Below, one piece after another: positions 1 to 64,000 of a stretch of 64,000 nt of DNA; the first letter of the stretch is position 1, and each line of letters begins with the position of its first letter. The notes under the pieces were generated by a model. That model ran no database searches. It had not been told where the DNA came from and was given only the letters and a program-made list of their open reading frames with translations. This DNA is from Nitrobacter sp. 62-23. GTDB lineage: Bacteria; Pseudomonadota; Alphaproteobacteria; Rhizobiales; Xanthobacteraceae. The stretch covers positions 1 through 64,000 of the forward strand of contig NZ_MKSM01000094.1 of assembly GCF_001897285.1 (NCBI RefSeq). Reading direction: 5' to 3'. The position numbers were made by a program, and so were the translations under genes.

Positions 1-375
1 TGGATGTTCGGCGCGATGTCGATCCTCGCCGTGCTGATGGCCATGCAGATTTCGTTGACCGTTCAGTTGTTTGTCATATTCAGCCTTGCCCTGGTATCGG
101 GCGCGGCCGCGGCAGCGGTCATCAAGCTGATCCCGATCTACTTCGTCCACGTGGGCGCGGTCAGCGGGTTGGCCAAGGCCGCCGGCGCGGCCTGCGGCTT
201 CACGATGACTTCCATCCTGGCCGCCAGCAAGTTCCTGATGGGCGGCTATACGATGGGCTTCGTCATCTGGGCGCTGATGAATATCGCCGCGTTCTACGTC
301 TCGTTCTCGCGAGTCGGTTTCCGGAATGTCAAACCGGTTTCTGCCGCGATCGCGGAGACCGTGCCGGCGCACTGA
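1..375 (+). CDS. MFS transporter, C-terminal fragment (5' end outside window)
   Basis: The reading frame is already open at base 1 and ends with TGA at 373-375, so only the last 124 or so residues are visible. They are strongly hydrophobic, with about three to four membrane segments and Gly/Ala-rich helices. The segment VSGLAKAAGAACGF at about residues 55-68 resembles the late helices of Major Facilitator permeases and is reminiscent of the nitrate/nitrite (NarK) branch. The substrate cannot be assigned from this part. A strong hairpin terminator follows about 70 bp downstream. Confidence 0.6.
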   Translation, partial: WMFGAMSILAVLMAMQISLTVQLFVIFSLALVSGAAAAAVIKLIPIYFVHVGAVSGLAKAAGAACGFTMTSILAASKFLMGGYTMGFVIWALMNIAAFYVSFSRVGFRNVKPVSAAIAETVPAH

Positions 376-443
376 GCCGTCGTTCACGAAGGTTCGACAG
401 AACCCAAGGCGACGGAAGCGATTTGCGTCTGATAGAAACATCG

Positions 444-477
444 TCGTGGCCGGGCTTGTCCCGGCCACGATTTTTTT
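444..477. terminator. Hairpin terminator / palindromic repeat
   Basis: A perfect 11-bp inverted repeat (TCGTGGCCGGG at 444-454, CCCGGCCACGA at 460-470) with a 5-base loop is followed by seven T residues (471-477), a good intrinsic terminator for the plus-strand transporter gene. The same hairpin sequence is a common interspersed motif in Bradyrhizobiaceae as far as I recall, so it may be a repeat used as a terminator. The rest of 376-643 shows no credible gene. Confidence 0.75.
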
Positions 478-643
478 CGCCGAAATTCCAGAGACGTTGA
501 TGCCGATATGACGCAGGGGTTGCCGATCTCGTCCGACCAGCTTGAGCGGCGGACAGCCGAGCCGAGCCCGCTACGGCGCGAGCACGCCCTCGCACCGACG
601 AACTCTCCTCGTCTGCGCCGGTGATCGTAGCAAGGGCAGTTTC

Positions 644-1555
644 TCAGTGCGGCCGTGACGGCCGGTTGTCCTGCTTGCGCTGCCGGATCGGAAGGTTTGG
701 CGGCTTCGCTTCGGCGGGTGGCACAACCGGCGACGCAGTGTCGGAGGCCGACGGCGCATCAGGAAAGGTCTCCTGCACGGCCGCCTTGACCTCCTGGTCG
801 CGGTAGGACTTCCAGCCGACCGGAAGGCTCATCAGGAAAATGATCGAACCGAACGAGAGGACAACCCAGGGATAACTGATCAGGAGCGCGATGACGAACA
901 CCACGGTGACGAAGACCGGCAGCACCAGTTCCGGCGGCACGCGCATGCCGATCATCTTGCCGGAGAAGACCGGCAGCCGCGAAACCATGAGAATCGCGAT
1001 CAGCAACGTATAAAACGCCGTCAGCACCGCGGGCGGCTGCGGCACGCCCAGGAACGCCAGATAGATCGGCAGCAGCACCGCGATCGCCCCCGCCGGCGCG
1101 GGCACGCCGGTAAAGAAATTCGCGGCAAAGGCCGGCTTGTTCGGGTCGTTCATCGTTGCATTGAAGCGCGCGAGCCGCAGACCGCCGCTGATCGCGAATA
1201 TCATCGATGCGATCCAGCCCACATTGTGGAGGTCGTGCAACTGCCAGAAGTAGAGGATCAGGCCGGGCGCGACACCGAAATTGACGAAGTCGGCGAGGCT
1301 GTCGAGTTCGGCGCCGAACTTCGACTGGCCCTTGATCATGCGGGCCACCCGGCCGTCGAGCCCGTCGAGCACGGCCGCGAACACGATCGCGGCCACCGCA
1401 AGCTCCATCCGCCCCTCGGTCGAAAGCCGGATCGCCGTCAGTCCTGCGCAAATCGCAAGCAGCGTAATGAAATTCGGCACAAGCATCCGCACCGGGATCG
1501 GACGAAACCGGCGGCGACGCATCTCGGATGATTTCTGATCGTATGGCGTTTTCAC
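644..1555 (-). CDS. pssA: CDP-diacylglycerol--serine O-phosphatidyltransferase
   Basis: Makes phosphatidylserine from CDP-diacylglycerol and serine in the inner membrane, the first committed step to phosphatidylethanolamine. The CDP-alcohol phosphotransferase signature is complete: D64, D67-G68, A71-R72, G81, D85 and D89. About six to eight hydrophobic segments follow a basic N-terminus, and the tail after residue 255 is charged and proline-rich. Length of 303 residues is usual for alphaproteobacterial PssA. The frame opens with GTG at 1555, but AGGAGG lies too close to it, so the ATG at 1522 (residue 12) could be the true start. It follows psd, which supplies the next enzyme of the pathway. 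Confidence 0.93.
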   Translation of the reverse strand: MKTPYDQKSSEMRRRRFRPIPVRMLVPNFITLLAICAGLTAIRLSTEGRMELAVAAIVFAAVLDGLDGRVARMIKGQSKFGAELDSLADFVNFGVAPGLILYFWQLHDLHNVGWIASMIFAISGGLRLARFNATMNDPNKPAFAANFFTGVPAPAGAIAVLLPIYLAFLGVPQPPAVLTAFYTLLIAILMVSRLPVFSGKMIGMRVPPELVLPVFVTVVFVIALLISYPWVVLSFGSIIFLMSLPVGWKSYRDQEVKAAVQETFPDAPSASDTASPVVPPAEAKPPNLPIRQRKQDNRPSRPH

Positions 1556-1762
1556 GCCTCCTATATAGCAAGGCCCGGCGGGGGCCGCACCCCCGGCAAG
1601 TGCGGTGGGTCAGACGTTCGCGTCATTGTCCGGGCGAGACCGCCAAGCGTACTTCTGAACCCAAACTACACGAGAATCATAAGGTTGCTAGTGTCCCAGC
1701 GATGCCGAAGTTCGCATCAAAGGTTGCCGCGAGGCCTGCGAACTTCGGAAACCAGGACACCA

Positions 1763-1864
1763 TAGCGTTTTCGAGCGGAGCGGATACCGGTTCGCGTGAA
1801 GAAAACGCGCCAAATCAAAATCATGGAGCCCGCTTCTGATTTTATCAGAAGCGGAATGGCTCCA
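1763..1864. repeat. Family 1 palindromic repeat, copy A
   Basis: This lies in the 322-bp gap between psd and pssA. An outer palindrome begins with GCGTTTTC and ends with GAAAACGC around a CCGGTTCGCGTGAA core. It is followed by a second hairpin formed by GCTTCTGAT and ATCAGAAGC within complementary GGAGCC/GGCTCC flanks. The same two-part layout recurs at 22768-22860 and 49800-49902, with shorter copies at 11398-11445 and 13265-13325. The remainder of 1556-1877 holds nothing I can identify. Confidence 0.8.
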
Positions 1865-1877
1865 GCCGTCCGAACGG

Positions 1878-2639
1878 TCAGTTGCTGCGGAAAGTCCGGG
1901 CGCCCTCCCCGAGCTGGAAGTCGGCCAGCACCGTCTCGCCGGCGATCGCGGTCTGTCCTTCGGACACCAGCAGCGGCGTTCCCTCCGGCAGGTAAACATC
2001 ACACCGCGAGCCGAAACGGATCAGCCCGAAGCGCTCGCCGGTTTCGATCGTCTGTCCGTCATGCACGAACGTGACGATACGGCGCGCGACCAGCCCGGCG
2101 ATCTGAACAACTCCGATCAGGCCGTTGTTCGGCGTCGATATGACCAGCGCGTTGCGCTCGTTGTCCTCGCTCGCCTTGTCGAGATCGGCGTTGATGAATT
2201 TGCCGGGACGATAGACGATCCGTTCGATCTTTCCCGCGACCGGGCTGCGATTGACGTGGCAATTGAACACGCTCATGAAGATCGAAATACGCACCATCGG
2301 CAGCTCGCCGAGTTCGAGTTCGGCAGGCGGCACCACCGGCGCAATCATCGAGACGCGGCCGTCCGCCGGCGACACGACGAGACCCTCGCGAACCGGCGTC
2401 ACACGGGCCGGATTGCGGAAAAACAGTGCGCACCAAATCGTCAACAGCGTTCCGATCCAGCCCAGCGGGGTCCAGATCCAAAAGAAGATAAGGCTGGCGA
2501 GCGCGAAGCCGCCGACGAAGGGATAACCCTTCGGATGAATAGGTGAAATCTGGGCGCGAATGGATTTCGCGCTGGCGCGAATGGATTTCGCTATGGCGCG
2601 AATGGATTTCGCTATGGATAAGAGAGTCTGTCGATCCAT
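1878..2639 (-). CDS. psd: Phosphatidylserine decarboxylase proenzyme
   Basis: Converts phosphatidylserine to phosphatidylethanolamine; a pyruvoyl enzyme at the inner membrane. The short PSD-A form (253 residues here) is recognised by the self-cleavage site Gly210-Ser211 in the context [11 protein letters not shown], by the HVNRSP segment near 128-133 and by a membrane anchor at about 42-70. Ser211 should become the pyruvoyl group of the alpha subunit. The N-terminus carries three heptapeptide repeats ([21 protein letters not shown]) encoded by 21-bp DNA repeats, an extension not expected in this family. The gene is upstream of pssA on the same strand. Confidence 0.93.
2554..2616 (-). repeat. 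Three 21-bp tandem repeats inside psd
   Basis: On the plus strand the unit begins with GCGCGAATGGATTTCGC at 2554, 2575 and 2596, an exact 21-bp period. The last two copies are identical and the first differs in its final bases. Because 21 is a multiple of three, each unit adds seven residues to the Psd N-terminus without breaking the frame. Confidence 0.9.
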
Positions 2640-2782
2640 GGATTTGAAAACCTGATGATCTACGATGAACCTGAAGGCGGGCTTTACGGAAACGCGCGTC
2701 TTGCACAGAAAACCCCAATCCGCAAGCCAGCGCCGCGGCGAAAACCCGAAGCCTGATTCGGGAAATCGATCTTGGAGGTATT

Positions 2783-4741
2783 CTACTCTGCCGCGGCGGC
2801 CGGCGCTACCAGCGGATCGTCCACGGGCGGAGGAGCCCGATTCGGCGCATCGTCGTCATCGCCGATCAGGGCCAGTTTCTCCCGCGCCGCCTCGGCTTCC
2901 CGCTGTCTATTCCACATACTGGCGTAAAGCCCGTTCGCCGCCAAAAGCTCGCCATGCGTGCCGCGCTCGGCAATTCGGCCTTGATCGAGCACGATAATCT
3001 CGTCCGCGGCCACGATCGTCGACAACCGGTGCGCAATCACCAGCGAGGTCCGGTTGCGTGAAACCCGGTCCAGCGCCTCCTGGATTTCATGCTCGGTGTG
3101 GCTGTCGAGCGCCGAGGTCGCCTCGTCCAGCACCAGGATCGGGGGCGCCTTCAGGATAGTGCGCGCAATCGCCACACGCTGCTTCTCCCCGCCGGACAAT
3201 TTCAATCCGCGCTCGCCCACTTCCGTCTCGTAGCCTTTGGACGACATCCGGATGAAGTCGTCGATCTGCGCGGTGCGGGCGGCGGCCTCGACCTCTTCGT
3301 CGGTGGCGTTCCAGCGGCCGTAGCGGATGTTGTAGCGGATGGTGTCGTTGAACAGCACGGTGTCCTGCGGCACCATGCCGATCGACGCCCGCAACGACAC
3401 CTGCGTGACGTCGCGGATGTCCTGGCCATCGATCAGGATACGGCCCTCGGTCACGTCATAGAGGCGAAACAGCAGCCGCGACAATGTCGATTTGCCCGCC
3501 CCCGACGGTCCGACGATCGCCACCGTCTTTCCCGCGGGCACCTCGAAGGTCACACCCTTGAGGATCGGACGCTCCGGATCATAGGAAAACCGCACATCCT
3601 CGAACCGCACCGCACCATGCCCGACGCGCAGCGGCTGCGCGCCGGCGCGGTCCTTCACTTCCGGATTGCGGGTCAGCACGGCGAACATCTTTTCGATATC
3701 GATGATCGCCTGTTTGATCTGGCGATAGACCATGCCCATCAGGTTGAGCGGCTGATAGAGCTGGATCATCATGGCGTTGACCATCACGAAATCGCCGACC
3801 GTGTGCGTGCCCTGTCGCACGCCGACCGCGCACATGATCATCACCGTCGTCAGCCCGGCGGTGTAGATGACCGCCTGTCCGCCGTTCAAAACAGCCAGCG
3901 ACGTATAGGTGGAGACGCTGGCGGCCTCGAAGCGCTCCATCGAGCGGTCGTAGCGTTTCGCTTCCCGCAACTCGGCGCCGAAATATTTCACGGTTTCGTA
4001 GTTCAGCAGCGAGTCGATCGCCTTCGCATTGGCGTCGGAATCGGACTCATTCATCCGGCGGCGGATTTCGATGCGCCACTGCGTCGCCCTGTAGGTGAAG
4101 GCCATGTAGACCACCACGGTCAAGAGCGTCACCAGCACGTAGCGCCAGTCGAATTGCCAGAGCAGCACGGCAGTGAGCAGCCCGACTTCGACCGCGGTCG
4201 GAATGAGCTGAAGAATGACCAGCCGCACCATTTCTTCGATGCCGTTGCGGCCGCGCTCGAGCACGCGGGTCAAGCCGCCGGTCTTGCGCTCGAGGTGAAA
4301 CCGCAGCGACAGTTCGTGCATGTGAACGAAGGTCTGGTAGGCGAGCCTGCGCACCGCATGCATCGCGACCTTGGCGAAGATGCCGTCGCGCCATTGGGTG
4401 AGCAGCGCCATCAGCACGCGGACGAAGCCGTAGGCCAGCGTCATCGCGAGCGGCGACAGGATCAGCCACATCGCCCAGTTGTCGGGCTGCACGGGCGCGC
4501 TACCCGCGCCGTTCAGCGCGTCGATCGCCCACTTGAAGGTGAACGGAACGATCAGGGTGGCGACCTTAGCCGCCAGCAACAGCAGCATCGCCCACACGAC
4601 GCGCATCTTGAGGTCGGCGCGATCGCCGGGCCACATATAGGGCCACAGATGCAGGAGCGCCCTGCCGAGCGTCGCGCTTCGGGTCGGGTCGTCGGAAGGT
4701 TTTGCCGGCGGGTCGGCCGGATGCGGAACGGCGCTACGCAT
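2783..4741 (-). CDS. Atm1-like ABC exporter (fused permease and ATPase)
   Basis: A 652-residue half-transporter expected to work as an inner-membrane homodimer. Six transmembrane helices occupy about residues 45-345 and the nucleotide-binding domain about 375-620. Walker A is GPSGAGKST at 411-419, the signature LSGGE at 515-519 and Walker B ILVLDE at 535-540. NYETVKYF at 247-254 is typical of the Atm1/ABCB7 branch, whose bacterial members export glutathione-linked compounds including metal conjugates; that role is inferred from family. The C-terminus ends in an acidic, proline- and alanine-rich tail. It is a single gene, transcribed away from the LOG gene. Confidence 0.88.
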
Positions 4742-4949
4742 CGATGGCGCCCGAACCGGAAAACGGCGTCCGCAGCCGGAAATATCGTCTGATCGAGGTC
4801 ATATATCGACTGTCATATAGAGCGTTTGGATGCCGCGTACACCCTTGACAGGCAAATCTTTCGTTTCGGAGGGCAGCCGCCAGGCTTGACCCGGCGTCGG
4901 CAATAGCCGAGCCTTGACGCCGTAATTGTGCGGGGCCACATCGATTCTC

Positions 4950-5555
4950 ATGAGCATCATTAAAACGGTCTGCGTCTATTGCGGCTCAGGCCCCGGTACA
5001 AATCCCAACTTCGTCAAAGCCGCCGTCGCCCTTGGTAAAGCGTTCGCCCGAAACAAGGTCGGGCTGGTCTATGGCGGCGGCTCGGTCGGCCTGATGGGCG
5101 CCATCGCGACATCCGTCCTCGACAACGGCGGCACCGTCACCGGCATCATTCCGGACTTCCTGACCTCGCGTGAACATGCGCTGGCGCGCGTGCAAGAGAT
5201 GATCGTCACGCGCGACATGCATGAGCGCAAGAGACTGATGTTCGAGCGGTCGGATGCGTTCATCGCCCTGCCCGGCGGGGTCGGCACGCTGGAGGAATTG
5301 GTCGAGCAACTCACCTGGCAGCAACTCGGACGGCACAGCAAGCCGATCCTGCTGGCCAATGTCGACGGCTTCTGGGAGCCGCTGCTGGCGCTGCTCGCTC
5401 ACATGCGTTCCACCGCCTTCATCCGGCCGACGCTCGCGGTCAACGTTCTGCAAGCCGAGCGCGTGGAGGATATCCTGCCGAAACTTCGCGCCGCCGCGAC
5501 CCTCGCGCGCGATGCCTCGAAGGAGATGCCGGCCGACGTCGCCGACCGGCTGTAG
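4950..5555 (+). CDS. LOG-family protein (cytokinin riboside 5'-monophosphate phosphoribohydrolase type)
   Basis: A Rossmann-fold protein of about 201 residues of the TIGR00730 'lysine decarboxylase-like' family. The diagnostic phosphate-binding motif PGGVGTLEE is present, together with VYGGGSVGLMG near the N-terminus and the CVYCGSG opening strand. Family members cleave nucleoside 5'-monophosphates to free base and ribose phosphate; in plant-associated bacteria this can release cytokinins. I chose the ATG at 4950; an upstream TTG at 4926 would add eight residues with no family support. It converges with cimA. Confidence 0.88.
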   Translation: MSIIKTVCVYCGSGPGTNPNFVKAAVALGKAFARNKVGLVYGGGSVGLMGAIATSVLDNGGTVTGIIPDFLTSREHALARVQEMIVTRDMHERKRLMFERSDAFIALPGGVGTLEELVEQLTWQQLGRHSKPILLANVDGFWEPLLALLAHMRSTAFIRPTLAVNVLQAERVEDILPKLRAAATLARDASKEMPADVADRL

Positions 5556-5612
5556 CCTCGGTGACCCGTCCGGCGAGACGGTTCGTTCCTGAGGAAACGC
5601 ACTCCGCGTTGC

Positions 5613-7207
<1,595 letters not shown>

Positions 7208-7211
<4 letters not shown>

Positions 7212-7708
7212 GACGAGCCTCCAGCGGCCAGCGTCTTCTTCATCGTGGTGTTGGCCAGCCACTCGTCGCCGAGCGTCACCGAATTGCGCTGCATGGCGAC
7301 GTAACCGCGGCTTGCGAAAAACCGTTCCGCGGTATCGCTGGCCTCCACGGTCAGCGCCGTAGCGCCGCGCGCGCCGGCAAGTTTCTCCAGCGCATCGCAC
7401 AACGCGGTCGCGACGCCCTGCCTCGCCGCAGCCGGATGCACATAGAGCATGTCGATGCAATCCGTGCCCTTCAGCGACGCGAAGCCGACCGGCGAGCCCT
7501 GCAGCGTCGCCACCAGCGTCAGTTGCTTCGCAAGCCGCGCGCCGAACTCGCCCTCATCGTCCGCTGCGCTCGCCCAGGCGACCTGCTGCGCCTCGCTGTA
7601 GTCGTCGCCGGTGAGTTCCTCGATGCTGGCGACGAAGATCGCCGCCAGCACGGCAACGTCGGCTGGCAACATCGGCCGCAGCGCGGGTTTTGGAAGCGCC
7701 TGCCCCAT
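7208..7708 (-). CDS. GNAT family N-acetyltransferase
   Basis: A 166-residue protein with the GNAT fold. Strand beta4 and the acetyl-CoA pyrophosphate-binding loop are visible as DMLYVHPAAARQGVATAL at about residues 87-104, followed by ALTVEASDTAERFFASRGY, the usual late helix and strand. The acceptor substrate is unknown. It sits between cysS and cimA on the same strand and shares an ATGA overlap with cimA, so the three are probably one transcription unit. Confidence 0.85.
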
Positions 7709-7730
7709 CGCGTCAAAACACCTCCTTACT

Positions 7731-7756
7731 TTCCTCTCCCCTTGCGGGAGAGGGAA
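7731..7756. repeat. Short palindrome in cysS-GNAT gap
   Basis: TTCCTCTCCC and GGGAGAGGGAA form an imperfect inverted repeat (one bulge) around a CTTGC loop in the 63-bp space between cysS and the acetyltransferase gene. There is no T-tract on the minus strand, so it is more likely a small repeat or mRNA processing hairpin than a terminator. Confidence 0.5.
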
Positions 7757-7771
7757 GGCTCGGCCGCACCC

Positions 7772-9214
7772 TCATCGCGCGATCTCCCATGTCGTCACCG
7801 GCTTGCCGTCGGCGTCCTTGCCGTCCTTCAGCACCACGCCCATGGCGGCGAGTTCGTCGCGGATGCGATCGGATTCCTTGAAGTCTTTTCGCGCGCGAGC
7901 TTCGGTGCGAGCGGCAAGCAATAGCTCGACCTCAGTTTTTACCTCGTACCCAAAACTATAGATTTCACTGGTCTTCTCTCCGTTCCAAATTCCAAGAAAT
8001 CTGAGTGCTGAATTCAGTTTTCGAGCAGCTTCGACGTTCAGCCGGACGGCCTCTCGATGCAGCGCGTGCAGAACTGTAATCATCCCCGGAGTGTTCAGGT
8101 CATCGAGGAGCGGATCGATAATCTCCTTTGGCGGATCGTCGCTTTCCGGCTCCGCTCCGTATGCGATATCGATCCATTCTTTGAGGAGTTTCCGAGCTTC
8201 CACTAATCGATCAACTGTCCAATCGATCGGCTGACGATAGTGCGTCATCAGCATGGCCAAGCGAAGCACATACCCGTGCCATTGGTTTGATCCAAATTTC
8301 TTGGTTTGAAGCAATTCGTTGATGGTGAAGAAGTTGCCCAAACTCTTCGACATCTTCTCGCCTTCGACCTGCAGGAAGCCGTTGTGCATCCAGGTGTTCG
8401 CCATCGCAGGCGTGCCGTGGGCGCAGCGCGACTGCGCGATCTCGTTTTCATGATGCGGGAAGATCAGGTCGAGGCCGCCGCCATGGATGTCGAAGACGTC
8501 TTTGCCATCAGGTCCGCCGAGATAAGCCGCGCTCATCGCCGAGCACTCGATATGCCAGCCGGGCCGCCCCCTGCCCCATGGACTGTCCCAGCCGGGCTCG
8601 TGCTCCGATGACAACTTCCACAACACGAAATCGGCCGGGTTTCTCTTGTGCGCGTCCACCGCGACCCGCGCTCCGGCCTTCTGCTCCTCCAGCCTGCGGC
8701 CCGACAGCGCGCCGTAGTCCGGCATCGACTGCACGTCGAACAGCACCTCGCCGCCGGCCTCGTAGGCGTGGCCGCGCGCGATCAGCTGCTTGATCAGCGT
8801 CACCATGTCGGTCCGGCCGTCGGCGCGCGGCAACACGAATTCGGTGGCGCGCGGCTGATGCGTCGGCGGCAGGCAGCCGAGCGCGGCGACGTCGGCCTGG
8901 AACTGCGCGGCGGTTTTTTCCGTGACCTTGCGGATCGCCTCGTTCAGCGGCAGGCCGGGGAAATCCCGCGCCGCGCGGTCATTGATCTTATCGTCGACGT
9001 CGGTGATGTTGCGGACGTAGGTGACGTGGTCGGCGCCGTAGAGATGCCGCAGCAGGCGGAACAGGACGTCGAAGACGATGACCGGCCGCGCATTGCCGAT
9101 GTGGGCGAAGTCGTAGACCGTCGGCCCGCAGACATACATCCGCACGTTCGACGGATCGATCGGCGTGAAAACACGCTTCTCCTTGGTCAGGGTATCGTAA
9201 AGGCGCAGTTCCAT
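7772..9214 (-). CDS. cysS: Cysteinyl-tRNA synthetase
   Basis: Charges tRNA-Cys; class I synthetase. The product is 480 residues from ATG 9214, chosen because [10 protein letters not shown] matches the family start. Cys29 is the first zinc ligand, HIGN lies at 38-41, HIECS further on, and KMSKS at 287-291. The DALR/anticodon part follows. The stretch 7920-8340, just after the KMSKS codons, is visibly AT-richer than its surroundings and uses codons such as TTT, AAA and ATA that are rare nearby, while the frame stays intact. This suggests a recombinant C-terminal half. Confidence 0.95.
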
Positions 9215-9507
9215 GGAATTCCGTTCCGAAATCGCCATCGGCTGGATAGCGAAGGTCAAATCCGCTCCGCTCGCTGGCCGGGCGTCTGGATCACTTGTGA
9301 GATAAAGACGGCGGCGGCCAGCGAATCGCTAGCGCATAATCTCGCGGCAAAAGGCACAAATGGCGAGGACACCGTTCATTCCGGCACCATGGAACAGCCG
9401 GGGTGCAGCGTCAAGGCCACGCCCCACAAACGCCTCATTTCGCCGCGACATCGCGGCGGCTCGTCGTGGCCCGCAAGGTCGACGGCTTCCCATTTTTCCG
9501 GCACAGC

Positions 9508-9828
9508 ATGCGCATTATCCCCATTTTTCTGGCCGCCATGTTTCTGGCAGGTTTGGCTCTCGGCGCGGGAGCCACCGCACGGGCGGACAGCCGCGTTTTC
9601 ATCGTCGCCAACCAGGCCGACGGCTATGGCATCGACCAGTGCCTCGCCTCGGGCGAGAGATGCGGCGCCCACGCGGCGCACTCCTACTGCCGGTCACGCG
9701 ATTTTGTGCAGGCCACCGCTTACAGGCGCATCAAGCCCGACGAGATGACGGATTCGATTCCAGGATCCACAGGCTCGTGCCGGCATAGCGGCTGCAACGA
9801 ATACGTCGCGATCACCTGTCAACGCTGA
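9508..9828 (+). CDS. Small secreted cysteine-rich protein of unknown function
   Basis: From ATG 9508 the product is 106 residues with a typical Sec signal peptide (MRIIPIFLAAMFLAGLALG, then an ATARA cleavage region). The mature part contains six cysteines (contexts DQCLAS, GERCGA, SYCRS, GSCRH, GCNEY, ITCQR), an even number that suits disulfide pairing in the periplasm. I do not recognise a family with a known function. The frame is open further upstream, but the signal peptide decides the start. Confidence 0.7.
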   Translation: MRIIPIFLAAMFLAGLALGAGATARADSRVFIVANQADGYGIDQCLASGERCGAHAAHSYCRSRDFVQATAYRRIKPDEMTDSIPGSTGSCRHSGCNEYVAITCQR

Positions 9829-10099
9829 CTCGTTGGCCCAAATGAAGGAGTGTTGTGTTGAGCCCGCCACACTCGCGCCCCGGAAACGACGTGACGCCGC
9901 CGCGAGAGGCGGATAAGAGGTGACCACGCTGGCGAACGGCTATCGCGGTATCGCGTCCGACCTTGCATCAGCGTCTCGCAACGCAATCAGGCTCCGCCCG
10001 GATTGTGAAAATCAACGCGATGGGCGCGTCGGCGTTCGAAAGACACCTCCCCATCGTAGCATTTGCAGAATCGCCCCGGGATCGCTCTGATGGCGGATC

Positions 10100-11212
10100 A
10101 TGCCTGATCTTTTGTTTGCCCGCCGCACAATGCGAATTCTGGCTTACGCTGCCGCCCTCGGTCTCAGCGTCGCGACCCCCATGGGAAGCGCGATGGCGCA
10201 GGGCGCGCCAGGCGCCAATCCGATTTGCCCGCGGCTCGAGGCGCAACTCGCAAGCATCGAGCGCGGCGGCGGCGATCCGGCGCGAGCCGCCCAGATCCGG
10301 CGTTATGAGGATGCCGCCGGCCGGCAGCAGGCCGAACTCGAACGCGTCACCGCGCAGGCAAGGCGCACGGGCTGCGACAGTTCGGGATTCTTCTCCCTGT
10401 TCAACGGTCAGTCGCCGCAGTGCGGGCCGGTCACTCAGCAGATCCAGCGGATGCGGACCAATCTCGAGCAGATCACCACCAGCCTGGAGCGGCTGCGAGC
10501 CAGCAGCGGCATCGGCAGTCCGGACCACGACAACCAGCGCCGCTCGGTGCTGATAGCGCTGGCGCAGAACAATTGCGGTCCGCAATACGCCGCGGCGGTG
10601 CGCAACCAGGGCAATTTCTTCGATAACCTGTTCGGCAATTCTCCCGAGCATATCGATAATTCGGAGCTTCCGCCGGCCGATACCGGCGTGCAGTCCGGAA
10701 CCTATCGAACCGTCTGCGCGCGCTCATGCGACGGCTTTTATTTCCCGATCTCGTTCGCCACCGTGCCGAGCCGTTTTGCCGACGACGAACGCACCTGCAA
10801 GAACCTGTGTCCGGCGGCGGACGCCACCCTCTATGCCTATCGCAATCCCGGCGAGGACATCAATCAGGCCGTCTCGATCAACGGACAACCCTATTCGTCG
10901 TCGCCGAACGCGTTCCGGTACCGTCAGGAGTTCAATCCATCGTGCTCGTGCAAGGCCGCGGGCCAGACCTGGTCGGAGGCGCTGAAAGGCCTCGACGATA
11001 AGGCCGCGGCAGCGCAGCAGGGCGACATCATCGTCACCGAAGACGGCGCGAAAAAGATGTCACAGCCCGGCGGAAGCAGGGGTTCGCAAAAGAAGGACCC
11101 GGCCGCAGCAACAGCAAGCGTGCCTGCGACGACGAGCGCGGTACCCACCGGCCCTGGGCCCTCGAACAAGCCGATCCGCTCGGTCGGACCGACCTTCATA
11201 CCCGCACAATAG
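10100..11212 (+). CDS. DUF2865 domain-containing exported protein
   Basis: A 370-residue protein with an N-terminal signal peptide (cleavage after about GSAMA near residue 33). A helical, Gln/Glu/Arg-rich segment covers about 40-155, with paired cysteines. A Cys-rich module follows at about 200-300 (VCARSCDGFYFP, CKNLCPAADATLYAY, PSCSCKA) that I recognise as the DUF2865 region found in Rhizobiales. The C-terminus is low-complexity. Role unknown; probably periplasmic or envelope-associated. A second in-frame ATG at 10130 would give a cleaner signal peptide. Confidence 0.8.
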   Translation: MPDLLFARRTMRILAYAAALGLSVATPMGSAMAQGAPGANPICPRLEAQLASIERGGGDPARAAQIRRYEDAAGRQQAELERVTAQARRTGCDSSGFFSLFNGQSPQCGPVTQQIQRMRTNLEQITTSLERLRASSGIGSPDHDNQRRSVLIALAQNNCGPQYAAAVRNQGNFFDNLFGNSPEHIDNSELPPADTGVQSGTYRTVCARSCDGFYFPISFATVPSRFADDERTCKNLCPAADATLYAYRNPGEDINQAVSINGQPYSSSPNAFRYRQEFNPSCSCKAAGQTWSEALKGLDDKAAAAQQGDIIVTEDGAKKMSQPGGSRGSQKKDPAAATASVPATTSAVPTGPGPSNKPIRSVGPTFIPAQ

Positions 11213-11267
11213 AGCATTTTCCCGTGGAGTGGATTTGCTGTAATGGGATGTTGGAGTCTTGACGGAT

Positions 11268-11370
11268 GTCATTCCGGGGCGCCGACGGCGCGAACCCGGA
11301 ATCCAGCATTCTTGGGCTATCGTCGAATATCCGGATTCCGGATCGCCGCTGACGCGGCGTCCGGAATGAC
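11268..11370. repeat. About 100-bp imperfect inverted repeat
   Basis: The element begins GTCATTCCGG at 11268 and ends CCGGAATGAC at 11370, with further complementarity inward (GGCGCCGACGGCGCG against CGCCGCTGACGCGGCG, and GGAATCC against GGATTCCGG). It lies between convergent genes (the DUF2865 gene and nadE). It could fold into a long hairpin in either transcript. Confidence 0.7.
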
Positions 11371-11397
11371 TGGAAGAGTTTTTTGAACAGCCCGTTA

Positions 11398-11445
11398 TAG
11401 CGTTTTCGAGCGACACCGATTCGCGTGACGAGAACGCGAATTCAT
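11398..11445. repeat. Family 1 palindromic repeat, partial copy B
   Basis: TAGCGTTTTCGAGCGACACC, a TTCGCGTGA core and GAGAACGCG match the outer palindrome of the repeat at 1763-1864, but the second hairpin is missing. It sits immediately downstream of nadE. Confidence 0.65.
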
Positions 11446-11464
11446 CCTGATTTATTTTCCGCCG

Positions 11465-13216
11465 TCAGCCCTCGTAAGCTTCCGCTGAAGCCCGACCGGC
11501 GCGTGAGACGAGGTCTTCATCCGGCTTCGGCAACGGTTTGCCTGAATCGCGAAACCGGTTGGTGATGGGATAACGGCGGTCACGGCCGAAATTCCTGCGC
11601 GTGACCTTGACGCCCGGCGCCGCCTGCCGGCGCTTGTATTCGGCGATGTTCAGCAGGCGATCGATCCGTGCGACCGTTTCTCGGTCGAACCCTTCCGCGA
11701 CGATCGATGCCAATGGCTCCTCGCGCTCGACCAGCCGTTCGAGGATCGCGTCGAGTTGATCGTAGGGCGGCAGCGAATCCTGATCGAGCTGGTTTTCGCG
11801 CAGTTCCGCCGTTGGCGGCCGGGCGATCGTGCTGGGCGGGATCACCTCGCCCGAAGGCCCGAGCGCGCCGTCCGGCTTCCATGCGTTGCGCAGGCTGGCC
11901 AGCCGGAACACCTCGGTCTTGTAGATATCCTTGATCGGATTGAAGCCGCCGTTCATGTCGCCATACAGCGTGGCGTAGCCCACCGACATTTCCGACTTGT
12001 TGCCGGTGGTCACCACCATCGCGCCGGTTTTGTTTGAGATCGCCATCAACAGCGTGCCGCGAGCGCGCGACTGTAGATTTTCCTCGGTGATATCGCGCGG
12101 AAGCCCTGCGAACGTGGCGGAGAGAATTTCTTCAAAACCGTTCACCGCCGGCGCGATCGGCAGCACATCGTAGCGCATGCCGAGCGCCTTTGCGAGCATC
12201 GCGGCATCGTCGAGCGAGACCTGCTCGGTGAAGCGGAACGGCAGCATGACGCCGCGAACGCTTTCCGCTCCGAGAGCATCGACGGCGATGGCTGCGCATA
12301 GAGCGGAGTCGATGCCGCCGGACACGCCGAGCAGCACGCCGGGAAAGCCGTTCTTCCGGACGTAGTCCCGCAAGCCCAGCACGCATGCGGCATAGTCGGC
12401 CTTGTCGCCTTCGAGTTGAGACGCCACCGGTCCGGTGCAATGCCAACCGGCCGCGGATCTGGTCCATTGCAGCGTGACGACGCTTTCCTCGAAAGAAGGA
12501 AGCTGCGCGGCCAGCGTGCGGTCGGCGTTCAGCACGAAAGAGGCGCCGTCGAACACCAGTTCGTCCTGGCCGCCGACCTGATTGAGATAGACCAGCGGCA
12601 AATCGCTTTCGGTCACGCGCGCGACCGAGATCGACAGCCTGATGTCGCTTTTGCCCTTCGCATAGGGCGAGCCGTTGGGGACGAGGAGAAGTTCCGCGCC
12701 GGTTTCCGCCAGGCACTCGACCACATTTTCGTACTCGGCGGATTCCTCGACCCAGGTGTCCTCGCAGATCGGCACGCCGATCCGCACGCCCCGAATTTTC
12801 AAGGGTCCACCGACCGGTCCCCTCGCGAACACGCGTTTCTCGTCGAACACGCCGTAATTCGGAAGATTGACCTTGAAGCGGATCGCCGCGACCCGTCCCT
12901 CATCGAGCAGCGCATAAGCATTATAAAGCTTGCCGTCGTCCACCCATGGGGTGCCGATCAGCATGGCCGGCCCGCCGTCGGCGGTCTCGCGCGCGAGATC
13001 CTCGACAGCTTCGCGGCACGCCGCCTGGAACGCGGGCTTCAGCACCAGATCCTCGGGCGGATAGCCAGCGATAAACAATTCCGGAAGCGCAACCAGTGCG
13101 GCGCCGTCCGCCCCGGCCTGCGCGCGCGCGGCGCGAGCCTTGGCGGCGTTGCCGGCGATGTCTCCAACGATCGGATTCAACTGGCCGAGCGTGATCTTGA
13201 AGCTGGTTACGGTCAT
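11465..13216 (-). CDS. nadE: Glutamine-dependent NAD+ synthetase
   Basis: Final step of NAD synthesis, amidating nicotinate adenine dinucleotide with ammonia from glutamine. The 583-residue product has an N-terminal nitrilase-type glutaminase with the catalytic triad Glu46, Lys115 and Cys151 (in PICEDTW), and a C-terminal synthetase with the ATP pyrophosphatase loop SGGIDS at 298-303. ATG 13216 (MTVTSFKITLGQLNP) is chosen from the family start. Single gene on the minus strand. Confidence 0.95.
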   Translation of the reverse strand: MTVTSFKITLGQLNPIVGDIAGNAAKARAARAQAGADGAALVALPELFIAGYPPEDLVLKPAFQAACREAVEDLARETADGGPAMLIGTPWVDDGKLYNAYALLDEGRVAAIRFKVNLPNYGVFDEKRVFARGPVGGPLKIRGVRIGVPICEDTWVEESAEYENVVECLAETGAELLLVPNGSPYAKGKSDIRLSISVARVTESDLPLVYLNQVGGQDELVFDGASFVLNADRTLAAQLPSFEESVVTLQWTRSAAGWHCTGPVASQLEGDKADYAACVLGLRDYVRKNGFPGVLLGVSGGIDSALCAAIAVDALGAESVRGVMLPFRFTEQVSLDDAAMLAKALGMRYDVLPIAPAVNGFEEILSATFAGLPRDITEENLQSRARGTLLMAISNKTGAMVVTTGNKSEMSVGYATLYGDMNGGFNPIKDIYKTEVFRLASLRNAWKPDGALGPSGEVIPPSTIARPPTAELRENQLDQDSLPPYDQLDAILERLVEREEPLASIVAEGFDRETVARIDRLLNIAEYKRRQAAPGVKVTRRNFGRDRRYPITNRFRDSGKPLPKPDEDLVSRAGRASAEAYEG

Positions 13217-13264
13217 GGATGCACGTTGCCCGCCGGCCTCGCCTTGCTGCAATGGTCACGCTTA

Positions 13265-13325
13265 TAGCGGTTTCGAGGGACGTGGACAGCGGTTCGGGTC
13301 AAGAAAACACGTCCGATCAAACTAA
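13265..13325. repeat. Family 1 palindromic repeat, partial copy C
   Basis: TAGCGGTTTCGAGGGACGTG, then GCGGTTCGGGTCAAGAAAAC, is a diverged copy of the outer palindrome seen at 1763 and 49800, lying between nadE and dgkA and touching the dgkA stop codon. No second hairpin is present. Confidence 0.6.
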
Positions 13326-13675
13326 AGGAGGCCCATGCGTTCAACGATGGCGCTTCCCCAGGTCAGCCCGAGGATGAGCAGCGCCACGCCGACCGCGGCC
13401 GAGCCGATGTCCTTGACGTGCCCGATTTGCGGATCGTGATCGGTCGTCAATCGATCCGCCAGTTTTTCGATTGCGGTATTCAGAAGTTCAATCGCCAGAA
13501 GCAGCAGAACCACCGCCACGAGTTCGACACGCCGGGCCGCCGTCGCTCCGACAAGCCACGCCAGCGGCAACGCCAGCAGGAGCGCGAACAATTCCTGCCG
13601 GATGGCCTGCTCGGAGCGGATGGCAAAATTCAATCCGTTCCAGCTATTGATGGTGGCGCGCCATAAGCGCAACAC
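13322..13675 (-). CDS. dgkA: Diacylglycerol kinase (DgkA family)
   Basis: Small integral-membrane kinase that recycles diacylglycerol to phosphatidic acid. Three hydrophobic helices and the signature ELLNTAIEKLADR followed by KDIGSAAV are clear. With the GTG at 13675 the product is 117 residues, the usual size, and begins one base after the TGA of the DAHP synthase gene (13677-13679). An ATG at 13744 would extend it but would overlap the upstream gene by 68 bp and add residues atypical of the family. Likely cotranscribed with the upstream gene. Confidence 0.88.
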   Translation of the reverse strand: MLRLWRATINSWNGLNFAIRSEQAIRQELFALLLALPLAWLVGATAARRVELVAVVLLLLAIELLNTAIEKLADRLTTDHDPQIGHVKDIGSAAVGVALLILGLTWGSAIVERMGLL

Positions 13676-13676
13676 C

Positions 13677-15065
13677 TCAGAAACCCGCGACTGCGGGGAT
13701 CGGCTTGACCTTGCCCGCCCGATCCTGCCTGAGCAATTCGGCAATCAGGAACGCCATGTCGATCGACTGCTCGGCGTTCAGGCGCGGATCGCAGACGGTG
13801 TGATAGCGGTCGTTGAGGTCCTCGTCCGTGATGGCGCGCGCGCCGCCGATACATTCGGTGACGTTCTGTCCGGTCATTTCCAGATGAACGCCGCCGGCAT
13901 GCGTGCCCTCCGCGGCATGAATGCTGAAGAACGACTTGACCTCCGACAGGATGCGGTCGAACGGCCGGGTCTTGTAGCCGCTGGTCGAGGTGACGGTGTT
14001 GCCGTGCATCGGATCGCAGGACCACACGACAACGCGGCCCTCGCGCTGCACCGCGCGGATCAGTTGCGGCAGGTAATCGCCGACCTTGTCCGAGCCGAAG
14101 CGGCCGATCAGCGTCAGCCGCCCCGGCTCGTTGTCCGGATTGAGCACGTCGATCAGCTTCAAGAGTTCATCCGGCTTGAGCGAGGGGCCGCACTTCAGCC
14201 CGATCGGATTTCTGATGCCGCGGAAATATTCGACGTGGCCATGATCGAGCTGACGGGTGCGGTCGCCGACCCAGATGAAATGGCCTGAGGTCGCGTACCA
14301 GTCGCCGGTCGTGGAATCGATCCGCGTCAGGGCCTGCTCGTAGCCGAGCAGCAACGCCTCGTGGCTGGTGTAGATATCGGTCGCCCGCAGTTCGGGGTGA
14401 CTCTCCAGGTTGAGTCCGCAGGCGCGCATGAAGTTGAGTGCGTCGGAAATACGGTCGGCCAGTTCCTTGTAGCGCCGCGACTGCTGGGAATCCTTGATGA
14501 AACCCAGCATCCACTGATGCACGCTGCCGAGATTGGCGAAACCTCCGGTCGCGAAGGCTCGCAACAGGTTCAGCGTCGCGGCCGATTGCCGATAGGCCAT
14601 GATCTGACGATGCGGATCGGGCACGCGCGACTGCGCGGTGAAGGCGATGTCGTTGACGATGTCGCCGCGATAGCTCGGCAGTTCGACGCCGTCGATTTTC
14701 TCCATCGGCGACGAGCGCGGCTTGGCAAACTGGCCGGCAATGCGGCCGACCTTCACGACCGGCAGCGCGCCGGCATAGGTCAGGACCACCGCCATCTGCA
14801 GCAGCACGCGGAAGAAGTCGCGGATGTTGTTGGCGCCGTGCTCGGCGAAGCTCTCGGCGCAGTCGCCGCCCTGCAGCAAAAACGCCTCGCCGTTTGCGAC
14901 TCGGGCCAGGGCCTTCTTCAGATTGCGCGCCTCACCCGCAAAAACCAGCGGCGGAAACGTGGCGAGCTGTGCCTCGACTTCGCCCAATGATTTCGCATCC
15001 GGATAATCCGGCATTTGCTGCACGGGCCTGGCCCGCCAGCTATCGGGTGTCCACCGTTCGGACAT
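13677..15065 (-). CDS. 3-deoxy-7-phosphoheptulonate synthase, class II
   Basis: First enzyme of the shikimate pathway (phosphoenolpyruvate plus erythrose 4-phosphate). The 462-residue product is of the plant/class II type: starts [11 protein letters not shown], then [23 protein letters not shown], the long helical region with [32 protein letters not shown] and [15 protein letters not shown]. The start at ATG 15065 is preceded by CAGGAG. In this family feedback control by aromatic amino acids is usual, but nothing here shows it. Downstream dgkA follows without a gap. Confidence 0.94.
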
Positions 15066-15329
15066 GAGGTCAAACTCCTGAGGAAAAACCGCCACTTATC
15101 GGGGAAGCGGCGACGAGCCCGTATATACACAGGCTGGCCGCGTCGCGCCAGTTGGCATTAAGTTTCGCCACGCAAGGCATTGAAATAAAAAAGTAATTCC
15201 ATAAACCGGACTTGTCCGGCTCGCCTGTGCGTCAGCCTCGGCCGAATCCGGGTTGGTTCCGCTGCGGATGCTCGATCACCGGCATGGCATTGGCATGACC
15301 GCAACGACTTGAACCGCCGCTGAAAGTCC

Positions 15330-16715
15330 TCACTCCGCCGCTTCACGCACGTGACGGGCTGTCGGCGTCCGCATGGTCACGAGTTCTTCCGCCGCCGTGG
15401 GATGCAACGCCATCGTCGCATCGAAATCTGCCTTCTTCGCCTTCATCCTGATCGCGATGCCGAGAACCTGCACCATCTCGGCAGCGCCGTCGCCGACGAT
15501 GTGACAGCCCAGCACGCGATCCGTCGTCGCGTCCACCACGAGCTTCATCAGAATGCGGGTGTCGCGGCCGGATAGCGTCGCCTTCATCGGTCGGAACGTC
15601 GTCTTGTAGATATCGACGCTGTTGAACTGCTCGCGCGCCTGCGCCTCCGTCAGCCCCACCGTGCCGACCTCCGGTTGCGAGAAGACCGCGGTCGGAATGT
15701 CGGCATGATCCACGCGCGTGGGTTTGTCGCCAAACACCGTATCCGCAAACGCATGGCCCTCGCGGATGGCGACCGGCGTCAGGTTGAAGCGATGCGTAAC
15801 GTCGCCGACCGCGTAGATGTGCGGCACGCTGGTTCGCGAAAAGCCATCGACGGCGACGCCGCCGTTCTTCGGATTGATGGCAACGCCGGCCTTTTCAAGC
15901 CCGAGGTTTGCGACATTGGGATGCCGGCCGATCGCAAACAGCACCTGATCGGAGGCAACGCTCGACCCGTTCGACAGATGAGACGTGAACTCGTCGCCGT
16001 GCCAATCGACCCTGTCGACAGTGCATCCCGTCAGGACGGTGATGCCGTCCTTTTCCATCTCGGCGCGGACATGCGCGCGGACATCGTCGTCGAAACCGCG
16101 CAGGATATTGTCGCCGCGATAGATCAGCGTCACATCGCTGCCGAATCCGGCGAAGATGCAGGCGAATTCAAGCGCGATATATCCGCCGCCCTGGATCGCA
16201 ATCCGCTTCGGCAACTTCGCAAGATGAAACACCTCGTTGGACGAGATCACATGCTCGATGCCGGGAATGGACCGCCCGTGGTTGGGCGCGCCGCCCGTTG
16301 CGATCAGCACATGCTTGGAGCGGATTGTCTCGCCCGTCGCAAGCCGCAGCGTGTGCGGGTCGTCGAACACCGCCCTCGCCTTGACGACGCGCACGCCCGC
16401 CTTCTCGACGGTGGACGTATAGGCTGCCTCCAGCCGGGCAATCTCCCTGTCCTTGTTGGCGATCAGCGTCGGCCAGTCGAAGGTGGCGGAGGGGATCGAC
16501 CAGCCAAAGCCGGCGGCATCCTCGATGTCGTGGCGGATGTGAGATCCGTAGACCAGGAGCTTCTTCGGCACACAGCCCCGGATGACACAGGTGCCGCCCA
16601 TCCGGTATTCCTCGGCGACCATGACGCGCGCGCCATAGCCGGCGGCGATGCGAGCGGCGCGGACGCCGCCCGATCCACCGCCTATGACGAACAGATCGAC
16701 GTCGAAATCAGCCAT
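15330..16715 (-). CDS. gor: Glutathione-disulfide reductase
   Basis: NADPH-dependent flavoenzyme that reduces oxidised glutathione. FAD-binding GGGSGGVRAAR is at about 12-22 and the redox-active disulfide is Cys43/Cys48 in GGTCVIRGCVPKK. The NAD(P) Rossmann segment contains GGGYIALEFACIFAGFG, and the dimerisation domain ends with MALHPTAAEELVTMR, which carries the catalytic His-Glu pair. Length of 461 is normal. The DUF2059 gene lies upstream on the same strand, 31 bp away. Confidence 0.93.
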   Translation of the reverse strand: MADFDVDLFVIGGGSGGVRAARIAAGYGARVMVAEEYRMGGTCVIRGCVPKKLLVYGSHIRHDIEDAAGFGWSIPSATFDWPTLIANKDREIARLEAAYTSTVEKAGVRVVKARAVFDDPHTLRLATGETIRSKHVLIATGGAPNHGRSIPGIEHVISSNEVFHLAKLPKRIAIQGGGYIALEFACIFAGFGSDVTLIYRGDNILRGFDDDVRAHVRAEMEKDGITVLTGCTVDRVDWHGDEFTSHLSNGSSVASDQVLFAIGRHPNVANLGLEKAGVAINPKNGGVAVDGFSRTSVPHIYAVGDVTHRFNLTPVAIREGHAFADTVFGDKPTRVDHADIPTAVFSQPEVGTVGLTEAQAREQFNSVDIYKTTFRPMKATLSGRDTRILMKLVVDATTDRVLGCHIVGDGAAEMVQVLGIAIRMKAKKADFDATMALHPTAAEELVTMRTPTARHVREAAE

Positions 16716-16746
16716 GCCGAAGCCCGACCGGAGTCAGATTTCCTTA

Positions 16747-17256
16747 TCAGATTTCCTTGCCGCGCTTGCGCATTTCCGCGCGGAATTCGCCGTTGACCAC
16801 CGCCGCGAACTGCTGCGCCCACTGGTTCATGAATGCCATGCTCGCCTCGATCGCCTTGGGCTCCTGCGTGATCAACTTCTGTCCCAGCGGGGATTTGTAA
16901 AAGGTGACCAGGTCCTTCAACTCCTGCTCGGTAAAATGGCTGGCATAAATCTTCGCCATGCCGTCACCGATCTCCTTTTCGCGACCCGCCAGCGACTTGG
17001 CAACGATCAGCGCGACCTCGTTGAGATCCTTCTGGTAGTTCAGATTGGATTGAAGCAGCGTGGTCTTGGTCCGCTCCACCATGCCCGGAACAGCATTCGC
17101 GTACATCGCGTTCGCGTGCTTGAGCGTCAGAAGCTCTTTGGCCGAGGCGATGGCGGCGGCCGTCGGCTGCGCGGTCTGCTGAGCCAGCGCGGTGCCTGAG
17201 AACGCCAGCGCCACGGCAAGGCAAGCCGTCGGCAGAATTCTTGAAAGACCCTTCAT
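16747..17256 (-). CDS. DUF2059 domain-containing exported protein
   Basis: A 169-residue protein with a signal peptide (MKGLSRILPTACLAVALAF, cleavage near ALAQ). The mature part is helical and matches the DUF2059 pattern: SHFTEQELKDLVTFYKSPLGQKL and the PKAIEAS segment. Function unknown; many alphaproteobacteria carry one between rpiA and gor, so probably periplasmic housekeeping. ATG 17256 is chosen because the signal peptide starts there; upstream frame overlaps rpiA. Confidence 0.85.
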   Translation of the reverse strand: MKGLSRILPTACLAVALAFSGTALAQQTAQPTAAAIASAKELLTLKHANAMYANAVPGMVERTKTTLLQSNLNYQKDLNEVALIVAKSLAGREKEIGDGMAKIYASHFTEQELKDLVTFYKSPLGQKLITQEPKAIEASMAFMNQWAQQFAAVVNGEFRAEMRKRGKEI

Positions 17257-17278
17257 CTCGATTCTCCTGATTGCGGCG

Positions 17279-17977
17279 TTAGCGCCGCTCAACAACGCGA
17301 ATTCCCTGTGCGCCCGCCAACATCGCCACACGCGCCAGACCAATGAACAGTCCGTGCTCGACGACGCCAGGGATCGGATTCAACAGCCCGGCCAGCTGGG
17401 ATGCATCGGGTATTTGCCCGAGGCTGGCATCGAAAATCCAGTGGCCGCCATCGGTGACGAAAGCATGGCCGTCCGGCCCCTTTCGGACGGCCAGTTGACC
17501 CGAAACGCCGGCTTTCGCGAACGCATCGGTAATGGCGCGGCGCGTCGCCGCCAGCCCGAATGGAATGACTTCGATCGGCAAGGGAAACCTGCCAAGGCTC
17601 GCCACCCACTTCGTCTCGTCAGCGATCACGATCATGCGCTCCGACGCCGCCGCCACGATCTTCTCGCGCAGCAGCGCCCCGCCGCCGCCCTTGATCAGGT
17701 TCAAGTCGGAATCGATTTCGTCGGCGCCGTCGACCGTCAGATCGAGCCGGTCGAGATCGTCCAGGGTGGTCAGCGGAATGCGGCACCGCTCTGCGTTGGC
17801 TCGCGTTGCTTCGGATGTCGGCACGCCGACGACCTTCAGCCCCTCCCGGACGCGCTCGCCCAGAAGCTCGACAAAGTGCCTGGCGGTGGATCCCGTCCCC
17901 AGGCCCAGTTTCATGCCGTCCTCAACGTATTCAAGGGCGCGCGCCGCAGCCTGTCTTTTCAATTCATCCAACGTCAT
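17279..17977 (-). CDS. rpiA: Ribose-5-phosphate isomerase A
   Basis: Interconverts ribose 5-phosphate and ribulose 5-phosphate in the pentose phosphate and Calvin routes. The 232-residue product shows GLGTGSTA (phosphate loop), TVDGADEID with the catalytic Asp, and [16 protein letters not shown] with the catalytic Glu and Lys. It is the first gene of a probable rpiA-DUF2059-gor unit on the minus strand. Confidence 0.95.
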
Positions 17978-18020
17978 GAAGACCTCGATCTTGCACAGTC
18001 TCGCCTTGCCCGCGTCCCTC

Positions 18021-18125
18021 TAGAGCATGATCCCGAAAAGTGGAAATCGGTTTTCGGGTAAGATCTTGCTCGATCAATAGAGAGATTAAGGCTGGAGGGC
18101 TGATCAACGCGGTTGGATCAGACCC
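18021..18125. repeat. Family 2 two-hairpin repeat, copy 1
   Basis: The element starts TAGAGCATGATCCCGAAAAG, continues with CGGTTTTCGG and GATCTTGCTC, and ends with a hairpin at 18097-18125 (CTGATCAAC and GTTGGATCAG around GCG). The same order of parts occurs, inverted, at 25879-25975. It lies in the 321-bp gap between rpiA and gph. Nothing else is recognised there. Confidence 0.75.
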
Positions 18126-18298
18126 CCAGCGTCCGGAGTCCACGTCCAGGTTTGCCGCAACGACATGCAAACCCGGCGGGACACTAGCTATCCGCAAGGA
18201 ACAGGGCAATCGGGCGTTTGCGGCCGGCGGATTGGAGCATTTGCCGAGGCCGCATTTCTCTTGCATGTCTGGCGCGAGGCGGGTACCGATCCGCCATT

Positions 18299-18997
18299 AT
18301 GACACTTTCCCCTTTTCCAATGGTCGTGTTCGACCTCGACGGGACGCTGGTCGATACAGCGCCCGACCTCGCCGCCGCGCTCAATTTCGTTCTGGACCGC
18401 GAAGGCCTGCGCACGGTGTCGTTGCCGACAGCCCGCTCGATGATCGGCGCCGGGGTTCGGCGCATGATCGAGCGCGGCCTCGAGCACGACGATCATCCCG
18501 CGACGCCGGACGACATCACGCGGATGATGGGCGACTTCATCGACTATTACACCGCCCATATCGCCGATGCGTCGCGTCCGTTCGAGGGACTTGTCGAGGC
18601 GCTCGACGAACTGGCGGCGCGAGGGTACCGTTTCGCGGTCTGCACCAACAAGCTGGAATCGCTCGCCAAGCTGTTGCTTGACCAGTTGGGATTGAGCTCG
18701 CGGTTTTCTGCAATCTGCGGAGGCGACACCTTTGGCGTGTCCAAACCGGATCCGGCGATATTGCAGCAGACGGTCGCACGCGCGGGCGGGAGCCTGCGGG
18801 CCACCATTATGGTGGGCGATGCGGGTCCCGACGTCGGAGTCGCGCGCCGGGCCGGAATCCCGGTCATCGGAGTTACGTTCGGTTATACGGAAACCCCGAT
18901 CGCGGAACTCAAACCCGACCGCGTCATCAGCCATATGAGGGAGTTGCCGGACAGCATCGCGGCGTTGCAGACCCCGATGCTGAACGTAACAGGCTGA
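18299..18997 (+). CDS. gph: Phosphoglycolate phosphatase (HAD superfamily)
   Basis: A 232-residue HAD hydrolase predicted to dephosphorylate 2-phosphoglycolate, the waste product of Rubisco oxygenation and DNA repair. Motif I is FDLDGTLVDT with the nucleophile Asp near residue 12, motif II is in the VCTNK segment, motif III is the Lys of SKPDPAIL and motif IV is VGDAGPDV. Helical cap between about 20 and 90. Start at ATG 18299; the ATG seven codons later is a possible alternative. Other phosphosugar substrates cannot be excluded. Confidence 0.82.
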   Translation: MTLSPFPMVVFDLDGTLVDTAPDLAAALNFVLDREGLRTVSLPTARSMIGAGVRRMIERGLEHDDHPATPDDITRMMGDFIDYYTAHIADASRPFEGLVEALDELAARGYRFAVCTNKLESLAKLLLDQLGLSSRFSAICGGDTFGVSKPDPAILQQTVARAGGSLRATIMVGDAGPDVGVARRAGIPVIGVTFGYTETPIAELKPDRVISHMRELPDSIAALQTPMLNVTG

Positions 18998-19340
18998 TTT
19001 ATCTGTCGGAATTCAACCTCGTCAGCATGGTTGATGTCGGTTGCGATCAGCTATTGCGGCCGCCAGCGCTTTTGTGGTCCGAACGGAAGGGCACGGCAGT
19101 TCGTCGCAGCTTGAAGCGACGGGCCGATCCAAAGCAGCCTGCGCCCGCCACCACGGCGCCGGCAGCTTAGCCCGCGACGGCAACGCCTTTTTCCCGATCC
19201 CCTCTCCCGCACTCAAACCCGCACCCGCCGGTTAACTCTTGCGCATCGCAGCAGAGCTGACGCATTGTGCGGCGGCCATAACTTGCCTAGATTAGAAAAG
19301 AAACAAATACCGCTCGCGCCGTTGCAACAAGGCAAATTGA
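18998..19340. other. 343-bp gap upstream of moaA
   Basis: No credible gene, tRNA or riboswitch fold was recognised. The last 90 bases, from about 19250, are AT-richer and probably hold the moaA promoter, but I cannot assign -35 and -10 boxes with confidence. Confidence 0.4.
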
Positions 19341-20375
19341 ATGACCGGTACCTCTGCTCTTACCGAGGCTTCTGCTTCCGCCCGGAAAATGATCGACCCG
19401 TTTGGCCGGTCCATCAGCTATTTGCGCGTATCGGTCACGGATCGCTGCGACCTTCGCTGCTTCTATTGCATGTCCGAAGACATGACTTTTCTGCCGAAGG
19501 TCGACCTGCTCACTCTGGAAGAGCTTGACCGCCTGTGCTCGGCGTTCATCGCCAAGGGCGTGCGCAAGCTGCGGCTGACCGGTGGTGAGCCGCTGGTGCG
19601 CCGTAACGTGATGTCGCTATTCCATTCGCTGTCGCGTCACCTGCAGACCGGGGCTCTGAACGAACTGACGCTCACGACCAACGGATCGCAACTGGCCCGT
19701 TTCGCTTCCGAGCTGAAGGATTGCGGCGTGCGGCGGATCAACGTGTCGCTCGACACGCTCGATCCGACCAAGTTTCGCGAGATCACGCGCTGGGGCGACA
19801 TGCAGAAGGTCATGGCCGGGATCGATGCGGCGCAAGCCGCCGGCCTCGCCGTCAAGATCAACGCGGTCGCTCTCAAAGGTCTCAACGAAGACGAAATTCC
19901 ATCTCTGATGGAGTGGGCGCACGGCCGGGGCATGGCGCTGACCCTCATCGAGGTCATGCCGATGGGCGACATCGGACAGTCCCGCACCGACCAGTATCTG
20001 CCGTTGTCGATGGTGCGCGCCCGGCTCGCCAGCCAGTACACCCTCACCGATCTGGATGACAGCACGGGCGGTCCCGCCCGCTACGTCCGGGTCAGCGAAA
20101 CCGGCGGCAAACTCGGCTTCATCACGCCGATGACCCACAATTTCTGCGAGTCCTGCAACCGCGTCCGCATCACCTGCACGGGCACCCTGCACACCTGCCT
20201 CGGCCATGAAGACGCTTCGGACCTACGCCGGCCGCTGCGCGCGTCCGCCAGCGACGATCTGCTGTACGAAACCATCGATCGCGCCATTGGTCTGAAGCCG
20301 AAAGGCCATGACTTCATCATCGACCGCCACAACCGCCCAAGCGTGAGTCGGCACATGAGCGTCACCGGCGGTTAG
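19341..20375 (+). CDS. moaA: GTP 3',8-cyclase (molybdenum cofactor synthesis)
   Basis: Radical SAM enzyme that, with MoaC, turns GTP into cyclic pyranopterin monophosphate. The N-terminal cluster motif CDLRCFYC gives Cys36, Cys40 and Cys43; the C-terminal cluster is in [21 protein letters not shown] is the SAM-binding GGE motif. The 344-residue product ends in SVTGG, the conserved GG-type tail needed for GTP cyclisation. It stands alone here; the molybdenum hydroxylase operon at 30.3-34.0 kb would be a consumer of its product. Confidence 0.95.
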
Positions 20376-20623
20376 GCGAATAAGCGCGCGCGGACGGCGC
20401 CGCTCAAAACTCCCTCGATATCAACAAGCCTCCGGTTGACGGCGGCAGTCCGACGCTGGAATGGTGCGCCGGCTTCATGGTACGCGGGCCGGCGGCCCGC
20501 TGCATTTCCATGAAAGCGCCGAAACTCCGCGGCCTGACGCGTAGCCTGTCCTGTAATGGCTTGCGCGCCGTGCCGTTCTGCAATCCGGCTTCCAAAATCG
20601 CGGCCGGCCGCGAGGAGGATGTG

Positions 20624-21163
20624 ATGCGTCCGTTTCTGGCCCTGAGCGCGGCCATCGACCAGCTCAACGAAAAGATCGGATCCATCTGCAATGTCCTCGT
20701 GCTGCTCGCTGTCCTGGTGAGCGCCGGCAACGCGATGGTCCGGTACGCCTTCGACTACAGTTCGAACGGCTGGCTCGAATTGCAGTGGTACATGTTCGCC
20801 GTCCTCGTGATGTTCGGCGCGTCCTACACCTTCAAGCGCAATGAGCACGTCCGCGTCGAGATCTTCTATCTGTTCCTGTCCGAGCGCGGCAGACTCTGGC
20901 TCGATCTCATCGGCACCCTCTTCTTTCTGATTCCCGCCTGCCTGTTGCTGAGCTACCTGTCATGGCCGTTCTTCATGCAGTCCTACGCGGTCGGCGAAAT
21001 GTCGGGAAATGCCGGCGGCCTGGTCCGCTGGCCGATCAAGCTCGTCATCCCGGCCGGTTTTGTGATGCTGGCACTTCAGGGCGTCTCGGAAGTGATCAAG
21101 CGCGTTGCGGCGCTGCAAGGCAGCGTCACGATCGATACGACGTATGAGAGACCGACCCAATGA
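20624..21163 (+). CDS. dctQ: TRAP transporter small permease (DctQ)
   Basis: Four-helix membrane subunit of a tripartite ATP-independent periplasmic transporter, 179 residues. Motifs typical of DctQ are visible: VRYAFDYSSNGWLELQWY, FGASYTFKRNEHVRVE. The ATG at 20624 is preceded by GAGGAGGAT (20611-20619), a strong ribosome binding site, which decides the start over a longer frame from 20477. The stop overlaps the dctM start (ATGA at 21160-21163), so the two are translationally coupled. Confidence 0.92.
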   Translation: MRPFLALSAAIDQLNEKIGSICNVLVLLAVLVSAGNAMVRYAFDYSSNGWLELQWYMFAVLVMFGASYTFKRNEHVRVEIFYLFLSERGRLWLDLIGTLFFLIPACLLLSYLSWPFFMQSYAVGEMSGNAGGLVRWPIKLVIPAGFVMLALQGVSEVIKRVAALQGSVTIDTTYERPTQ

Positions 21164-22770
21164 TTACGCTCCAGATGATGCCGCCGATGATGTTCGGCGG
21201 CCTGGTTCTGGCGATGTTGATCGGCTTTCCGGTAGCCTTCACGCTGGCTGCGGTCGGACTCTCCTTCGGCTTCCTCGCGATCCATCTCGGCTTTTTCGAC
21301 CTGAATTTCCTTCAGGCCATTCCGGGACGCGTGTTCGGCAGCGTGCTGTCCAACGAACTGCTGCTCGCGATTCCGTTTTTCACCTTCATGGGATCGGTGC
21401 TCGAGCGCTGCGGTCTCGCGGAAGACATGCTCGACTCGATGGGCCAGTTGTTCGGGCCGATCCGCGGCGGCCTGGGCTATTCGGTCATTCTCGTCGGATT
21501 CATTCTCGGCGCCATCACCGGCACGGTCGCGGCGCAGGTGATTGCGATGGCGCTGATCTCGATGCCCGTGATGATGCGCTACGGCTACAATACGCGCTAC
21601 ATCACCGGGGTGCTGGCGGCATCCGGCACCATCACCCAACTCGTTCCGCCCTCGCTGGTGCTGATCGTTCTCGCCGACCAGCTCGGAAAGTCGGTCGGCG
21701 ACATGTATCTCGGCGCCTGGGGCCCTTCGCTGTTCCAGATCGCGCTGTTCGCCGGCTACACCTTCCTACTCGGCATCTTCAGACCCGATCACGTCCCCGC
21801 TGTGCCGAAGGAATTCCGCACGCTCACCGGTTGGCCGCTATGGCGGAAATGCCTGATGGGCATCATTCCCTCCGCCGTCCTGATCTTCGTCGTGCTCGGC
21901 ACCATGATGATGGGGCTGGCGACTCCGACGGAAGCCGGCGCGATGGGCGCCGTCGGCGCGATCGTTCTTGCGGCCATTCACCACAAGGATTTCAGCACCA
22001 CCGGCCGCAAAATCCTGATCGTCGGCGCGATCGCTGGCGGCATCGGCACGCTCGTCGGCATCTTCGTCGCGGAAGGGCTGGTCTTCAAGATCGCGTTCGC
22101 CGTTACCTATCTCGCGGTGGTGTGGATTTGCCTGGAAGCGGTCCGAATTCCCGGGCTTCGAGGCCTCATCAAGCAGGGCTATCAATCGACGATGCGCCTC
22201 ACCACCATGGTGACGTTCATCCTGATCGGCTCGACCTGCTTCTCTGTGGTGTTTCTCGGCGTATCCGGCGGCGAATGGCTCGAACATCTGCTGACCTCGC
22301 TGCCGGGCGGCGCGTGGGGCTTTCTCGCCTTCATCAACATCTTCATCTTCTTCCTGGCGTTTTTCCTCGATTTCTTTGAGATCGCCTTCATCATCCTGCC
22401 GATGATCGCCCCGGTGGCGCAGAAGCTTCTCGCTCCGATCGTCGGCGCGGACGCCGCCCTGATCTGGTTCGGCGTCATGATCTGCGTCAACATGCAGACC
22501 TCGTTCCTGCATCCTCCATTCGGTTTCGCGCTGTTCTATCTGCGCGGAGTCGCGCCGCGCGAGGTGAAAAGCTCCGACATCTACTGGGGCGCCGTACCCT
22601 GGATCGGATTGCAGATCATCATGGTCGTGCTCGTGATCGCGTTTCCCGCCACGGTGACAGGCCTGCTCGGCAAACCGGCAACCGTCGATCTCGACAAGAT
22701 CAGGATCGAGATTCCCGATATCGACGTCGCGCCGCTCGATTTCGGTCCACCACTGACACCACAGCAATAG
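21160..22770 (+). CDS. dctM: TRAP transporter large permease (DctM)
   Basis: A 536-residue membrane protein with about twelve to thirteen helices, the Na+-coupled transport subunit. Family segments include GFPVAFTLAAVGLSFG, PFFTFMGSVLERCGLAEDML, ASGTITQLVPPSLVLIVLADQ and GLATPTEAGAMGA. It is longer than the usual 425-440 residues because of an insertion in the middle, a form common in the monocarboxylate/mannitol-chloroaromatic TRAP group. The stop codon TAG (22768-22770) is the first base triplet of a family 1 repeat. Confidence 0.92.
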   Translation: MITLQMMPPMMFGGLVLAMLIGFPVAFTLAAVGLSFGFLAIHLGFFDLNFLQAIPGRVFGSVLSNELLLAIPFFTFMGSVLERCGLAEDMLDSMGQLFGPIRGGLGYSVILVGFILGAITGTVAAQVIAMALISMPVMMRYGYNTRYITGVLAASGTITQLVPPSLVLIVLADQLGKSVGDMYLGAWGPSLFQIALFAGYTFLLGIFRPDHVPAVPKEFRTLTGWPLWRKCLMGIIPSAVLIFVVLGTMMMGLATPTEAGAMGAVGAIVLAAIHHKDFSTTGRKILIVGAIAGGIGTLVGIFVAEGLVFKIAFAVTYLAVVWICLEAVRIPGLRGLIKQGYQSTMRLTTMVTFILIGSTCFSVVFLGVSGGEWLEHLLTSLPGGAWGFLAFINIFIFFLAFFLDFFEIAFIILPMIAPVAQKLLAPIVGADAALIWFGVMICVNMQTSFLHPPFGFALFYLRGVAPREVKSSDIYWGAVPWIGLQIIMVVLVIAFPATVTGLLGKPATVDLDKIRIEIPDIDVAPLDFGPPLTPQQ

Positions 22771-22860
22771 AGCTTTTTCGAGCGACGTGGAGACCGGTTC
22801 GCGGGAAGAAAAATCATAGAGTCCCGCTTCTGATTCCATCAGAAGCGGGAAGGCTCTATG
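22768..22860. repeat. Family 1 palindromic repeat, copy D, doubling as terminator
   Basis: The element follows directly from the dctM stop codon: a degenerate outer box (TTTTTCGAGCGACGTGG, CCGGTTCGCG) and then a long hairpin at 22815-22860 in which CATAGAGTCCCGCTTCTGAT pairs with its near-complement. Read on the minus strand the hairpin is followed by ATTTTTC, so it probably terminates dctP, and it separates the two convergent transcripts. Confidence 0.75.
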
Positions 22861-22893
22861 AGTGCTTCGCGCCCGAACTGCTTGGGTGCGCCG

Positions 22894-23982
22894 TCAACCG
22901 CGCGTACGCGACCGGATCATGAAGCTGTCATAGGTATACTCGGCCACCTGCCACCACAGGTATCCGTCCGAACGATAGGCCTGCATGATCTCGATGGTCT
23001 TCTTGAAGTCGGGGTTCTTCGCCGAAATCTCACCCCACAATTCGTTCGTCGCCTTCAGGCAAGCCTCGAGGATCTCGTTGCTGAACGGCCGCAATTGGGT
23101 GCCACCAGCGACGAGCCGCTTGAGAGCGGCGGGATTCTGCATGTCGTAGCGCGCCGTCATCCAGGTGTTGGCGTTGGCGGCCGCATTCATCACGATGGCC
23201 TGATAGGCTTTCGGCAAGGTGTTCCACTTTTCCAGATTGCAGAAAGCGTGGATCGTCGGGCCGCCTTCCCAGAAGCCGGGATAGCAATAGTATTTCGCGA
23301 CTTTCTGGAAGCCCAGTTTTTCATCGTCGTATGGGCCGACCCACTCGGCCGCATCGATCGTGCCCTTTTCGAGCGAGGGATAAATGTCGCCGCCCGCAAG
23401 CTGTTGCGGCACGACGCCGACTTTCTGAAGCACCTGCCCGGCAATGCCGCCGATTCGCATCTTCAGGCCCGACAGGTCGGCGACCGTCTTGATCTCCTTG
23501 CGGAACCAGCCGCCCATCTGCGTGCCGGTATTGCCGCAGGGAAAACCGATGACTCCGAACTTCTTGAAGAACTCATTGGCGAGTTCGTTCCCTCCGCCCT
23601 GATAGAGCCAGGAATTCTGCTGACGCGCATTGAGGCCGAACGGGACAGACGCGAAGATCGCGAAGGTCGGATCCTTTCCGACATAATAATAGGAAACGGT
23701 ATGGCTCATCTCGACGGTATTGTTGGCGGCCGCATCGAGCGCCTGCAATCCGGGGACGATCTCGCCGGCGGCGAAGAGCTGGATCTGAAACTTGTTGTCG
23801 GTCATTTCCGCGACTTGCCTCGCGAAAAACTCGGCACCGCCATAGATCGTGTCGAGCGACTTCGGGAAGCTCGACGTCATGCGCCATTTGATCTCGGGTG
23901 CCGATTGCGCGATTGCCGGCGAGGCTACGATCGCGGCAGCGGAGCCGGCCGCCGAAGCTTTCAGAAAATCGCGGCGTTTCAT
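22894..23982 (-). CDS. dctP: TRAP transporter substrate-binding protein, 2-oxoacid (TakP) type
   Basis: A 362-residue periplasmic binding protein. The N-terminus has a twin-arginine signal (KRRDFLKA, cleavage near AIAQ). From memory of the Rhodobacter sphaeroides TakP sequence, long stretches agree: SSFPKSLDTIYGGAE, SYYYVGKDP, GNTGTQMGGWFRKEI, GGDIYPSLEKGTIDA, EWVGPYDDEKLGF, GTQLRPFS. TakP binds pyruvate and other 2-oxo monocarboxylates with Na+, so such acids are the expected ligands. It is convergent with dctQM rather than in the same operon, an unusual layout. Confidence 0.9.
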   Translation of the reverse strand: MKRRDFLKASAAGSAAAIVASPAIAQSAPEIKWRMTSSFPKSLDTIYGGAEFFARQVAEMTDNKFQIQLFAAGEIVPGLQALDAAANNTVEMSHTVSYYYVGKDPTFAIFASVPFGLNARQQNSWLYQGGGNELANEFFKKFGVIGFPCGNTGTQMGGWFRKEIKTVADLSGLKMRIGGIAGQVLQKVGVVPQQLAGGDIYPSLEKGTIDAAEWVGPYDDEKLGFQKVAKYYCYPGFWEGGPTIHAFCNLEKWNTLPKAYQAIVMNAAANANTWMTARYDMQNPAALKRLVAGGTQLRPFSNEILEACLKATNELWGEISAKNPDFKKTIEIMQAYRSDGYLWWQVAEYTYDSFMIRSRTRG

Positions 23983-24031
23983 TCAGACACTCCCTATGAC
24001 GACGTTTCTTACGAATTCCGGCAGACGCTGT

Positions 24032-25162
24032 TCAGGCCGCAGCGATCACACTGTGAAGCTGGTCGCGAACACGCCCGGCAATGACGCGATAGATCGCCGC
24101 ATGCGGTCCGTCCGGCTCGCTCTCCACCACCGGATGACCCGAGTCGGAGGTCTCGCGAATCGACATGTGAAGCGGGACTTCGCCCAGAAACGGCACGCCC
24201 AGCCGTTCCGCCTCATGTCGCGCGCCCCCGTGACCAAAGATATCGCTTCGCGTCCCGCAATGCGGACACTGGAAAAAGCTCATGTTTTCGACGATGCCAA
24301 GAACCGGCACGTTGACCTTCCTGAACATCGCAATCCCGCGCCGCGCGTCGATCAGCGACAAATCCTGCGGCGTCGAAACGATGACGGCGCCCTTGAGCGG
24401 CACGGTCTGCGCCAGCGTCAGTTGCGCGTCTCCGGTCCCCGGCGGCATGTCCACGACCAGAACGTCGAGTTCGCCCCAGGCGACATCCCGCAGCATCTGC
24501 CTGATCGCGGACGTCACCATCGGGCCGCGCCAGATCATTGCGCTTTCTTCCTCGACCAGGAAGCCGACCGACATGATCGCGAGGCCGAAACGCTGGATCG
24601 GGATCATTTTTTTCTCGTCGCTCAGTCGCGGCTTTTCCCGAATACCGGTCAGTCTCGGGATCGAGGGTCCATAGATATCCGCATCGAGCAGGCCAACGCG
24701 CAGACCGAGAGCCCGCAGGCCGAGCGCGAGATTGAGCGCGGTGGTCGATTTGCCGACCCCCCCCTTGCCGGAGGCTACGGCTATGACGGCCGCAACTCCG
24801 GGAATATCCGACTGTCGCGACATCGGCGACTGTGACGCCGGCTTTTGCGGCGCGCGATGTGCCGAGACATGCGGAATCCCTTGCGTGGACCGCGGCGTGG
24901 GGGCGGCGTCGCCGGCCTTGCGTTCGGCGGTCAAGACGACCATGGCAACCGACACGCCGGGGATGGCGCGCACGGCGGCCTCCGCCCGGGCGCGAACGTC
25001 CTCCCATGCGCCGATCTCCGAGGCCTCGACGTCGATGGAGAACAACACCCGGTCGCCAGTGACGGCGATCTCGGACAGTACGCCGGCATCGGTCAGCGCC
25101 ACGCCGCGCGGAGACAGGACACCAGCCAGCCGATCGAGAACCTGTTGCGGCGTTACGGTCAA
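24032..25162 (-). CDS. apbC: Mrp/ApbC-type iron-sulfur carrier ATPase
   Basis: A 376-residue P-loop ATPase thought to carry or insert Fe-S clusters in the cytoplasm. Residues 1-80 form a DUF59/MIP18-like domain. A Pro/Ser-rich linker leads to the deviant Walker A GKGGVGKS at 132-139. DMPPGTGDAQL and the CPHC pair (cluster-bridging cysteines) in SFFQCPHCGTRSDIFG are present. Neighbouring dctP is 49 bp downstream on the same strand but is not functionally related. Confidence 0.93.
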   Translation of the reverse strand: MTVTPQQVLDRLAGVLSPRGVALTDAGVLSEIAVTGDRVLFSIDVEASEIGAWEDVRARAEAAVRAIPGVSVAMVVLTAERKAGDAAPTPRSTQGIPHVSAHRAPQKPASQSPMSRQSDIPGVAAVIAVASGKGGVGKSTTALNLALGLRALGLRVGLLDADIYGPSIPRLTGIREKPRLSDEKKMIPIQRFGLAIMSVGFLVEEESAMIWRGPMVTSAIRQMLRDVAWGELDVLVVDMPPGTGDAQLTLAQTVPLKGAVIVSTPQDLSLIDARRGIAMFRKVNVPVLGIVENMSFFQCPHCGTRSDIFGHGGARHEAERLGVPFLGEVPLHMSIRETSDSGHPVVESEPDGPHAAIYRVIAGRVRDQLHSVIAAA

Positions 25163-25188
25163 GTGGTCACTCCGGGATCGGCTCGCTC

Positions 25189-25260
25189 GTGGAGTGGACT
25201 TGACATTCGGTAGCCGGCTTGCAGCGAGCGCGAGCAGCGAACATCAAATCCTCCACTGGA
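25189..25260. repeat. Family 3 palindromic repeat, copy 1
   Basis: GTGGAGTGGACTTGACATTC at one end pairs imperfectly with CGAACATCAAATCCTCCACT at the other, with about 30 bases between. Similar elements occur at 26183-26252 and 46491-46563. It lies just upstream of the apbC start, where it could affect that promoter. Confidence 0.6.
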
Positions 25261-25401
25261 AACCAGATTTGCCAGCGGTCCCTTGATCTGACATTTGCAG
25301 GAATGCCTGTCGCGACGGGGGCAAATGTTGAACTGGGTCACTGGCGACGAAACAGACTCAACATGGCGACCCGCCTCACCCCGGTCAATGTCCGTGCTTG
25401 A

Positions 25402-25830
25402 CTAATCCAACGGCAGGTCCGGGCTCGAAGCCTGCGGAGGCCGCTCCCGTTCAGCCGCCGCATCGTAGTTCAGTTCGATCATTACCCCGTTCGGGTCGCT
25501 GACGAAAATCTGCCACAGGGCTCCGCCGGGGACTTCGCGAGCCCTGAAAGCGAAGCCTTTTGATTCCAGACGCTGTTTCATGCTCTCGAAATTGCGGCTG
25601 GCGAAGGCGATATGATGGACCACACCCGAATCCGGCTTCTGCGGCTCGGACGTCGGGGAGATGTCGACGAGATGAACCACCGGCTTGCCCTCGCTATAGA
25701 GCCATGCGCCCGGAAAAGCGAAGTCCGGCCGGGCGCCTTTGGTGAGACCGAGGATCTCCTCGTAAAAGCGCACCGTCTCGGCAAGCTTGCGGGTCCGGAT
25801 GTTGAAGTGATCAAGCGTGCCCACGCTCAT
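25402..25830 (-). CDS. VOC superfamily protein (glyoxalase/dioxygenase fold)
   Basis: A 142-residue protein with the paired beta-alpha-beta-beta-beta modules of the vicinal oxygen chelate fold. Possible metal ligands are His8 in LDHFNIRT, a His in VVHLVDIS, a His in VHHIAFAS and the Glu of NGVMIELNYD. The substrate is unknown; FosX, glyoxalase I and dioxygenase relatives are all possible. CAGGAG lies about 10 bases upstream of the ATG. Monocistronic. Confidence 0.8.
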   Translation of the reverse strand: MSVGTLDHFNIRTRKLAETVRFYEEILGLTKGARPDFAFPGAWLYSEGKPVVHLVDISPTSEPQKPDSGVVHHIAFASRNFESMKQRLESKGFAFRAREVPGGALWQIFVSDPNGVMIELNYDAAAERERPPQASSPDLPLD

Positions 25831-25878
25831 GTCGCGCCGCTCCTGTCGACTGACAATCGATACCGGTTCAATTCCAGC

Positions 25879-25975
25879 GTCTGTTTCAACAGCGTTGAAT
25901 CAGACCCGTCGCTTATCTTTGCTTGATCATGATCTTTTCCGAAAACCGGTTTCCACTTTCAGAGATCATGCTCTA
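25879..25975. repeat. Family 2 two-hairpin repeat, copy 2 (inverted)
   Basis: Reading the minus strand, it begins TAGAGCATGATCTCTGAAAG, has ACCGGTTTTCGG, and ends in the hairpin GTCTGATTCAAC-GCT-GTTGAAACAGAC (25879-25905). This is the same order of parts as at 18021-18125, with the second hairpin diverged but still self-complementary. Confidence 0.75.
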
Positions 25976-26118
25976 ACGCGTTTCACACCGTCTTGGAATT
26001 CTGCCGGCGACAACCCTCTCCTGTCCTATCGCATTGCCGTTGCGGCCCGCGCTTCTGGATATTCCCGCCTTTGCCGCTCCGGCCCCAAGGGCTATGCTGG
26101 ATGGCAGGCCACCGGGTT

Positions 26119-26174
26119 CGATCCTAACATTTGCATTCCCTTGCAGAGCGTTCTTTTTACAAATGTTAGAATCG
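26119..26174. repeat. 15-bp inverted repeat
   Basis: CGATCCTAACATTTG (26119-26133) and CAAATGTTAGAATCG (26160-26174) are complementary with one mismatch, 26 bases apart. The upstream arm with its flank, GGGTTCGATCC then TAACATT, resembles the last codons of the Crp/Fnr gene at 46636. Confidence 0.55.
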
Positions 26175-26182
26175 ACGAACAC

Positions 26183-26252
26183 GGAGTTTGGATTTGACAT
26201 TCGCACCGCTAACTCGCGGTCAAGTGGGCCGCGAAAGTCAAAATCCGCTCCA
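26183..26252. repeat. Family 3 palindromic repeat, copy 2
   Basis: GGAGTTTGGATTTGACATTC at the left pairs with GCGAAAGTCAAAATCCGCTCC at the right; the middle contains CGCTAACTCGCGGTC, shared in diverged form with the copy at 46491. Confidence 0.6.
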
Positions 26253-26376
26253 CCAGATTTGATCGCGACGCACCCACCCCGCTCCCACCCGCAAAACGCC
26301 CGTCAAACAGGCCTGGCCGCGATGACGGCAAAACCGCAGTTTTTTGAACACGGTTCGGACATGATAAGGTTCAGAT

Positions 26377-27243
26377 ATGGCTAAAGTCGCATTTCTCGGT
26401 CTCGGCGTCATGGGGTTTCCCATGGCAGGACATCTCACCGCAAGGGGCCACGAGGTGACGGTGTTCAATCGAACGCCGGCCAAGGCCGAGGCATGGGCCG
26501 GAAAATTCGGCGGCAAAACCGCGCCGACGCCGCAAGCGGCAGCCGAGGGTCAGGATTTCGTGATGGCCTGCGTCGGCAACGACGACGACTTGCGCGCGAT
26601 CACGGTTGGCGACGGCGGCGCGTTTGCTGGAATGAAGCGAGGCGCTACCTTTGTCGATCATACGACCGCCTCGGCAGAGATCGCGCGCGAACTCGATGCC
26701 GAAGCGACCAGGCGCGGCTTCGGTTTTGTCGACGCCCCGGTCTCCGGCGGCCAGGCCGGCGCTGAAAACGGCGCTCTCACAGTCATGTGCGGGGGAACGG
26801 AAAATGCGTACGCCGCCGCCGAACCGGTCATCGCGGCCTACGCCAGGATGTGCAAACGGCTCGGCCCGGCGGGCGCGGGTCAGTTGACCAAAATGGTCAA
26901 CCAGATCTGCATTGCCGGCCTCGTGGAAGGGCTGTCGGAGGGCATCCACTTCGCCAGGAAGGCCGGACTGGACATCAACTCGGTGGTCGAGGTGATTTCG
27001 AAGGGCGCCGCTCAATCGTGGCAGATGGACAACCGCTCCAGGACGATGAACGAAGGCAGGTTCGATTTCGGCTTCGCCGTCGAATGGATGCGCAAGGACC
27101 TCTCGATCTGCCTCTCGGAAGCCCGCCGCAATGGCGCCAGCCTTCCGGTCACAAGCCTAGTGGATGCGTTTTACGCAGAAGTCGAGAAAATGGGAGGCTG
27201 CCGCTGGGACACGTCAAGTCTCCTGGCGCGGCTTGAGCGTTAA
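26377..27243 (+). CDS. NAD(P)-dependent oxidoreductase, 3-hydroxyisobutyrate dehydrogenase family
   Basis: A 288-residue beta-hydroxyacid dehydrogenase. The N-terminal Rossmann motif is GLGVMGFPMA with NRTPAKA following, suggesting NADP preference. FVDAPVSGGQAGAENG is the substrate-binding segment and the catalytic lysine is in GAGQLTKMVNQ. Family substrates include 3-hydroxyisobutyrate, tartronate semialdehyde and succinic semialdehyde (GHBDH/GLYR type); context does not choose among them. Confidence 0.88.
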   Translation: MAKVAFLGLGVMGFPMAGHLTARGHEVTVFNRTPAKAEAWAGKFGGKTAPTPQAAAEGQDFVMACVGNDDDLRAITVGDGGAFAGMKRGATFVDHTTASAEIARELDAEATRRGFGFVDAPVSGGQAGAENGALTVMCGGTENAYAAAEPVIAAYARMCKRLGPAGAGQLTKMVNQICIAGLVEGLSEGIHFARKAGLDINSVVEVISKGAAQSWQMDNRSRTMNEGRFDFGFAVEWMRKDLSICLSEARRNGASLPVTSLVDAFYAEVEKMGGCRWDTSSLLARLER

Positions 27244-27424
27244 CGGGCGCCGGATTTATGATGGACCGATCCGGTCCATTCGCCGCAGCAAGTCCTGTTT
27301 CCAGGAGGATTTAACCACCCGTTAACCGGATTGTCCTGCACTTTAAGGCAGCCCTTAATGATTTAGCGCCAAAGATAGGCGAGCAAAGGCTCGCGCGGCC
27401 GCGTGCAGGATTCGTGTCTGGTTG

Positions 27425-29029
27425 ATGAGTACCCCCGCCGATAAACCTGAAGTTGCCCAGGTTCCGGTCGCGCCCGCGATTGTACCTTCCGCACGCCATC
27501 GGCGCGCCGCCACGCAGCGGGTCCGCGAAGCGCGCGACCGCTTGACCTCGACCAGCGGAACACGCCCGGCGTTCGATCACGAACTGCTCCGGCAATATGC
27601 GCAAACGCGACTGTCGGCCTCGTTCGTGGTGATGCTGCTCGTGGTCGCCGCCGGCGTGCTGTTCGGTTTCCGGATCGAGCCAGCCACGGCTGCGGCATGG
27701 ACATTCGTGATGCTCTGCGTCCATGGTCTCATCATCTACAACTGCAACAATTTCCTCAACGAGACCTCGCCCCACAACAGCACGCGCAGATGGCGCGCGC
27801 GCTTCATCCTGCTCGATCTCCTGTACGGCCTATGCTGGATGACGATCCTGGTTCAGCCTTCCGGTTCGAACCTGGTTGCCAATACCCTGATGATGTTCCT
27901 GATGCTGCTGATCGTGGCGGTATCGAGCATGCTTGCCGCCAGCCTGCCCATTGCCGCGCTTGCCGCGACCGCTCCCGTGACAACAGCGGTCGCGCTGAAG
28001 TTCGCAATCGCGGGCACCTTCAATGACTACATCCTGGCCGTTCTCGCGCTGGCCGCGGAAGGATACTTCGCATTGCTCGCGCATCGCCTGCATTCCACCA
28101 CGCTGGCGACACTTGAAGCACGCGCGGAGAAGGATGCCCTGATCGCCGAACTCGAGCAGGCCAAGGCCATTTCCGATGAAGCGCGGCATCGCGCGGAATC
28201 GGCCAACGTCGCAAAATCAAGATTTCTGGCTCAAATGAGTCACGAACTGCGGACGCCGCTCAACGCCATCCTTGGATTTTCCGAGGTGATGAAGAGCGAG
28301 ATTTTCGGCAAACATGCGGTCCCGGCCTACAAGACCTACTCGGCCGACATCCATAATTCCGGTGTTCACCTGCTGAATCTGATCAACGAGATCCTCGACC
28401 TGTCGCGGATCGAGGCCGGCCGTTATGAACTCAACGAAGAAGCGGTGTCCCTGGTCCATGTCGTCGAGGACTGTCATCACCTCCTGAAGCTGCGGGCGTC
28501 CAGCCGCGGCATCACCATTCACGAGGTGTTCGAACAAGGCATGCCGCGAATCTGGGGGGACGAGCGCGCCACGCGCCAGATCGTGCTCAACCTGTTGTCA
28601 AACTCGATCAAGTTCACGCCACAGGGCGGGGAGATCTGGCTCAAGGTCGGATGGACCGCATCCGGCGGGCAGTACCTCAGCGTCAAGGATAACGGCTCGG
28701 GGATCGCTGAAGACGAAATCCCGATCGTGCTGGCGTCATTCGGGCAAGGGTCGAATTCGATCAAATCGGCCGAGCAAGGCGCGGGCCTCGGCTTGCCGAT
28801 CGCAAAAAGCCTGATCGACATGCACGGCGGCACGTTCACCCTGCGGTCCAGGCTCCGCATCGGCACTGAGGTCATCGTCACTTTTCCGCCCGAGCGCGTG
28901 ATGTCCGCTCTGGCGCCGATGGCGGAGGATGCTCCGCCGCTCCAACCCGAACGAACCGCCGATCGCGCAGCGGAGGAAAGACGCCACCTGCGGAACAAGC
29001 CGATCATGAACGCCGGCACGGGTCTTTAG
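27425..29029 (+). CDS. Membrane sensor histidine kinase, PleC/DivJ-like
   Basis: A 534-residue kinase. Residues 60-220 contain six likely membrane helices, with no recognisable periplasmic or PAS sensor. A coiled coil (228-265) precedes the dimerisation box MSHELRTPLNAILGFSEVM with His273. The N-box NLLSNSIKFTP, G1 DNGSGIA and G2 GAGLGLPIAKS are complete. The phosphoacceptor region resembles PleC, DivJ and PdhS kinases of the cell-cycle DivK/PleD network, but no response regulator lies nearby. Start at ATG 27425; a TTG one codon earlier is also open. Confidence 0.85.
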   Translation: MSTPADKPEVAQVPVAPAIVPSARHRRAATQRVREARDRLTSTSGTRPAFDHELLRQYAQTRLSASFVVMLLVVAAGVLFGFRIEPATAAAWTFVMLCVHGLIIYNCNNFLNETSPHNSTRRWRARFILLDLLYGLCWMTILVQPSGSNLVANTLMMFLMLLIVAVSSMLAASLPIAALAATAPVTTAVALKFAIAGTFNDYILAVLALAAEGYFALLAHRLHSTTLATLEARAEKDALIAELEQAKAISDEARHRAESANVAKSRFLAQMSHELRTPLNAILGFSEVMKSEIFGKHAVPAYKTYSADIHNSGVHLLNLINEILDLSRIEAGRYELNEEAVSLVHVVEDCHHLLKLRASSRGITIHEVFEQGMPRIWGDERATRQIVLNLLSNSIKFTPQGGEIWLKVGWTASGGQYLSVKDNGSGIAEDEIPIVLASFGQGSNSIKSAEQGAGLGLPIAKSLIDMHGGTFTLRSRLRIGTEVIVTFPPERVMSALAPMAEDAPPLQPERTADRAAEERRHLRNKPIMNAGTGL

Positions 29030-29241
29030 ACGAGGGCAGCGCATGACTGATCGTCGTCATCCCGAATGAGCATCGAGACGCCCATGCCGAGCTTCTTGAA
29101 TCAACCAGTCGTCACCAAAAACCCGGATCACGATAATTCGGGATCGAATCGATACAAAGTCGTGGACGTGATCGATTCTGATATTCCAGAACGGGATGCG
29201 GGCGAAAAACCGCCACGCACCCCCGCTCCGGCAGGTGCGCT

Positions 29242-29754
29242 GTGATCCGTATCCTGCTGGTGCTGGGCATGCTGGCGGCGACGGCGGGAACCGTGGTCGC
29301 CTATGGCGATCCCGCGCGGATATCTGCGGCAGGACGTCTGGTCTCGACCATGCTGCGCAAGGCCAGTGCGGGAACCGAGCGCAGCGTCCAGATTCCCCGT
29401 GCCCAGAACGGGGATTTTACGCTGCATGCCAAGATCAATGGCGTGAAAACAGCAATGATCATCGACACCGGCGCAACCTCCGTCGTCCTCACCTACGAGA
29501 CCGCGAAAGCGGCGGGATTACCGTTGGAATTGCTGAACTACGACGTCGACGTCGAGACGGCGGGCGGGCGGGCGCGCGCGGCGCGACTGACGCTCGACCG
29601 GCTTGCGGTCGGAAAGCTCGTCGAGCGATCCGTGCCCGCGCTCGTTGTTCCGCGCGGCCAGATGAAAACCAACCTTCTGGGGATGAGTTTCCTCAACCGG
29701 CTCGAAAGCTGGGAAGTTCGCGCGGATCGATTAATGCTGCACGGCTATCCCTAA
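29242..29754 (+). CDS. Retropepsin-like aspartic protease (TIGR02281 type)
   Basis: A 170-residue protein with an N-terminal hydrophobic anchor (residues 2-20), then a single retroviral-type aspartyl protease domain: the active-site motif is MIIDTGATSVVL at about 73-84, and LLGMSFLNRLESW near 150-162 is the second conserved block. Like other clan AA bacterial members it would act as a dimer, probably at the periplasmic face. Starts with GTG 29242. Target unknown. Confidence 0.82.
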   Translation: MIRILLVLGMLAATAGTVVAYGDPARISAAGRLVSTMLRKASAGTERSVQIPRAQNGDFTLHAKINGVKTAMIIDTGATSVVLTYETAKAAGLPLELLNYDVDVETAGGRARAARLTLDRLAVGKLVERSVPALVVPRGQMKTNLLGMSFLNRLESWEVRADRLMLHGYP

Positions 29755-30273
29755 AAGGCTTCATGCGCAGCGTTTCACAACGCATGGCGTAGGTCTCGTT
29801 TGAGACGCACCACCCGGGAAATACGTCGATGCTATCTGGCTTATTCCCCTGCCGGGGTAGCGATCCTTGCCAGCGAGAACATGGCGACGGCCTGCTCAAA
29901 AGGAGGCGCCGGCGGAGCGAGAGCCGCCGGCGCGGTCGACAAGCGATCCCTGCGGAAGATCCCTGTGTCGACGAAGGTGGCAGGACGGTCATCTCCGACC
30001 GCTGTGTGGGTCAAGCCACCTTGAACTGTCTTGCGATCGCCACTTTCCAGAACGATGGACCATGCATCGCGATGGGCCACCGGGAACGAGCCTGCCTTCG
30101 GCCGATCCTCGAATTCAGGGCCTCAAAGAATCACCCTGACGAACTGAATACTCGCTCGATTAAGATGCATAGTCAATATATCTTTTTGGCTATTAGCATA
30201 ACGCCTGACAATCGCCGGATGGCATGCGCCGAGCGTGGACGGCATAACTGCGCGGGAGTTCGGAGCGACCGGA
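29755..30273. other. 519-bp gap between convergent genes
   Basis: Several short open frames exist (for example 29841-30080 minus) but none has a family-like composition or ribosome binding site. The last part, about 30140-30200, is AT-rich. It may hold decayed DNA; I recognise nothing. Confidence 0.4.
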
Positions 30274-31074
30274 TCAGCCCGCCTGCCGGATGGCGCGCTG
30301 GGCCATAACCTTGACGAGATTGGCGCGATAGGCCGCCGATCCGTGAATGTCGGCGATCATGTCCGCATCCGAAATCCCGATCGCGTCCAGCGCCGATGGA
30401 GACCAATCGGCATTGAGCGCCGCCTCGATCGCGCGGACCCGCATCACGCCATTCTGCGACGCGCCCGTCGCAGCCACGCGCACGTCGCCGCCTTTGATCC
30501 TGGCGACGAAGACGCCCGTCAACGCGAAACGCGAAGCCGGATGACGCATCTTGGCGTAGCCGGCTCTTTCCGGAATCGGGAAGCCTATTTCAGTGATGAT
30601 CTCGCCGTCTTCCAGCGCCGTCGTGAACAGTCCTTTGAAGAAATCATCGGCTGCGATCGACCGTTTGTTGGTCTTCACGGTCGCGCCAAGCGCCAGGACG
30701 GCCGCCGGATAGTCGGCGGCCGGATCGTTGTTGGCGATCGATCCGCCGATGGTGCCACGATAACGGACTGCGGGATCGCCGAGCAACGACGTCAGATGCA
30801 CCAGCGCCGGAATCGCCTTCTTCACATCGGCGTTGGTCATGATGTCATAATAGGTGGTGGCCGCCCTGATCGTGAGCGTGTCACCGGACGCCTCCACGCC
30901 GATCAGTTCACTGATCCCGGCAAGATCGATCACGTCGGAGGGAGCCGCCAGCCGCTGCTTCATCACCGGCAGCAACGTATGGCCGCCGGCGAGATATTTC
31001 GGATCGGAAGCCTTGGCGAACAGCGAAACGGCTTCGTCGATGCTGGCGGGGCGATGATAGGTGGTCTGATACAT
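30274..31074 (-). CDS. coxM: Molybdenum hydroxylase FAD-binding subunit (CoxM-like)
   Basis: Medium subunit (266 residues) of a CO dehydrogenase/xanthine dehydrogenase-type enzyme, passing electrons from the 2Fe-2S subunit to the quinone or other acceptor. FAD-binding motifs are AGGHTLLPVM (about 33-42) and TIGGSIANNDPAAD (about 108-121). The C-terminal CO_deh_flav_C domain follows. ATG 31074 is the family start. It is third in a coxS-coxL-coxM order, 23 bp after coxL. Confidence 0.9.
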   Translation of the reverse strand: MYQTTYHRPASIDEAVSLFAKASDPKYLAGGHTLLPVMKQRLAAPSDVIDLAGISELIGVEASGDTLTIRAATTYYDIMTNADVKKAIPALVHLTSLLGDPAVRYRGTIGGSIANNDPAADYPAAVLALGATVKTNKRSIAADDFFKGLFTTALEDGEIITEIGFPIPERAGYAKMRHPASRFALTGVFVARIKGGDVRVAATGASQNGVMRVRAIEAALNADWSPSALDAIGISDADMIADIHGSAAYRANLVKVMAQRAIRQAG

Positions 31075-31097
31075 GGCCGCGTCTCCCTGCCCGTCGT

Positions 31098-33440
<2,343 letters not shown>

Positions 33441-33520
33441 TCGCTCCCTTCGGAGTGATGCCACGCCTCTTCCATCGAATCCGGCGCGACCAGAGTTTCC
33501 CGAGCGACCGCTCCGGGCCG

Positions 33521-34006
<486 letters not shown>

Positions 34007-34151
34007 GGGATCCTCCGAGGCGGTTTATTCCATCGGCTGAATAGAACCACGGCCGGAAAACTTTGTAACTCCGATTTTCGTCCTATGCCCTTTAGCCCGA
34101 TGTAAGGGTTGTCCTGCCTGTTGTGCAGGGGTGCGCGCCGTGCACGGTCAT

Positions 34152-34207
34152 GTGATGATCGCGGCGTGATGATCGTTACGGGTGATGATCGCCGTGAGTG
34201 ATGATCG
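34152..34207. repeat. Four direct repeats upstream of the cox operon
   Basis: GTGATGATCG begins at 34152, 34166, 34182 and 34198, spacing 14, 16 and 16 bp. It lies 146-200 bp upstream of the coxS start codon in the 350-bp gap before the HU gene. The regular spacing suggests binding sites for a regulator of cox, but could also be neutral microsatellite-like expansion. Confidence 0.75.
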
Positions 34208-34298
34208 CGGTGTTTTGCCGACAAAAGCCGGGTCACTCCAGCCAGCCCCCAGGGACTCGCCGAGGACAAGCAGCGACCCGAGGGAGGCGGATCCAAAA

Positions 34299-34353
34299 CA
34301 CAAGGGACCCAAAACATAAGGGACCCAAAGCACAAGGGCCCCGAAGGGCCCCT
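34299..34353. repeat. 14-16-bp direct repeats and hairpin after HU gene
   Basis: ACAAGGGACCCAAA, ATAAGGGACCCAAA and ACAAGGGCCCCGAA follow one another at about 16-bp spacing. Next to the HU stop the minus strand can form GGGCCC-TTCG-GGGCCC, a short hairpin with a stable UUCG loop, perhaps a weak terminator since no clear U-tract follows. Confidence 0.5.
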
Positions 34354-34356
34354 GCA

Positions 34357-34659
34357 TCACACCGCGTCTTTCGCAGCCTTGACCGGCCGCGCCCTGACAA
34401 TCTTTCGAGCCGGCTTCGCCTTGAAGGTCATCGGCTCACCGGTGAAGGGGTTGGTGCCCTTGCGCGCCTTGGTCGCCGGCTTCTTGATAACCACGAATTT
34501 CGCAAAGCCCGGCAGCATGAAGGTGCCGGTCTTCTTGAGTTCCTTGTAGCCCGTGGTCGCAAGCGCCTCGAGAACGCCCTTTACGTCCTTCTTCGATAAT
34601 CCGGCCTGAGCCGAGACTTTCTCAACGAGCTGCGATTTCGTCATCTGGGTTGCCATCAT
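34357..34659 (-). CDS. HU-family DNA-binding protein
   Basis: About 100 residues. The sequence from MTKSQLVEKVSAQAGLSKKD through VLEALATTGYKELKKTG and the DNA-arm region RKGTNPFTGEPM is HU/IHF-like, with a basic Lys/Ala/Pro-rich C-terminal tail (KAKPARKIVRARPVKAAK) reminiscent of histone H1-like HU variants. Two ATGs at 34659 and 34656 follow an AGGA motif. A longer frame to 34719 has no family support. Confidence 0.85.
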   Translation of the reverse strand: MMATQMTKSQLVEKVSAQAGLSKKDVKGVLEALATTGYKELKKTGTFMLPGFAKFVVIKKPATKARKGTNPFTGEPMTFKAKPARKIVRARPVKAAKDAV

Positions 34660-34846
34660 CGATCCTGTCTGTTGATTCGGCCCGGAGAACAATATTTCGA
34701 AATCCAGCCAAAAAAACACGCCTTATGGGATTTATAACAGCTTACTTCGAGCGCCCCGGCCGCGCCTGGCGGGCAGGCCCGCCCCAAATCCAGGGCAGCG
34801 GCCGGTTCTTGCCCTACGCCTGGGCAAATCGTGCTATGCGCCGGCG

Positions 34847-35200
34847 ATGAGAAATCTCTTCCGCATAGGCGTTTTCATCCTGATCGGGGCAGTCATCTTC
34901 GCGACGCTCGGGCCGCCGCGCTATCGCCCGCACGCCCCGCTCGGACAGGGCGGTGAGCATGCCCTCGCCTTTATTCTGGTTGGTCTCGCCGCCGGCCTCG
35001 CGTTCCCGCGGCGACGCCTGCTCGTCGTGGCGCTATCCGTCATTCTGATCGGCCAGATCGAGATCCTGCAACTGTGGGCGCCCGGCCGCCATATGCGGCT
35101 GGGGGATTTTCTGGTCGATGCCGCGGCGGCGTCCATCGGCCTCGCCGCCGCTGCCGCGATCGGCTGGTTTGCCGCACGATGGAGCGGATCGAGGTCCTGA
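34847..35200 (+). CDS. VanZ-like membrane protein
   Basis: A 117-residue protein with four predicted membrane helices. GGEHALAFILVGLAAGLAFP and the GRHMRLGDFLVDAAAASIG segment match the VanZ-like family pattern, in which a conserved Asp-rich loop precedes the last helix. Function unknown. It stands alone on the plus strand. Confidence 0.7.
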   Translation: MRNLFRIGVFILIGAVIFATLGPPRYRPHAPLGQGGEHALAFILVGLAAGLAFPRRRLLVVALSVILIGQIEILQLWAPGRHMRLGDFLVDAAAASIGLAAAAAIGWFAARWSGSRS

Positions 35201-35344
35201 TGAGCCCGAGAGGGTGGCTCAACCCGCAGCTCCTCGGCGCATCCTGAAATCGGAACAATTCGCAACAATGAATGGCGCAAGCGGAGGCGATGGCGTGATC
35301 GCGCGCGCTTTTATCCAAGGTGGCGGGCTGCTAAACCTGCGCGG

Positions 35345-36727
35345 ATGCCACGCTCCGCCTCCAATTCCAAGACAAGAGTCGCCGCCGTCTCCATCGTCGC
35401 CAGCGCCAGCATGGCGGCGGTCAAGTTCGTGGTCGGCGTGGCGATCGGAAGCCTGGCGCTGATTTCCGAGGCGCTGCACAGTTCGGTCGATCTCATCGCC
35501 ACGGTCGCAACCTGGATCGTGGTGCGGATTTCCGACCGTCCCGCCGATGACGAACATCACTACGGCCACGGCAAGATCGAAAGCCTCTCGGCCCTTGGCG
35601 TCATCGCCCTACTCTACGTGCTTGCAGGTGGCATCGTGGTGCAGGCCTATGCCCACTTGCGCGACGGGGTGCCGCCACCGACGCTCTCCGCCATTCCGTT
35701 CGTCGTGCTGGCGGTCGACATCGCCGTCAATTTCTGGCGTGCCCGTGCGCTGCACCGGACCGCGCTCGACACCCGCAGCCAGGCGCTGGAAGCCGACGCC
35801 CTGCACTTCGCTTCCGACGTCCTCGGATCGGTCGCCGTCATCATCGGGCTTGCGCTGTCCGGACTGGGCTATGCGTGGGGCGATCCCGCGGCTGCGATCG
35901 GCGTCGCCGTTCTGATCTCCGTGCTGGGCTTGCGGCTCGGACGCGCCACAGTGGAAACCCTGCTGGATCGCGCGCCGGAAGGCGCCGCCGAGCGGGCCGG
36001 CGCCGCGATCAGGCTGTTACCGGGCGTCATTGATGTCGAGCGTTTGCGGGTCCGAATGGTCGGTCCCCGGCATTTTGTCGACGTGATCGCCAAGGTGCCG
36101 CGAACCTATCCGATCGACCGCATCGACGCCATCAAGCAGCAGGCGCAGGACGCCGTGTCCGCCGCTCTCGGCGAGGCCGATCTGACATTCACCGCGATAC
36201 CGGTCGCGCACGACAACGAAAGCGTCCGCGAGCGCATCATGGTGATCGCCCGCAATTCGGGGCTCGCGATTCACCACGTCACCGTGCACGACCTCGGAGC
36301 AAAACTGACGGTCAGCATCGACCTGGAGGTCGACGGCGACATGGCGCTGGTGGACGCCCATGCGATCGCGCATCGGCTGGAGCACGACATCCGCCTCGAG
36401 TTCGGCGCGGAGGCCGAGGTGGACACGCACATCGAGCCGCTGGAGCCGGAGCTTCCGCTCGGGACGGACGCCGCTCCCGCACGGATCGATATCATCCGAA
36501 AGGCCCTGTCCGGTTTCGCCGCAGGCAGCGCGATCCATGACATTCACAACGTGCGCGTCCGCAATAGCGACGCGGGCGAGATCGTCAACTTCCATTGCCG
36601 TGCCGCGCCGTCGATGAGCGTCGCCAGGGTGCATGCCCAGGTCGACGAGATCGAACGCGCGTTGCGCCGCGCCTTCCCCAGCGTCAAGCGCGTCATCAGT
36701 CACGCGGAGCCGCCGCGCGGAAGCTGA
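35345..36727 (+). CDS. Cation diffusion facilitator metal exporter with extended C-terminus
   Basis: Proton-coupled exporter of divalent metals (Zn, Fe, Mn, Co or Cd class). The first 205 residues hold the six-helix core with the CDF signature SLALISEALHSSVDLIA and DEHHYGHGKIES, the metal-site histidines and aspartates. The remaining 255 residues are soluble and appear to contain three successive ferredoxin-like dimerisation modules (about 212-280, 298-370 and 390-455), whereas typical CDF proteins of about 300 residues have one. Residues such as HDNE and HIEP may add metal sites. Confidence 0.88.
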   Translation: MPRSASNSKTRVAAVSIVASASMAAVKFVVGVAIGSLALISEALHSSVDLIATVATWIVVRISDRPADDEHHYGHGKIESLSALGVIALLYVLAGGIVVQAYAHLRDGVPPPTLSAIPFVVLAVDIAVNFWRARALHRTALDTRSQALEADALHFASDVLGSVAVIIGLALSGLGYAWGDPAAAIGVAVLISVLGLRLGRATVETLLDRAPEGAAERAGAAIRLLPGVIDVERLRVRMVGPRHFVDVIAKVPRTYPIDRIDAIKQQAQDAVSAALGEADLTFTAIPVAHDNESVRERIMVIARNSGLAIHHVTVHDLGAKLTVSIDLEVDGDMALVDAHAIAHRLEHDIRLEFGAEAEVDTHIEPLEPELPLGTDAAPARIDIIRKALSGFAAGSAIHDIHNVRVRNSDAGEIVNFHCRAAPSMSVARVHAQVDEIERALRRAFPSVKRVISHAEPPRGS

Positions 36728-36933
36728 TCGCTGCCGCAGAGCGGCGTTCCCGTTTCGGACTCACGGGCGAGCGCGACGAAGCCTCACGATTCTCCGTTGG
36801 ACAAAATTTATTTCCTATTAACGAATCGTTGACTCTCGACAGCACCGAAAAAGTGGATTCAAATCGTGGCGATTCGGAAGGGCGGGGCTGCCCTTCCCGA
36901 TCGATGTACGGAATTCTCACGGGGGCTTAGGGT

Positions 36934-39258
36934 ATGGCGCGCGCTCAGGTGGCGAGCGCTTGCGCTCAATCCGATTCGATCAAAGGATTGGCGCAATCGA
37001 TCGCAAAACCTGCCTATCACAGGCTGCTGGTCGCGGAGCCCGCGCTTCGCCGCGCCGTCCCCGCATTGATCATTGCTTTCCTGGTGACGATATGTGTCGG
37101 CGCCATGGTGCAGGTCATCGATCAGACCCGGCAAAAGCAGGCAATGACAAAACACGATCTGCTGGCGCTCGCCGACCTCTTGGCCGAACGGCTTGAGCAT
37201 GTCGGCGTGATCCGCCAGGACCGCCCCGCCTCCGTCGAGCGTCTTCAGAACCTGTTGCCGGAACTCGTTCCCGCCTGGGCGATCGCCTCCGGCCGCCATG
37301 TCATCGTCACCGGCGCCGATCAGCGGGTTCTCGCGCGCGTCCCGCTCGAAGCGGCGGCAGACGAGAACAGCCGGATTCTGGAACTCGTCAGCACCGCGCA
37401 ATCGCCCGCCTTGCGCGGCACATCGCCCGCGAGCATCGCCGACATCATCCTGCTCGACGGCAGCAGCGCGTTTGCGACCCAGCGCGTCGTCAGATCCTTG
37501 CTGGGCCAGGTCACCGTCATCCAGGAAAAGACCGATTCAATCTGGCGCCCGGATACGGCGCTGTCGATCACGCTGTCGGCCACCACCGGCTTCGTGGTCC
37601 TGATCCTGGGCTTCGCGTTTCACTGGCAGTCCACCCGCGCGCGCGAGGGCGATCTCATCAACGATGCCGTTCGCGGCCGCATCGATACCGCGCTCAACCG
37701 CGGCCGATGCGGCCTCTGGGACTGGGATCTGTCGCGCGGGCGGATCTTCTGGTCGCAATCGATGTTCACCATGCTCGGGCTGGAAAGCCGCAGCGACCTG
37801 CTCACCTTCGGCGAGGTCAGTTCGCTGGTGAACTCCGACGACATCGACCTGTTCGAAATCGCAGACCAGCTCATCGCGGGAAAGATCGGTCATATTGACC
37901 AGAGTTTCCGGATGCAGCACCGCGACGGGCACTGGATCTGGTTGCGCGTGCGCTGCGAACTCGGTCAAGGCGCTGGCGGCCAGGGCGCTCACCTGATCGG
38001 GATCGCCGTCGACATCACCGAACAAAAGAGCCTCGCCGAGAAGACCATCGAAGCCGACCTGCGGCTGTGGGACGCGATCGAAACAATCCCCGAGGCCTTT
38101 GTGCTGTGGGATGCCGAGGATCGCCTGGTGCTTTGCAATTCCCACTTCCAGCGGCTGCACAAACTTCCCGACAGCGCCGTCACTCCCGGCACCGCCTACG
38201 AGACCGTGATCGAGGTCGGCCGCATGCCTGAAATCAGGGCGCGACAACCCGATACCGGCACGGCCACCCCCGGCGCGCGGACCTTCGACGCGCAGTTGGA
38301 AAACGGCCGCTGGCTTCACGTCAGCGAGCGCCGCACCAAAGACGGCGGCTACGTGTCGGTCGGAACCGACATCACCAGGATCAAGGAGCATGAGCAGAAG
38401 CTCGTCGAGAACGACCTCCGGCTGCGGGCGACCGTCATCGATCTCAAGCGGACCCAGGCGACGCTGGAAAAACAGGCGATCGAACTTGCGGACCTTGCGC
38501 GGAAATACGCCGAGGAGAAGGATCGCGCCGAGGACGCCAATCGGGCGAAGTCAAAATTCCTCGCCAACATGAGCCACGAACTGCGCACGCCGCTCAATGC
38601 CATCATTGGTTTCTCCGAGATCATGAGCAACGGCGTCTTCGGAGACCTCGGCTCCGAGAAGTACAACGAATACTGCCACGATATCCTGACCAGCGGCCAG
38701 TATCTGCTCGAAGTGATCAACGATGTCCTGGATATGTCGAAGATCGAAGCCGGCCGCATGAAGCTCGATATGGAACCGCTCGACCTCGTCGGCACGGTGG
38801 AGGAATCGCTGCGCGTGGTCTCGGGTCGCGCCAACGACAAGAACCTGACCCTCGACGTCAGGATCGACGATGATATGTCCATCATCGCCGACCGGCGCGC
38901 GGTCAAGCAGGTCATCGTCAACCTGTTGTCCAATGCGGTGAAGTTCACGCCGGACGGCGGACGGATCATGACGCGCAGCCGCGCCTTCGAAAATTCAATT
39001 GCCCTGACGATTGCCGACACCGGCATCGGCATCGCGTCACACGCGCTGCAAAAACTCGGCAAGCCATTCGAGCAGGTCGAAAGTCAGCTGACCAAAACCC
39101 AGGCGGGATCCGGGCTCGGACTGGCGATCGCCAAGTCGCTGGTCAACCTACATGGCGGGTCGATGCGGCTTCGCTCGAAGCCCGGAACGGGCACGGTGAT
39201 CTACGTCACCCTGCCCCGGCGCGGCTGCCAGGAGCAACCGGCCTGTGCAGCAGCTTAA
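36934..39258 (+). CDS. PAS-containing sensor histidine kinase, PleC-like
   Basis: A 774-residue kinase. Two membrane helices (about 44-63 and 208-228) flank a periplasmic sensor domain of about 145 residues. Two PAS domains follow (about 250-365 with a PAC-like end, then 385-480), a coiled coil, and the PleC-type catalytic core: NMSHELRTPLNAIIGFSEIM with His548, NLLSNAVKFTP, DTGIGIA and GSGLGLAIAKS. The region after the H-box (SEKYNEYCHDILTSGQYLL) is characteristic of PleC/PdhS kinases controlling DivK and PleD. Its TAA overlaps the glnE stop on the other strand. Confidence 0.87.
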   Translation: MARAQVASACAQSDSIKGLAQSIAKPAYHRLLVAEPALRRAVPALIIAFLVTICVGAMVQVIDQTRQKQAMTKHDLLALADLLAERLEHVGVIRQDRPASVERLQNLLPELVPAWAIASGRHVIVTGADQRVLARVPLEAAADENSRILELVSTAQSPALRGTSPASIADIILLDGSSAFATQRVVRSLLGQVTVIQEKTDSIWRPDTALSITLSATTGFVVLILGFAFHWQSTRAREGDLINDAVRGRIDTALNRGRCGLWDWDLSRGRIFWSQSMFTMLGLESRSDLLTFGEVSSLVNSDDIDLFEIADQLIAGKIGHIDQSFRMQHRDGHWIWLRVRCELGQGAGGQGAHLIGIAVDITEQKSLAEKTIEADLRLWDAIETIPEAFVLWDAEDRLVLCNSHFQRLHKLPDSAVTPGTAYETVIEVGRMPEIRARQPDTGTATPGARTFDAQLENGRWLHVSERRTKDGGYVSVGTDITRIKEHEQKLVENDLRLRATVIDLKRTQATLEKQAIELADLARKYAEEKDRAEDANRAKSKFLANMSHELRTPLNAIIGFSEIMSNGVFGDLGSEKYNEYCHDILTSGQYLLEVINDVLDMSKIEAGRMKLDMEPLDLVGTVEESLRVVSGRANDKNLTLDVRIDDDMSIIADRRAVKQVIVNLLSNAVKFTPDGGRIMTRSRAFENSIALTIADTGIGIASHALQKLGKPFEQVESQLTKTQAGSGLGLAIAKSLVNLHGGSMRLRSKPGTGTVIYVTLPRRGCQEQPACAAA

Positions 39259-42218
39259 GTCTTACCTTCCATCAGCCTGAGAAATACGCCGCGAACGTCT
39301 GCCTGGGTGTCGCGGACACGCGCCTCGAGCGCCGAAAAATCCGGAGCGTCCCCGGCCCGCGCCATGACCCGCAGCAGATCGTCGCCCGCCGTTTCCGGCT
39401 TGAATTTATCGCTGACGCATAGGCGCAGAACCTGCGTCAGGTCGTGATAGAGTCGCGCCGCGGGCCGCAGAATTTCCGCATCCGGCAACGCCAGGACACC
39501 CAGCCGTTGCGCGTTGTTGAGCGCCTGGCGGGTGTTGACGCTGAGAATATCCGGCTTGTCCGCCGCGTGGACGAGTTGAAGATACTGCGCGATGAAATCG
39601 ATATCGACCATGCCGCCGGCGGCGTGTTTCAGATCCCAGAGGTCCTGCTCGCCTTTTTCCAGCGCGATCGCGCGGCGCATTTCCGCGACGTCGCTGGCGA
39701 TGAGGCCGACATCGCGCCGTCGCGTCAGAATGGTCCGGATGACGCGTTCGATCCGGTTGCGAAACACCGGTGACGAGGAGATCACCCGCGCGCGCGTGAG
39801 CGCCATGTGCTCCCAGGTCCATGCTTCGTGCTCCTGGTAGTCGGCGAACGAGTTGATATGCGACGCGACGGGGCCGGCGCGACCGGACGGTCGCAGCCGC
39901 ATGTCGACATCATAAAGAACGCCGTAGTTGGTCCGCGTGGTGAAAGCACTGATGAGACGCTGGGTGAAGCGCGCAAAGTATTGCGCGCCGTGCAGCGGCC
40001 GCGCGCCATCGGAGTCGGGATGTTCGGAATCGAAATCGTACAGCAGGATCAGGTCGAGATCGGACGATGCGGTCATCTCCCGGCTGCCGAGCTTGCCCAT
40101 TGCAACGATCGCGGTCTCCTGCGCCGCGATCCGGCCGTGCTGACCGGAGAACTGGTCCTTCACCAGCCCGTGCACGGTGTCGACAATGCCCTCGGCCACG
40201 TCGGCGAACACCTGCCCCGCCTGCCGCGCCGACACGGTGCCGGACAGAATGCGGGTGCCGATCAGGAACAGGCTTTCCTGGCCGAACAGCCGCATCCGGT
40301 CGAGAAATTCCTCGTAGGAATCGGCGTCCGCGAGCGTGGCCGCCAGCCGCGCAGACAGTTCCTGCCGGTCGGGCATGGCGCCGAAGAAACGCGGATCGAT
40401 CAGCCCGTCCACGATCTGGGGCCGGCGCGCCAGCATGTCGGCGAGCCGCGGCGCCGCTCCGAGCACGAGCGCAACCAGCGCAACCAGATCCCTGTTCTGG
40501 CTGAGCAGCGAAATCAGCCGGCCGCCGCGCTGCAGCGCCTGCAGAAACTGGTCGAACGCCATCACCGCGCTGTCCGGCTCCTCGGCGCGCGCCAGCCCCT
40601 CGATCAATGCCGGCACGAATGCTTCGAACGCAGTGCGCGTCGCTTGCACCTTGAGCACCCGATATTCGCCCGCCATCCATTGCCGGATGGTGTCGGCGAC
40701 CATTCTCGGCTGCTTGAATCCGAGCTTTACCAGATGATCGAGAAGCCGCACGTCGTCAGGTCCGGCGGCATATTCTACTGACGGCAATTTCGCGGTGCCC
40801 GCCGGATCGCCTTCGAACAGCCGGCTGTAATGTCCCTGCACGCAATTCAGATGCACCAGCAATTCGTCGGCAAAGGCCGCCCGATCGTCAAATCCCAGGA
40901 AACGTGCGAAACGCTCCATCGCTTCGATATCGGCAGGCAACGTGTGCGTCTGCTCATCGGCGATCATCTGAATACGATGCTCGACCTTGCGCAAAAACAG
41001 ATAGGCCGCGGTCAGTTCGTCCCGCGCCTGTTCCGTGATCCAGTTGTTCGAGGTGAGAATATTCAACGCGTCCAGCGTCGGGCGCACCCGTAATTCGGGA
41101 TGGCGTCCGCCGGCGATCAACTGCTGGGTCTGCGCGAAGAACTCGATCTCGCGAATGCCGCCGCGTCCGATCTTGACGTTGTGATTTTCGACAGCGATCT
41201 CGCTCTGCCCGCGAAAGGTCTGCATCTGCCGCTTCATGTCGTGGACGTCGGCAAGGGCGGCGAAATCCAGATGCTTGCGCCAGACGAAGGGCGATATCTC
41301 CGCGATCATCGTCTCCCCAGCCTTGCGATCGCCGGCGCAGGGCCGCGCCTTGATCATGGCGGCGCGCTCCCACGTCCGCCCTTCGCGCTCGTAATAGTCG
41401 AGCGCGGCGGCAGTCGAGACGGCAACCTGGGTCGAGGCGGGATCCGGGCGCAAGCGCAGATCGACCCGGAAGACATAGCCGTCGCCGGTTCTCTGTTGCA
41501 GCATGCGCGCAAGCGACTGCGTGAGGCGCACGAAGAACGGCTGCGGCTCGATCCCGGGCGCAAGCGTCGGCGCGGCGAGATCGAAAAACACGATCAGATC
41601 GATGTCGCTGGAATAGTTGAGTTCGCCCGCGCCCATCTTGCCCATGGCAAGCACCACAAGGCCGCTGCCGTCCTCGGGCCGGTCGATGTCGGCGGGTTGC
41701 AGGCGACCCCGCGCGATCTCCTGCCGCGACAGGAATCGCAACGCGCTCCGGACCGCGGCACCGGCGATGTCGGTCAACCCCGCCGTGACCTGCATCACCG
41801 GCCACACGCCGCCGATGTCGCACAGCGCGATCAAAAGCGCCGCCTCCGCCTTGACGACGCGAAGCTGCCGCATGGCCTCGGCTTCATCGCCGGCCTCCGC
41901 GGCTGCCGATATCTGCGCGATCAGCCGCGCGAGAGCGCCTTCGGGCTCGTCGCGAAACAGCCGCAGCGTCCGGTCCGGATCGGCGCGCATCAGGTCGAAA
42001 AGATAGGGCGATGACTCCGCGACACCGAGCAGGATGGCCAGGACCGGAGGAAATGCCGCAGTCAGAGCCCGCATTGCAGCGGATTGCTCCGGCGTCAGCT
42101 CGGACAGCCAGTCCTCAAGACGGCGTTCGGCTTCGGCGGGCGCCAACACCTTGGGCACGTCCGCAAGACGCGCCGCCAGACGGGCCCGGTCCGCGTCGTC
42201 CTTCGCGGCTGAAATCAT
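39255..42218 (-). CDS. glnE: Bifunctional glutamine synthetase adenylyltransferase/deadenylase
   Basis: Switches glutamine synthetase off and on by adenylylation in response to PII and glutamine. The 987-residue protein has the two nucleotidyltransferase halves: GKMGAGELNYSSDIDLIVFF (deadenylase half, about 192-211) and GKLGSREMTASSDLDLILLY (adenylylase half, in the second half), each followed by a helical GlnE domain. Length is normal. The start ATG 42218 overlaps the upstream kinase stop in ATGA (42215-42218), so it is coupled to a two-component operon. Its stop shares TTAA with the convergent PleC-like gene. Confidence 0.95.
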   Translation of the reverse strand: MISAAKDDADRARLAARLADVPKVLAPAEAERRLEDWLSELTPEQSAAMRALTAAFPPVLAILLGVAESSPYLFDLMRADPDRTLRLFRDEPEGALARLIAQISAAAEAGDEAEAMRQLRVVKAEAALLIALCDIGGVWPVMQVTAGLTDIAGAAVRSALRFLSRQEIARGRLQPADIDRPEDGSGLVVLAMGKMGAGELNYSSDIDLIVFFDLAAPTLAPGIEPQPFFVRLTQSLARMLQQRTGDGYVFRVDLRLRPDPASTQVAVSTAAALDYYEREGRTWERAAMIKARPCAGDRKAGETMIAEISPFVWRKHLDFAALADVHDMKRQMQTFRGQSEIAVENHNVKIGRGGIREIEFFAQTQQLIAGGRHPELRVRPTLDALNILTSNNWITEQARDELTAAYLFLRKVEHRIQMIADEQTHTLPADIEAMERFARFLGFDDRAAFADELLVHLNCVQGHYSRLFEGDPAGTAKLPSVEYAAGPDDVRLLDHLVKLGFKQPRMVADTIRQWMAGEYRVLKVQATRTAFEAFVPALIEGLARAEEPDSAVMAFDQFLQALQRGGRLISLLSQNRDLVALVALVLGAAPRLADMLARRPQIVDGLIDPRFFGAMPDRQELSARLAATLADADSYEEFLDRMRLFGQESLFLIGTRILSGTVSARQAGQVFADVAEGIVDTVHGLVKDQFSGQHGRIAAQETAIVAMGKLGSREMTASSDLDLILLYDFDSEHPDSDGARPLHGAQYFARFTQRLISAFTTRTNYGVLYDVDMRLRPSGRAGPVASHINSFADYQEHEAWTWEHMALTRARVISSSPVFRNRIERVIRTILTRRRDVGLIASDVAEMRRAIALEKGEQDLWDLKHAAGGMVDIDFIAQYLQLVHAADKPDILSVNTRQALNNAQRLGVLALPDAEILRPAARLYHDLTQVLRLCVSDKFKPETAGDDLLRVMARAGDAPDFSALEARVRDTQADVRGVFLRLMEGKT

Positions 42219-43675
42219 GCGCCAATCTGTTGCACGTCCGGCGTCGGCGCCGCAAGCCCCTCACCGTTTCGCGCCGGGATCGACAGCGTCGCGCGCAAGC
42301 CGGGATGCGCATCGTCGAGCGTCAGATCGCCGCCGTGCAGCCTGGCCACCGCCGATGCCAGGCTCAGGCCGAGCCCGGATCCCGGCAGGGTCCGGCTGGT
42401 CTCGAGCCGCACGAAGCGTTCGACAGCGTGCTTGCGGTCGGCGTCGGGAATCCCGCAGCCGTGATCGGTTACCGCGAGAATGATGCGGTCGCCGTCATGG
42501 CGGGCTTCGATCAGGATCGTCCTGTCGGCTGCGGCCGCATCCGCGCCGAGCGGCTGGGCGACCGGCTTCGGCTGACCGTATTTGATTGCGTTCTCGACCA
42601 GGTTTGCAAGCGCCTGGCTTATCAGTTCACGATTGCCATGCAGCGGCGCGGGCTCGGATCGCACGTTGAGGCTGAGCCCGTTGTCTTCGGCCAGCGGCTC
42701 GTAGAGTTCGTGGATGCCCTGCGCGACGTCGGCGGCGTCGAAATCCGCCATGTTATCGCGCGCCTGCCCTGATTCCGCTCGCGCGATCATCAGGAGCGCG
42801 TTGAAAGTCCGGATCAGGCCATCGGACTCCTCGATGGTTTGCTCCAATGCGGCGCGATAGTCACCCTCGCTGCCGGATTTGGCGAGTGCTTGCTCGGCGC
42901 GATTGCGCAGCCGCGTCAACGGCGTCTTCAGGTCGTGAGCGATGTTGTCGGAGACTTCCTTCAGCCCGTTCATCAGCGCTTCAATGCGTTCGAGCATCAC
43001 ATTGAGGTTCTCCGCAAGCCGGTCGAGTTCATCGCCCGAGCGGCCGACCGGAAGCCGCCCGCCGAGGTCGCCGGCCATGATGCGCCGGGTGGTCCCGGTC
43101 ATCGCATCGATCCGGCGCAGCACGCGGCGCGCCACGAAGGTGCCGCCGCCAAGTCCGAGGATCACGACGATCAGGAGCGACCACTGCGCGGCCGAAGCCA
43201 CGACGCCGAAAATGCGATGACGCTCTTCGAGATCGCGGCCGATCAGCAGGCGAAATCCATTGGACAGTTCCGTCACATTGACCAGTGCGAGATGGTCGGT
43301 CTTGTCCTGCTCGTCGAGCCGGCGGTAGGCCGTCTCGCTCCAGCCGATGGTCTCCATGACGCCGGGCTGAAGCGAACCGACATTGCCCGCGACCGCCAGC
43401 CCGGCCGGCGTCGTCACCAGGTAGAGGTTGGAGCCCGGCCGCAACGCGCGATTCTCGATCGCAAAGACAAGGCCGCGCAAGCCGCGACGGTTAAAGACGC
43501 CGGTAAGCAAGCCGATTTCCTCGTCCACCGTCGCCGTGATCTGATCGGTGATCAGGCGACGAGTGTTCCAGGCGAAATATCCGAGGAGGGACGCCGCGAA
43601 CAGAGCGAACAGCAGCAGATAGACCAGCGTCAAACGAAACGCCGTGGTGCGAAACAGCTTACCGAGCGCCGTCAC
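42215..43675 (-). CDS. HAMP-domain sensor histidine kinase
   Basis: A 486-residue classical kinase: membrane helix at about 14-34, periplasmic sensor of about 130 residues, second helix at 165-187, HAMP (188-245), DHp box with SDNIAHDLKTPLTRLRNRAE, N-box NLVENAIKYG, G1 DHGCGIPDAD and G2 GSGLGLSLA. Begins with GTG 43675, five bases after the stop of the response regulator gene, and overlaps glnE by four bases. Signal unknown. This regulator-kinase pair next to glnE is widely conserved in Rhizobiales, to my recollection. Confidence 0.9.
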   Translation of the reverse strand: MTALGKLFRTTAFRLTLVYLLLFALFAASLLGYFAWNTRRLITDQITATVDEEIGLLTGVFNRRGLRGLVFAIENRALRPGSNLYLVTTPAGLAVAGNVGSLQPGVMETIGWSETAYRRLDEQDKTDHLALVNVTELSNGFRLLIGRDLEERHRIFGVVASAAQWSLLIVVILGLGGGTFVARRVLRRIDAMTGTTRRIMAGDLGGRLPVGRSGDELDRLAENLNVMLERIEALMNGLKEVSDNIAHDLKTPLTRLRNRAEQALAKSGSEGDYRAALEQTIEESDGLIRTFNALLMIARAESGQARDNMADFDAADVAQGIHELYEPLAEDNGLSLNVRSEPAPLHGNRELISQALANLVENAIKYGQPKPVAQPLGADAAAADRTILIEARHDGDRIILAVTDHGCGIPDADRKHAVERFVRLETSRTLPGSGLGLSLASAVARLHGGDLTLDDAHPGLRATLSIPARNGEGLAAPTPDVQQIGA

Positions 43676-43680
43676 CGGCG

Positions 43681-44358
43681 TTACCGTACGCCATCGCGGA
43701 TCATGTAACCCGCGCCACGAACGGTATGAAGCAGCGGCCGCTCGAATCCCTTGTCGATTTTGGAACGCAGCCGCGAAATATGCACGTCGATGACGTTGGT
43801 CTGCGGATCGAAGTGATAGTCCCAGACGTTCTCCAGCAGCATGGTCCGGGTCACGACCTGCCCCGCATGTTTCATGAGGTACTCAAGCAAGCGAAACTCG
43901 CGCGGCTGCAGCGTCAGCTCCTCCTCGCCCCGCGCGACACGATGCGACAGCCGGTCGAGTTCGAGATCGCCGACACGATAAACGGTCTCCTCGCGGCCGC
44001 CCTGGCGGCGCGACAGCACTTCCACCCGTGCCAGCAATTCGGCGAACGAATAGGGTTTCGGCAGATAGTCGTCGCCTCCGGCGCGTAGACCCTTGATGCG
44101 ATCGTCGACCTGGCCGAGCGCAGAGAGGATAAGCACCGGTGTCCGGTTGCCCTTGTCGCGCAGGGAGCCGATCACGGAGAGCCCGTCGCGTTTGGGCAGC
44201 ATCCGGTCGATCACCAGCACGTCGTAGTCCCCGCCGTCGGCAAGCGCGAGTCCCTCCTCGCCGTCGCCGGCAAGCTCCGCGACATGACCGACCTCGCGAA
44301 ACGCTTTCACGAGATAGTCCGCGGACTCGCGATCGTCCTCGATGATCAGCAGGCGCAT
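43681..44358 (-). CDS. OmpR/PhoB-family response regulator
   Basis: A 225-residue regulator: receiver domain with phosphoacceptor Asp in VIDRMLPKRDG, the SAL switch residues and Lys in LPKPYSF; winged helix with LTLQPREFRLLEYLMKHAGQVV and TNVIDVHISRLRSKID. Partner of the kinase just downstream. ATG 44358 (MRLLIIEDD) is the family start; an open frame upstream runs through the degP terminator and is not coding. Confidence 0.93.
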   Translation of the reverse strand: MRLLIIEDDRESADYLVKAFREVGHVAELAGDGEEGLALADGGDYDVLVIDRMLPKRDGLSVIGSLRDKGNRTPVLILSALGQVDDRIKGLRAGGDDYLPKPYSFAELLARVEVLSRRQGGREETVYRVGDLELDRLSHRVARGEEELTLQPREFRLLEYLMKHAGQVVTRTMLLENVWDYHFDPQTNVIDVHISRLRSKIDKGFERPLLHTVRGAGYMIRDGVR

Positions 44359-44687
44359 CTGGTTGTTGGAGTTGCCCAAGATGTTGTCTTTCCATGACCA
44401 TGGCGCGCCCGTCGCCCACGCGCAAGGCTGCGAGATAGACCCCGCAATCCGGGAAAAAGCGGGCGGTGGAGCTTGGGGCAACTCCACCGCCCTAGTCCTT
44501 CCGACGAAGGGGGGCTGTTTCCATCGGAAGGTGGCCAAGGGGGACGGGCTTTTCCGCCCGCCCCCCGGAAAGTGCCGTCAGCGGGGGCGACTGATGCCGG
44601 CGACGCTTTCCAACTCTTGCAGGGGTCCCATGTGCAGGGGTCCCATGTGGTCCTGATCAGGCATGACCTGATAGGAGAATCAGACCA
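44359..44687. other. 329-bp structured leader between degP and the response regulator gene
   Basis: Besides the degP terminator (44453-44492) it has an 8-bp inverted repeat (CCTTCCGA at 44497-44504 with TCGGAAGG at 44524-44531) and two copies of AGGGGTCCCATGTG around 44622-44650. The promoter of the regulator operon should lie here, but I cannot place it. Confidence 0.5.
44453..44492 (-). terminator. Intrinsic terminator of degP
   Basis: On the minus strand GGGCGGTGGAG pairs perfectly with CTCCACCGCCC around a 10-base loop, followed by GCTTTTTCCC. The 11-bp GC-rich stem and T-run are about 195 bp downstream of the degP stop and 95 bp before the response regulator start. Confidence 0.85.
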
Positions 44688-46262
44688 CTAGCCCTTCCCG
44701 ATCGGAACCGGGACGTAACGCGGCGTGCCGCCGGAGCGAACCCGGATCAGAACACTGTCCTTGTTGTCCGCGCGCGCCGCCTTGATGGCGTCGCGCACAT
44801 CGGCCGAACTGGAGACGCTCTTTCCTCCGACCTCGAGGATCACGTCCCCTTCCCTGAAGCCACGATCCGCAGCCACGCTCTTCGGATCGACATCGACGAC
44901 TACGACGCCGGCCGTGCCGGCACCCGCAACAGACGCCGCCGGGGCAACCGTCATCCCGAGCTTGGGAATGTCGCTGCCATGCAGCGACCCGCGATCATTG
45001 CCGTTCCGATCGGCCTTCGCTTCCACGGTATTGGGCAAAGTGCCGAGCGTCAGGTTGACGACCTTGTCCGTACCCTTGTGCAGGACGTTCAGCTTGATCG
45101 ACGTCCCCGGCGCGAGGCCGCCGATGGTCCGCGCCAGTTCGCGCGCATCCTTGACGGTAGCGCCATTGACAGCCGTGATCACGTCGCCGGACTGGATGCC
45201 GGCCTTGGCCGCCGGGCTGTCGGCCTGCGGCTCGGCCACCAGCGCGCCTTCGGCTTTCTTGAGGCCGAGGCTCTCGGCGATATCCGACGTTACCGGCTGG
45301 ATCTGGACGCCGATCCATCCGCGGCTTACCGAGCCCTTGTCCTTGAGCTGCGCGACGACATTCTTGACGGTGTTGGCCGGGATCGAGAACGCGATGCCGA
45401 CACTGCCGCCGGACGGCGAATAGATCGCGGTGTTGACGCCGATCACGTCGCCCTTCATGTTGAAGGCCGGGCCGCCGGAGTTGCCCTTGTTGACGGGCGC
45501 ATCGATCTGAATGAAATCATCATAGGGGCCGTTGCCGATGTCGCGGCCGCTGGCCGACACGATGCCTGCGGTCACGGTGCCGCCGAGGCCGAACGGATTG
45601 CCGACCGCAAGCACCCAGTCGCCGATCCGCGCCTTGTCATCCGACAGTTTGGCAAACGGGAAATTCGAGCCACCATCGACCTTGATCAAGGCAAGGTCAG
45701 TACGCGGATCGGTTCCGATCACCTTTGCGGTGTAGGTCTTGCCGTCGTCGGTCGTGACTTCCACCTTGTCGGCGTCGTCGACGACATGGTTGTTGGTCAC
45801 GGCGTAGCCGTCGGATGAAATGAAGAAGCCGGAGCCCTGCCCGGTCACGACGCCATGTCCGTGCCGGCCGCGCAAGCCCGGCGGCAGGCCGTCCGGTCCC
45901 CCGAAGCGGCGGAAGAACCGTTCCATCGGCGAACCAGGCTGGAACGGCGACTCCAAATCGTCATCGCCGCTGGCAACCTTATCCTTCATCCGGACCTTGA
46001 CCGAAATCACCGACGGCTTCACCCGCTCGACGATGTCGGCAAAGCCGATCGGTTGGGCGACCTTGCTCACGTCATGGTTGACCTGCGCATAAGCGGGACT
46101 GGTGAAGAGATCGGCTTTGGTCATCGGGGGGAGGAACCCGTATGCAGCCAGACCCAGGCCCGCGCCAACGGACGCCATCAACGCGAACTTGCGAGCGGTG
46201 ATCCCAAAGCGGCGGGCGGGCTTGAATGGTGCGGGCGGCGTGTGGTCGGGTCTGACGGTCAT
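44688..46262 (-). CDS. degP: Do-type periplasmic serine protease
   Basis: Envelope quality-control protease and chaperone of the HtrA family, 524 residues. A membrane anchor or signal (about 22-45, with a basic N-terminus) precedes the trypsin-like domain with catalytic His159, Asp189 and Ser262 (GNSGGPAF). Two PDZ domains follow at about 310-400 and 430-515. ATG 46262 is preferred; the frame opens 15 codons earlier without support. The extended linker (FQPGSPMERFFRRFGGPDG) resembles the LA loop. Ends in a strong terminator. Confidence 0.94.
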   Translation of the reverse strand: MTVRPDHTPPAPFKPARRFGITARKFALMASVGAGLGLAAYGFLPPMTKADLFTSPAYAQVNHDVSKVAQPIGFADIVERVKPSVISVKVRMKDKVASGDDDLESPFQPGSPMERFFRRFGGPDGLPPGLRGRHGHGVVTGQGSGFFISSDGYAVTNNHVVDDADKVEVTTDDGKTYTAKVIGTDPRTDLALIKVDGGSNFPFAKLSDDKARIGDWVLAVGNPFGLGGTVTAGIVSASGRDIGNGPYDDFIQIDAPVNKGNSGGPAFNMKGDVIGVNTAIYSPSGGSVGIAFSIPANTVKNVVAQLKDKGSVSRGWIGVQIQPVTSDIAESLGLKKAEGALVAEPQADSPAAKAGIQSGDVITAVNGATVKDARELARTIGGLAPGTSIKLNVLHKGTDKVVNLTLGTLPNTVEAKADRNGNDRGSLHGSDIPKLGMTVAPAASVAGAGTAGVVVVDVDPKSVAADRGFREGDVILEVGGKSVSSSADVRDAIKAARADNKDSVLIRVRSGGTPRYVPVPIGKG

Positions 46263-46432
46263 GCGGGATCTCCAGAAGCAGATTGATATGGCGCCGAAGG
46301 CAGGCACTTCATGTCCTGAAGATGAGGATTTGCGCCTTACCGCGCGCTGGCCGGGAGATTAATGTTTGGTAACATGACGGACGCCTCGTGCGGCTGTTTG
46401 GCGCATGACTGGTTTTCGAGCAGGGCTCATTC

Positions 46433-46460
46433 GAACAGACTTGTTCGAACAGACTCGTTC
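46433..46460. promoter_or_regulatory. Tandem GAAC-N6-GTTC dyads, possible operator
   Basis: Two dyads of 14 bp, differing at one base, abut exactly. They lie about 170 bp upstream of the degP start. Perfect symmetry and tandem placement suggest a regulator-binding site; the spacing (N6 inside a dyad) does not fit the alphaproteobacterial LexA box GTTC-N7-GTTC. Confidence 0.45.
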
Positions 46461-46490
46461 AATCGGATCGGGGCCGTACGGCCGTGCACC

Positions 46491-46563
46491 TGGCGGAGTC
46501 GATTTGACATCCACTACCCACTTCCGCGGTCTCGCAATGCCAATGTCAGATCCGCTCCACCAG
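46491..46563. repeat. Family 3 palindromic repeat, copy 3
   Basis: TGGCGGAGTCGATTTGACAT at the left pairs imperfectly with AATGTCAGATCCGCTCCACC at the right. The interior CCACTTCCGCGGTCTCGCAA corresponds to the CGCTAACTCGCGGTC of copy 2. Confidence 0.6.
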
Positions 46564-46635
46564 GAAACTGATAGTTGCTCCTGGTCCCGCGCCTCCAGCC
46601 TTCGCAAAAACACCGGCTGAAACCGGATGTGAATG

Positions 46636-47352
46636 TTAGAACTGGATCGAACCCAGTTGCTCCAGATCCTGCATGTTCAGGATTTTCAAGACACCACCGG
46701 ACAGATCGGCAATGGTCTGATCGCGGAAAGCACTGATCGTTCGGCTGACATGGACAGGCGTCAGACCCAGCGCGTCAGCAATATGCCGCTGACGCAGCGG
46801 AAACGAATAACTCTCATCGCGAATGACTTTTCTGTCCCCGATCCTCGCGATGAGATGTAGAAATAAATATGCGATGCGCTGCTCCGCCGAATATCGCCCC
46901 AAAATGGTGATTTTCTCGTCAAGCGCTTTCAAATCCGTCAAGCAATGCTTGGCCAGGGCAAGCATGGCCGCGGGATTTCCTTCAAGCCGTTTCCTGACCT
47001 CTTCGCCCTGCATCTTGCATACTTGAATTGTCGTAAGCGCTTCTGCGGCGAAGTGATTGTCCTCGTTAAATACCGAACCAACCGAAAGCAGGTCTCCGGG
47101 CAGCAGGAAATTCAATATCTGGCGGTGGCCGTTCGGAAGTTGGATGAAGCGAAACGCCCAGCCTTCGCAAAGAACCACAAGTTCAGGAGGCGCCGACCGG
47201 CGAAAAAGAAGCTGTCGCCCTGCCGGGATCACAGCATGACGTATCCACGACGGCTTTTCATGCGGACGTTCAGCTTCTGGATTTTGCTGGATCGCACGAC
47301 AAAAGCCGCTTTCCCCGTTTGGGCAACCGGCACAGGACCAAAGGGTCGTCAT
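46636..47352 (-). CDS. Crp/Fnr-family transcriptional regulator with N-terminal cysteine motif
   Basis: A 238-residue regulator: cyclic-nucleotide-like beta barrel (about 40-145), dimerisation helix, and a C-terminal winged helix with RHIADALGLTPVHVSRTISAF as recognition helix. N-terminal Cys7, Cys10 and Cys18 (CAGC then C), plus a Cys in TTIQVCKMQ, sit roughly where FNR places its four 4Fe-4S ligands, so oxygen or NO sensing is possible but not shown. ATG 47352 gives this motif at the very start. Codon use looks less GC-rich than in the flanking cyc and degP genes, suggesting acquisition. Confidence 0.85.
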   Translation of the reverse strand: MTTLWSCAGCPNGESGFCRAIQQNPEAERPHEKPSWIRHAVIPAGRQLLFRRSAPPELVVLCEGWAFRFIQLPNGHRQILNFLLPGDLLSVGSVFNEDNHFAAEALTTIQVCKMQGEEVRKRLEGNPAAMLALAKHCLTDLKALDEKITILGRYSAEQRIAYLFLHLIARIGDRKVIRDESYSFPLRQRHIADALGLTPVHVSRTISAFRDQTIADLSGGVLKILNMQDLEQLGSIQF

Positions 47353-47980
47353 AAGTAGCTCTAAAAAATTCAGATGATAGGATATCGACAGCGCGAACGC
47401 GCGCAGCAGCAACCACAACGGTAAAGGTGCTTGAATTCACGATAACCCGAGCACGCGTCTAAACTGAATTCCGACGGGTTCGGTCGTAATCCGCATTAAT
47501 GGGCACTGCAGATGGCGATGGCATTTTATTGAAAAACATTCCAAGCCTATGGAGAATCAAAACGCCCCTCATCCAATTTAGATTGTTGATGAGGACTGTC
47601 GACAGTATCAAATTACCTGCAATGCATGGTTGAAACCGAACACAACGTTGCAGGCGAGTGAGCCCGGCAAGAACGCGTGAGCAAACAGAAGCGAAGCGCT
47701 TGTGCTCCGTCGGCGACCTCGATTTCGAAGAAGCGAATTAACCTGCATCAATATTATTGCGCATCACCCGGCGGACAATTTTAAATTATCTGTACGTAGT
47801 TTTGCCTAGCCGAAGCTGAAATTCGCCCCGTGCGTACGCTTGAAGCGCTCGCAGGGAGAATGAAGCGAACTTCTGAATCACCAACACTGGCATCGTCGGC
47901 TGCCGTGAGCCGCCCCACGCATCACCGGATCGCGGGCGACGTAGTGCGGTCACCGGCGACGAAAGTATTATAAAAGAACA
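47353..47980. other. 628-bp AT-rich divergent intergenic region
   Basis: Divergent promoters for the Crp/Fnr gene and the chemoreceptor must lie here. The base composition is clearly lower in GC than the housekeeping genes around. I could not find a clean TTGAT-N4-ATCAA Fnr/FixK box. A possible 37-codon frame is at 47860-47973. Confidence 0.5.
47860..47973 (+). CDS. Possible 37-residue leader peptide
   Basis: ATG 47860 is preceded by AGGGAGA and followed by 37 codons ending in TAA at 47971-47973, seven bases before the chemoreceptor ATG. The predicted peptide is Ser/Thr/Arg-rich ([19 protein letters not shown]...). It is not a known family and could be chance; the good ribosome binding site and tight spacing are the only support. 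Confidence 0.25.
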
Positions 47981-49681
47981 ATGGAGTACGTTGTGTTTAT
48001 CCGCCGATCTGGAAACCATTCGAAGGCGCAGGCCGCTATTGCAAAATCCTTGGCCACCGACGCCATAACCGCGAAGGTGATGGTGGCGGATCGCGATCTG
48101 AACATTGTTTACATGAACAATGCGGTCGTCTCGCTTTTGAGGGAAGCCGAGACCGATATCAGGACGGAACTGCCAAATTTCAAAGTTGACGGCCTGATCG
48201 GCAGCAACATCGATATCTTTCACAAGAATCCTGCGCATCAGCGAAAATTGCTGGAAAACCTGACGTCACCTTATCACGCCATGGTTCAAATCGGCGGCCG
48301 GGTTTTCGATCTGTTGGCAACCCCGCTTATGGAGCGCGGCGAGCGTCGTGGAATCGTCGTGGAATGGGCCGACGCCGGCCAGCGGCTGCAAAACCTCGGC
48401 TACGCCGCGCAGTCCGACGCGATCAGTCGCGCCCAGGCCGTCATCGAATTCACGATGGATGGGAAGATCGTCACCGCGAACCAGAACTTCCTCGATGCGG
48501 TCGAGTACACGCTGTCCGACATCAAAGAACGGCACCACAGCATGTTCGTCGATCCGGCGGAGCGGGAGAGCGCAGCCTATCGCGAGTTCTGGTCGAATCT
48601 TAACCGCGGCGAATATCAGGCAGGCGAGTACAGGCGGATCGGAAAGGGTGCCAAGGAACTCTGGCTGCTCGCCTCCTACAACCCGGTGTTCGACGACAAG
48701 GGAAAGCCGCTCAAGGTCGTAAAACTCGCGACCGACGTCAGCGATCAGAAGCGGAAGTTCAGCGACCTCGCCGGACAAATCGATGCCATCAACAAATCGC
48801 AGGCGGTCATCGAGTTCAACATGGACGGCACGATCCTCACCGCCAATGCAAATTTCCTGAACGCGCTGGGCTATGTCCTGGGCGAGATCAGGGGAATGCA
48901 TCACAGCATGTTTGTCGAGCCGGCCGAGCGCGACAGTTCGGCCTATCGCGAATTCTGGGCAAACCTCAATCAGGGACGCTATCAGGCCGGAGAATTCAAA
49001 CGTATCGGCAAGGGAGGCCGGGAGGTTTATATCCAGGCCTCCTACAATCCCATTCTCGACTTGAGCGGCAAGCCCTTCAAGGTGGTGAAATATGCTGCCG
49101 ATGTCACGAAGCAGGTTCTTGTCCGGATGGGCAACGAACGCGTTCGCGGAATGATGGAGTCAGTTGCGGCTGGAGCCGAGGAGTTGAACGCTTCCGTGCG
49201 CGAGATTTCGGAAGCCATGAGCAAGTCGCGGGAGGGTGCCGTCGGCGCCGTCGAGCAAGTGGCCGCGGCGGATACGCAGGCAAAGCGGCTTACGGATGCC
49301 GCCCAGTCGATGAGCGGAATCATCGAACTGATCAACAACATCACGGGTCAGATCAATTTGCTGGCGCTGAACGCGACGATCGAATCGGCACGTGCCGGCG
49401 AAGCAGGCCGTGGATTTGCCGTGGTGGCTGCGGAAGTCAAAAATCTTGCCAATCAGGCCAAGCAGGCGACCGACAAGATCGGACACGAGATCGGCAGCCT
49501 CAACGATATTTCCGCGGACGTGGCGGGCGCGCTCAATACCATCAAGCTCGCGATCAACAGCGTCAGCGAATACGTGACATCGACAGCTGCCGCCATCGAG
49601 GAGCAGAGCACCGTGACAGGCGAGATGTCGGCCAGCATGCAGCGCGCTGCGGCAGAGGCTGCGGCGATCGCGGCCGCTTGA
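47981..49681 (+). CDS. Soluble methyl-accepting chemotaxis protein with three PAS domains
   Basis: A 566-residue receptor without transmembrane segments. PAS domains lie at about 25-130, 146-256 and 268-378; the second and third are near-duplicates, both with HHSMFV(D/E)PAERxS, AYREFW and YQAGE(Y/F)(R/K)RIGKG. The signalling domain (390-566) has the hairpin tip [21 protein letters not shown] and [13 protein letters not shown]. The layout recalls BdlA and Aer-type energy or redox receptors, so a bound heme or flavin is plausible but unproven. The signalling domain is short and lacks a C-terminal CheR tether. Confidence 0.9.
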
Positions 49682-49764
49682 GGTTTGATACTAGAAGATC
49701 GATCGCGTGCGTTGAGCTTTATGGCGCCTCGATGTGGATCGTGGCGTAGAAGGATCATTTTCCG

Positions 49765-50247
49765 ATGTCGAATGTCGTCGCATTCAGAACGAGCGGCCCT
49801 AAAGCGTTTTCAAGCGAAGTAGGCGCCGGTTCGCGTGAAGAAAACGCGTCAGAACAAAAATACAGAGATTTTCACCGTTTCCGTGAAACGGTGAAAATCT
49901 CAAAAAGCGAGGCTGCCGAACCTCGGTCGCACGCTCTATCTGTCGAAGGGGACTGTCGTGCCCCGCTCAAGCCGGAGCTTCTCAGGGAGAAATTCGCTGC
50001 GCTTCACGAAATAGCAATAGGCCGCCTGACTCATGCAATCGCGCTTCTTGAGGGCAGGCATTCCAGGATACGGGCGGATCTGACTTTAATCAGCAGCCCT
50101 TCCGTCAAGGCCGGACTCGAAGCCCAACTGCATGGCATTGAACACTGGCTTGCAGCGACCAAACGGCAAGTGCGCGAACTTTCCGCGCCCCTACCGGGGC
50201 ATTCCGAGTTGCGGTCGCAACAGCAGCAGACGGTCGCTGAACGATAA
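49765..50247 (+). CDS. Unknown 160-residue protein with a palindromic repeat encoded in frame
   Basis: Starts MSNVVAFRT. Residues about 12-46 are encoded by a family 1 repeat (49800-49902) read straight through: GPKAFSSEVGAGSREENA and then a hairpin-encoded HRFRETVKI. The rest (about 60-145) is helical, with HEIAIGRLTHAIALLEGRHSRI and a second helix ending in KRQVREL, plausibly a small coiled-coil protein. I recognise no family. It lies 83 bp after the chemoreceptor on the same strand and may be its partner. Confidence 0.55.
   Translation: MSNVVAFRTSGPKAFSSEVGAGSREENASEQKYRDFHRFRETVKISKSEAAEPRSHALSVEGDCRAPLKPELLREKFAALHEIAIGRLTHAIALLEGRHSRIRADLTLISSPSVKAGLEAQLHGIEHWLAATKRQVRELSAPLPGHSELRSQQQQTVAER
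49800..49902. repeat. Family 1 palindromic repeat, copy E, inside a coding frame
   Basis: GCGTTTTC (49804-49811) and GAAAACGC (49840-49847) bound the outer palindrome, followed by a hairpin GATTTTCACCGTTT / CGGTGAAAATC at about 49867-49899. The second hairpin differs in sequence from copies A and D but keeps the same position and symmetry. Confidence 0.8.
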
Positions 50248-50305
50248 CGCCATCGGTCCTGGCGTCCATCCCGGCCGCGGCGGCGCGAATGATGGCGGCG
50301 AAGCG

Positions 50306-50839
50306 CTAACCGGGTTCACCGGGGTCGGCCACCAGCTTCGCGAGTCTTGCCTCTTCTTCCTCGCTCAGTCGCGGCGGCGCATCCGCGGCCGCCTGCATCG
50401 CCTTCGAACGTCGTCGGCTGTATCCCCAGAGCGCGAGTCCGCCGCCCAGCAGAACCAGCGGGGTCAGCAGCCAGAGCGGCAACGTGCTCTTCTCGAAGGG
50501 CGGCTTCAGCAGCACGAAGTCGCCGTAACGGGCGACCAGAAAGTCCAACACCTGTTGATCGCTGTCGCCCTTTGCGATGCGCTCGCGCACCAGTAGACGG
50601 AGGTCGCGCGCCAGCGGCGCCGAGGAATCGTCGATCGACTGGTTCTGACACACCATGCAGCGCAATTCGCGCGACAGGTTGCGCGCGCGCGCTTCCTGGG
50701 CGGGGTTGGACATGATCTCGTCGGGCTGCACCGCATGCGCGGGAGCCGCCATCGTGAGCGCGAGGAGAAAAAGAACGCCAAATATGCGCGCGAACTTCTG
50801 ACCCGCGCTGAGTCGTCCCCGCAACGGCGTCTTTTGCAT
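50306..50839 (-). CDS. ccmH: Cytochrome c biogenesis protein CcmH (CycL)
   Basis: Thiol-reducing subunit of the system I heme lyase, delivering reduced apocytochrome c. The 177-residue product has a signal peptide (about 1-35), the LRCMVCQNQS motif with the redox CxxC pair, a periplasmic three-helix bundle, and a C-terminal membrane helix (LPLWLLTPLVLLGGGLALW). ATG 50839 is 16 bp after the ccmF stop. Last gene of ccmI-E-F-H. Confidence 0.94.
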   Translation of the reverse strand: MQKTPLRGRLSAGQKFARIFGVLFLLALTMAAPAHAVQPDEIMSNPAQEARARNLSRELRCMVCQNQSIDDSSAPLARDLRLLVRERIAKGDSDQQVLDFLVARYGDFVLLKPPFEKSTLPLWLLTPLVLLGGGLALWGYSRRRSKAMQAAADAPPRLSEEEEARLAKLVADPGEPG

Positions 50840-50855
50840 CACCTCATACACAACG

Positions 50856-52838
50856 CTACTCCGCCGGCTGGAGGGCGTGGAGAGCCTTCGCTGGCTTCGG
50901 CGCGCCAACCCGCAGGCGGCGGTCGGACAACGACAGCACGCCGCCAAAGGCCATCAGAACCGGCCCGAACCAGATCAGCAGCACCATCGGCTTGTGATAG
51001 ATGCGCACCGCAACCGAGCCGTCGGCGCCGGTATCTCCCAACGAAATGTAGAGCTGGCTTGCGCCGCGTGTCAGCAGCGCGGCTTCCGTGGTCGACGCTG
51101 CGCGGGTGGTGAAGTTGCGCTTCGAAGGCGTCATCACCGCGATCGGCTCCCCGCCCCGGCTCACGGTAAACCGCGCCGTCTGCTCGCGATAGTTGGATTG
51201 CTGCCGCTGCGACGTGCCCTCGAAGGTCAGGCTGTAGCCGCCGACCTGCGCCACGTCGTTCGGCTTCATGGAGGCGATGAATTCGGTGTTCCAGGTGGTT
51301 TCGCAGACGATGCCGATCAGGGCCACGCCGAGGCCGGCGTGGGCGAAGACGGTGCCCCAGGCCGAGCGCGGCAGTCCCTTGGCGCGGCGAAACGATACCG
51401 GAAGCGATGTGCGAAACAGGTTGATGCGCTCGGCAAGATCGCTCAGCGCGCCGAGAATCACGAACACCGCCAATCCGATCGCCAGCGGCGCGAAGGTGCT
51501 GCCGCCGCGCGTCCATGCCCACAGCACGGCCATTGCGATGATGCTGCCGATTCCGGCCGCCATCAACCGTTGCGAGGCGCCGACCAGATCACCACGCTTC
51601 CACGCCAGCAACGGGCCGAACGGCACCGCGATCAATAGCGGCACGAACAAGGGAGCAAATGTCAGGTTGAAGAACGGAGCGCCGACCGAAATCCTGTTGC
51701 CGGTGATGACCTCAAGCGCCAGCGGGTACAGCGTGCCGACGAAGACGGTGGCGCAGGCCGTGGTCAGGAACAGGTTGTTGAGCACGAGCGCGCCCTCGCG
51801 CGAGATCGGCGCGAACAGCCCGCCCTGCTTCAGGGCGGAGGCGCGCCAGATATACAAGGACAGGCTGCCGCCGATGAAGGTGCACAGGATCAGCAGGATG
51901 AAGATGCCGCGCGTCGGATCGGTGGCGAAGGCATGAACCGATGTCAACACGCCTGAGCGCACCAGGAAGGTGCCAAGCAGCGACAGCGAGAAGGTCAGGA
52001 TCGCGAGCAGGATAGTCCATACCTTCAGCGCGTTGCGCTTTTCCATCACAATCGAGGAATGCAGCAGCGCCGTTCCGGCCAGCCACGGCATCAGCGATGC
52101 ATTCTCCACCGGATCCCAGAACCACCAGCCGCCCCAGCCGAGTTCGTAATAGGCCCAGTACGACCCCATCGCGATTCCGAGCGTCAGGAAGATCCACGCC
52201 ATCAGCGTCCACGGCCGGACCCAGCGCGCCCAGGCGGCATCGATGCGTCCTTCGATCAGGGCGGCGACGGCGAAGGAGAACGCGATCGAGAATCCGACAT
52301 AGCCGAGATAAAGCATCGGCGGATGCACCGCGAGCCCGATGTCCTGCAGCACAGGATTGAGATCGCGGCCCTCCATCGGCGGACTGGCGATCCGCGCGAA
52401 CGGATTCGATGTCAGCAGAATGAAAAGGTAGAAGGCGGTCGCGACCCAGGCCTGCACCGCCAGAACATGCGCGCGCAGCGACAGCGGGAGATTATTGCCA
52501 AACGCGGCGACCAGCCCGCCGAACAGCGCGAGGATCGTCACCCACAGCAGCATGGAGCCTTCGTGATTGCCCCAGACGCCGGTGATCTTGTAGATCATCG
52601 GCTTCAGCGAATGGGAATTCTGGAACACGTTGACGACCGAGAAGTCGGACACGACGTGCAGCGTCACCAGCGCGAAAAAAGATGCGCCGACGAACACCAG
52701 TTGCGCCAGCGCGGTCGAGCGCGCGACGTTCATCAGCGCTCCGTCGTGCAGTTTCGCGCCGATGATCGGAATCGTGGACTGGATCAGCGCAAGCCCGAGC
52801 GCCAGCACCAACGCATAATGTCCCGCCTCGGCGATCAT
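50856..52838 (-). CDS. ccmF: Heme lyase subunit CcmF (CycK)
   Basis: Integral membrane protein of 660 residues with about fifteen helices that ligates heme to apocytochrome c. The tryptophan-rich WWD domain [17 protein letters not shown], adjacent conserved histidines and the long periplasmic loop near the C-terminus are present. The start ATG 52838 overlaps the ccmE stop (52835-52838). Confidence 0.96.
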
Positions 52839-53332
52839 TGCGACACTCCCTGTTTGCCGGAGGCCTGCTCACCTGGCTTGCTGGAGGCCTGTTCGCCGTA
52901 GTCGTCCTTCCAGTGGCCCTGCTTCTTCAAGGCGTCCGCGACCTCCTTCGGCATGTAGGTCTCGTCATGCTTTGCCAGCACGGTGTCAGCATGGAATACG
53001 CCCGAACCGTCGAGCGCGCCCTCGGCGACCACGCCCTGCCCCTCGCGGAACAGATCGGGCAGGATGCCCTTGTAGGCGACCGGAAGCGTCGCGCTGCCGT
53101 CGGATACCTTGAATGTGACCGCGAGATTGTCGCCGCGGACCAGCGAACCCGTCTCCACCAGCCCGCCCAACCGGAAGCGCTGGCCGGGCTTGATGTGGTG
53201 CTCGGCGACCATCACCGGCGTCGAGAAGAACACGATGGAGTCGCGCAGCGCGTTCAGCACCAGCGCGGCCGCTATTCCGAGCACCACGAGGGCTCCGCCG
53301 ATCATCGTCAACCGCCGCTGCTTGCGTGTCAT
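52835..53332 (-). CDS. ccmE: Heme chaperone CcmE (CycJ)
   Basis: Membrane-anchored periplasmic heme carrier, 165 residues. An N-terminal helix (about 7-29) precedes an OB-fold domain, with the heme-binding motif [10 protein letters not shown] (His followed by Tyr three residues later). The tail after about residue 145 is low-complexity with a repeated EQASGK/EQASSK. Overlaps ccmF by four bases and lies 34 bp after ccmI. Confidence 0.95.
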
Positions 53333-53366
53333 GCCGTTTCACCTGCGCGGAAAGCGAACACCTTGA

Positions 53367-54473
53367 TCATCCATCTATCCCGAGCGCCTTGAGCCCTTCG
53401 TTGAGCTGGCGCAACCCTGCTTCGTTCCGTTCGAGCGCACGGCGGGCATCGTCACGCACGACGCGCGACTTCTCCGGCTCCTTGAGCACCATATAGGCGC
53501 GAGCCAGACGCAGCCATCCCTCGACGTCGTTGCCGTCCTGTTTCAGACGCGCGGAAAGCCGGTCGACCATTTTGTGGATCATCGCGGAACGATCGGCCTC
53601 GTTCATGTTGCTGGCCGCAGCCACCGCCTCTTCCGTCGGACGCGGCGCGCCGTCCCCGAACTGAGCCAGCGCCTCCTGCACGGCGCCGCGCCATTGCGCT
53701 TCCGCAGGCGCGTCGGCCAGCAGAGCCTTCCATATCGTGACGGCGTCGGCGGTGCGGCCGTCCTGCTCGGCCGCCATTCCGAGGAAAAAGCGCGCCTTCG
53801 CATCCTTGGGATCGAGGGCGACCGCGCGCTCGAACTCGCTTTTCGCATCAGCGGTGACAATGCCGTTGGCAGCCCCCGCGAGCGCGGCGCCGAGATCGGC
53901 GCGGAGCTGAGCCGTTTCACCCGTATAAGTGATTACGTTGCGGTAGGCGCGCGCAGCGTCCTCAAAGCGGCCGAGTTTTGCGAGCACCGGCGCCAGCACG
54001 GTCCAGCCACGGCCGTCGGCAGGATGCTTTTCAAGATGAGATTCGACCTGCGCCACGAGGTTCTCGAGCGGTTGCGATGCATCGGCTGATTGAAGGCGCT
54101 CCGCCAGCGGGAAATCGGGCAGTTGCGGCGATCCGAGCGGCAGGTAGATCAGGAGCGCCAGCAGCGGGATCCCGGCGAGCGCGCCGACCGCCACCGCGCG
54201 GCGCGGCCAGGGTTTGGACGCGTGCGACGGATGGTCTTCTTCCGCATCGGCGGCCTCCAGAAGCCGCCGGCCGATTTCGACCCGCGCGGCCGCCGCCTCG
54301 GGCGCGCCGATCAGACCGGCTTCGGCATCACGCCCGACTTCGGCCAGTTGATCCCGGTAAACGGTGGTCTCGCTGCCCCCTGGCGTCTGCGGTCTCGCCG
54401 AACGGCCAAGCGGCCATAGCACCGCAAAGACCGCTCCAGCGGTCATCAGCGCGAACACAAACCACAGCGTCAT
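53367..54473 (-). CDS. ccmI: Cytochrome c biogenesis protein CcmI (CycH)
   Basis: Apocytochrome c chaperone of the heme lyase complex, 368 residues. Two membrane helices (about 3-22 and 95-115) flank a cytoplasmic loop with a Leu-rich segment; the periplasmic C-terminal half has TPR-like repeats (RGWTVLAPVLAKLGRFEDAARAYRN, KARFFLGMAAEQDGRTADAV, EGWLRLARAYMVLKEPEKS). ATG 54473 (MTLWFVFALM) is the usual start. First gene of the operon. Confidence 0.92.
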   Translation of the reverse strand: MTLWFVFALMTAGAVFAVLWPLGRSARPQTPGGSETTVYRDQLAEVGRDAEAGLIGAPEAAAARVEIGRRLLEAADAEEDHPSHASKPWPRRAVAVGALAGIPLLALLIYLPLGSPQLPDFPLAERLQSADASQPLENLVAQVESHLEKHPADGRGWTVLAPVLAKLGRFEDAARAYRNVITYTGETAQLRADLGAALAGAANGIVTADAKSEFERAVALDPKDAKARFFLGMAAEQDGRTADAVTIWKALLADAPAEAQWRGAVQEALAQFGDGAPRPTEEAVAAASNMNEADRSAMIHKMVDRLSARLKQDGNDVEGWLRLARAYMVLKEPEKSRVVRDDARRALERNEAGLRQLNEGLKALGIDG

Positions 54474-54640
54474 CTCGTCAGCGTTCCCGTAGCCCGGCGC
54501 AGGAAACGGCCGGGCCGATGGGCGGGTTACACCATGACTGGACAATGGACGCAATTGACAATTGCGGCACAATCGGCGGGAAGCACCGGCAACCCTCTGA
54601 TTTCAGTGAAAGTTCGGGTTTAGACGTGCGCTTGACGGGC

Positions 54641-56026
54641 TTAGCCGGCCCGCGACGACTTGGGCTCCGCCGCCAGCGCGTTCTCGGCCGCCCGGCTCAT
54701 TAGCGTCGAATAGTCATGGCCGAACAGAATCTCGCAGAAACGAATCGTCGCCTTGACCTGCTGCTGGCGGAATGTGCGGGCGCGCTCATCGCCATTGCGA
54801 AGCGATTCCACCAGGGTTTGCGCGGCCCGCTCGACGTATTGCTGCAACTCCGAGTAGGTACGCATCGTGACTTCATTGATTGCCAGTTCGCTGGCGTAGG
54901 TCCGACACACCGCGACGAAATCGATCAGCGCGGCGGTTTCCTCCACCTCGGTCGGGTCGATCCGCGCGCCGGGCGGAATGTCCTTGTCGGGCCGCTGGCG
55001 GAGCAGACGCCGCACCCGGCCGGAAACGCTGTCGATTTCCGATTGCAGGCCGTTGGAAATATCGATTCTGATCGCCGCGAGCTGGCGGCCCCAGGCTGAA
55101 TCGGCGCGGATATCGAGTTCGGTTCGCAGGCCCCGGATGCCATCGTGCACCGCCTTCAAATGCTCGGACACGTTTTCGAAACGGCCGCGGCGGATGTCGT
55201 CGCGCAGACCGGCTGCGGTCCGCGACAAATCCTCAAGCACCAGCGTGACCGCCGCGCCATAAGGCGTCGCCGCCACCCGAAATTCGTCGTCGGAGCCTGA
55301 GAACTTGATCGCCAGGCGAATGACCTGCCACGACGCGGCCAGCCGCTGCATCACCAGCGACAGCGCGAACGGGGCAGCCAGCGGGGTCAGCAGGGAAGGA
55401 ACATTGAGCGCGGGCATCAGAAGAGCAATCTGAGGCTCCCCGAGGACCCGCATAAAACCCGGCAGCCGGATAATGAGGGTCTCAAGGGCTTCGCGAGCGT
55501 TCAGGACCGCTCCTATGGAAGCAAAATCTTCGGCAACGCTGGGCGCGCCGATGCGGCCGAGCTTCCGCTGACGATCAGTGCTATCGGCCACCCGCTGGAT
55601 GGCGGCCGCGGCGGCTGCCTGCAAGGTCCAAGCTGCCGCCTCGATGTCGGACGCGGCTGCGACTTCAGTCGCGAGCGCAGCCTCGAACGCACGCACGGCA
55701 TCGGGAGCGCCGTCCTGCGCCAGCCATTGCCAGACCGGCGTGAGCGAGGTGCGTCGGATCTGCCCGGAGCGCGGCGCGGACTCGTCCTCGATGAGAAACG
55801 GCTCCAGCGGACGAAACAGAAGCCGGGCCGGATCCTCGCGCCGTGGTCGCACACTATCGTCCGGGCAGCGGACGATCCTGCGAAGTTCCCCGAGCACAAA
55901 GCTGGCGACCGCGACGTCTTCATCACGCGCGACGGCGCGCTCGAATTCCCGCAGCAGCACGGCCTGCGACTTCGGAGGAAGCTCAGCGAGATAATTCCTC
56001 AGCCGTTCGATCGAGGCCTGGTCCAT
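54641..56026 (-). CDS. Conserved protein of unknown function
   Basis: A 461-residue, mostly helical, soluble protein starting MDQASIERLRNYLAELPP. It has no signal peptide or catalytic motif that I recognise; central hydrophobic stretches (ALLMPALNVPSLLTPLAAPFA) look buried rather than transmembrane. Charged helices in the last third (TYSELQQYVERAAQTLVESLR) suggest coiled coil. I believe close relatives exist in Bradyrhizobiaceae. The open frame extends 18 codons upstream of the chosen ATG 56026. Confidence 0.7.
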   Translation of the reverse strand: MDQASIERLRNYLAELPPKSQAVLLREFERAVARDEDVAVASFVLGELRRIVRCPDDSVRPRREDPARLLFRPLEPFLIEDESAPRSGQIRRTSLTPVWQWLAQDGAPDAVRAFEAALATEVAAASDIEAAAWTLQAAAAAAIQRVADSTDRQRKLGRIGAPSVAEDFASIGAVLNAREALETLIIRLPGFMRVLGEPQIALLMPALNVPSLLTPLAAPFALSLVMQRLAASWQVIRLAIKFSGSDDEFRVAATPYGAAVTLVLEDLSRTAAGLRDDIRRGRFENVSEHLKAVHDGIRGLRTELDIRADSAWGRQLAAIRIDISNGLQSEIDSVSGRVRRLLRQRPDKDIPPGARIDPTEVEETAALIDFVAVCRTYASELAINEVTMRTYSELQQYVERAAQTLVESLRNGDERARTFRQQQVKATIRFCEILFGHDYSTLMSRAAENALAAEPKSSRAG

Positions 56027-56329
56027 GCCTTTAAATCTTGACGCGAACGATCGCGCGGGCGCCGGAAGGGCCCGTGGCATGTCATAACAGGAGCGGTATT
56101 AAGGATGCGTTGAGGAAGGCCGGAGCGTCTGCGAAGCGAGGGTCTCCCGAGGCATGACCGAACACGGATACCGCTCGGCGTGAACAGAGACCCGTCGCCC
56201 CCCAAACAGAAAACTTCGCCTCTGCCGTCAAAGCGTCGCGTCAGCCGCCAAGGGTTACACCCACATCTCAAAAAGGGCGTGCTTCAACATAAGGATAGGC
56301 ACGGCTTTTAATACAGCCTCGCAGCCGGA
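56027..56329. other. 303-bp gap between unknown gene and lipoprotein gene
   Basis: No credible gene or terminator was identified. The sequence around 56140-56190 is rich in short complementary segments but gives no recognisable RNA family. Confidence 0.35.
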
Positions 56330-56797
56330 TCAGCCCACCGCGGCCCATTTGCCGTCGCCGCTCCGGCACGCGGTTTTGCGCACGGTTTCGAGTTGGCCGC
56401 CGATCGTGACCGTATGGGAGTAGCCGCGGCATGTCGCGCCCTTCACCCGGTAAGCGGGACCTGCGACGATATTGCCATGGCGGCCGGATTCCGGATTACG
56501 CCACGCAATCGGCGCGCCGGGGGCGCCCCGCTCAAGGGCATCCATCTGGGCCTGATAGGCGAGACGGCGGTCGTCGTCATCCAGGGTCGAGCCGAGTTTG
56601 GGTCCGATCAGCCCGCCGAGCGCCGCCGCGGTCGCCGCCGCCGCGCGCTCGCGCGCCGGATCGCCGGCCGGTTCCGCCGGACCTGATAGCCCGGCCAGAA
56701 GCCCTTGGCCGTCGGGACCGCCGGAACTCGTCACGTCGCACGCGCCGAGGGCGAGCGCCGCCGCCACCACAATCAAAAGCGTATTTGTCTGGCTCAT
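56330..56797 (-). CDS. Outer-surface lipoprotein, 17-kDa antigen / RT0821-like
   Basis: A 155-residue lipoprotein: signal peptide ending in the lipobox LALGAC (Cys20), then an Ala-rich helix-glycine region (ALGGLIGPKLGSTLDDDDRR) like the glycine zipper of the 17-kDa antigen, and a C-terminal domain with WRNPESGRHGNIV and CRGYSHTVTI, conserved in RT0821/Lpp0805 proteins. ATG 56797 is decided by the signal peptide. It follows the kinase gene on the same strand by 115 bp and may belong to that regulon. Confidence 0.82.
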   Translation of the reverse strand: MSQTNTLLIVVAAALALGACDVTSSGGPDGQGLLAGLSGPAEPAGDPARERAAAATAAALGGLIGPKLGSTLDDDDRRLAYQAQMDALERGAPGAPIAWRNPESGRHGNIVAGPAYRVKGATCRGYSHTVTIGGQLETVRKTACRSGDGKWAAVG

Positions 56798-56912
56798 GCC
56801 CCCTCCGGCGCCCGCCCGCCGGGTAGATTTCCGCGTCCGGCCGCACAGGAGCCGGCAATTCGGGCGGGACTGCGGCGATGCGGCCAGCGCTTCGGCGTAC
56901 CGGACACGCACT

Positions 56913-58310
56913 TCATGCCGCGGGCAGCACCAGTTCGGCCCGCAACCCGCCGATCGGCGCCGTTCCAAGCATTAGACTGCCGCCATAAAGCGCGGCGAGG
57001 TCGGTGACGATCGACAGTCCAAGCCCCGATCCCGGCTTGGTCTCGTCGAGGCGGCGTCCGCGTTGCGAGGCCTGCATCCGCTCCTCGCCCGACAGTCCCC
57101 GGCCGTCATCATCGACCACGATATGCAACATCGCCGGCCGGACTGCGTCGGCGGGACGGACGGAGGCCTCGATACGCACCCGTGACCGCGCCCACTTGCA
57201 GGCGTTGTCGACCAGGTTGCCGGCCATTTCCTCCAGATCCTGGCGTTCCCCACGGAATTTCGCCGCCGCACTCGCATCGATATCGATGGCAACGCCGCGG
57301 TTGCGGTGAATCTTCTCCATGGTCCGGCGCAGCGCCTCGATGACGGGCGCGACATCGGTGACCGTGGCGACGACAGTGAGCCGCGCGGCGATGCGCGCAC
57401 GCTCCAGATGGTGCGCCACCTGATTGCGCATCACTCCGGCCTGTTCGAGCACCTTGGCGGCGAAGGCGTCGCGCTCATGCGCATTGGCTTCGTTGACAAT
57501 GACGGAGAGCGGCGTCTTGACCGCATGCGCGAGGTTGCCGACATGGGTGCGGGCGCGTTCGACGATCTCGCGGTTGGCGTCGATCAGCGCATTGGTCTCG
57601 CGGGCGAGCGGCGCGATCTCGACCGGAAACTCGCCCTCCAGCCGTTCGGCCCGGCCGGAGCGGATGTCGGCGATGGCGTCTGAAATGCGCTTCAGCGGCG
57701 CCAGCCCGAACCGCACCTGAAAAATCGTGGTTAGCAGCAGTCCCACCGTCAGCGCTGCGAACGTCCCGCCGAGGTAATAATCGAAATTCCGCGTTTCATC
57801 GAAAATCTCGGTGGCGTCTCCCGCCACCGTGACGCGGAATTTGCCGTCGGCGCCGAGATCGACCGGCCGCTCCGCCATGCGCAGGGTCTGCCCCTCGGGA
57901 CCGTCGACATACCCGACGCGGACCCCCGAGGACGAGAGCCCTATGCCCTGATCCTCCAGCGACGGCAGTTTCTTGTCCCACAGCGAGCGCGATGCGCGAA
58001 TCTCTTTTTTGTCCCGATCAGTGCGGACGATCTCCCAATACCAGCCTGACAGCGGCAGATCGAACAGCGGCTCGCCGAGCGACTGGAACTGGCGATCCGG
58101 CGGCTCGTCCGGCGTCGCCACTTCGGCAATCAACGTGCGAAGATAGAGATTGAGGCGGCGGTCGAAGGCGCGCTCCGACGCCGAACGATAGACCGACGAC
58201 AGCACCACGCCGGTGATGAGCAGGACGACCACCACCCAGACGGTCGCGGACAGGAACAGCCGCGTTGCGAGCGAATTCGAGCGACGGGCCAGAAAATCCC
58301 TAGCGCGCAT
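56913..58310 (-). CDS. feuQ: Sensor histidine kinase, FeuQ/PhoQ-like
   Basis: A 465-residue kinase: two membrane helices (about 18-42 and 178-200), a periplasmic domain of about 135 residues containing SGWYWEIVR, a HAMP-like linker, then NLAHAVKTPLSVIVNEA as the phosphorylated His box, the N-box NLVDNACKWA and GSGLGLSIV. This AVKTPL type of box is characteristic of FeuQ and PhoQ kinases. In Sinorhizobium FeuPQ responds to low osmolarity and controls cyclic glucan export; function here is inferred. Starts at ATG 58310, overlapping the regulator gene by 11 bp. Confidence 0.87.
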   Translation of the reverse strand: MRARDFLARRSNSLATRLFLSATVWVVVVLLITGVVLSSVYRSASERAFDRRLNLYLRTLIAEVATPDEPPDRQFQSLGEPLFDLPLSGWYWEIVRTDRDKKEIRASRSLWDKKLPSLEDQGIGLSSSGVRVGYVDGPEGQTLRMAERPVDLGADGKFRVTVAGDATEIFDETRNFDYYLGGTFAALTVGLLLTTIFQVRFGLAPLKRISDAIADIRSGRAERLEGEFPVEIAPLARETNALIDANREIVERARTHVGNLAHAVKTPLSVIVNEANAHERDAFAAKVLEQAGVMRNQVAHHLERARIAARLTVVATVTDVAPVIEALRRTMEKIHRNRGVAIDIDASAAAKFRGERQDLEEMAGNLVDNACKWARSRVRIEASVRPADAVRPAMLHIVVDDDGRGLSGEERMQASQRGRRLDETKPGSGLGLSIVTDLAALYGGSLMLGTAPIGGLRAELVLPAA

Positions 58311-58971
58311 CTGGGGGCGGCGTCAGCAGGTAGCCGAGCCCGCGCACCGTCTGGATGATATCGACGTCCAGCTTCTTGCGGATGCGGCCGACAAAGACCT
58401 CGATCGTGTTGGAGTCGCGATCGAAGTCCTGATCGTAGAGATGCTCGACCAGTTCGGTCCGCGAGACCACCCGCCCGGTATGGTGCATGAGATAGGCGAG
58501 CAGCCGGTATTCATGCGAGGTCATCTTGACCGGATTGCCGCCGACGCTGACGCGGCCGGTGCGGGTATCCAGCGTCACCGGCCCGCAAGTCAGCTCCGAC
58601 TGGGCATGGCCGGTGCTCCGGCGCAGCAGCGCGCGGATCCGGGCCAGAATTTCCTCGAGATGGAACGGCTTTGCGACATAGTCGTCGGCGCCGGCGTCGA
58701 AACCCTGCACCTTGTCGCTCCAACGGTCGCGCGCGGTGAGGATCAGGACCGGCATGGTGCGCCCCTGACGCCGCCAGGCCTCCAGCACCGAAATACCGTC
58801 CATCTTCGGCAGGCCGATATCCAGCACGACGGCGTCATAGGGTTCGCTGTCGCCGAGGAAGTGCCCCTCCTCGCCGTCGAACGCACGATCGACCGCGTAG
58901 CCGGCATCGGTCAGCGCGGTCGTGAGCTGACGATTGAGATCGGGATCGTCTTCGACGACGAGTAAGCGCAA
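58300..58971 (-). CDS. feuP: Response regulator, FeuP/PhoP-like
   Basis: A 223-residue OmpR-family regulator starting LRLLVVEDDPDLN, with phosphoacceptor Asp in VVLDIGLPKMDG, Lys in VAKPFHLEE and a winged helix (MTSHEYRLLAYLMHHTG, SNTIEVFVGRIRKKL). The start is TTG 58971 because no ATG or GTG lies at the family N-terminus; the ATG at 59073 would add a basic, unrelated stretch. Partner of the kinase at 56913. Confidence 0.88.
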   Translation of the reverse strand: MRLLVVEDDPDLNRQLTTALTDAGYAVDRAFDGEEGHFLGDSEPYDAVVLDIGLPKMDGISVLEAWRRQGRTMPVLILTARDRWSDKVQGFDAGADDYVAKPFHLEEILARIRALLRRSTGHAQSELTCGPVTLDTRTGRVSVGGNPVKMTSHEYRLLAYLMHHTGRVVSRTELVEHLYDQDFDRDSNTIEVFVGRIRKKLDVDIIQTVRGLGYLLTPPPDAR

Positions 58972-59109
58972 AGGCGGGCTCCGCTGATTCCACCTGCCAA
59001 GATGAACCGCCGCCGCGTGAATGGCAAATGAACGCCGGAACCCGCTGATGTCATATTTTTTTATTGCGGACACACCTTCGGGTGCCCCCGTGCCCGCTCC
59101 GGACGGCCC

Positions 59110-59361
59110 TCACGTGGTCGTCGAGCCATCGTCCGGCGGCAACGGGTTCAGGAACGCGTCGGTCGCCGCGTTGATCCGCTCCAGGACCGCGTCGATTTCA
59201 TCAGGGCTGGCATTGCTGCCGCCGATCAGGCCGGCGATGGCCTGAACATAGGGGATCGACGAGACCACGCCCTGCTCGATCGCGGGCGCGACCTTGATGA
59301 TTGCGCCGACGATGGCTTCTGCGACCGCGAGGCCGGCCTCGATTTCTGCTGCTGTGACCAT
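59110..59361 (-). CDS. Small protein of unknown function in phage/GTA cluster
   Basis: An 83-residue, mostly hydrophobic-helical protein (MVTAAEIEAGLAVAEAIVG, VSSIPYVQAIAGLIGG) with an acidic C-terminal helix. Last gene of the minus-strand phage-like cluster, one base after the lipoprotein stop. Role unknown; could be a lysis accessory or a tail-associated protein. Confidence 0.6.
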   Translation of the reverse strand: MVTAAEIEAGLAVAEAIVGAIIKVAPAIEQGVVSSIPYVQAIAGLIGGSNASPDEIDAVLERINAATDAFLNPLPPDDGSTTT

Positions 59362-59362
59362 G

Positions 59363-59758
59363 TTAGCGTGCTCCCGATGCAAGGATCTGCTGGACGACGA
59401 TCAGCGCCGACTGCGCCGCCGAGAGTGCGTTGGTGATGTCGACGGCCGGATAGGTCTTCTGCAGCGCGACCAGATTGTTGACCGCGAGACGCGCCTTGAA
59501 CATCGCAGCCTGTAGCCTTTCGATGACCGATCGCCTCGCGCAGATATTGGCTGCGCCAGGCACTGAGCCGGTCCGGCAAAGCGGCAGCGTCTTGTAGGCG
59601 TTGGCGGCGTTCACCGCGACGCCATAAGCGTTTTCGATGCCGTAGACGGTGTTGAGCGCAACGGCCGTGTTCAGATTCAAAGACGGCAGCGCAACGGTCT
59701 GGCAGCCTGCCAGCGCCAGACCGGAGACGAGCGCTGTCGCGACGACGAGCTTTCTCAT
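59363..59758 (-). CDS. Small lipoprotein in phage/GTA cluster
   Basis: A 131-residue lipoprotein with lipobox LALAGC (Cys19) and an alanine-rich helical body. It has no strong match I can name. Position after holin and endolysin genes invites comparison with outer-membrane spanins, but it is longer and lacks the proline-rich stretch usual there, so that is conjecture. Confidence 0.6.
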   Translation of the reverse strand: MRKLVVATALVSGLALAGCQTVALPSLNLNTAVALNTVYGIENAYGVAVNAANAYKTLPLCRTGSVPGAANICARRSVIERLQAAMFKARLAVNNLVALQKTYPAVDITNALSAAQSALIVVQQILASGAR

Positions 59759-59781
59759 GGGAACTCCTGTTGTTCGTGGAC

Positions 59782-60021
59782 TTACTTGACCGCGCCGGTC
59801 GCGGCGCTGACGGTCGGCACATCGGGACGCGCGGCCGCGACTGATGGGACCGCTTTGGTGCCGGCCTTGACGTAGAGGCCCCATGCCACTGTGAAGAGCG
59901 TGCCGACCGCGCCGATGATGCTGGTCACCTGGTCGGAGGTGACCCATCCTTTGCCGGTGGCGAAACTGCCGGCCGCGATCAGCAGATAGCGCACGACCTG
60001 CCACACCGAATCCGATGTCAT
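59782..60021 (-). CDS. Putative phage holin (Pam3 gp28-like)
   Basis: A 79-residue protein whose first 55 residues contain two hydrophobic segments (VVRYLLIAAGSFATGKGW, TSIIGAVGTLFTVAWGLYV) separated by a short turn, the pattern of small phage holins of the Pam3-gp28 type as I recall them. It sits directly after the endolysin gene, the usual place for a holin. It would form pores for endolysin release. Confidence 0.7.
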   Translation of the reverse strand: MTSDSVWQVVRYLLIAAGSFATGKGWVTSDQVTSIIGAVGTLFTVAWGLYVKAGTKAVPSVAAARPDVPTVSAATGAVK

Positions 60022-60058
60022 GTCTTGTCTCCAGTGATGTTGCGATTGCCTGAAACCG

Positions 60059-60508
60059 TCAGGCGTCGGGGAAAACCATGTGCTGGGCTTCAGCCCATTG
60101 CGCATCTGTCATGGGATAGGGTTTGCCCGCCTCCCATTGCGCCTGCGCTTTCATCAGCGCGAGCCCCTTCGGAGAGGCGAGCAGCGCGGGCGTGATCCGG
60201 GTCTGCGCCGTCACGCCGACGTGCCTGCCGAGGAAGGCCATATAGGCGGCGGACGAATTGTGGCCCGACCACTTCCTGATCGCGGCCGACAGCGACATGT
60301 TGCAGTAGCCGGTCTTCCACAGCGCGAACTGCGCAGCCGCGCCGTGAACGACATCGGGAAATACGGCGATGTGGTTGGCCTGTCCGTCCTTCAGGACGAC
60401 ATCATCAATCGCTCCCCATTTGCGAGCGTGCTTGCCGCCCCACATGGCGCCGGGGTTTTTGTACCGAATAGACGCGGGTTCACGCACCGCAGTTGCAGTG
60501 TTGGGCAT
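60059..60508 (-). CDS. Phage endolysin / structural protein P5-like
   Basis: A 149-residue protein. RYKNPGAMWGG near the N-terminus, HIAVFPDVVHGAAAQFALW and the LSAAIRKWSGHNS segment match the P5-like phage lysozyme/endolysin family (small cytoplasmic muramidase-like proteins). No signal peptide, so release would need the neighbouring holin. Located between the DUF2793 gene and the holin. Confidence 0.75.
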   Translation of the reverse strand: MPNTATAVREPASIRYKNPGAMWGGKHARKWGAIDDVVLKDGQANHIAVFPDVVHGAAAQFALWKTGYCNMSLSAAIRKWSGHNSSAAYMAFLGRHVGVTAQTRITPALLASPKGLALMKAQAQWEAGKPYPMTDAQWAEAQHMVFPDA

Positions 60509-60547
60509 TGGATCGGTCCTTTGGGGTGTGGAGATTAGGTGTGGCGG

Positions 60548-62290
60548 CTACTGCAACTTGCCGCGATCATCGATCCAGCCGGCCGTCGTGATGATGGGCT
60601 GTCCCGATGATAGCGTCATAGCGTATTTGACCTGTGCCGATGTGTTCGTCCGTACACGGGTGACGGACCACACCTGGATGGTGCCCGATCCACCGAAATT
60701 TATCGTAGATCCGGTAGAGGCCAATGCCCCGGCCGAGTTGACATCGGGAGAAAATACCCATCCTCGGCTATCACCGGTTCCGATGCCGGCAGCGTTGAGG
60801 ATCGCAGTCGTTTGAACCCCCGGAGGTGTGGTTACTGTTAGGGTCTGAATAGCTGTAGTTCCGGGGGACGTGCTCACGTTGACGACTGCGGCGTCCCATA
60901 AAAACTCGTCGCCAAGTTGGGAAAATTTCGTCCATTTGGACGAACCATCGGTTTTCATCGCTCCGATGCGCCGGAACAGCGTGTAGTTCGTCGGCAAAGT
61001 CGGCGACGTGGCGGACAGCGATATCAGAACATCGACGACGCCCGTGTCCGTGCGCTTGATCAAAAAGACATGATACCAAGTACTGGCCGTGATCGTCCCG
61101 GTATCGAGCGCGCCGTTTGCCGAGCCGACAGCCCACGCGGAGGTCGTCTTGGAATAAGCCGATGACAGTGCCATCATGGACGCATTGGAGCTATCCGTCG
61201 CAAAGCCCGCTGCGATGCCAAACGTCGACGAACCGCCCGCCGTCGAAAGCGTCAGGCCGGTCAGGTAGCCTGGAATGCTGCCGGAAGCCCCCGCCCCGGC
61301 AGTCCCACCCGCGATCGCCTGCCAGCGTGCGGCGGTGCCGTCGTAACGCAGGATCGCGGCCTGCTTCGCCGCAATCGTCATACTGCCGCCGAGGGAAAGA
61401 CGGCTCGATGCCGACGACGACGTGCTTTCATTGAGCAGCGTCACAGGCTGGCTACCGACATTGATAATGGTGAGGCACCGCCCTTCCGCTCCACCAGCCA
61501 GGCCCGAAATGTTGCGCGGCGCATCGGCACTGATCTGCACCACCGAGGCGGCGGCAAGATCCGTGGGATTATAGTCGTTCTGATCGGCGGTGATCTGCGC
61601 CGGCGAAATGACGCCGGTCAGCGACAGCCCGCGCGCCAGCGTGAGATTGCCAGTGCCCTGATCGATATTGAACGCCTCGGTCCAGGTCGATCCGTCCGGC
61701 GACACCTTGAGCTTGAAGATATCGTCGCCGACCAGGCCGAACTCCGCGCGGCCTGAAAAATTATCCGAGAAGAACACCGACGCCGTATTCGCCGAGCCTT
61801 CCTTCGAGAGCTGAACCCGCATGTCGCCGGTGCCGCCGTCGGCGGCATCGATGGCGGCAAGCAGCGCGGCGTTGGATTTGACGCTGAGCCGATTGGGGCT
61901 ACTCGCCGCCATGTTGACACCGAGATGCGCAACGTTATCAAGCGACGCCGTGCCGCCGGCGCCCAGCCACGCCGTGCCGTCGAACACGAACAGGCTGCCG
62001 TCAGCCGCCGACCAGATGCACCATCCCGTCTTCGGCGCGAGGAACGCCCAGGCGGCGTCCTGCCAGGTCGCAATCGTATTGTCCTGCCCGGTCCAGGCGC
62101 CGGTCGCGCCGCTTGCGACCACATGGCGTTCGCCTTCCGCGGGGCTGGAGGGCGGCGCGGCAAGCGTCATGTCGAGCACGCCGATCTGGATCGCCGCGTC
62201 GAGAATGCGCAGCGCCTCGTTATGCGTGACGTGCTTCTGCGCCTGGCTGCCGTCGATATACGGCAGTCCGAGATTTGGTGTGTCTGTCAT
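60548..62290 (-). CDS. DUF2793 domain-containing phage/GTA protein
   Basis: A 580-residue structural protein. The N-terminus TDTPNLGLPYIDGSQAQKHV with NEALRILDA and a Trp-rich segment is the DUF2793 domain found at the distal end of gene transfer agent and phage tail clusters. The remainder is Ser/Thr/Gly-rich with beta-strand-like repeats, as in tail fibre or tail-associated adhesins, so host or surface recognition is probable. Follows the host-specificity gene by six bases. Confidence 0.85.
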   Translation of the reverse strand: MTDTPNLGLPYIDGSQAQKHVTHNEALRILDAAIQIGVLDMTLAAPPSSPAEGERHVVASGATGAWTGQDNTIATWQDAAWAFLAPKTGWCIWSAADGSLFVFDGTAWLGAGGTASLDNVAHLGVNMAASSPNRLSVKSNAALLAAIDAADGGTGDMRVQLSKEGSANTASVFFSDNFSGRAEFGLVGDDIFKLKVSPDGSTWTEAFNIDQGTGNLTLARGLSLTGVISPAQITADQNDYNPTDLAAASVVQISADAPRNISGLAGGAEGRCLTIINVGSQPVTLLNESTSSSASSRLSLGGSMTIAAKQAAILRYDGTAARWQAIAGGTAGAGASGSIPGYLTGLTLSTAGGSSTFGIAAGFATDSSNASMMALSSAYSKTTSAWAVGSANGALDTGTITASTWYHVFLIKRTDTGVVDVLISLSATSPTLPTNYTLFRRIGAMKTDGSSKWTKFSQLGDEFLWDAAVVNVSTSPGTTAIQTLTVTTPPGVQTTAILNAAGIGTGDSRGWVFSPDVNSAGALASTGSTINFGGSGTIQVWSVTRVRTNTSAQVKYAMTLSSGQPIITTAGWIDDRGKLQ

Positions 62291-62296
62291 GGCAAC

Positions 62297-64000
62297 TCAG
62301 AGGGTAAGAGTAAGTTCAGTAGGGTGTCCGGCGCCGACGGTCGCCGACATTTGCGCGACGCGAACATGCAGGCTGGTTTGCGCAGCGCCGAAATCCGCAA
62401 GTTCGTCGGCGTTGGCGTAAAGCGCCTCGGATGTGCCGCACGCGATGCTGCGAACGACCGAACCGCCGGAGAAGATGTCGAGCGTATAGGCCTCGCTGTC
62501 CTCACCGAGCGGCACCTCGACGCCCCAGCCGTCGCCGTCGACGCGCGTCCGGCGAATCCACCAGATGCGAACGCCGCCGCTCTCGCGCGACGCCTTCACA
62601 TGCACCGGCGACAGCGGCAGCAGCGCGGTGGCCTGCGGCGTCACCGTCAGCGCGACCGCGGTCGGATCGTCGTGGTTTCGTCCGGCGGCGGCGAGCCGCA
62701 CCAGGATCGGCCGGTCCAGCGCGTTCAATCCGCGCGCCAGCGGCGTAAGATGCGTGTCGAGCAGGACGAACCGCGCGCCCGCCGGCAACATGTCGGCGAT
62801 GGCGTATTCGCTGCCGGCCTGCCCGCGCAGCAGGCGCGATACTTTATAAGTGCCCTCGTCCACAAGTTCGGCGTTGGCGAACTGCAAAACTTCCCAGTCG
62901 CCGTCGGCGTTCTGTAAGGCGGCCGCGTTGGCGCCCGCCAGCACGCGGGCGTCGGAGAGCGACGTCAGCGCGCCGCCATAAAGCCGCACGCGAAAGACGC
63001 TGCCGCAGTCCCACCGGCTGGAGGGTCCCCTCGGCAGCGGGTCCAGCGTTTCGCCCGATGTCGCCGGCGCCGGTATCACCGCGGACGGCTGAAAGCTCGC
63101 GCCGTCCGGCGAGGTCCAGACCGTCACCGACGTCGGCCACGGGCTGGCGAAGACGGCAAGCCGCGTCAGGATCGGCGGCTCCGACGACTCGATGATCGGC
63201 AGATCGAGCACATCGACTTCAACCGGCCCGAGTGCGGCCGGCATCGCGGGCCGTGTGGGGCGCGGCGTCGACAGCGGCACCGAAAACACTTCGGGATCGA
63301 TGCTGCGCGCGGTCACCTGCCGCGCTTCCGCGTCGAGCGTCGCACTGATTTCGAACAGCCGCCGCCGTCCGTTGACCGTCACCGCGATCACATCGCCCGC
63401 CGTCAGCGACAGGCATTGCGGGCCGAGCGAGAACGCGGCGCTTTCGCGTCCCGCCCACAGATCCTGCAGCCAGACCTCGGCCCGCCGCGCCATCGCGGCA
63501 TCGTCGCTGACGACCGCAAGGTCGGAGTGAACGCTGCGGTTCGAGCCGCCTGCAAGCCGCCGCGACGTCACCGCAGAGCGCCTGTAGTCGACGGTGCCGT
63601 CGGTAAAGCCGAAACCGGCCTCGCGCGGCAATTCGGTTTCCTGCGCGCGGGTCAGCCGCGCCGGAGCGCCGCCGTCCGGGAGCACCAGGTCTTCCTCCGC
63701 GAATTCGGCAACCGGCGCGCCGCCGCGCGAAAGGAAACGCAACGTGCCGTCGGCGGCGGTCGCATCGAAGGCATAGGCGCCGGCAAGCGGTTCGATCATC
63801 GCGCGTGGCGACATCGGGCGGTCGATCACGTAGCCATCGCAAGCCTCACGTAGCGCGGAGGTGTCGGCGCCGGCGACACCGCAGTCCGCGAGCAGCGACG
63901 CAACCAGCGCGTCCATCGGCGCGGAGCCGAGCCGTCCGGTGAGCCAGTGCCCGGTCTGCCAGTTCGGCCCGTCGCTCCAGACCTCGGTGGCGGCGGGGAA
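62297..64000 (-). CDS. GTA/phage host-specificity (baseplate megatron) protein, C-terminal part; 5' end outside window
   Basis: The frame is open to base 64000, so the true start lies off the right edge; at least 567 residues are visible. The segment WSDGPNWQTGHWLTGRLG near the edge and LEGYVIDRP-like CDGYVIDRPMSPR are typical of the GTA TIM-barrel (gp15-like) tail protein. Its later region has SLTAGDVIAVTVNGRRRLFE and the RLLRGQAGSEYA phage tail motif. An internal ATG at 63916 is not the start. Receptor or host recognition at the tail tip is the expected role. Confidence 0.88.
   Translation of the reverse strand, partial: FPAATEVWSDGPNWQTGHWLTGRLGSAPMDALVASLLADCGVAGADTSALREACDGYVIDRPMSPRAMIEPLAGAYAFDATAADGTLRFLSRGGAPVAEFAEEDLVLPDGGAPARLTRAQETELPREAGFGFTDGTVDYRRSAVTSRRLAGGSNRSVHSDLAVVSDDAAMARRAEVWLQDLWAGRESAAFSLGPQCLSLTAGDVIAVTVNGRRRLFEISATLDAEARQVTARSIDPEVFSVPLSTPRPTRPAMPAALGPVEVDVLDLPIIESSEPPILTRLAVFASPWPTSVTVWTSPDGASFQPSAVIPAPATSGETLDPLPRGPSSRWDCGSVFRVRLYGGALTSLSDARVLAGANAAALQNADGDWEVLQFANAELVDEGTYKVSRLLRGQAGSEYAIADMLPAGARFVLLDTHLTPLARGLNALDRPILVRLAAAGRNHDDPTAVALTVTPQATALLPLSPVHVKASRESGGVRIWWIRRTRVDGDGWGVEVPLGEDSEAYTLDIFSGGSVVRSIACGTSEALYANADELADFGAAQTSLHVRVAQMSATVGAGHPTELTLTL

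Follow-up and report, generated by a model that had tools for sequence, protein, structure and literature searches.

A palindromic repeat of Nitrobacter found in frame within protein genes, and a copy lying inside a 160-codon orphan reading frame

The repeat copy, the reading frame around it and their genomic setting

The window analysed here is a stretch of 64,000 nt from Nitrobacter sp. 62-23, and within it a gap of 624 nt, flanked by the MCP and ccmH genes in convergent orientation, holds both a copy of a palindromic repeat and the open reading frame in which that copy lies (Table 1). The frame, taken from the list of open reading frames and its translation, comprises 160 codons on the plus strand and runs from ATG to TAA free of stops. 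A preliminary description had proposed that the repeat is read here as part of a protein, at about residues 12-46, and that copies at 1763, 11398, 13265 and 22768 are of the same family and lie between genes. The repeat is indeed in frame and stop-free, its open-frame part taking up codons 13-46, and the four other copies, which start near 1762, 11396, 13263 and 22768, were confirmed as family members situated between long ORFs.

Table 1. Features of the locus, in window positions
Feature	Position	Strand	Basis or remark
Lineage-specific segment: Crp-type regulator gene, PAS-PAS-MCP gene and 160-codon ORF	46406..50275		synteny; Pfam for the two genes
AAGGA, ribosome-binding-site-like, 10 nt 5' of the ATG	49750..49754	+	read from the sequence
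Repeat-containing ORF, orphan	49765..50247	+	homologues of the part after the repeat sought, none credible
106-nt repeat copy, aligned in register to the family consensus CTATAG...CTCTAG	49799..49904	+	3' end degenerate here
Repeat-derived segment, codons 13-46 (34 codons)	49801..49902	+	same frame as the four proven inserts
Repeat 5' hairpin	49804..49847	+	fold
Repeat 3' palindrome, 17 perfect pairs, 3-nt loop	49865..49901	+	fold
Part after the repeat (112 codons), with a modelled helical hairpin at residues 70-140	49909..50244	+	structure model

The window copy folds into two hairpins (z -7.1, with equal stability in 0 of 200 shuffles), and its membership of the family is far beyond chance, the next-best copy in its own genome being found by DNA search at E 3.7e-26. 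An Rfam search of the window repeat reached no gathering threshold.

It had also been suggested that the true start might lie downstream of the repeat, which would then be 5' untranslated sequence. For this frame we give such a reading very little probability, because no ATG follows the one at 49765, and the later in-frame starts are a GTG at 49891 (residue 43, inside the repeat hairpin), a GTG at residue 136, which is the first outside the repeat, and a TTG at residue 149. Judging from the translations, a start after the repeat is likely at several other copies that lie upstream of genes, and passages of PMC3733652 argue that many N-terminal REPs in ORFs are probably not coding.

Homologues of the window protein were sought for alignment; none was credible, so there was none to align. 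The last 112 residues had no credible homologue in 8 congeners (nine genomes searched; best match in G004, E 0.035), in 295 other genomes of the family (congeners included), in 396 other genomes of the order, or in plasmids or phages, and 0 of 236 pattern matches in genome contigs were confirmed. Two matches were considered and rejected as near chance level, namely that in G004 and one in G566 (E 3.1e-4 among 397 genomes), the latter with stops inside. Domain searches of the ORF gave one Pfam match far below cut-off and no NCBIfam match. The lack of homologues follows from the frame being part of a 3.87-kb segment, 46406-50275, that is lineage-specific at this site: it is absent from the syntenic position in all eight other Nitrobacter genomes, where 30 to 256 nt separate the counterpart of the sequence ending at 46405 from that of the sequence resuming at 50276-50337. 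Downstream of the MCP relatives in the family (19 loci and one G001 locus) nothing resembling the window ORF was found, the best tblastn match being antisense at E 0.029.

Some further observations were made around the segment. Its GC content is 0.557 as against 0.634. At L050 (G001:C8:1-3300) the MCP relative looks interrupted by a transposase-like ORF, and in two congeners (L054 and L055) the spacer beside ccmH carries apparent fragments of repeats. At 44455-44615, on the minus strand, there is a match to the BjrC80 sRNA family of 136.9 bits.

The repeat family and its in-frame copies in four other proteins

The element is palindromic, 106 nt long and forms two hairpins, with tens of copies listed per genome. 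In its own genome at least 44 DNA matches are listed (40 of 204 candidates scored), and the peptide that it encodes gave at least 106 matches at E <= 0.01 among the best 150 of 178 candidates. Peptide matches are present in all nine Nitrobacter genomes searched, and in the wider family matches at E <= 1e-6 occur in 50 of 292 genomes and 16 of 47 genera.

Read by eye, the copies fall into two sub-types, which are distinguished by the 3' hairpin. In the consensus of the window sub-type (20 gap-free copies) just one of the six frames is free of stops; it is the frame used in the window ORF, and it reads IAFSSEVESGSREENASNQEARVFHRFHETVKDS. Many of the consensus loci had been picked by peptide, as had many of the loci behind a first count of 24 open frames among 34, which was set aside as biased and replaced by one restricted to copies picked by DNA alone (n=7). 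Five of these are open in the consensus frame; of the other two, one is open in a different frame alone and one has no open frame, so that the single open frame is not just a product of peptide picking.

By hand count on the own-genome peptide matches listed, 37 of 106 are stop-free over at least 27 of the 34 residues, and open frames of at least 165 codons contain 8 of those 37. By eye, three of these eight frames place the repeat upstream of genes, one has it inside a gene, one is the window ORF and three look non-coding, one of these three having been codon-scored. Of forty loci chosen for frame length or similarity, four hold real internal cases (L145 and L146, which represent one event, L158 and L160); of the remainder some lie upstream of genes and the rest look non-coding. 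No new internal case emerged from six further own-genome frames or from seven in other genera. For the own-genome peptide matches the survey covers the best 150 of 178 candidates, and the PepSY_TM case described below came from a separate search.

In total, a peptide of about 34 residues was found in frame in a PepSY_TM protein, a DUF2336 protein, a lytic transglycosylase and a protein of 412 amino acids, each of which has orthologues without it. The filled and empty sites are exact at the DNA level, with a deficit of precisely 102 nt, for the PepSY_TM protein and the transglycosylase, and rest on protein alignments for the other two.

The PepSY_TM case is confined to G008, where the peptide occupies residues 187-220 and PF03929 covers residues 19-439 of the filled protein. 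The protein of G007 matches residues 1-186 (95%) and 221-499 (93%) with abutting coordinates, and its DNA differs from that of G008 by one gap of 102 nt. Among 119 genomes searched, 10 besides G008 had a match, some of them from other genera, and in every one it is split around the peptide. The lytic transglycosylase (SLT plus SPOR domains by Pfam) carries the insert in G007 and G008, within what reads as the n-region of a likely signal peptide, and the exact 102-nt gap is seen in five species, two others being too divergent in this part.

The DUF2336 protein (PF10098) has the insert in G001, G006, G007 and G008 and lacks it in G000, G002, G003, G004 and G005. Clean alignment on both sides of the gap is obtained in G000 and G002 only, since in G003, G004 and G005 the C-terminal parts are divergent and the exact gap is not placeable. 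The G006 insert has an in-frame deletion of 4 codons, and between G008 and G007 the insert differs by 4 synonymous and 8 non-synonymous codon changes out of 35; the insert is therefore under no strong purifying selection, and the frame alone has been kept. For the 412-aa protein (G000:C98, L160/L177), in which no Pfam family was found, the insert is present in the source genome (G000) and in G002 and absent in seven. Among the inserts measured for stem length, the palindrome has mostly been lost while the frame was kept in the DUF2336 insert of G008 and the 412-aa protein of G000 (best stems of 8 and 9 pairs), and the DUF2336 insert of G001 retains 17 pairs.

The inserts in the four proteins share their frame and orientation and differ little in length, as would be expected of an element resembling the Rickettsia palindromic elements (RPEs). 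A different account of these data takes the peptide not for an inserted DNA repeat but for an ancestral protein motif that certain species have lost, and the four species sharing the DUF2336 insert would fit with it. We consider this scarcely credible, as the same DNA, hairpins included, is present in many copies outside genes, the proteins that carry the peptide are unrelated and have it at exact 102-nt gaps, and the PepSY_TM peptide is found in G008 and in none of the 10 other matching genomes, which include other genera. We conclude that the family very probably inserts in frame into protein genes in the manner of RPEs: in this soil bacterium a short self-pairing repeat has come to lie in a number of protein genes and left them intact. 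The likeness to Rickettsia proposed in the preliminary description thus stands for the family, on the four in-frame inserts and their orthologues without them; for the window ORF, which looks like a further case and has no homologue for comparison, it is about as likely as not.

Coding potential of the window reading frame

The evidence that the 160-codon frame is itself a gene is divided. Its codon score is -0.077, and a lower value was obtained for 1 of 258 gene pieces, which were drawn from the training genes, and a higher one for 54 of the 232 ORFs that are antisense or shadow frames. The neighbouring Crp-type frame, which Pfam identifies as a gene, reaches no more than -0.051, and the codon test therefore has little power in this segment. 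When the repeat was kept and its flanks were shuffled, a frame of at least 160 codons through the repeat arose in 303 of 5000 cases, frames running off the 624-nt stretch included, and in a separate set of 5000 flank shuffles 198 gave any closed ORF of at least 160 codons. An open frame through the window repeat is thus not far beyond chance (4-6% of flank shuffles). Frames of equal or greater length, non-coding in appearance, also run through three further copies in the same genome, and on both these grounds the size of the ORF was rejected as proof of a gene.

These results favour an ordinary intergenic copy, perhaps serving as a 3'-end or terminator hairpin, with the 160-codon frame an untranslated chance ORF; the family might still insert into genes elsewhere. 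A gap between convergent genes is the usual place for a REP, the ORF is an orphan with a weak codon score, and the long frames through other copies have a non-coding appearance. On the minus strand the hairpin is followed by a T-run, and there are 2 terminator-like sites against 0.9 in shuffles. Against this reading, which we regard as a real possibility falling a little short of probable, stand the limited power of the codon test in a segment where a Crp-type gene scores so low, the ribosome-binding-site-like AAGGA placed 10 nt before the sole ATG of the frame, and a predicted structure. In a single-sequence model residues 70-140 form a helical hairpin at high confidence (block pLDDT 92-95), and the one antisense ORF that served as control had a mean pLDDT of 37.6. 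A PDB fold search with the single-sequence model returned generic helical pieces, with no match at E <= 0.001. Taking these lines together, we regard translation of the window ORF as evenly balanced. If it is translated, the product would be a small lineage-specific helical protein that starts at the ATG at 49765 and owes residues 13-46 to the repeat.

It was also noted that the T-run follows the 49865-49901 palindrome on the minus strand, and this combination could therefore end transcripts coming from ccmH.

Relation to known elements and a proposed explanation

The best-known palindromic repeats read in frame are those of Rickettsia and Wolbachia, in which tolerance of them is attributable to reductive evolution. 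Among the features reported for these RPE and WPE elements are a length of about 100-150 bp, a palindromic structure, many copies, and the presence of some copies in frame within ORFs, to which they add a similar peptide (PMC10969869, PMC3767692, PMC4224334). The Nitrobacter element resembles them, as far as those accounts go, in being palindromic, multi-copy and partly in frame inside ORFs, with filled and empty sites. It differs in its host, a free-living nitrite oxidiser of another genus, in that a single frame is open and in just one of the sub-types, and in that copies outside genes are many and those proven to lie within genes few. The likeness is one of kind, by description, and no membership in the sequence families RPE-1 to RPE-10 is claimed.

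Other palindromic repeats were compared as well. It is clear from passages of PMC3733652 that the GTAG/CGTC REPs of alphaproteobacteria and other bacteria share the palindromic structure and the occurrence of some copies within ORFs; they are mostly intergenic, measure 20-40 bp and have a tag at one end, unlike the Nitrobacter element with its 106 nt, two hairpins, ends CTATAG and CTCTAG and, by eye, no obvious tag. Nitrobacter receives no mention in the text of that paper. Br-REP1 and Br-REP2 of Bradyrhizobium, from the same bacterial family, are palindromic intergenic repeats (Hahn 2016, PMC5082802), the consensus sequences of which, where given, differ by eye from that of the Nitrobacter element, and the passages of PMC5082802 that describe them include no in-frame protein inserts. 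In the open-licence literature we found neither the element nor any in-frame inserts in Nitrobacter described. Classical MITEs generate a target-site duplication, and there is no clear one at the exact empty sites in the PepSY_TM and transglycosylase genes. The terminal inverted repeats of MITEs are given as 15-30 bp in a passage of PMC3733652, compared with only an imperfect 6-nt terminal match in the Nitrobacter element.

On these comparisons the Nitrobacter family would join RPE, WPE and intragenic REPs as the same kind of event, which is well supported for the family and unproven for the window ORF. We propose that the element, a two-hairpin palindrome some 106 bp in length, would work like the Rickettsia palindromic elements; it is abundant across Nitrobacter and mobility is very probable. 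In a single orientation and frame its insertion would add 34 sense codons and no stop, and because of this, insertions in tolerant parts of proteins (loops, linkers and the n-regions of signal peptides) could survive and be translated. Selection would then act only to remove copies that break the frame. The kept frame suggests that the peptide is present in the four host proteins as synthesised, the filled and empty sites point to movement of the element, and selection probably does little beyond weeding out frame-breaking copies. As a whole, an RPE-like family together with a window ORF read through its repeat is the explanation that we consider rather probable.

More tentatively, Nitrobacter may harbour, beyond the intracellular Rickettsiales, a family of palindromes that code for protein and were active until recently, in which the open frame is kept as it permits harmless insertion, so that the same 34 residues are repeatedly added to unrelated proteins, and the orphan protein of the window would have been born with the segment or given it. 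Because a filled site can be set beside an empty one of about 95% identity in a sister species, the Nitrobacter set makes the neutrality of the insert, movement of the element and selection on the open frame testable.

Copies of the repeat were in addition seen, on reading the translations, directly upstream of probable genes at L034, L020, L147, L148 and L150. These genes comprise those for a signal-peptide protein, a FecA-like receptor, sppA, an RND pump and folD, and the copies there are possibly 5' untranslated elements.
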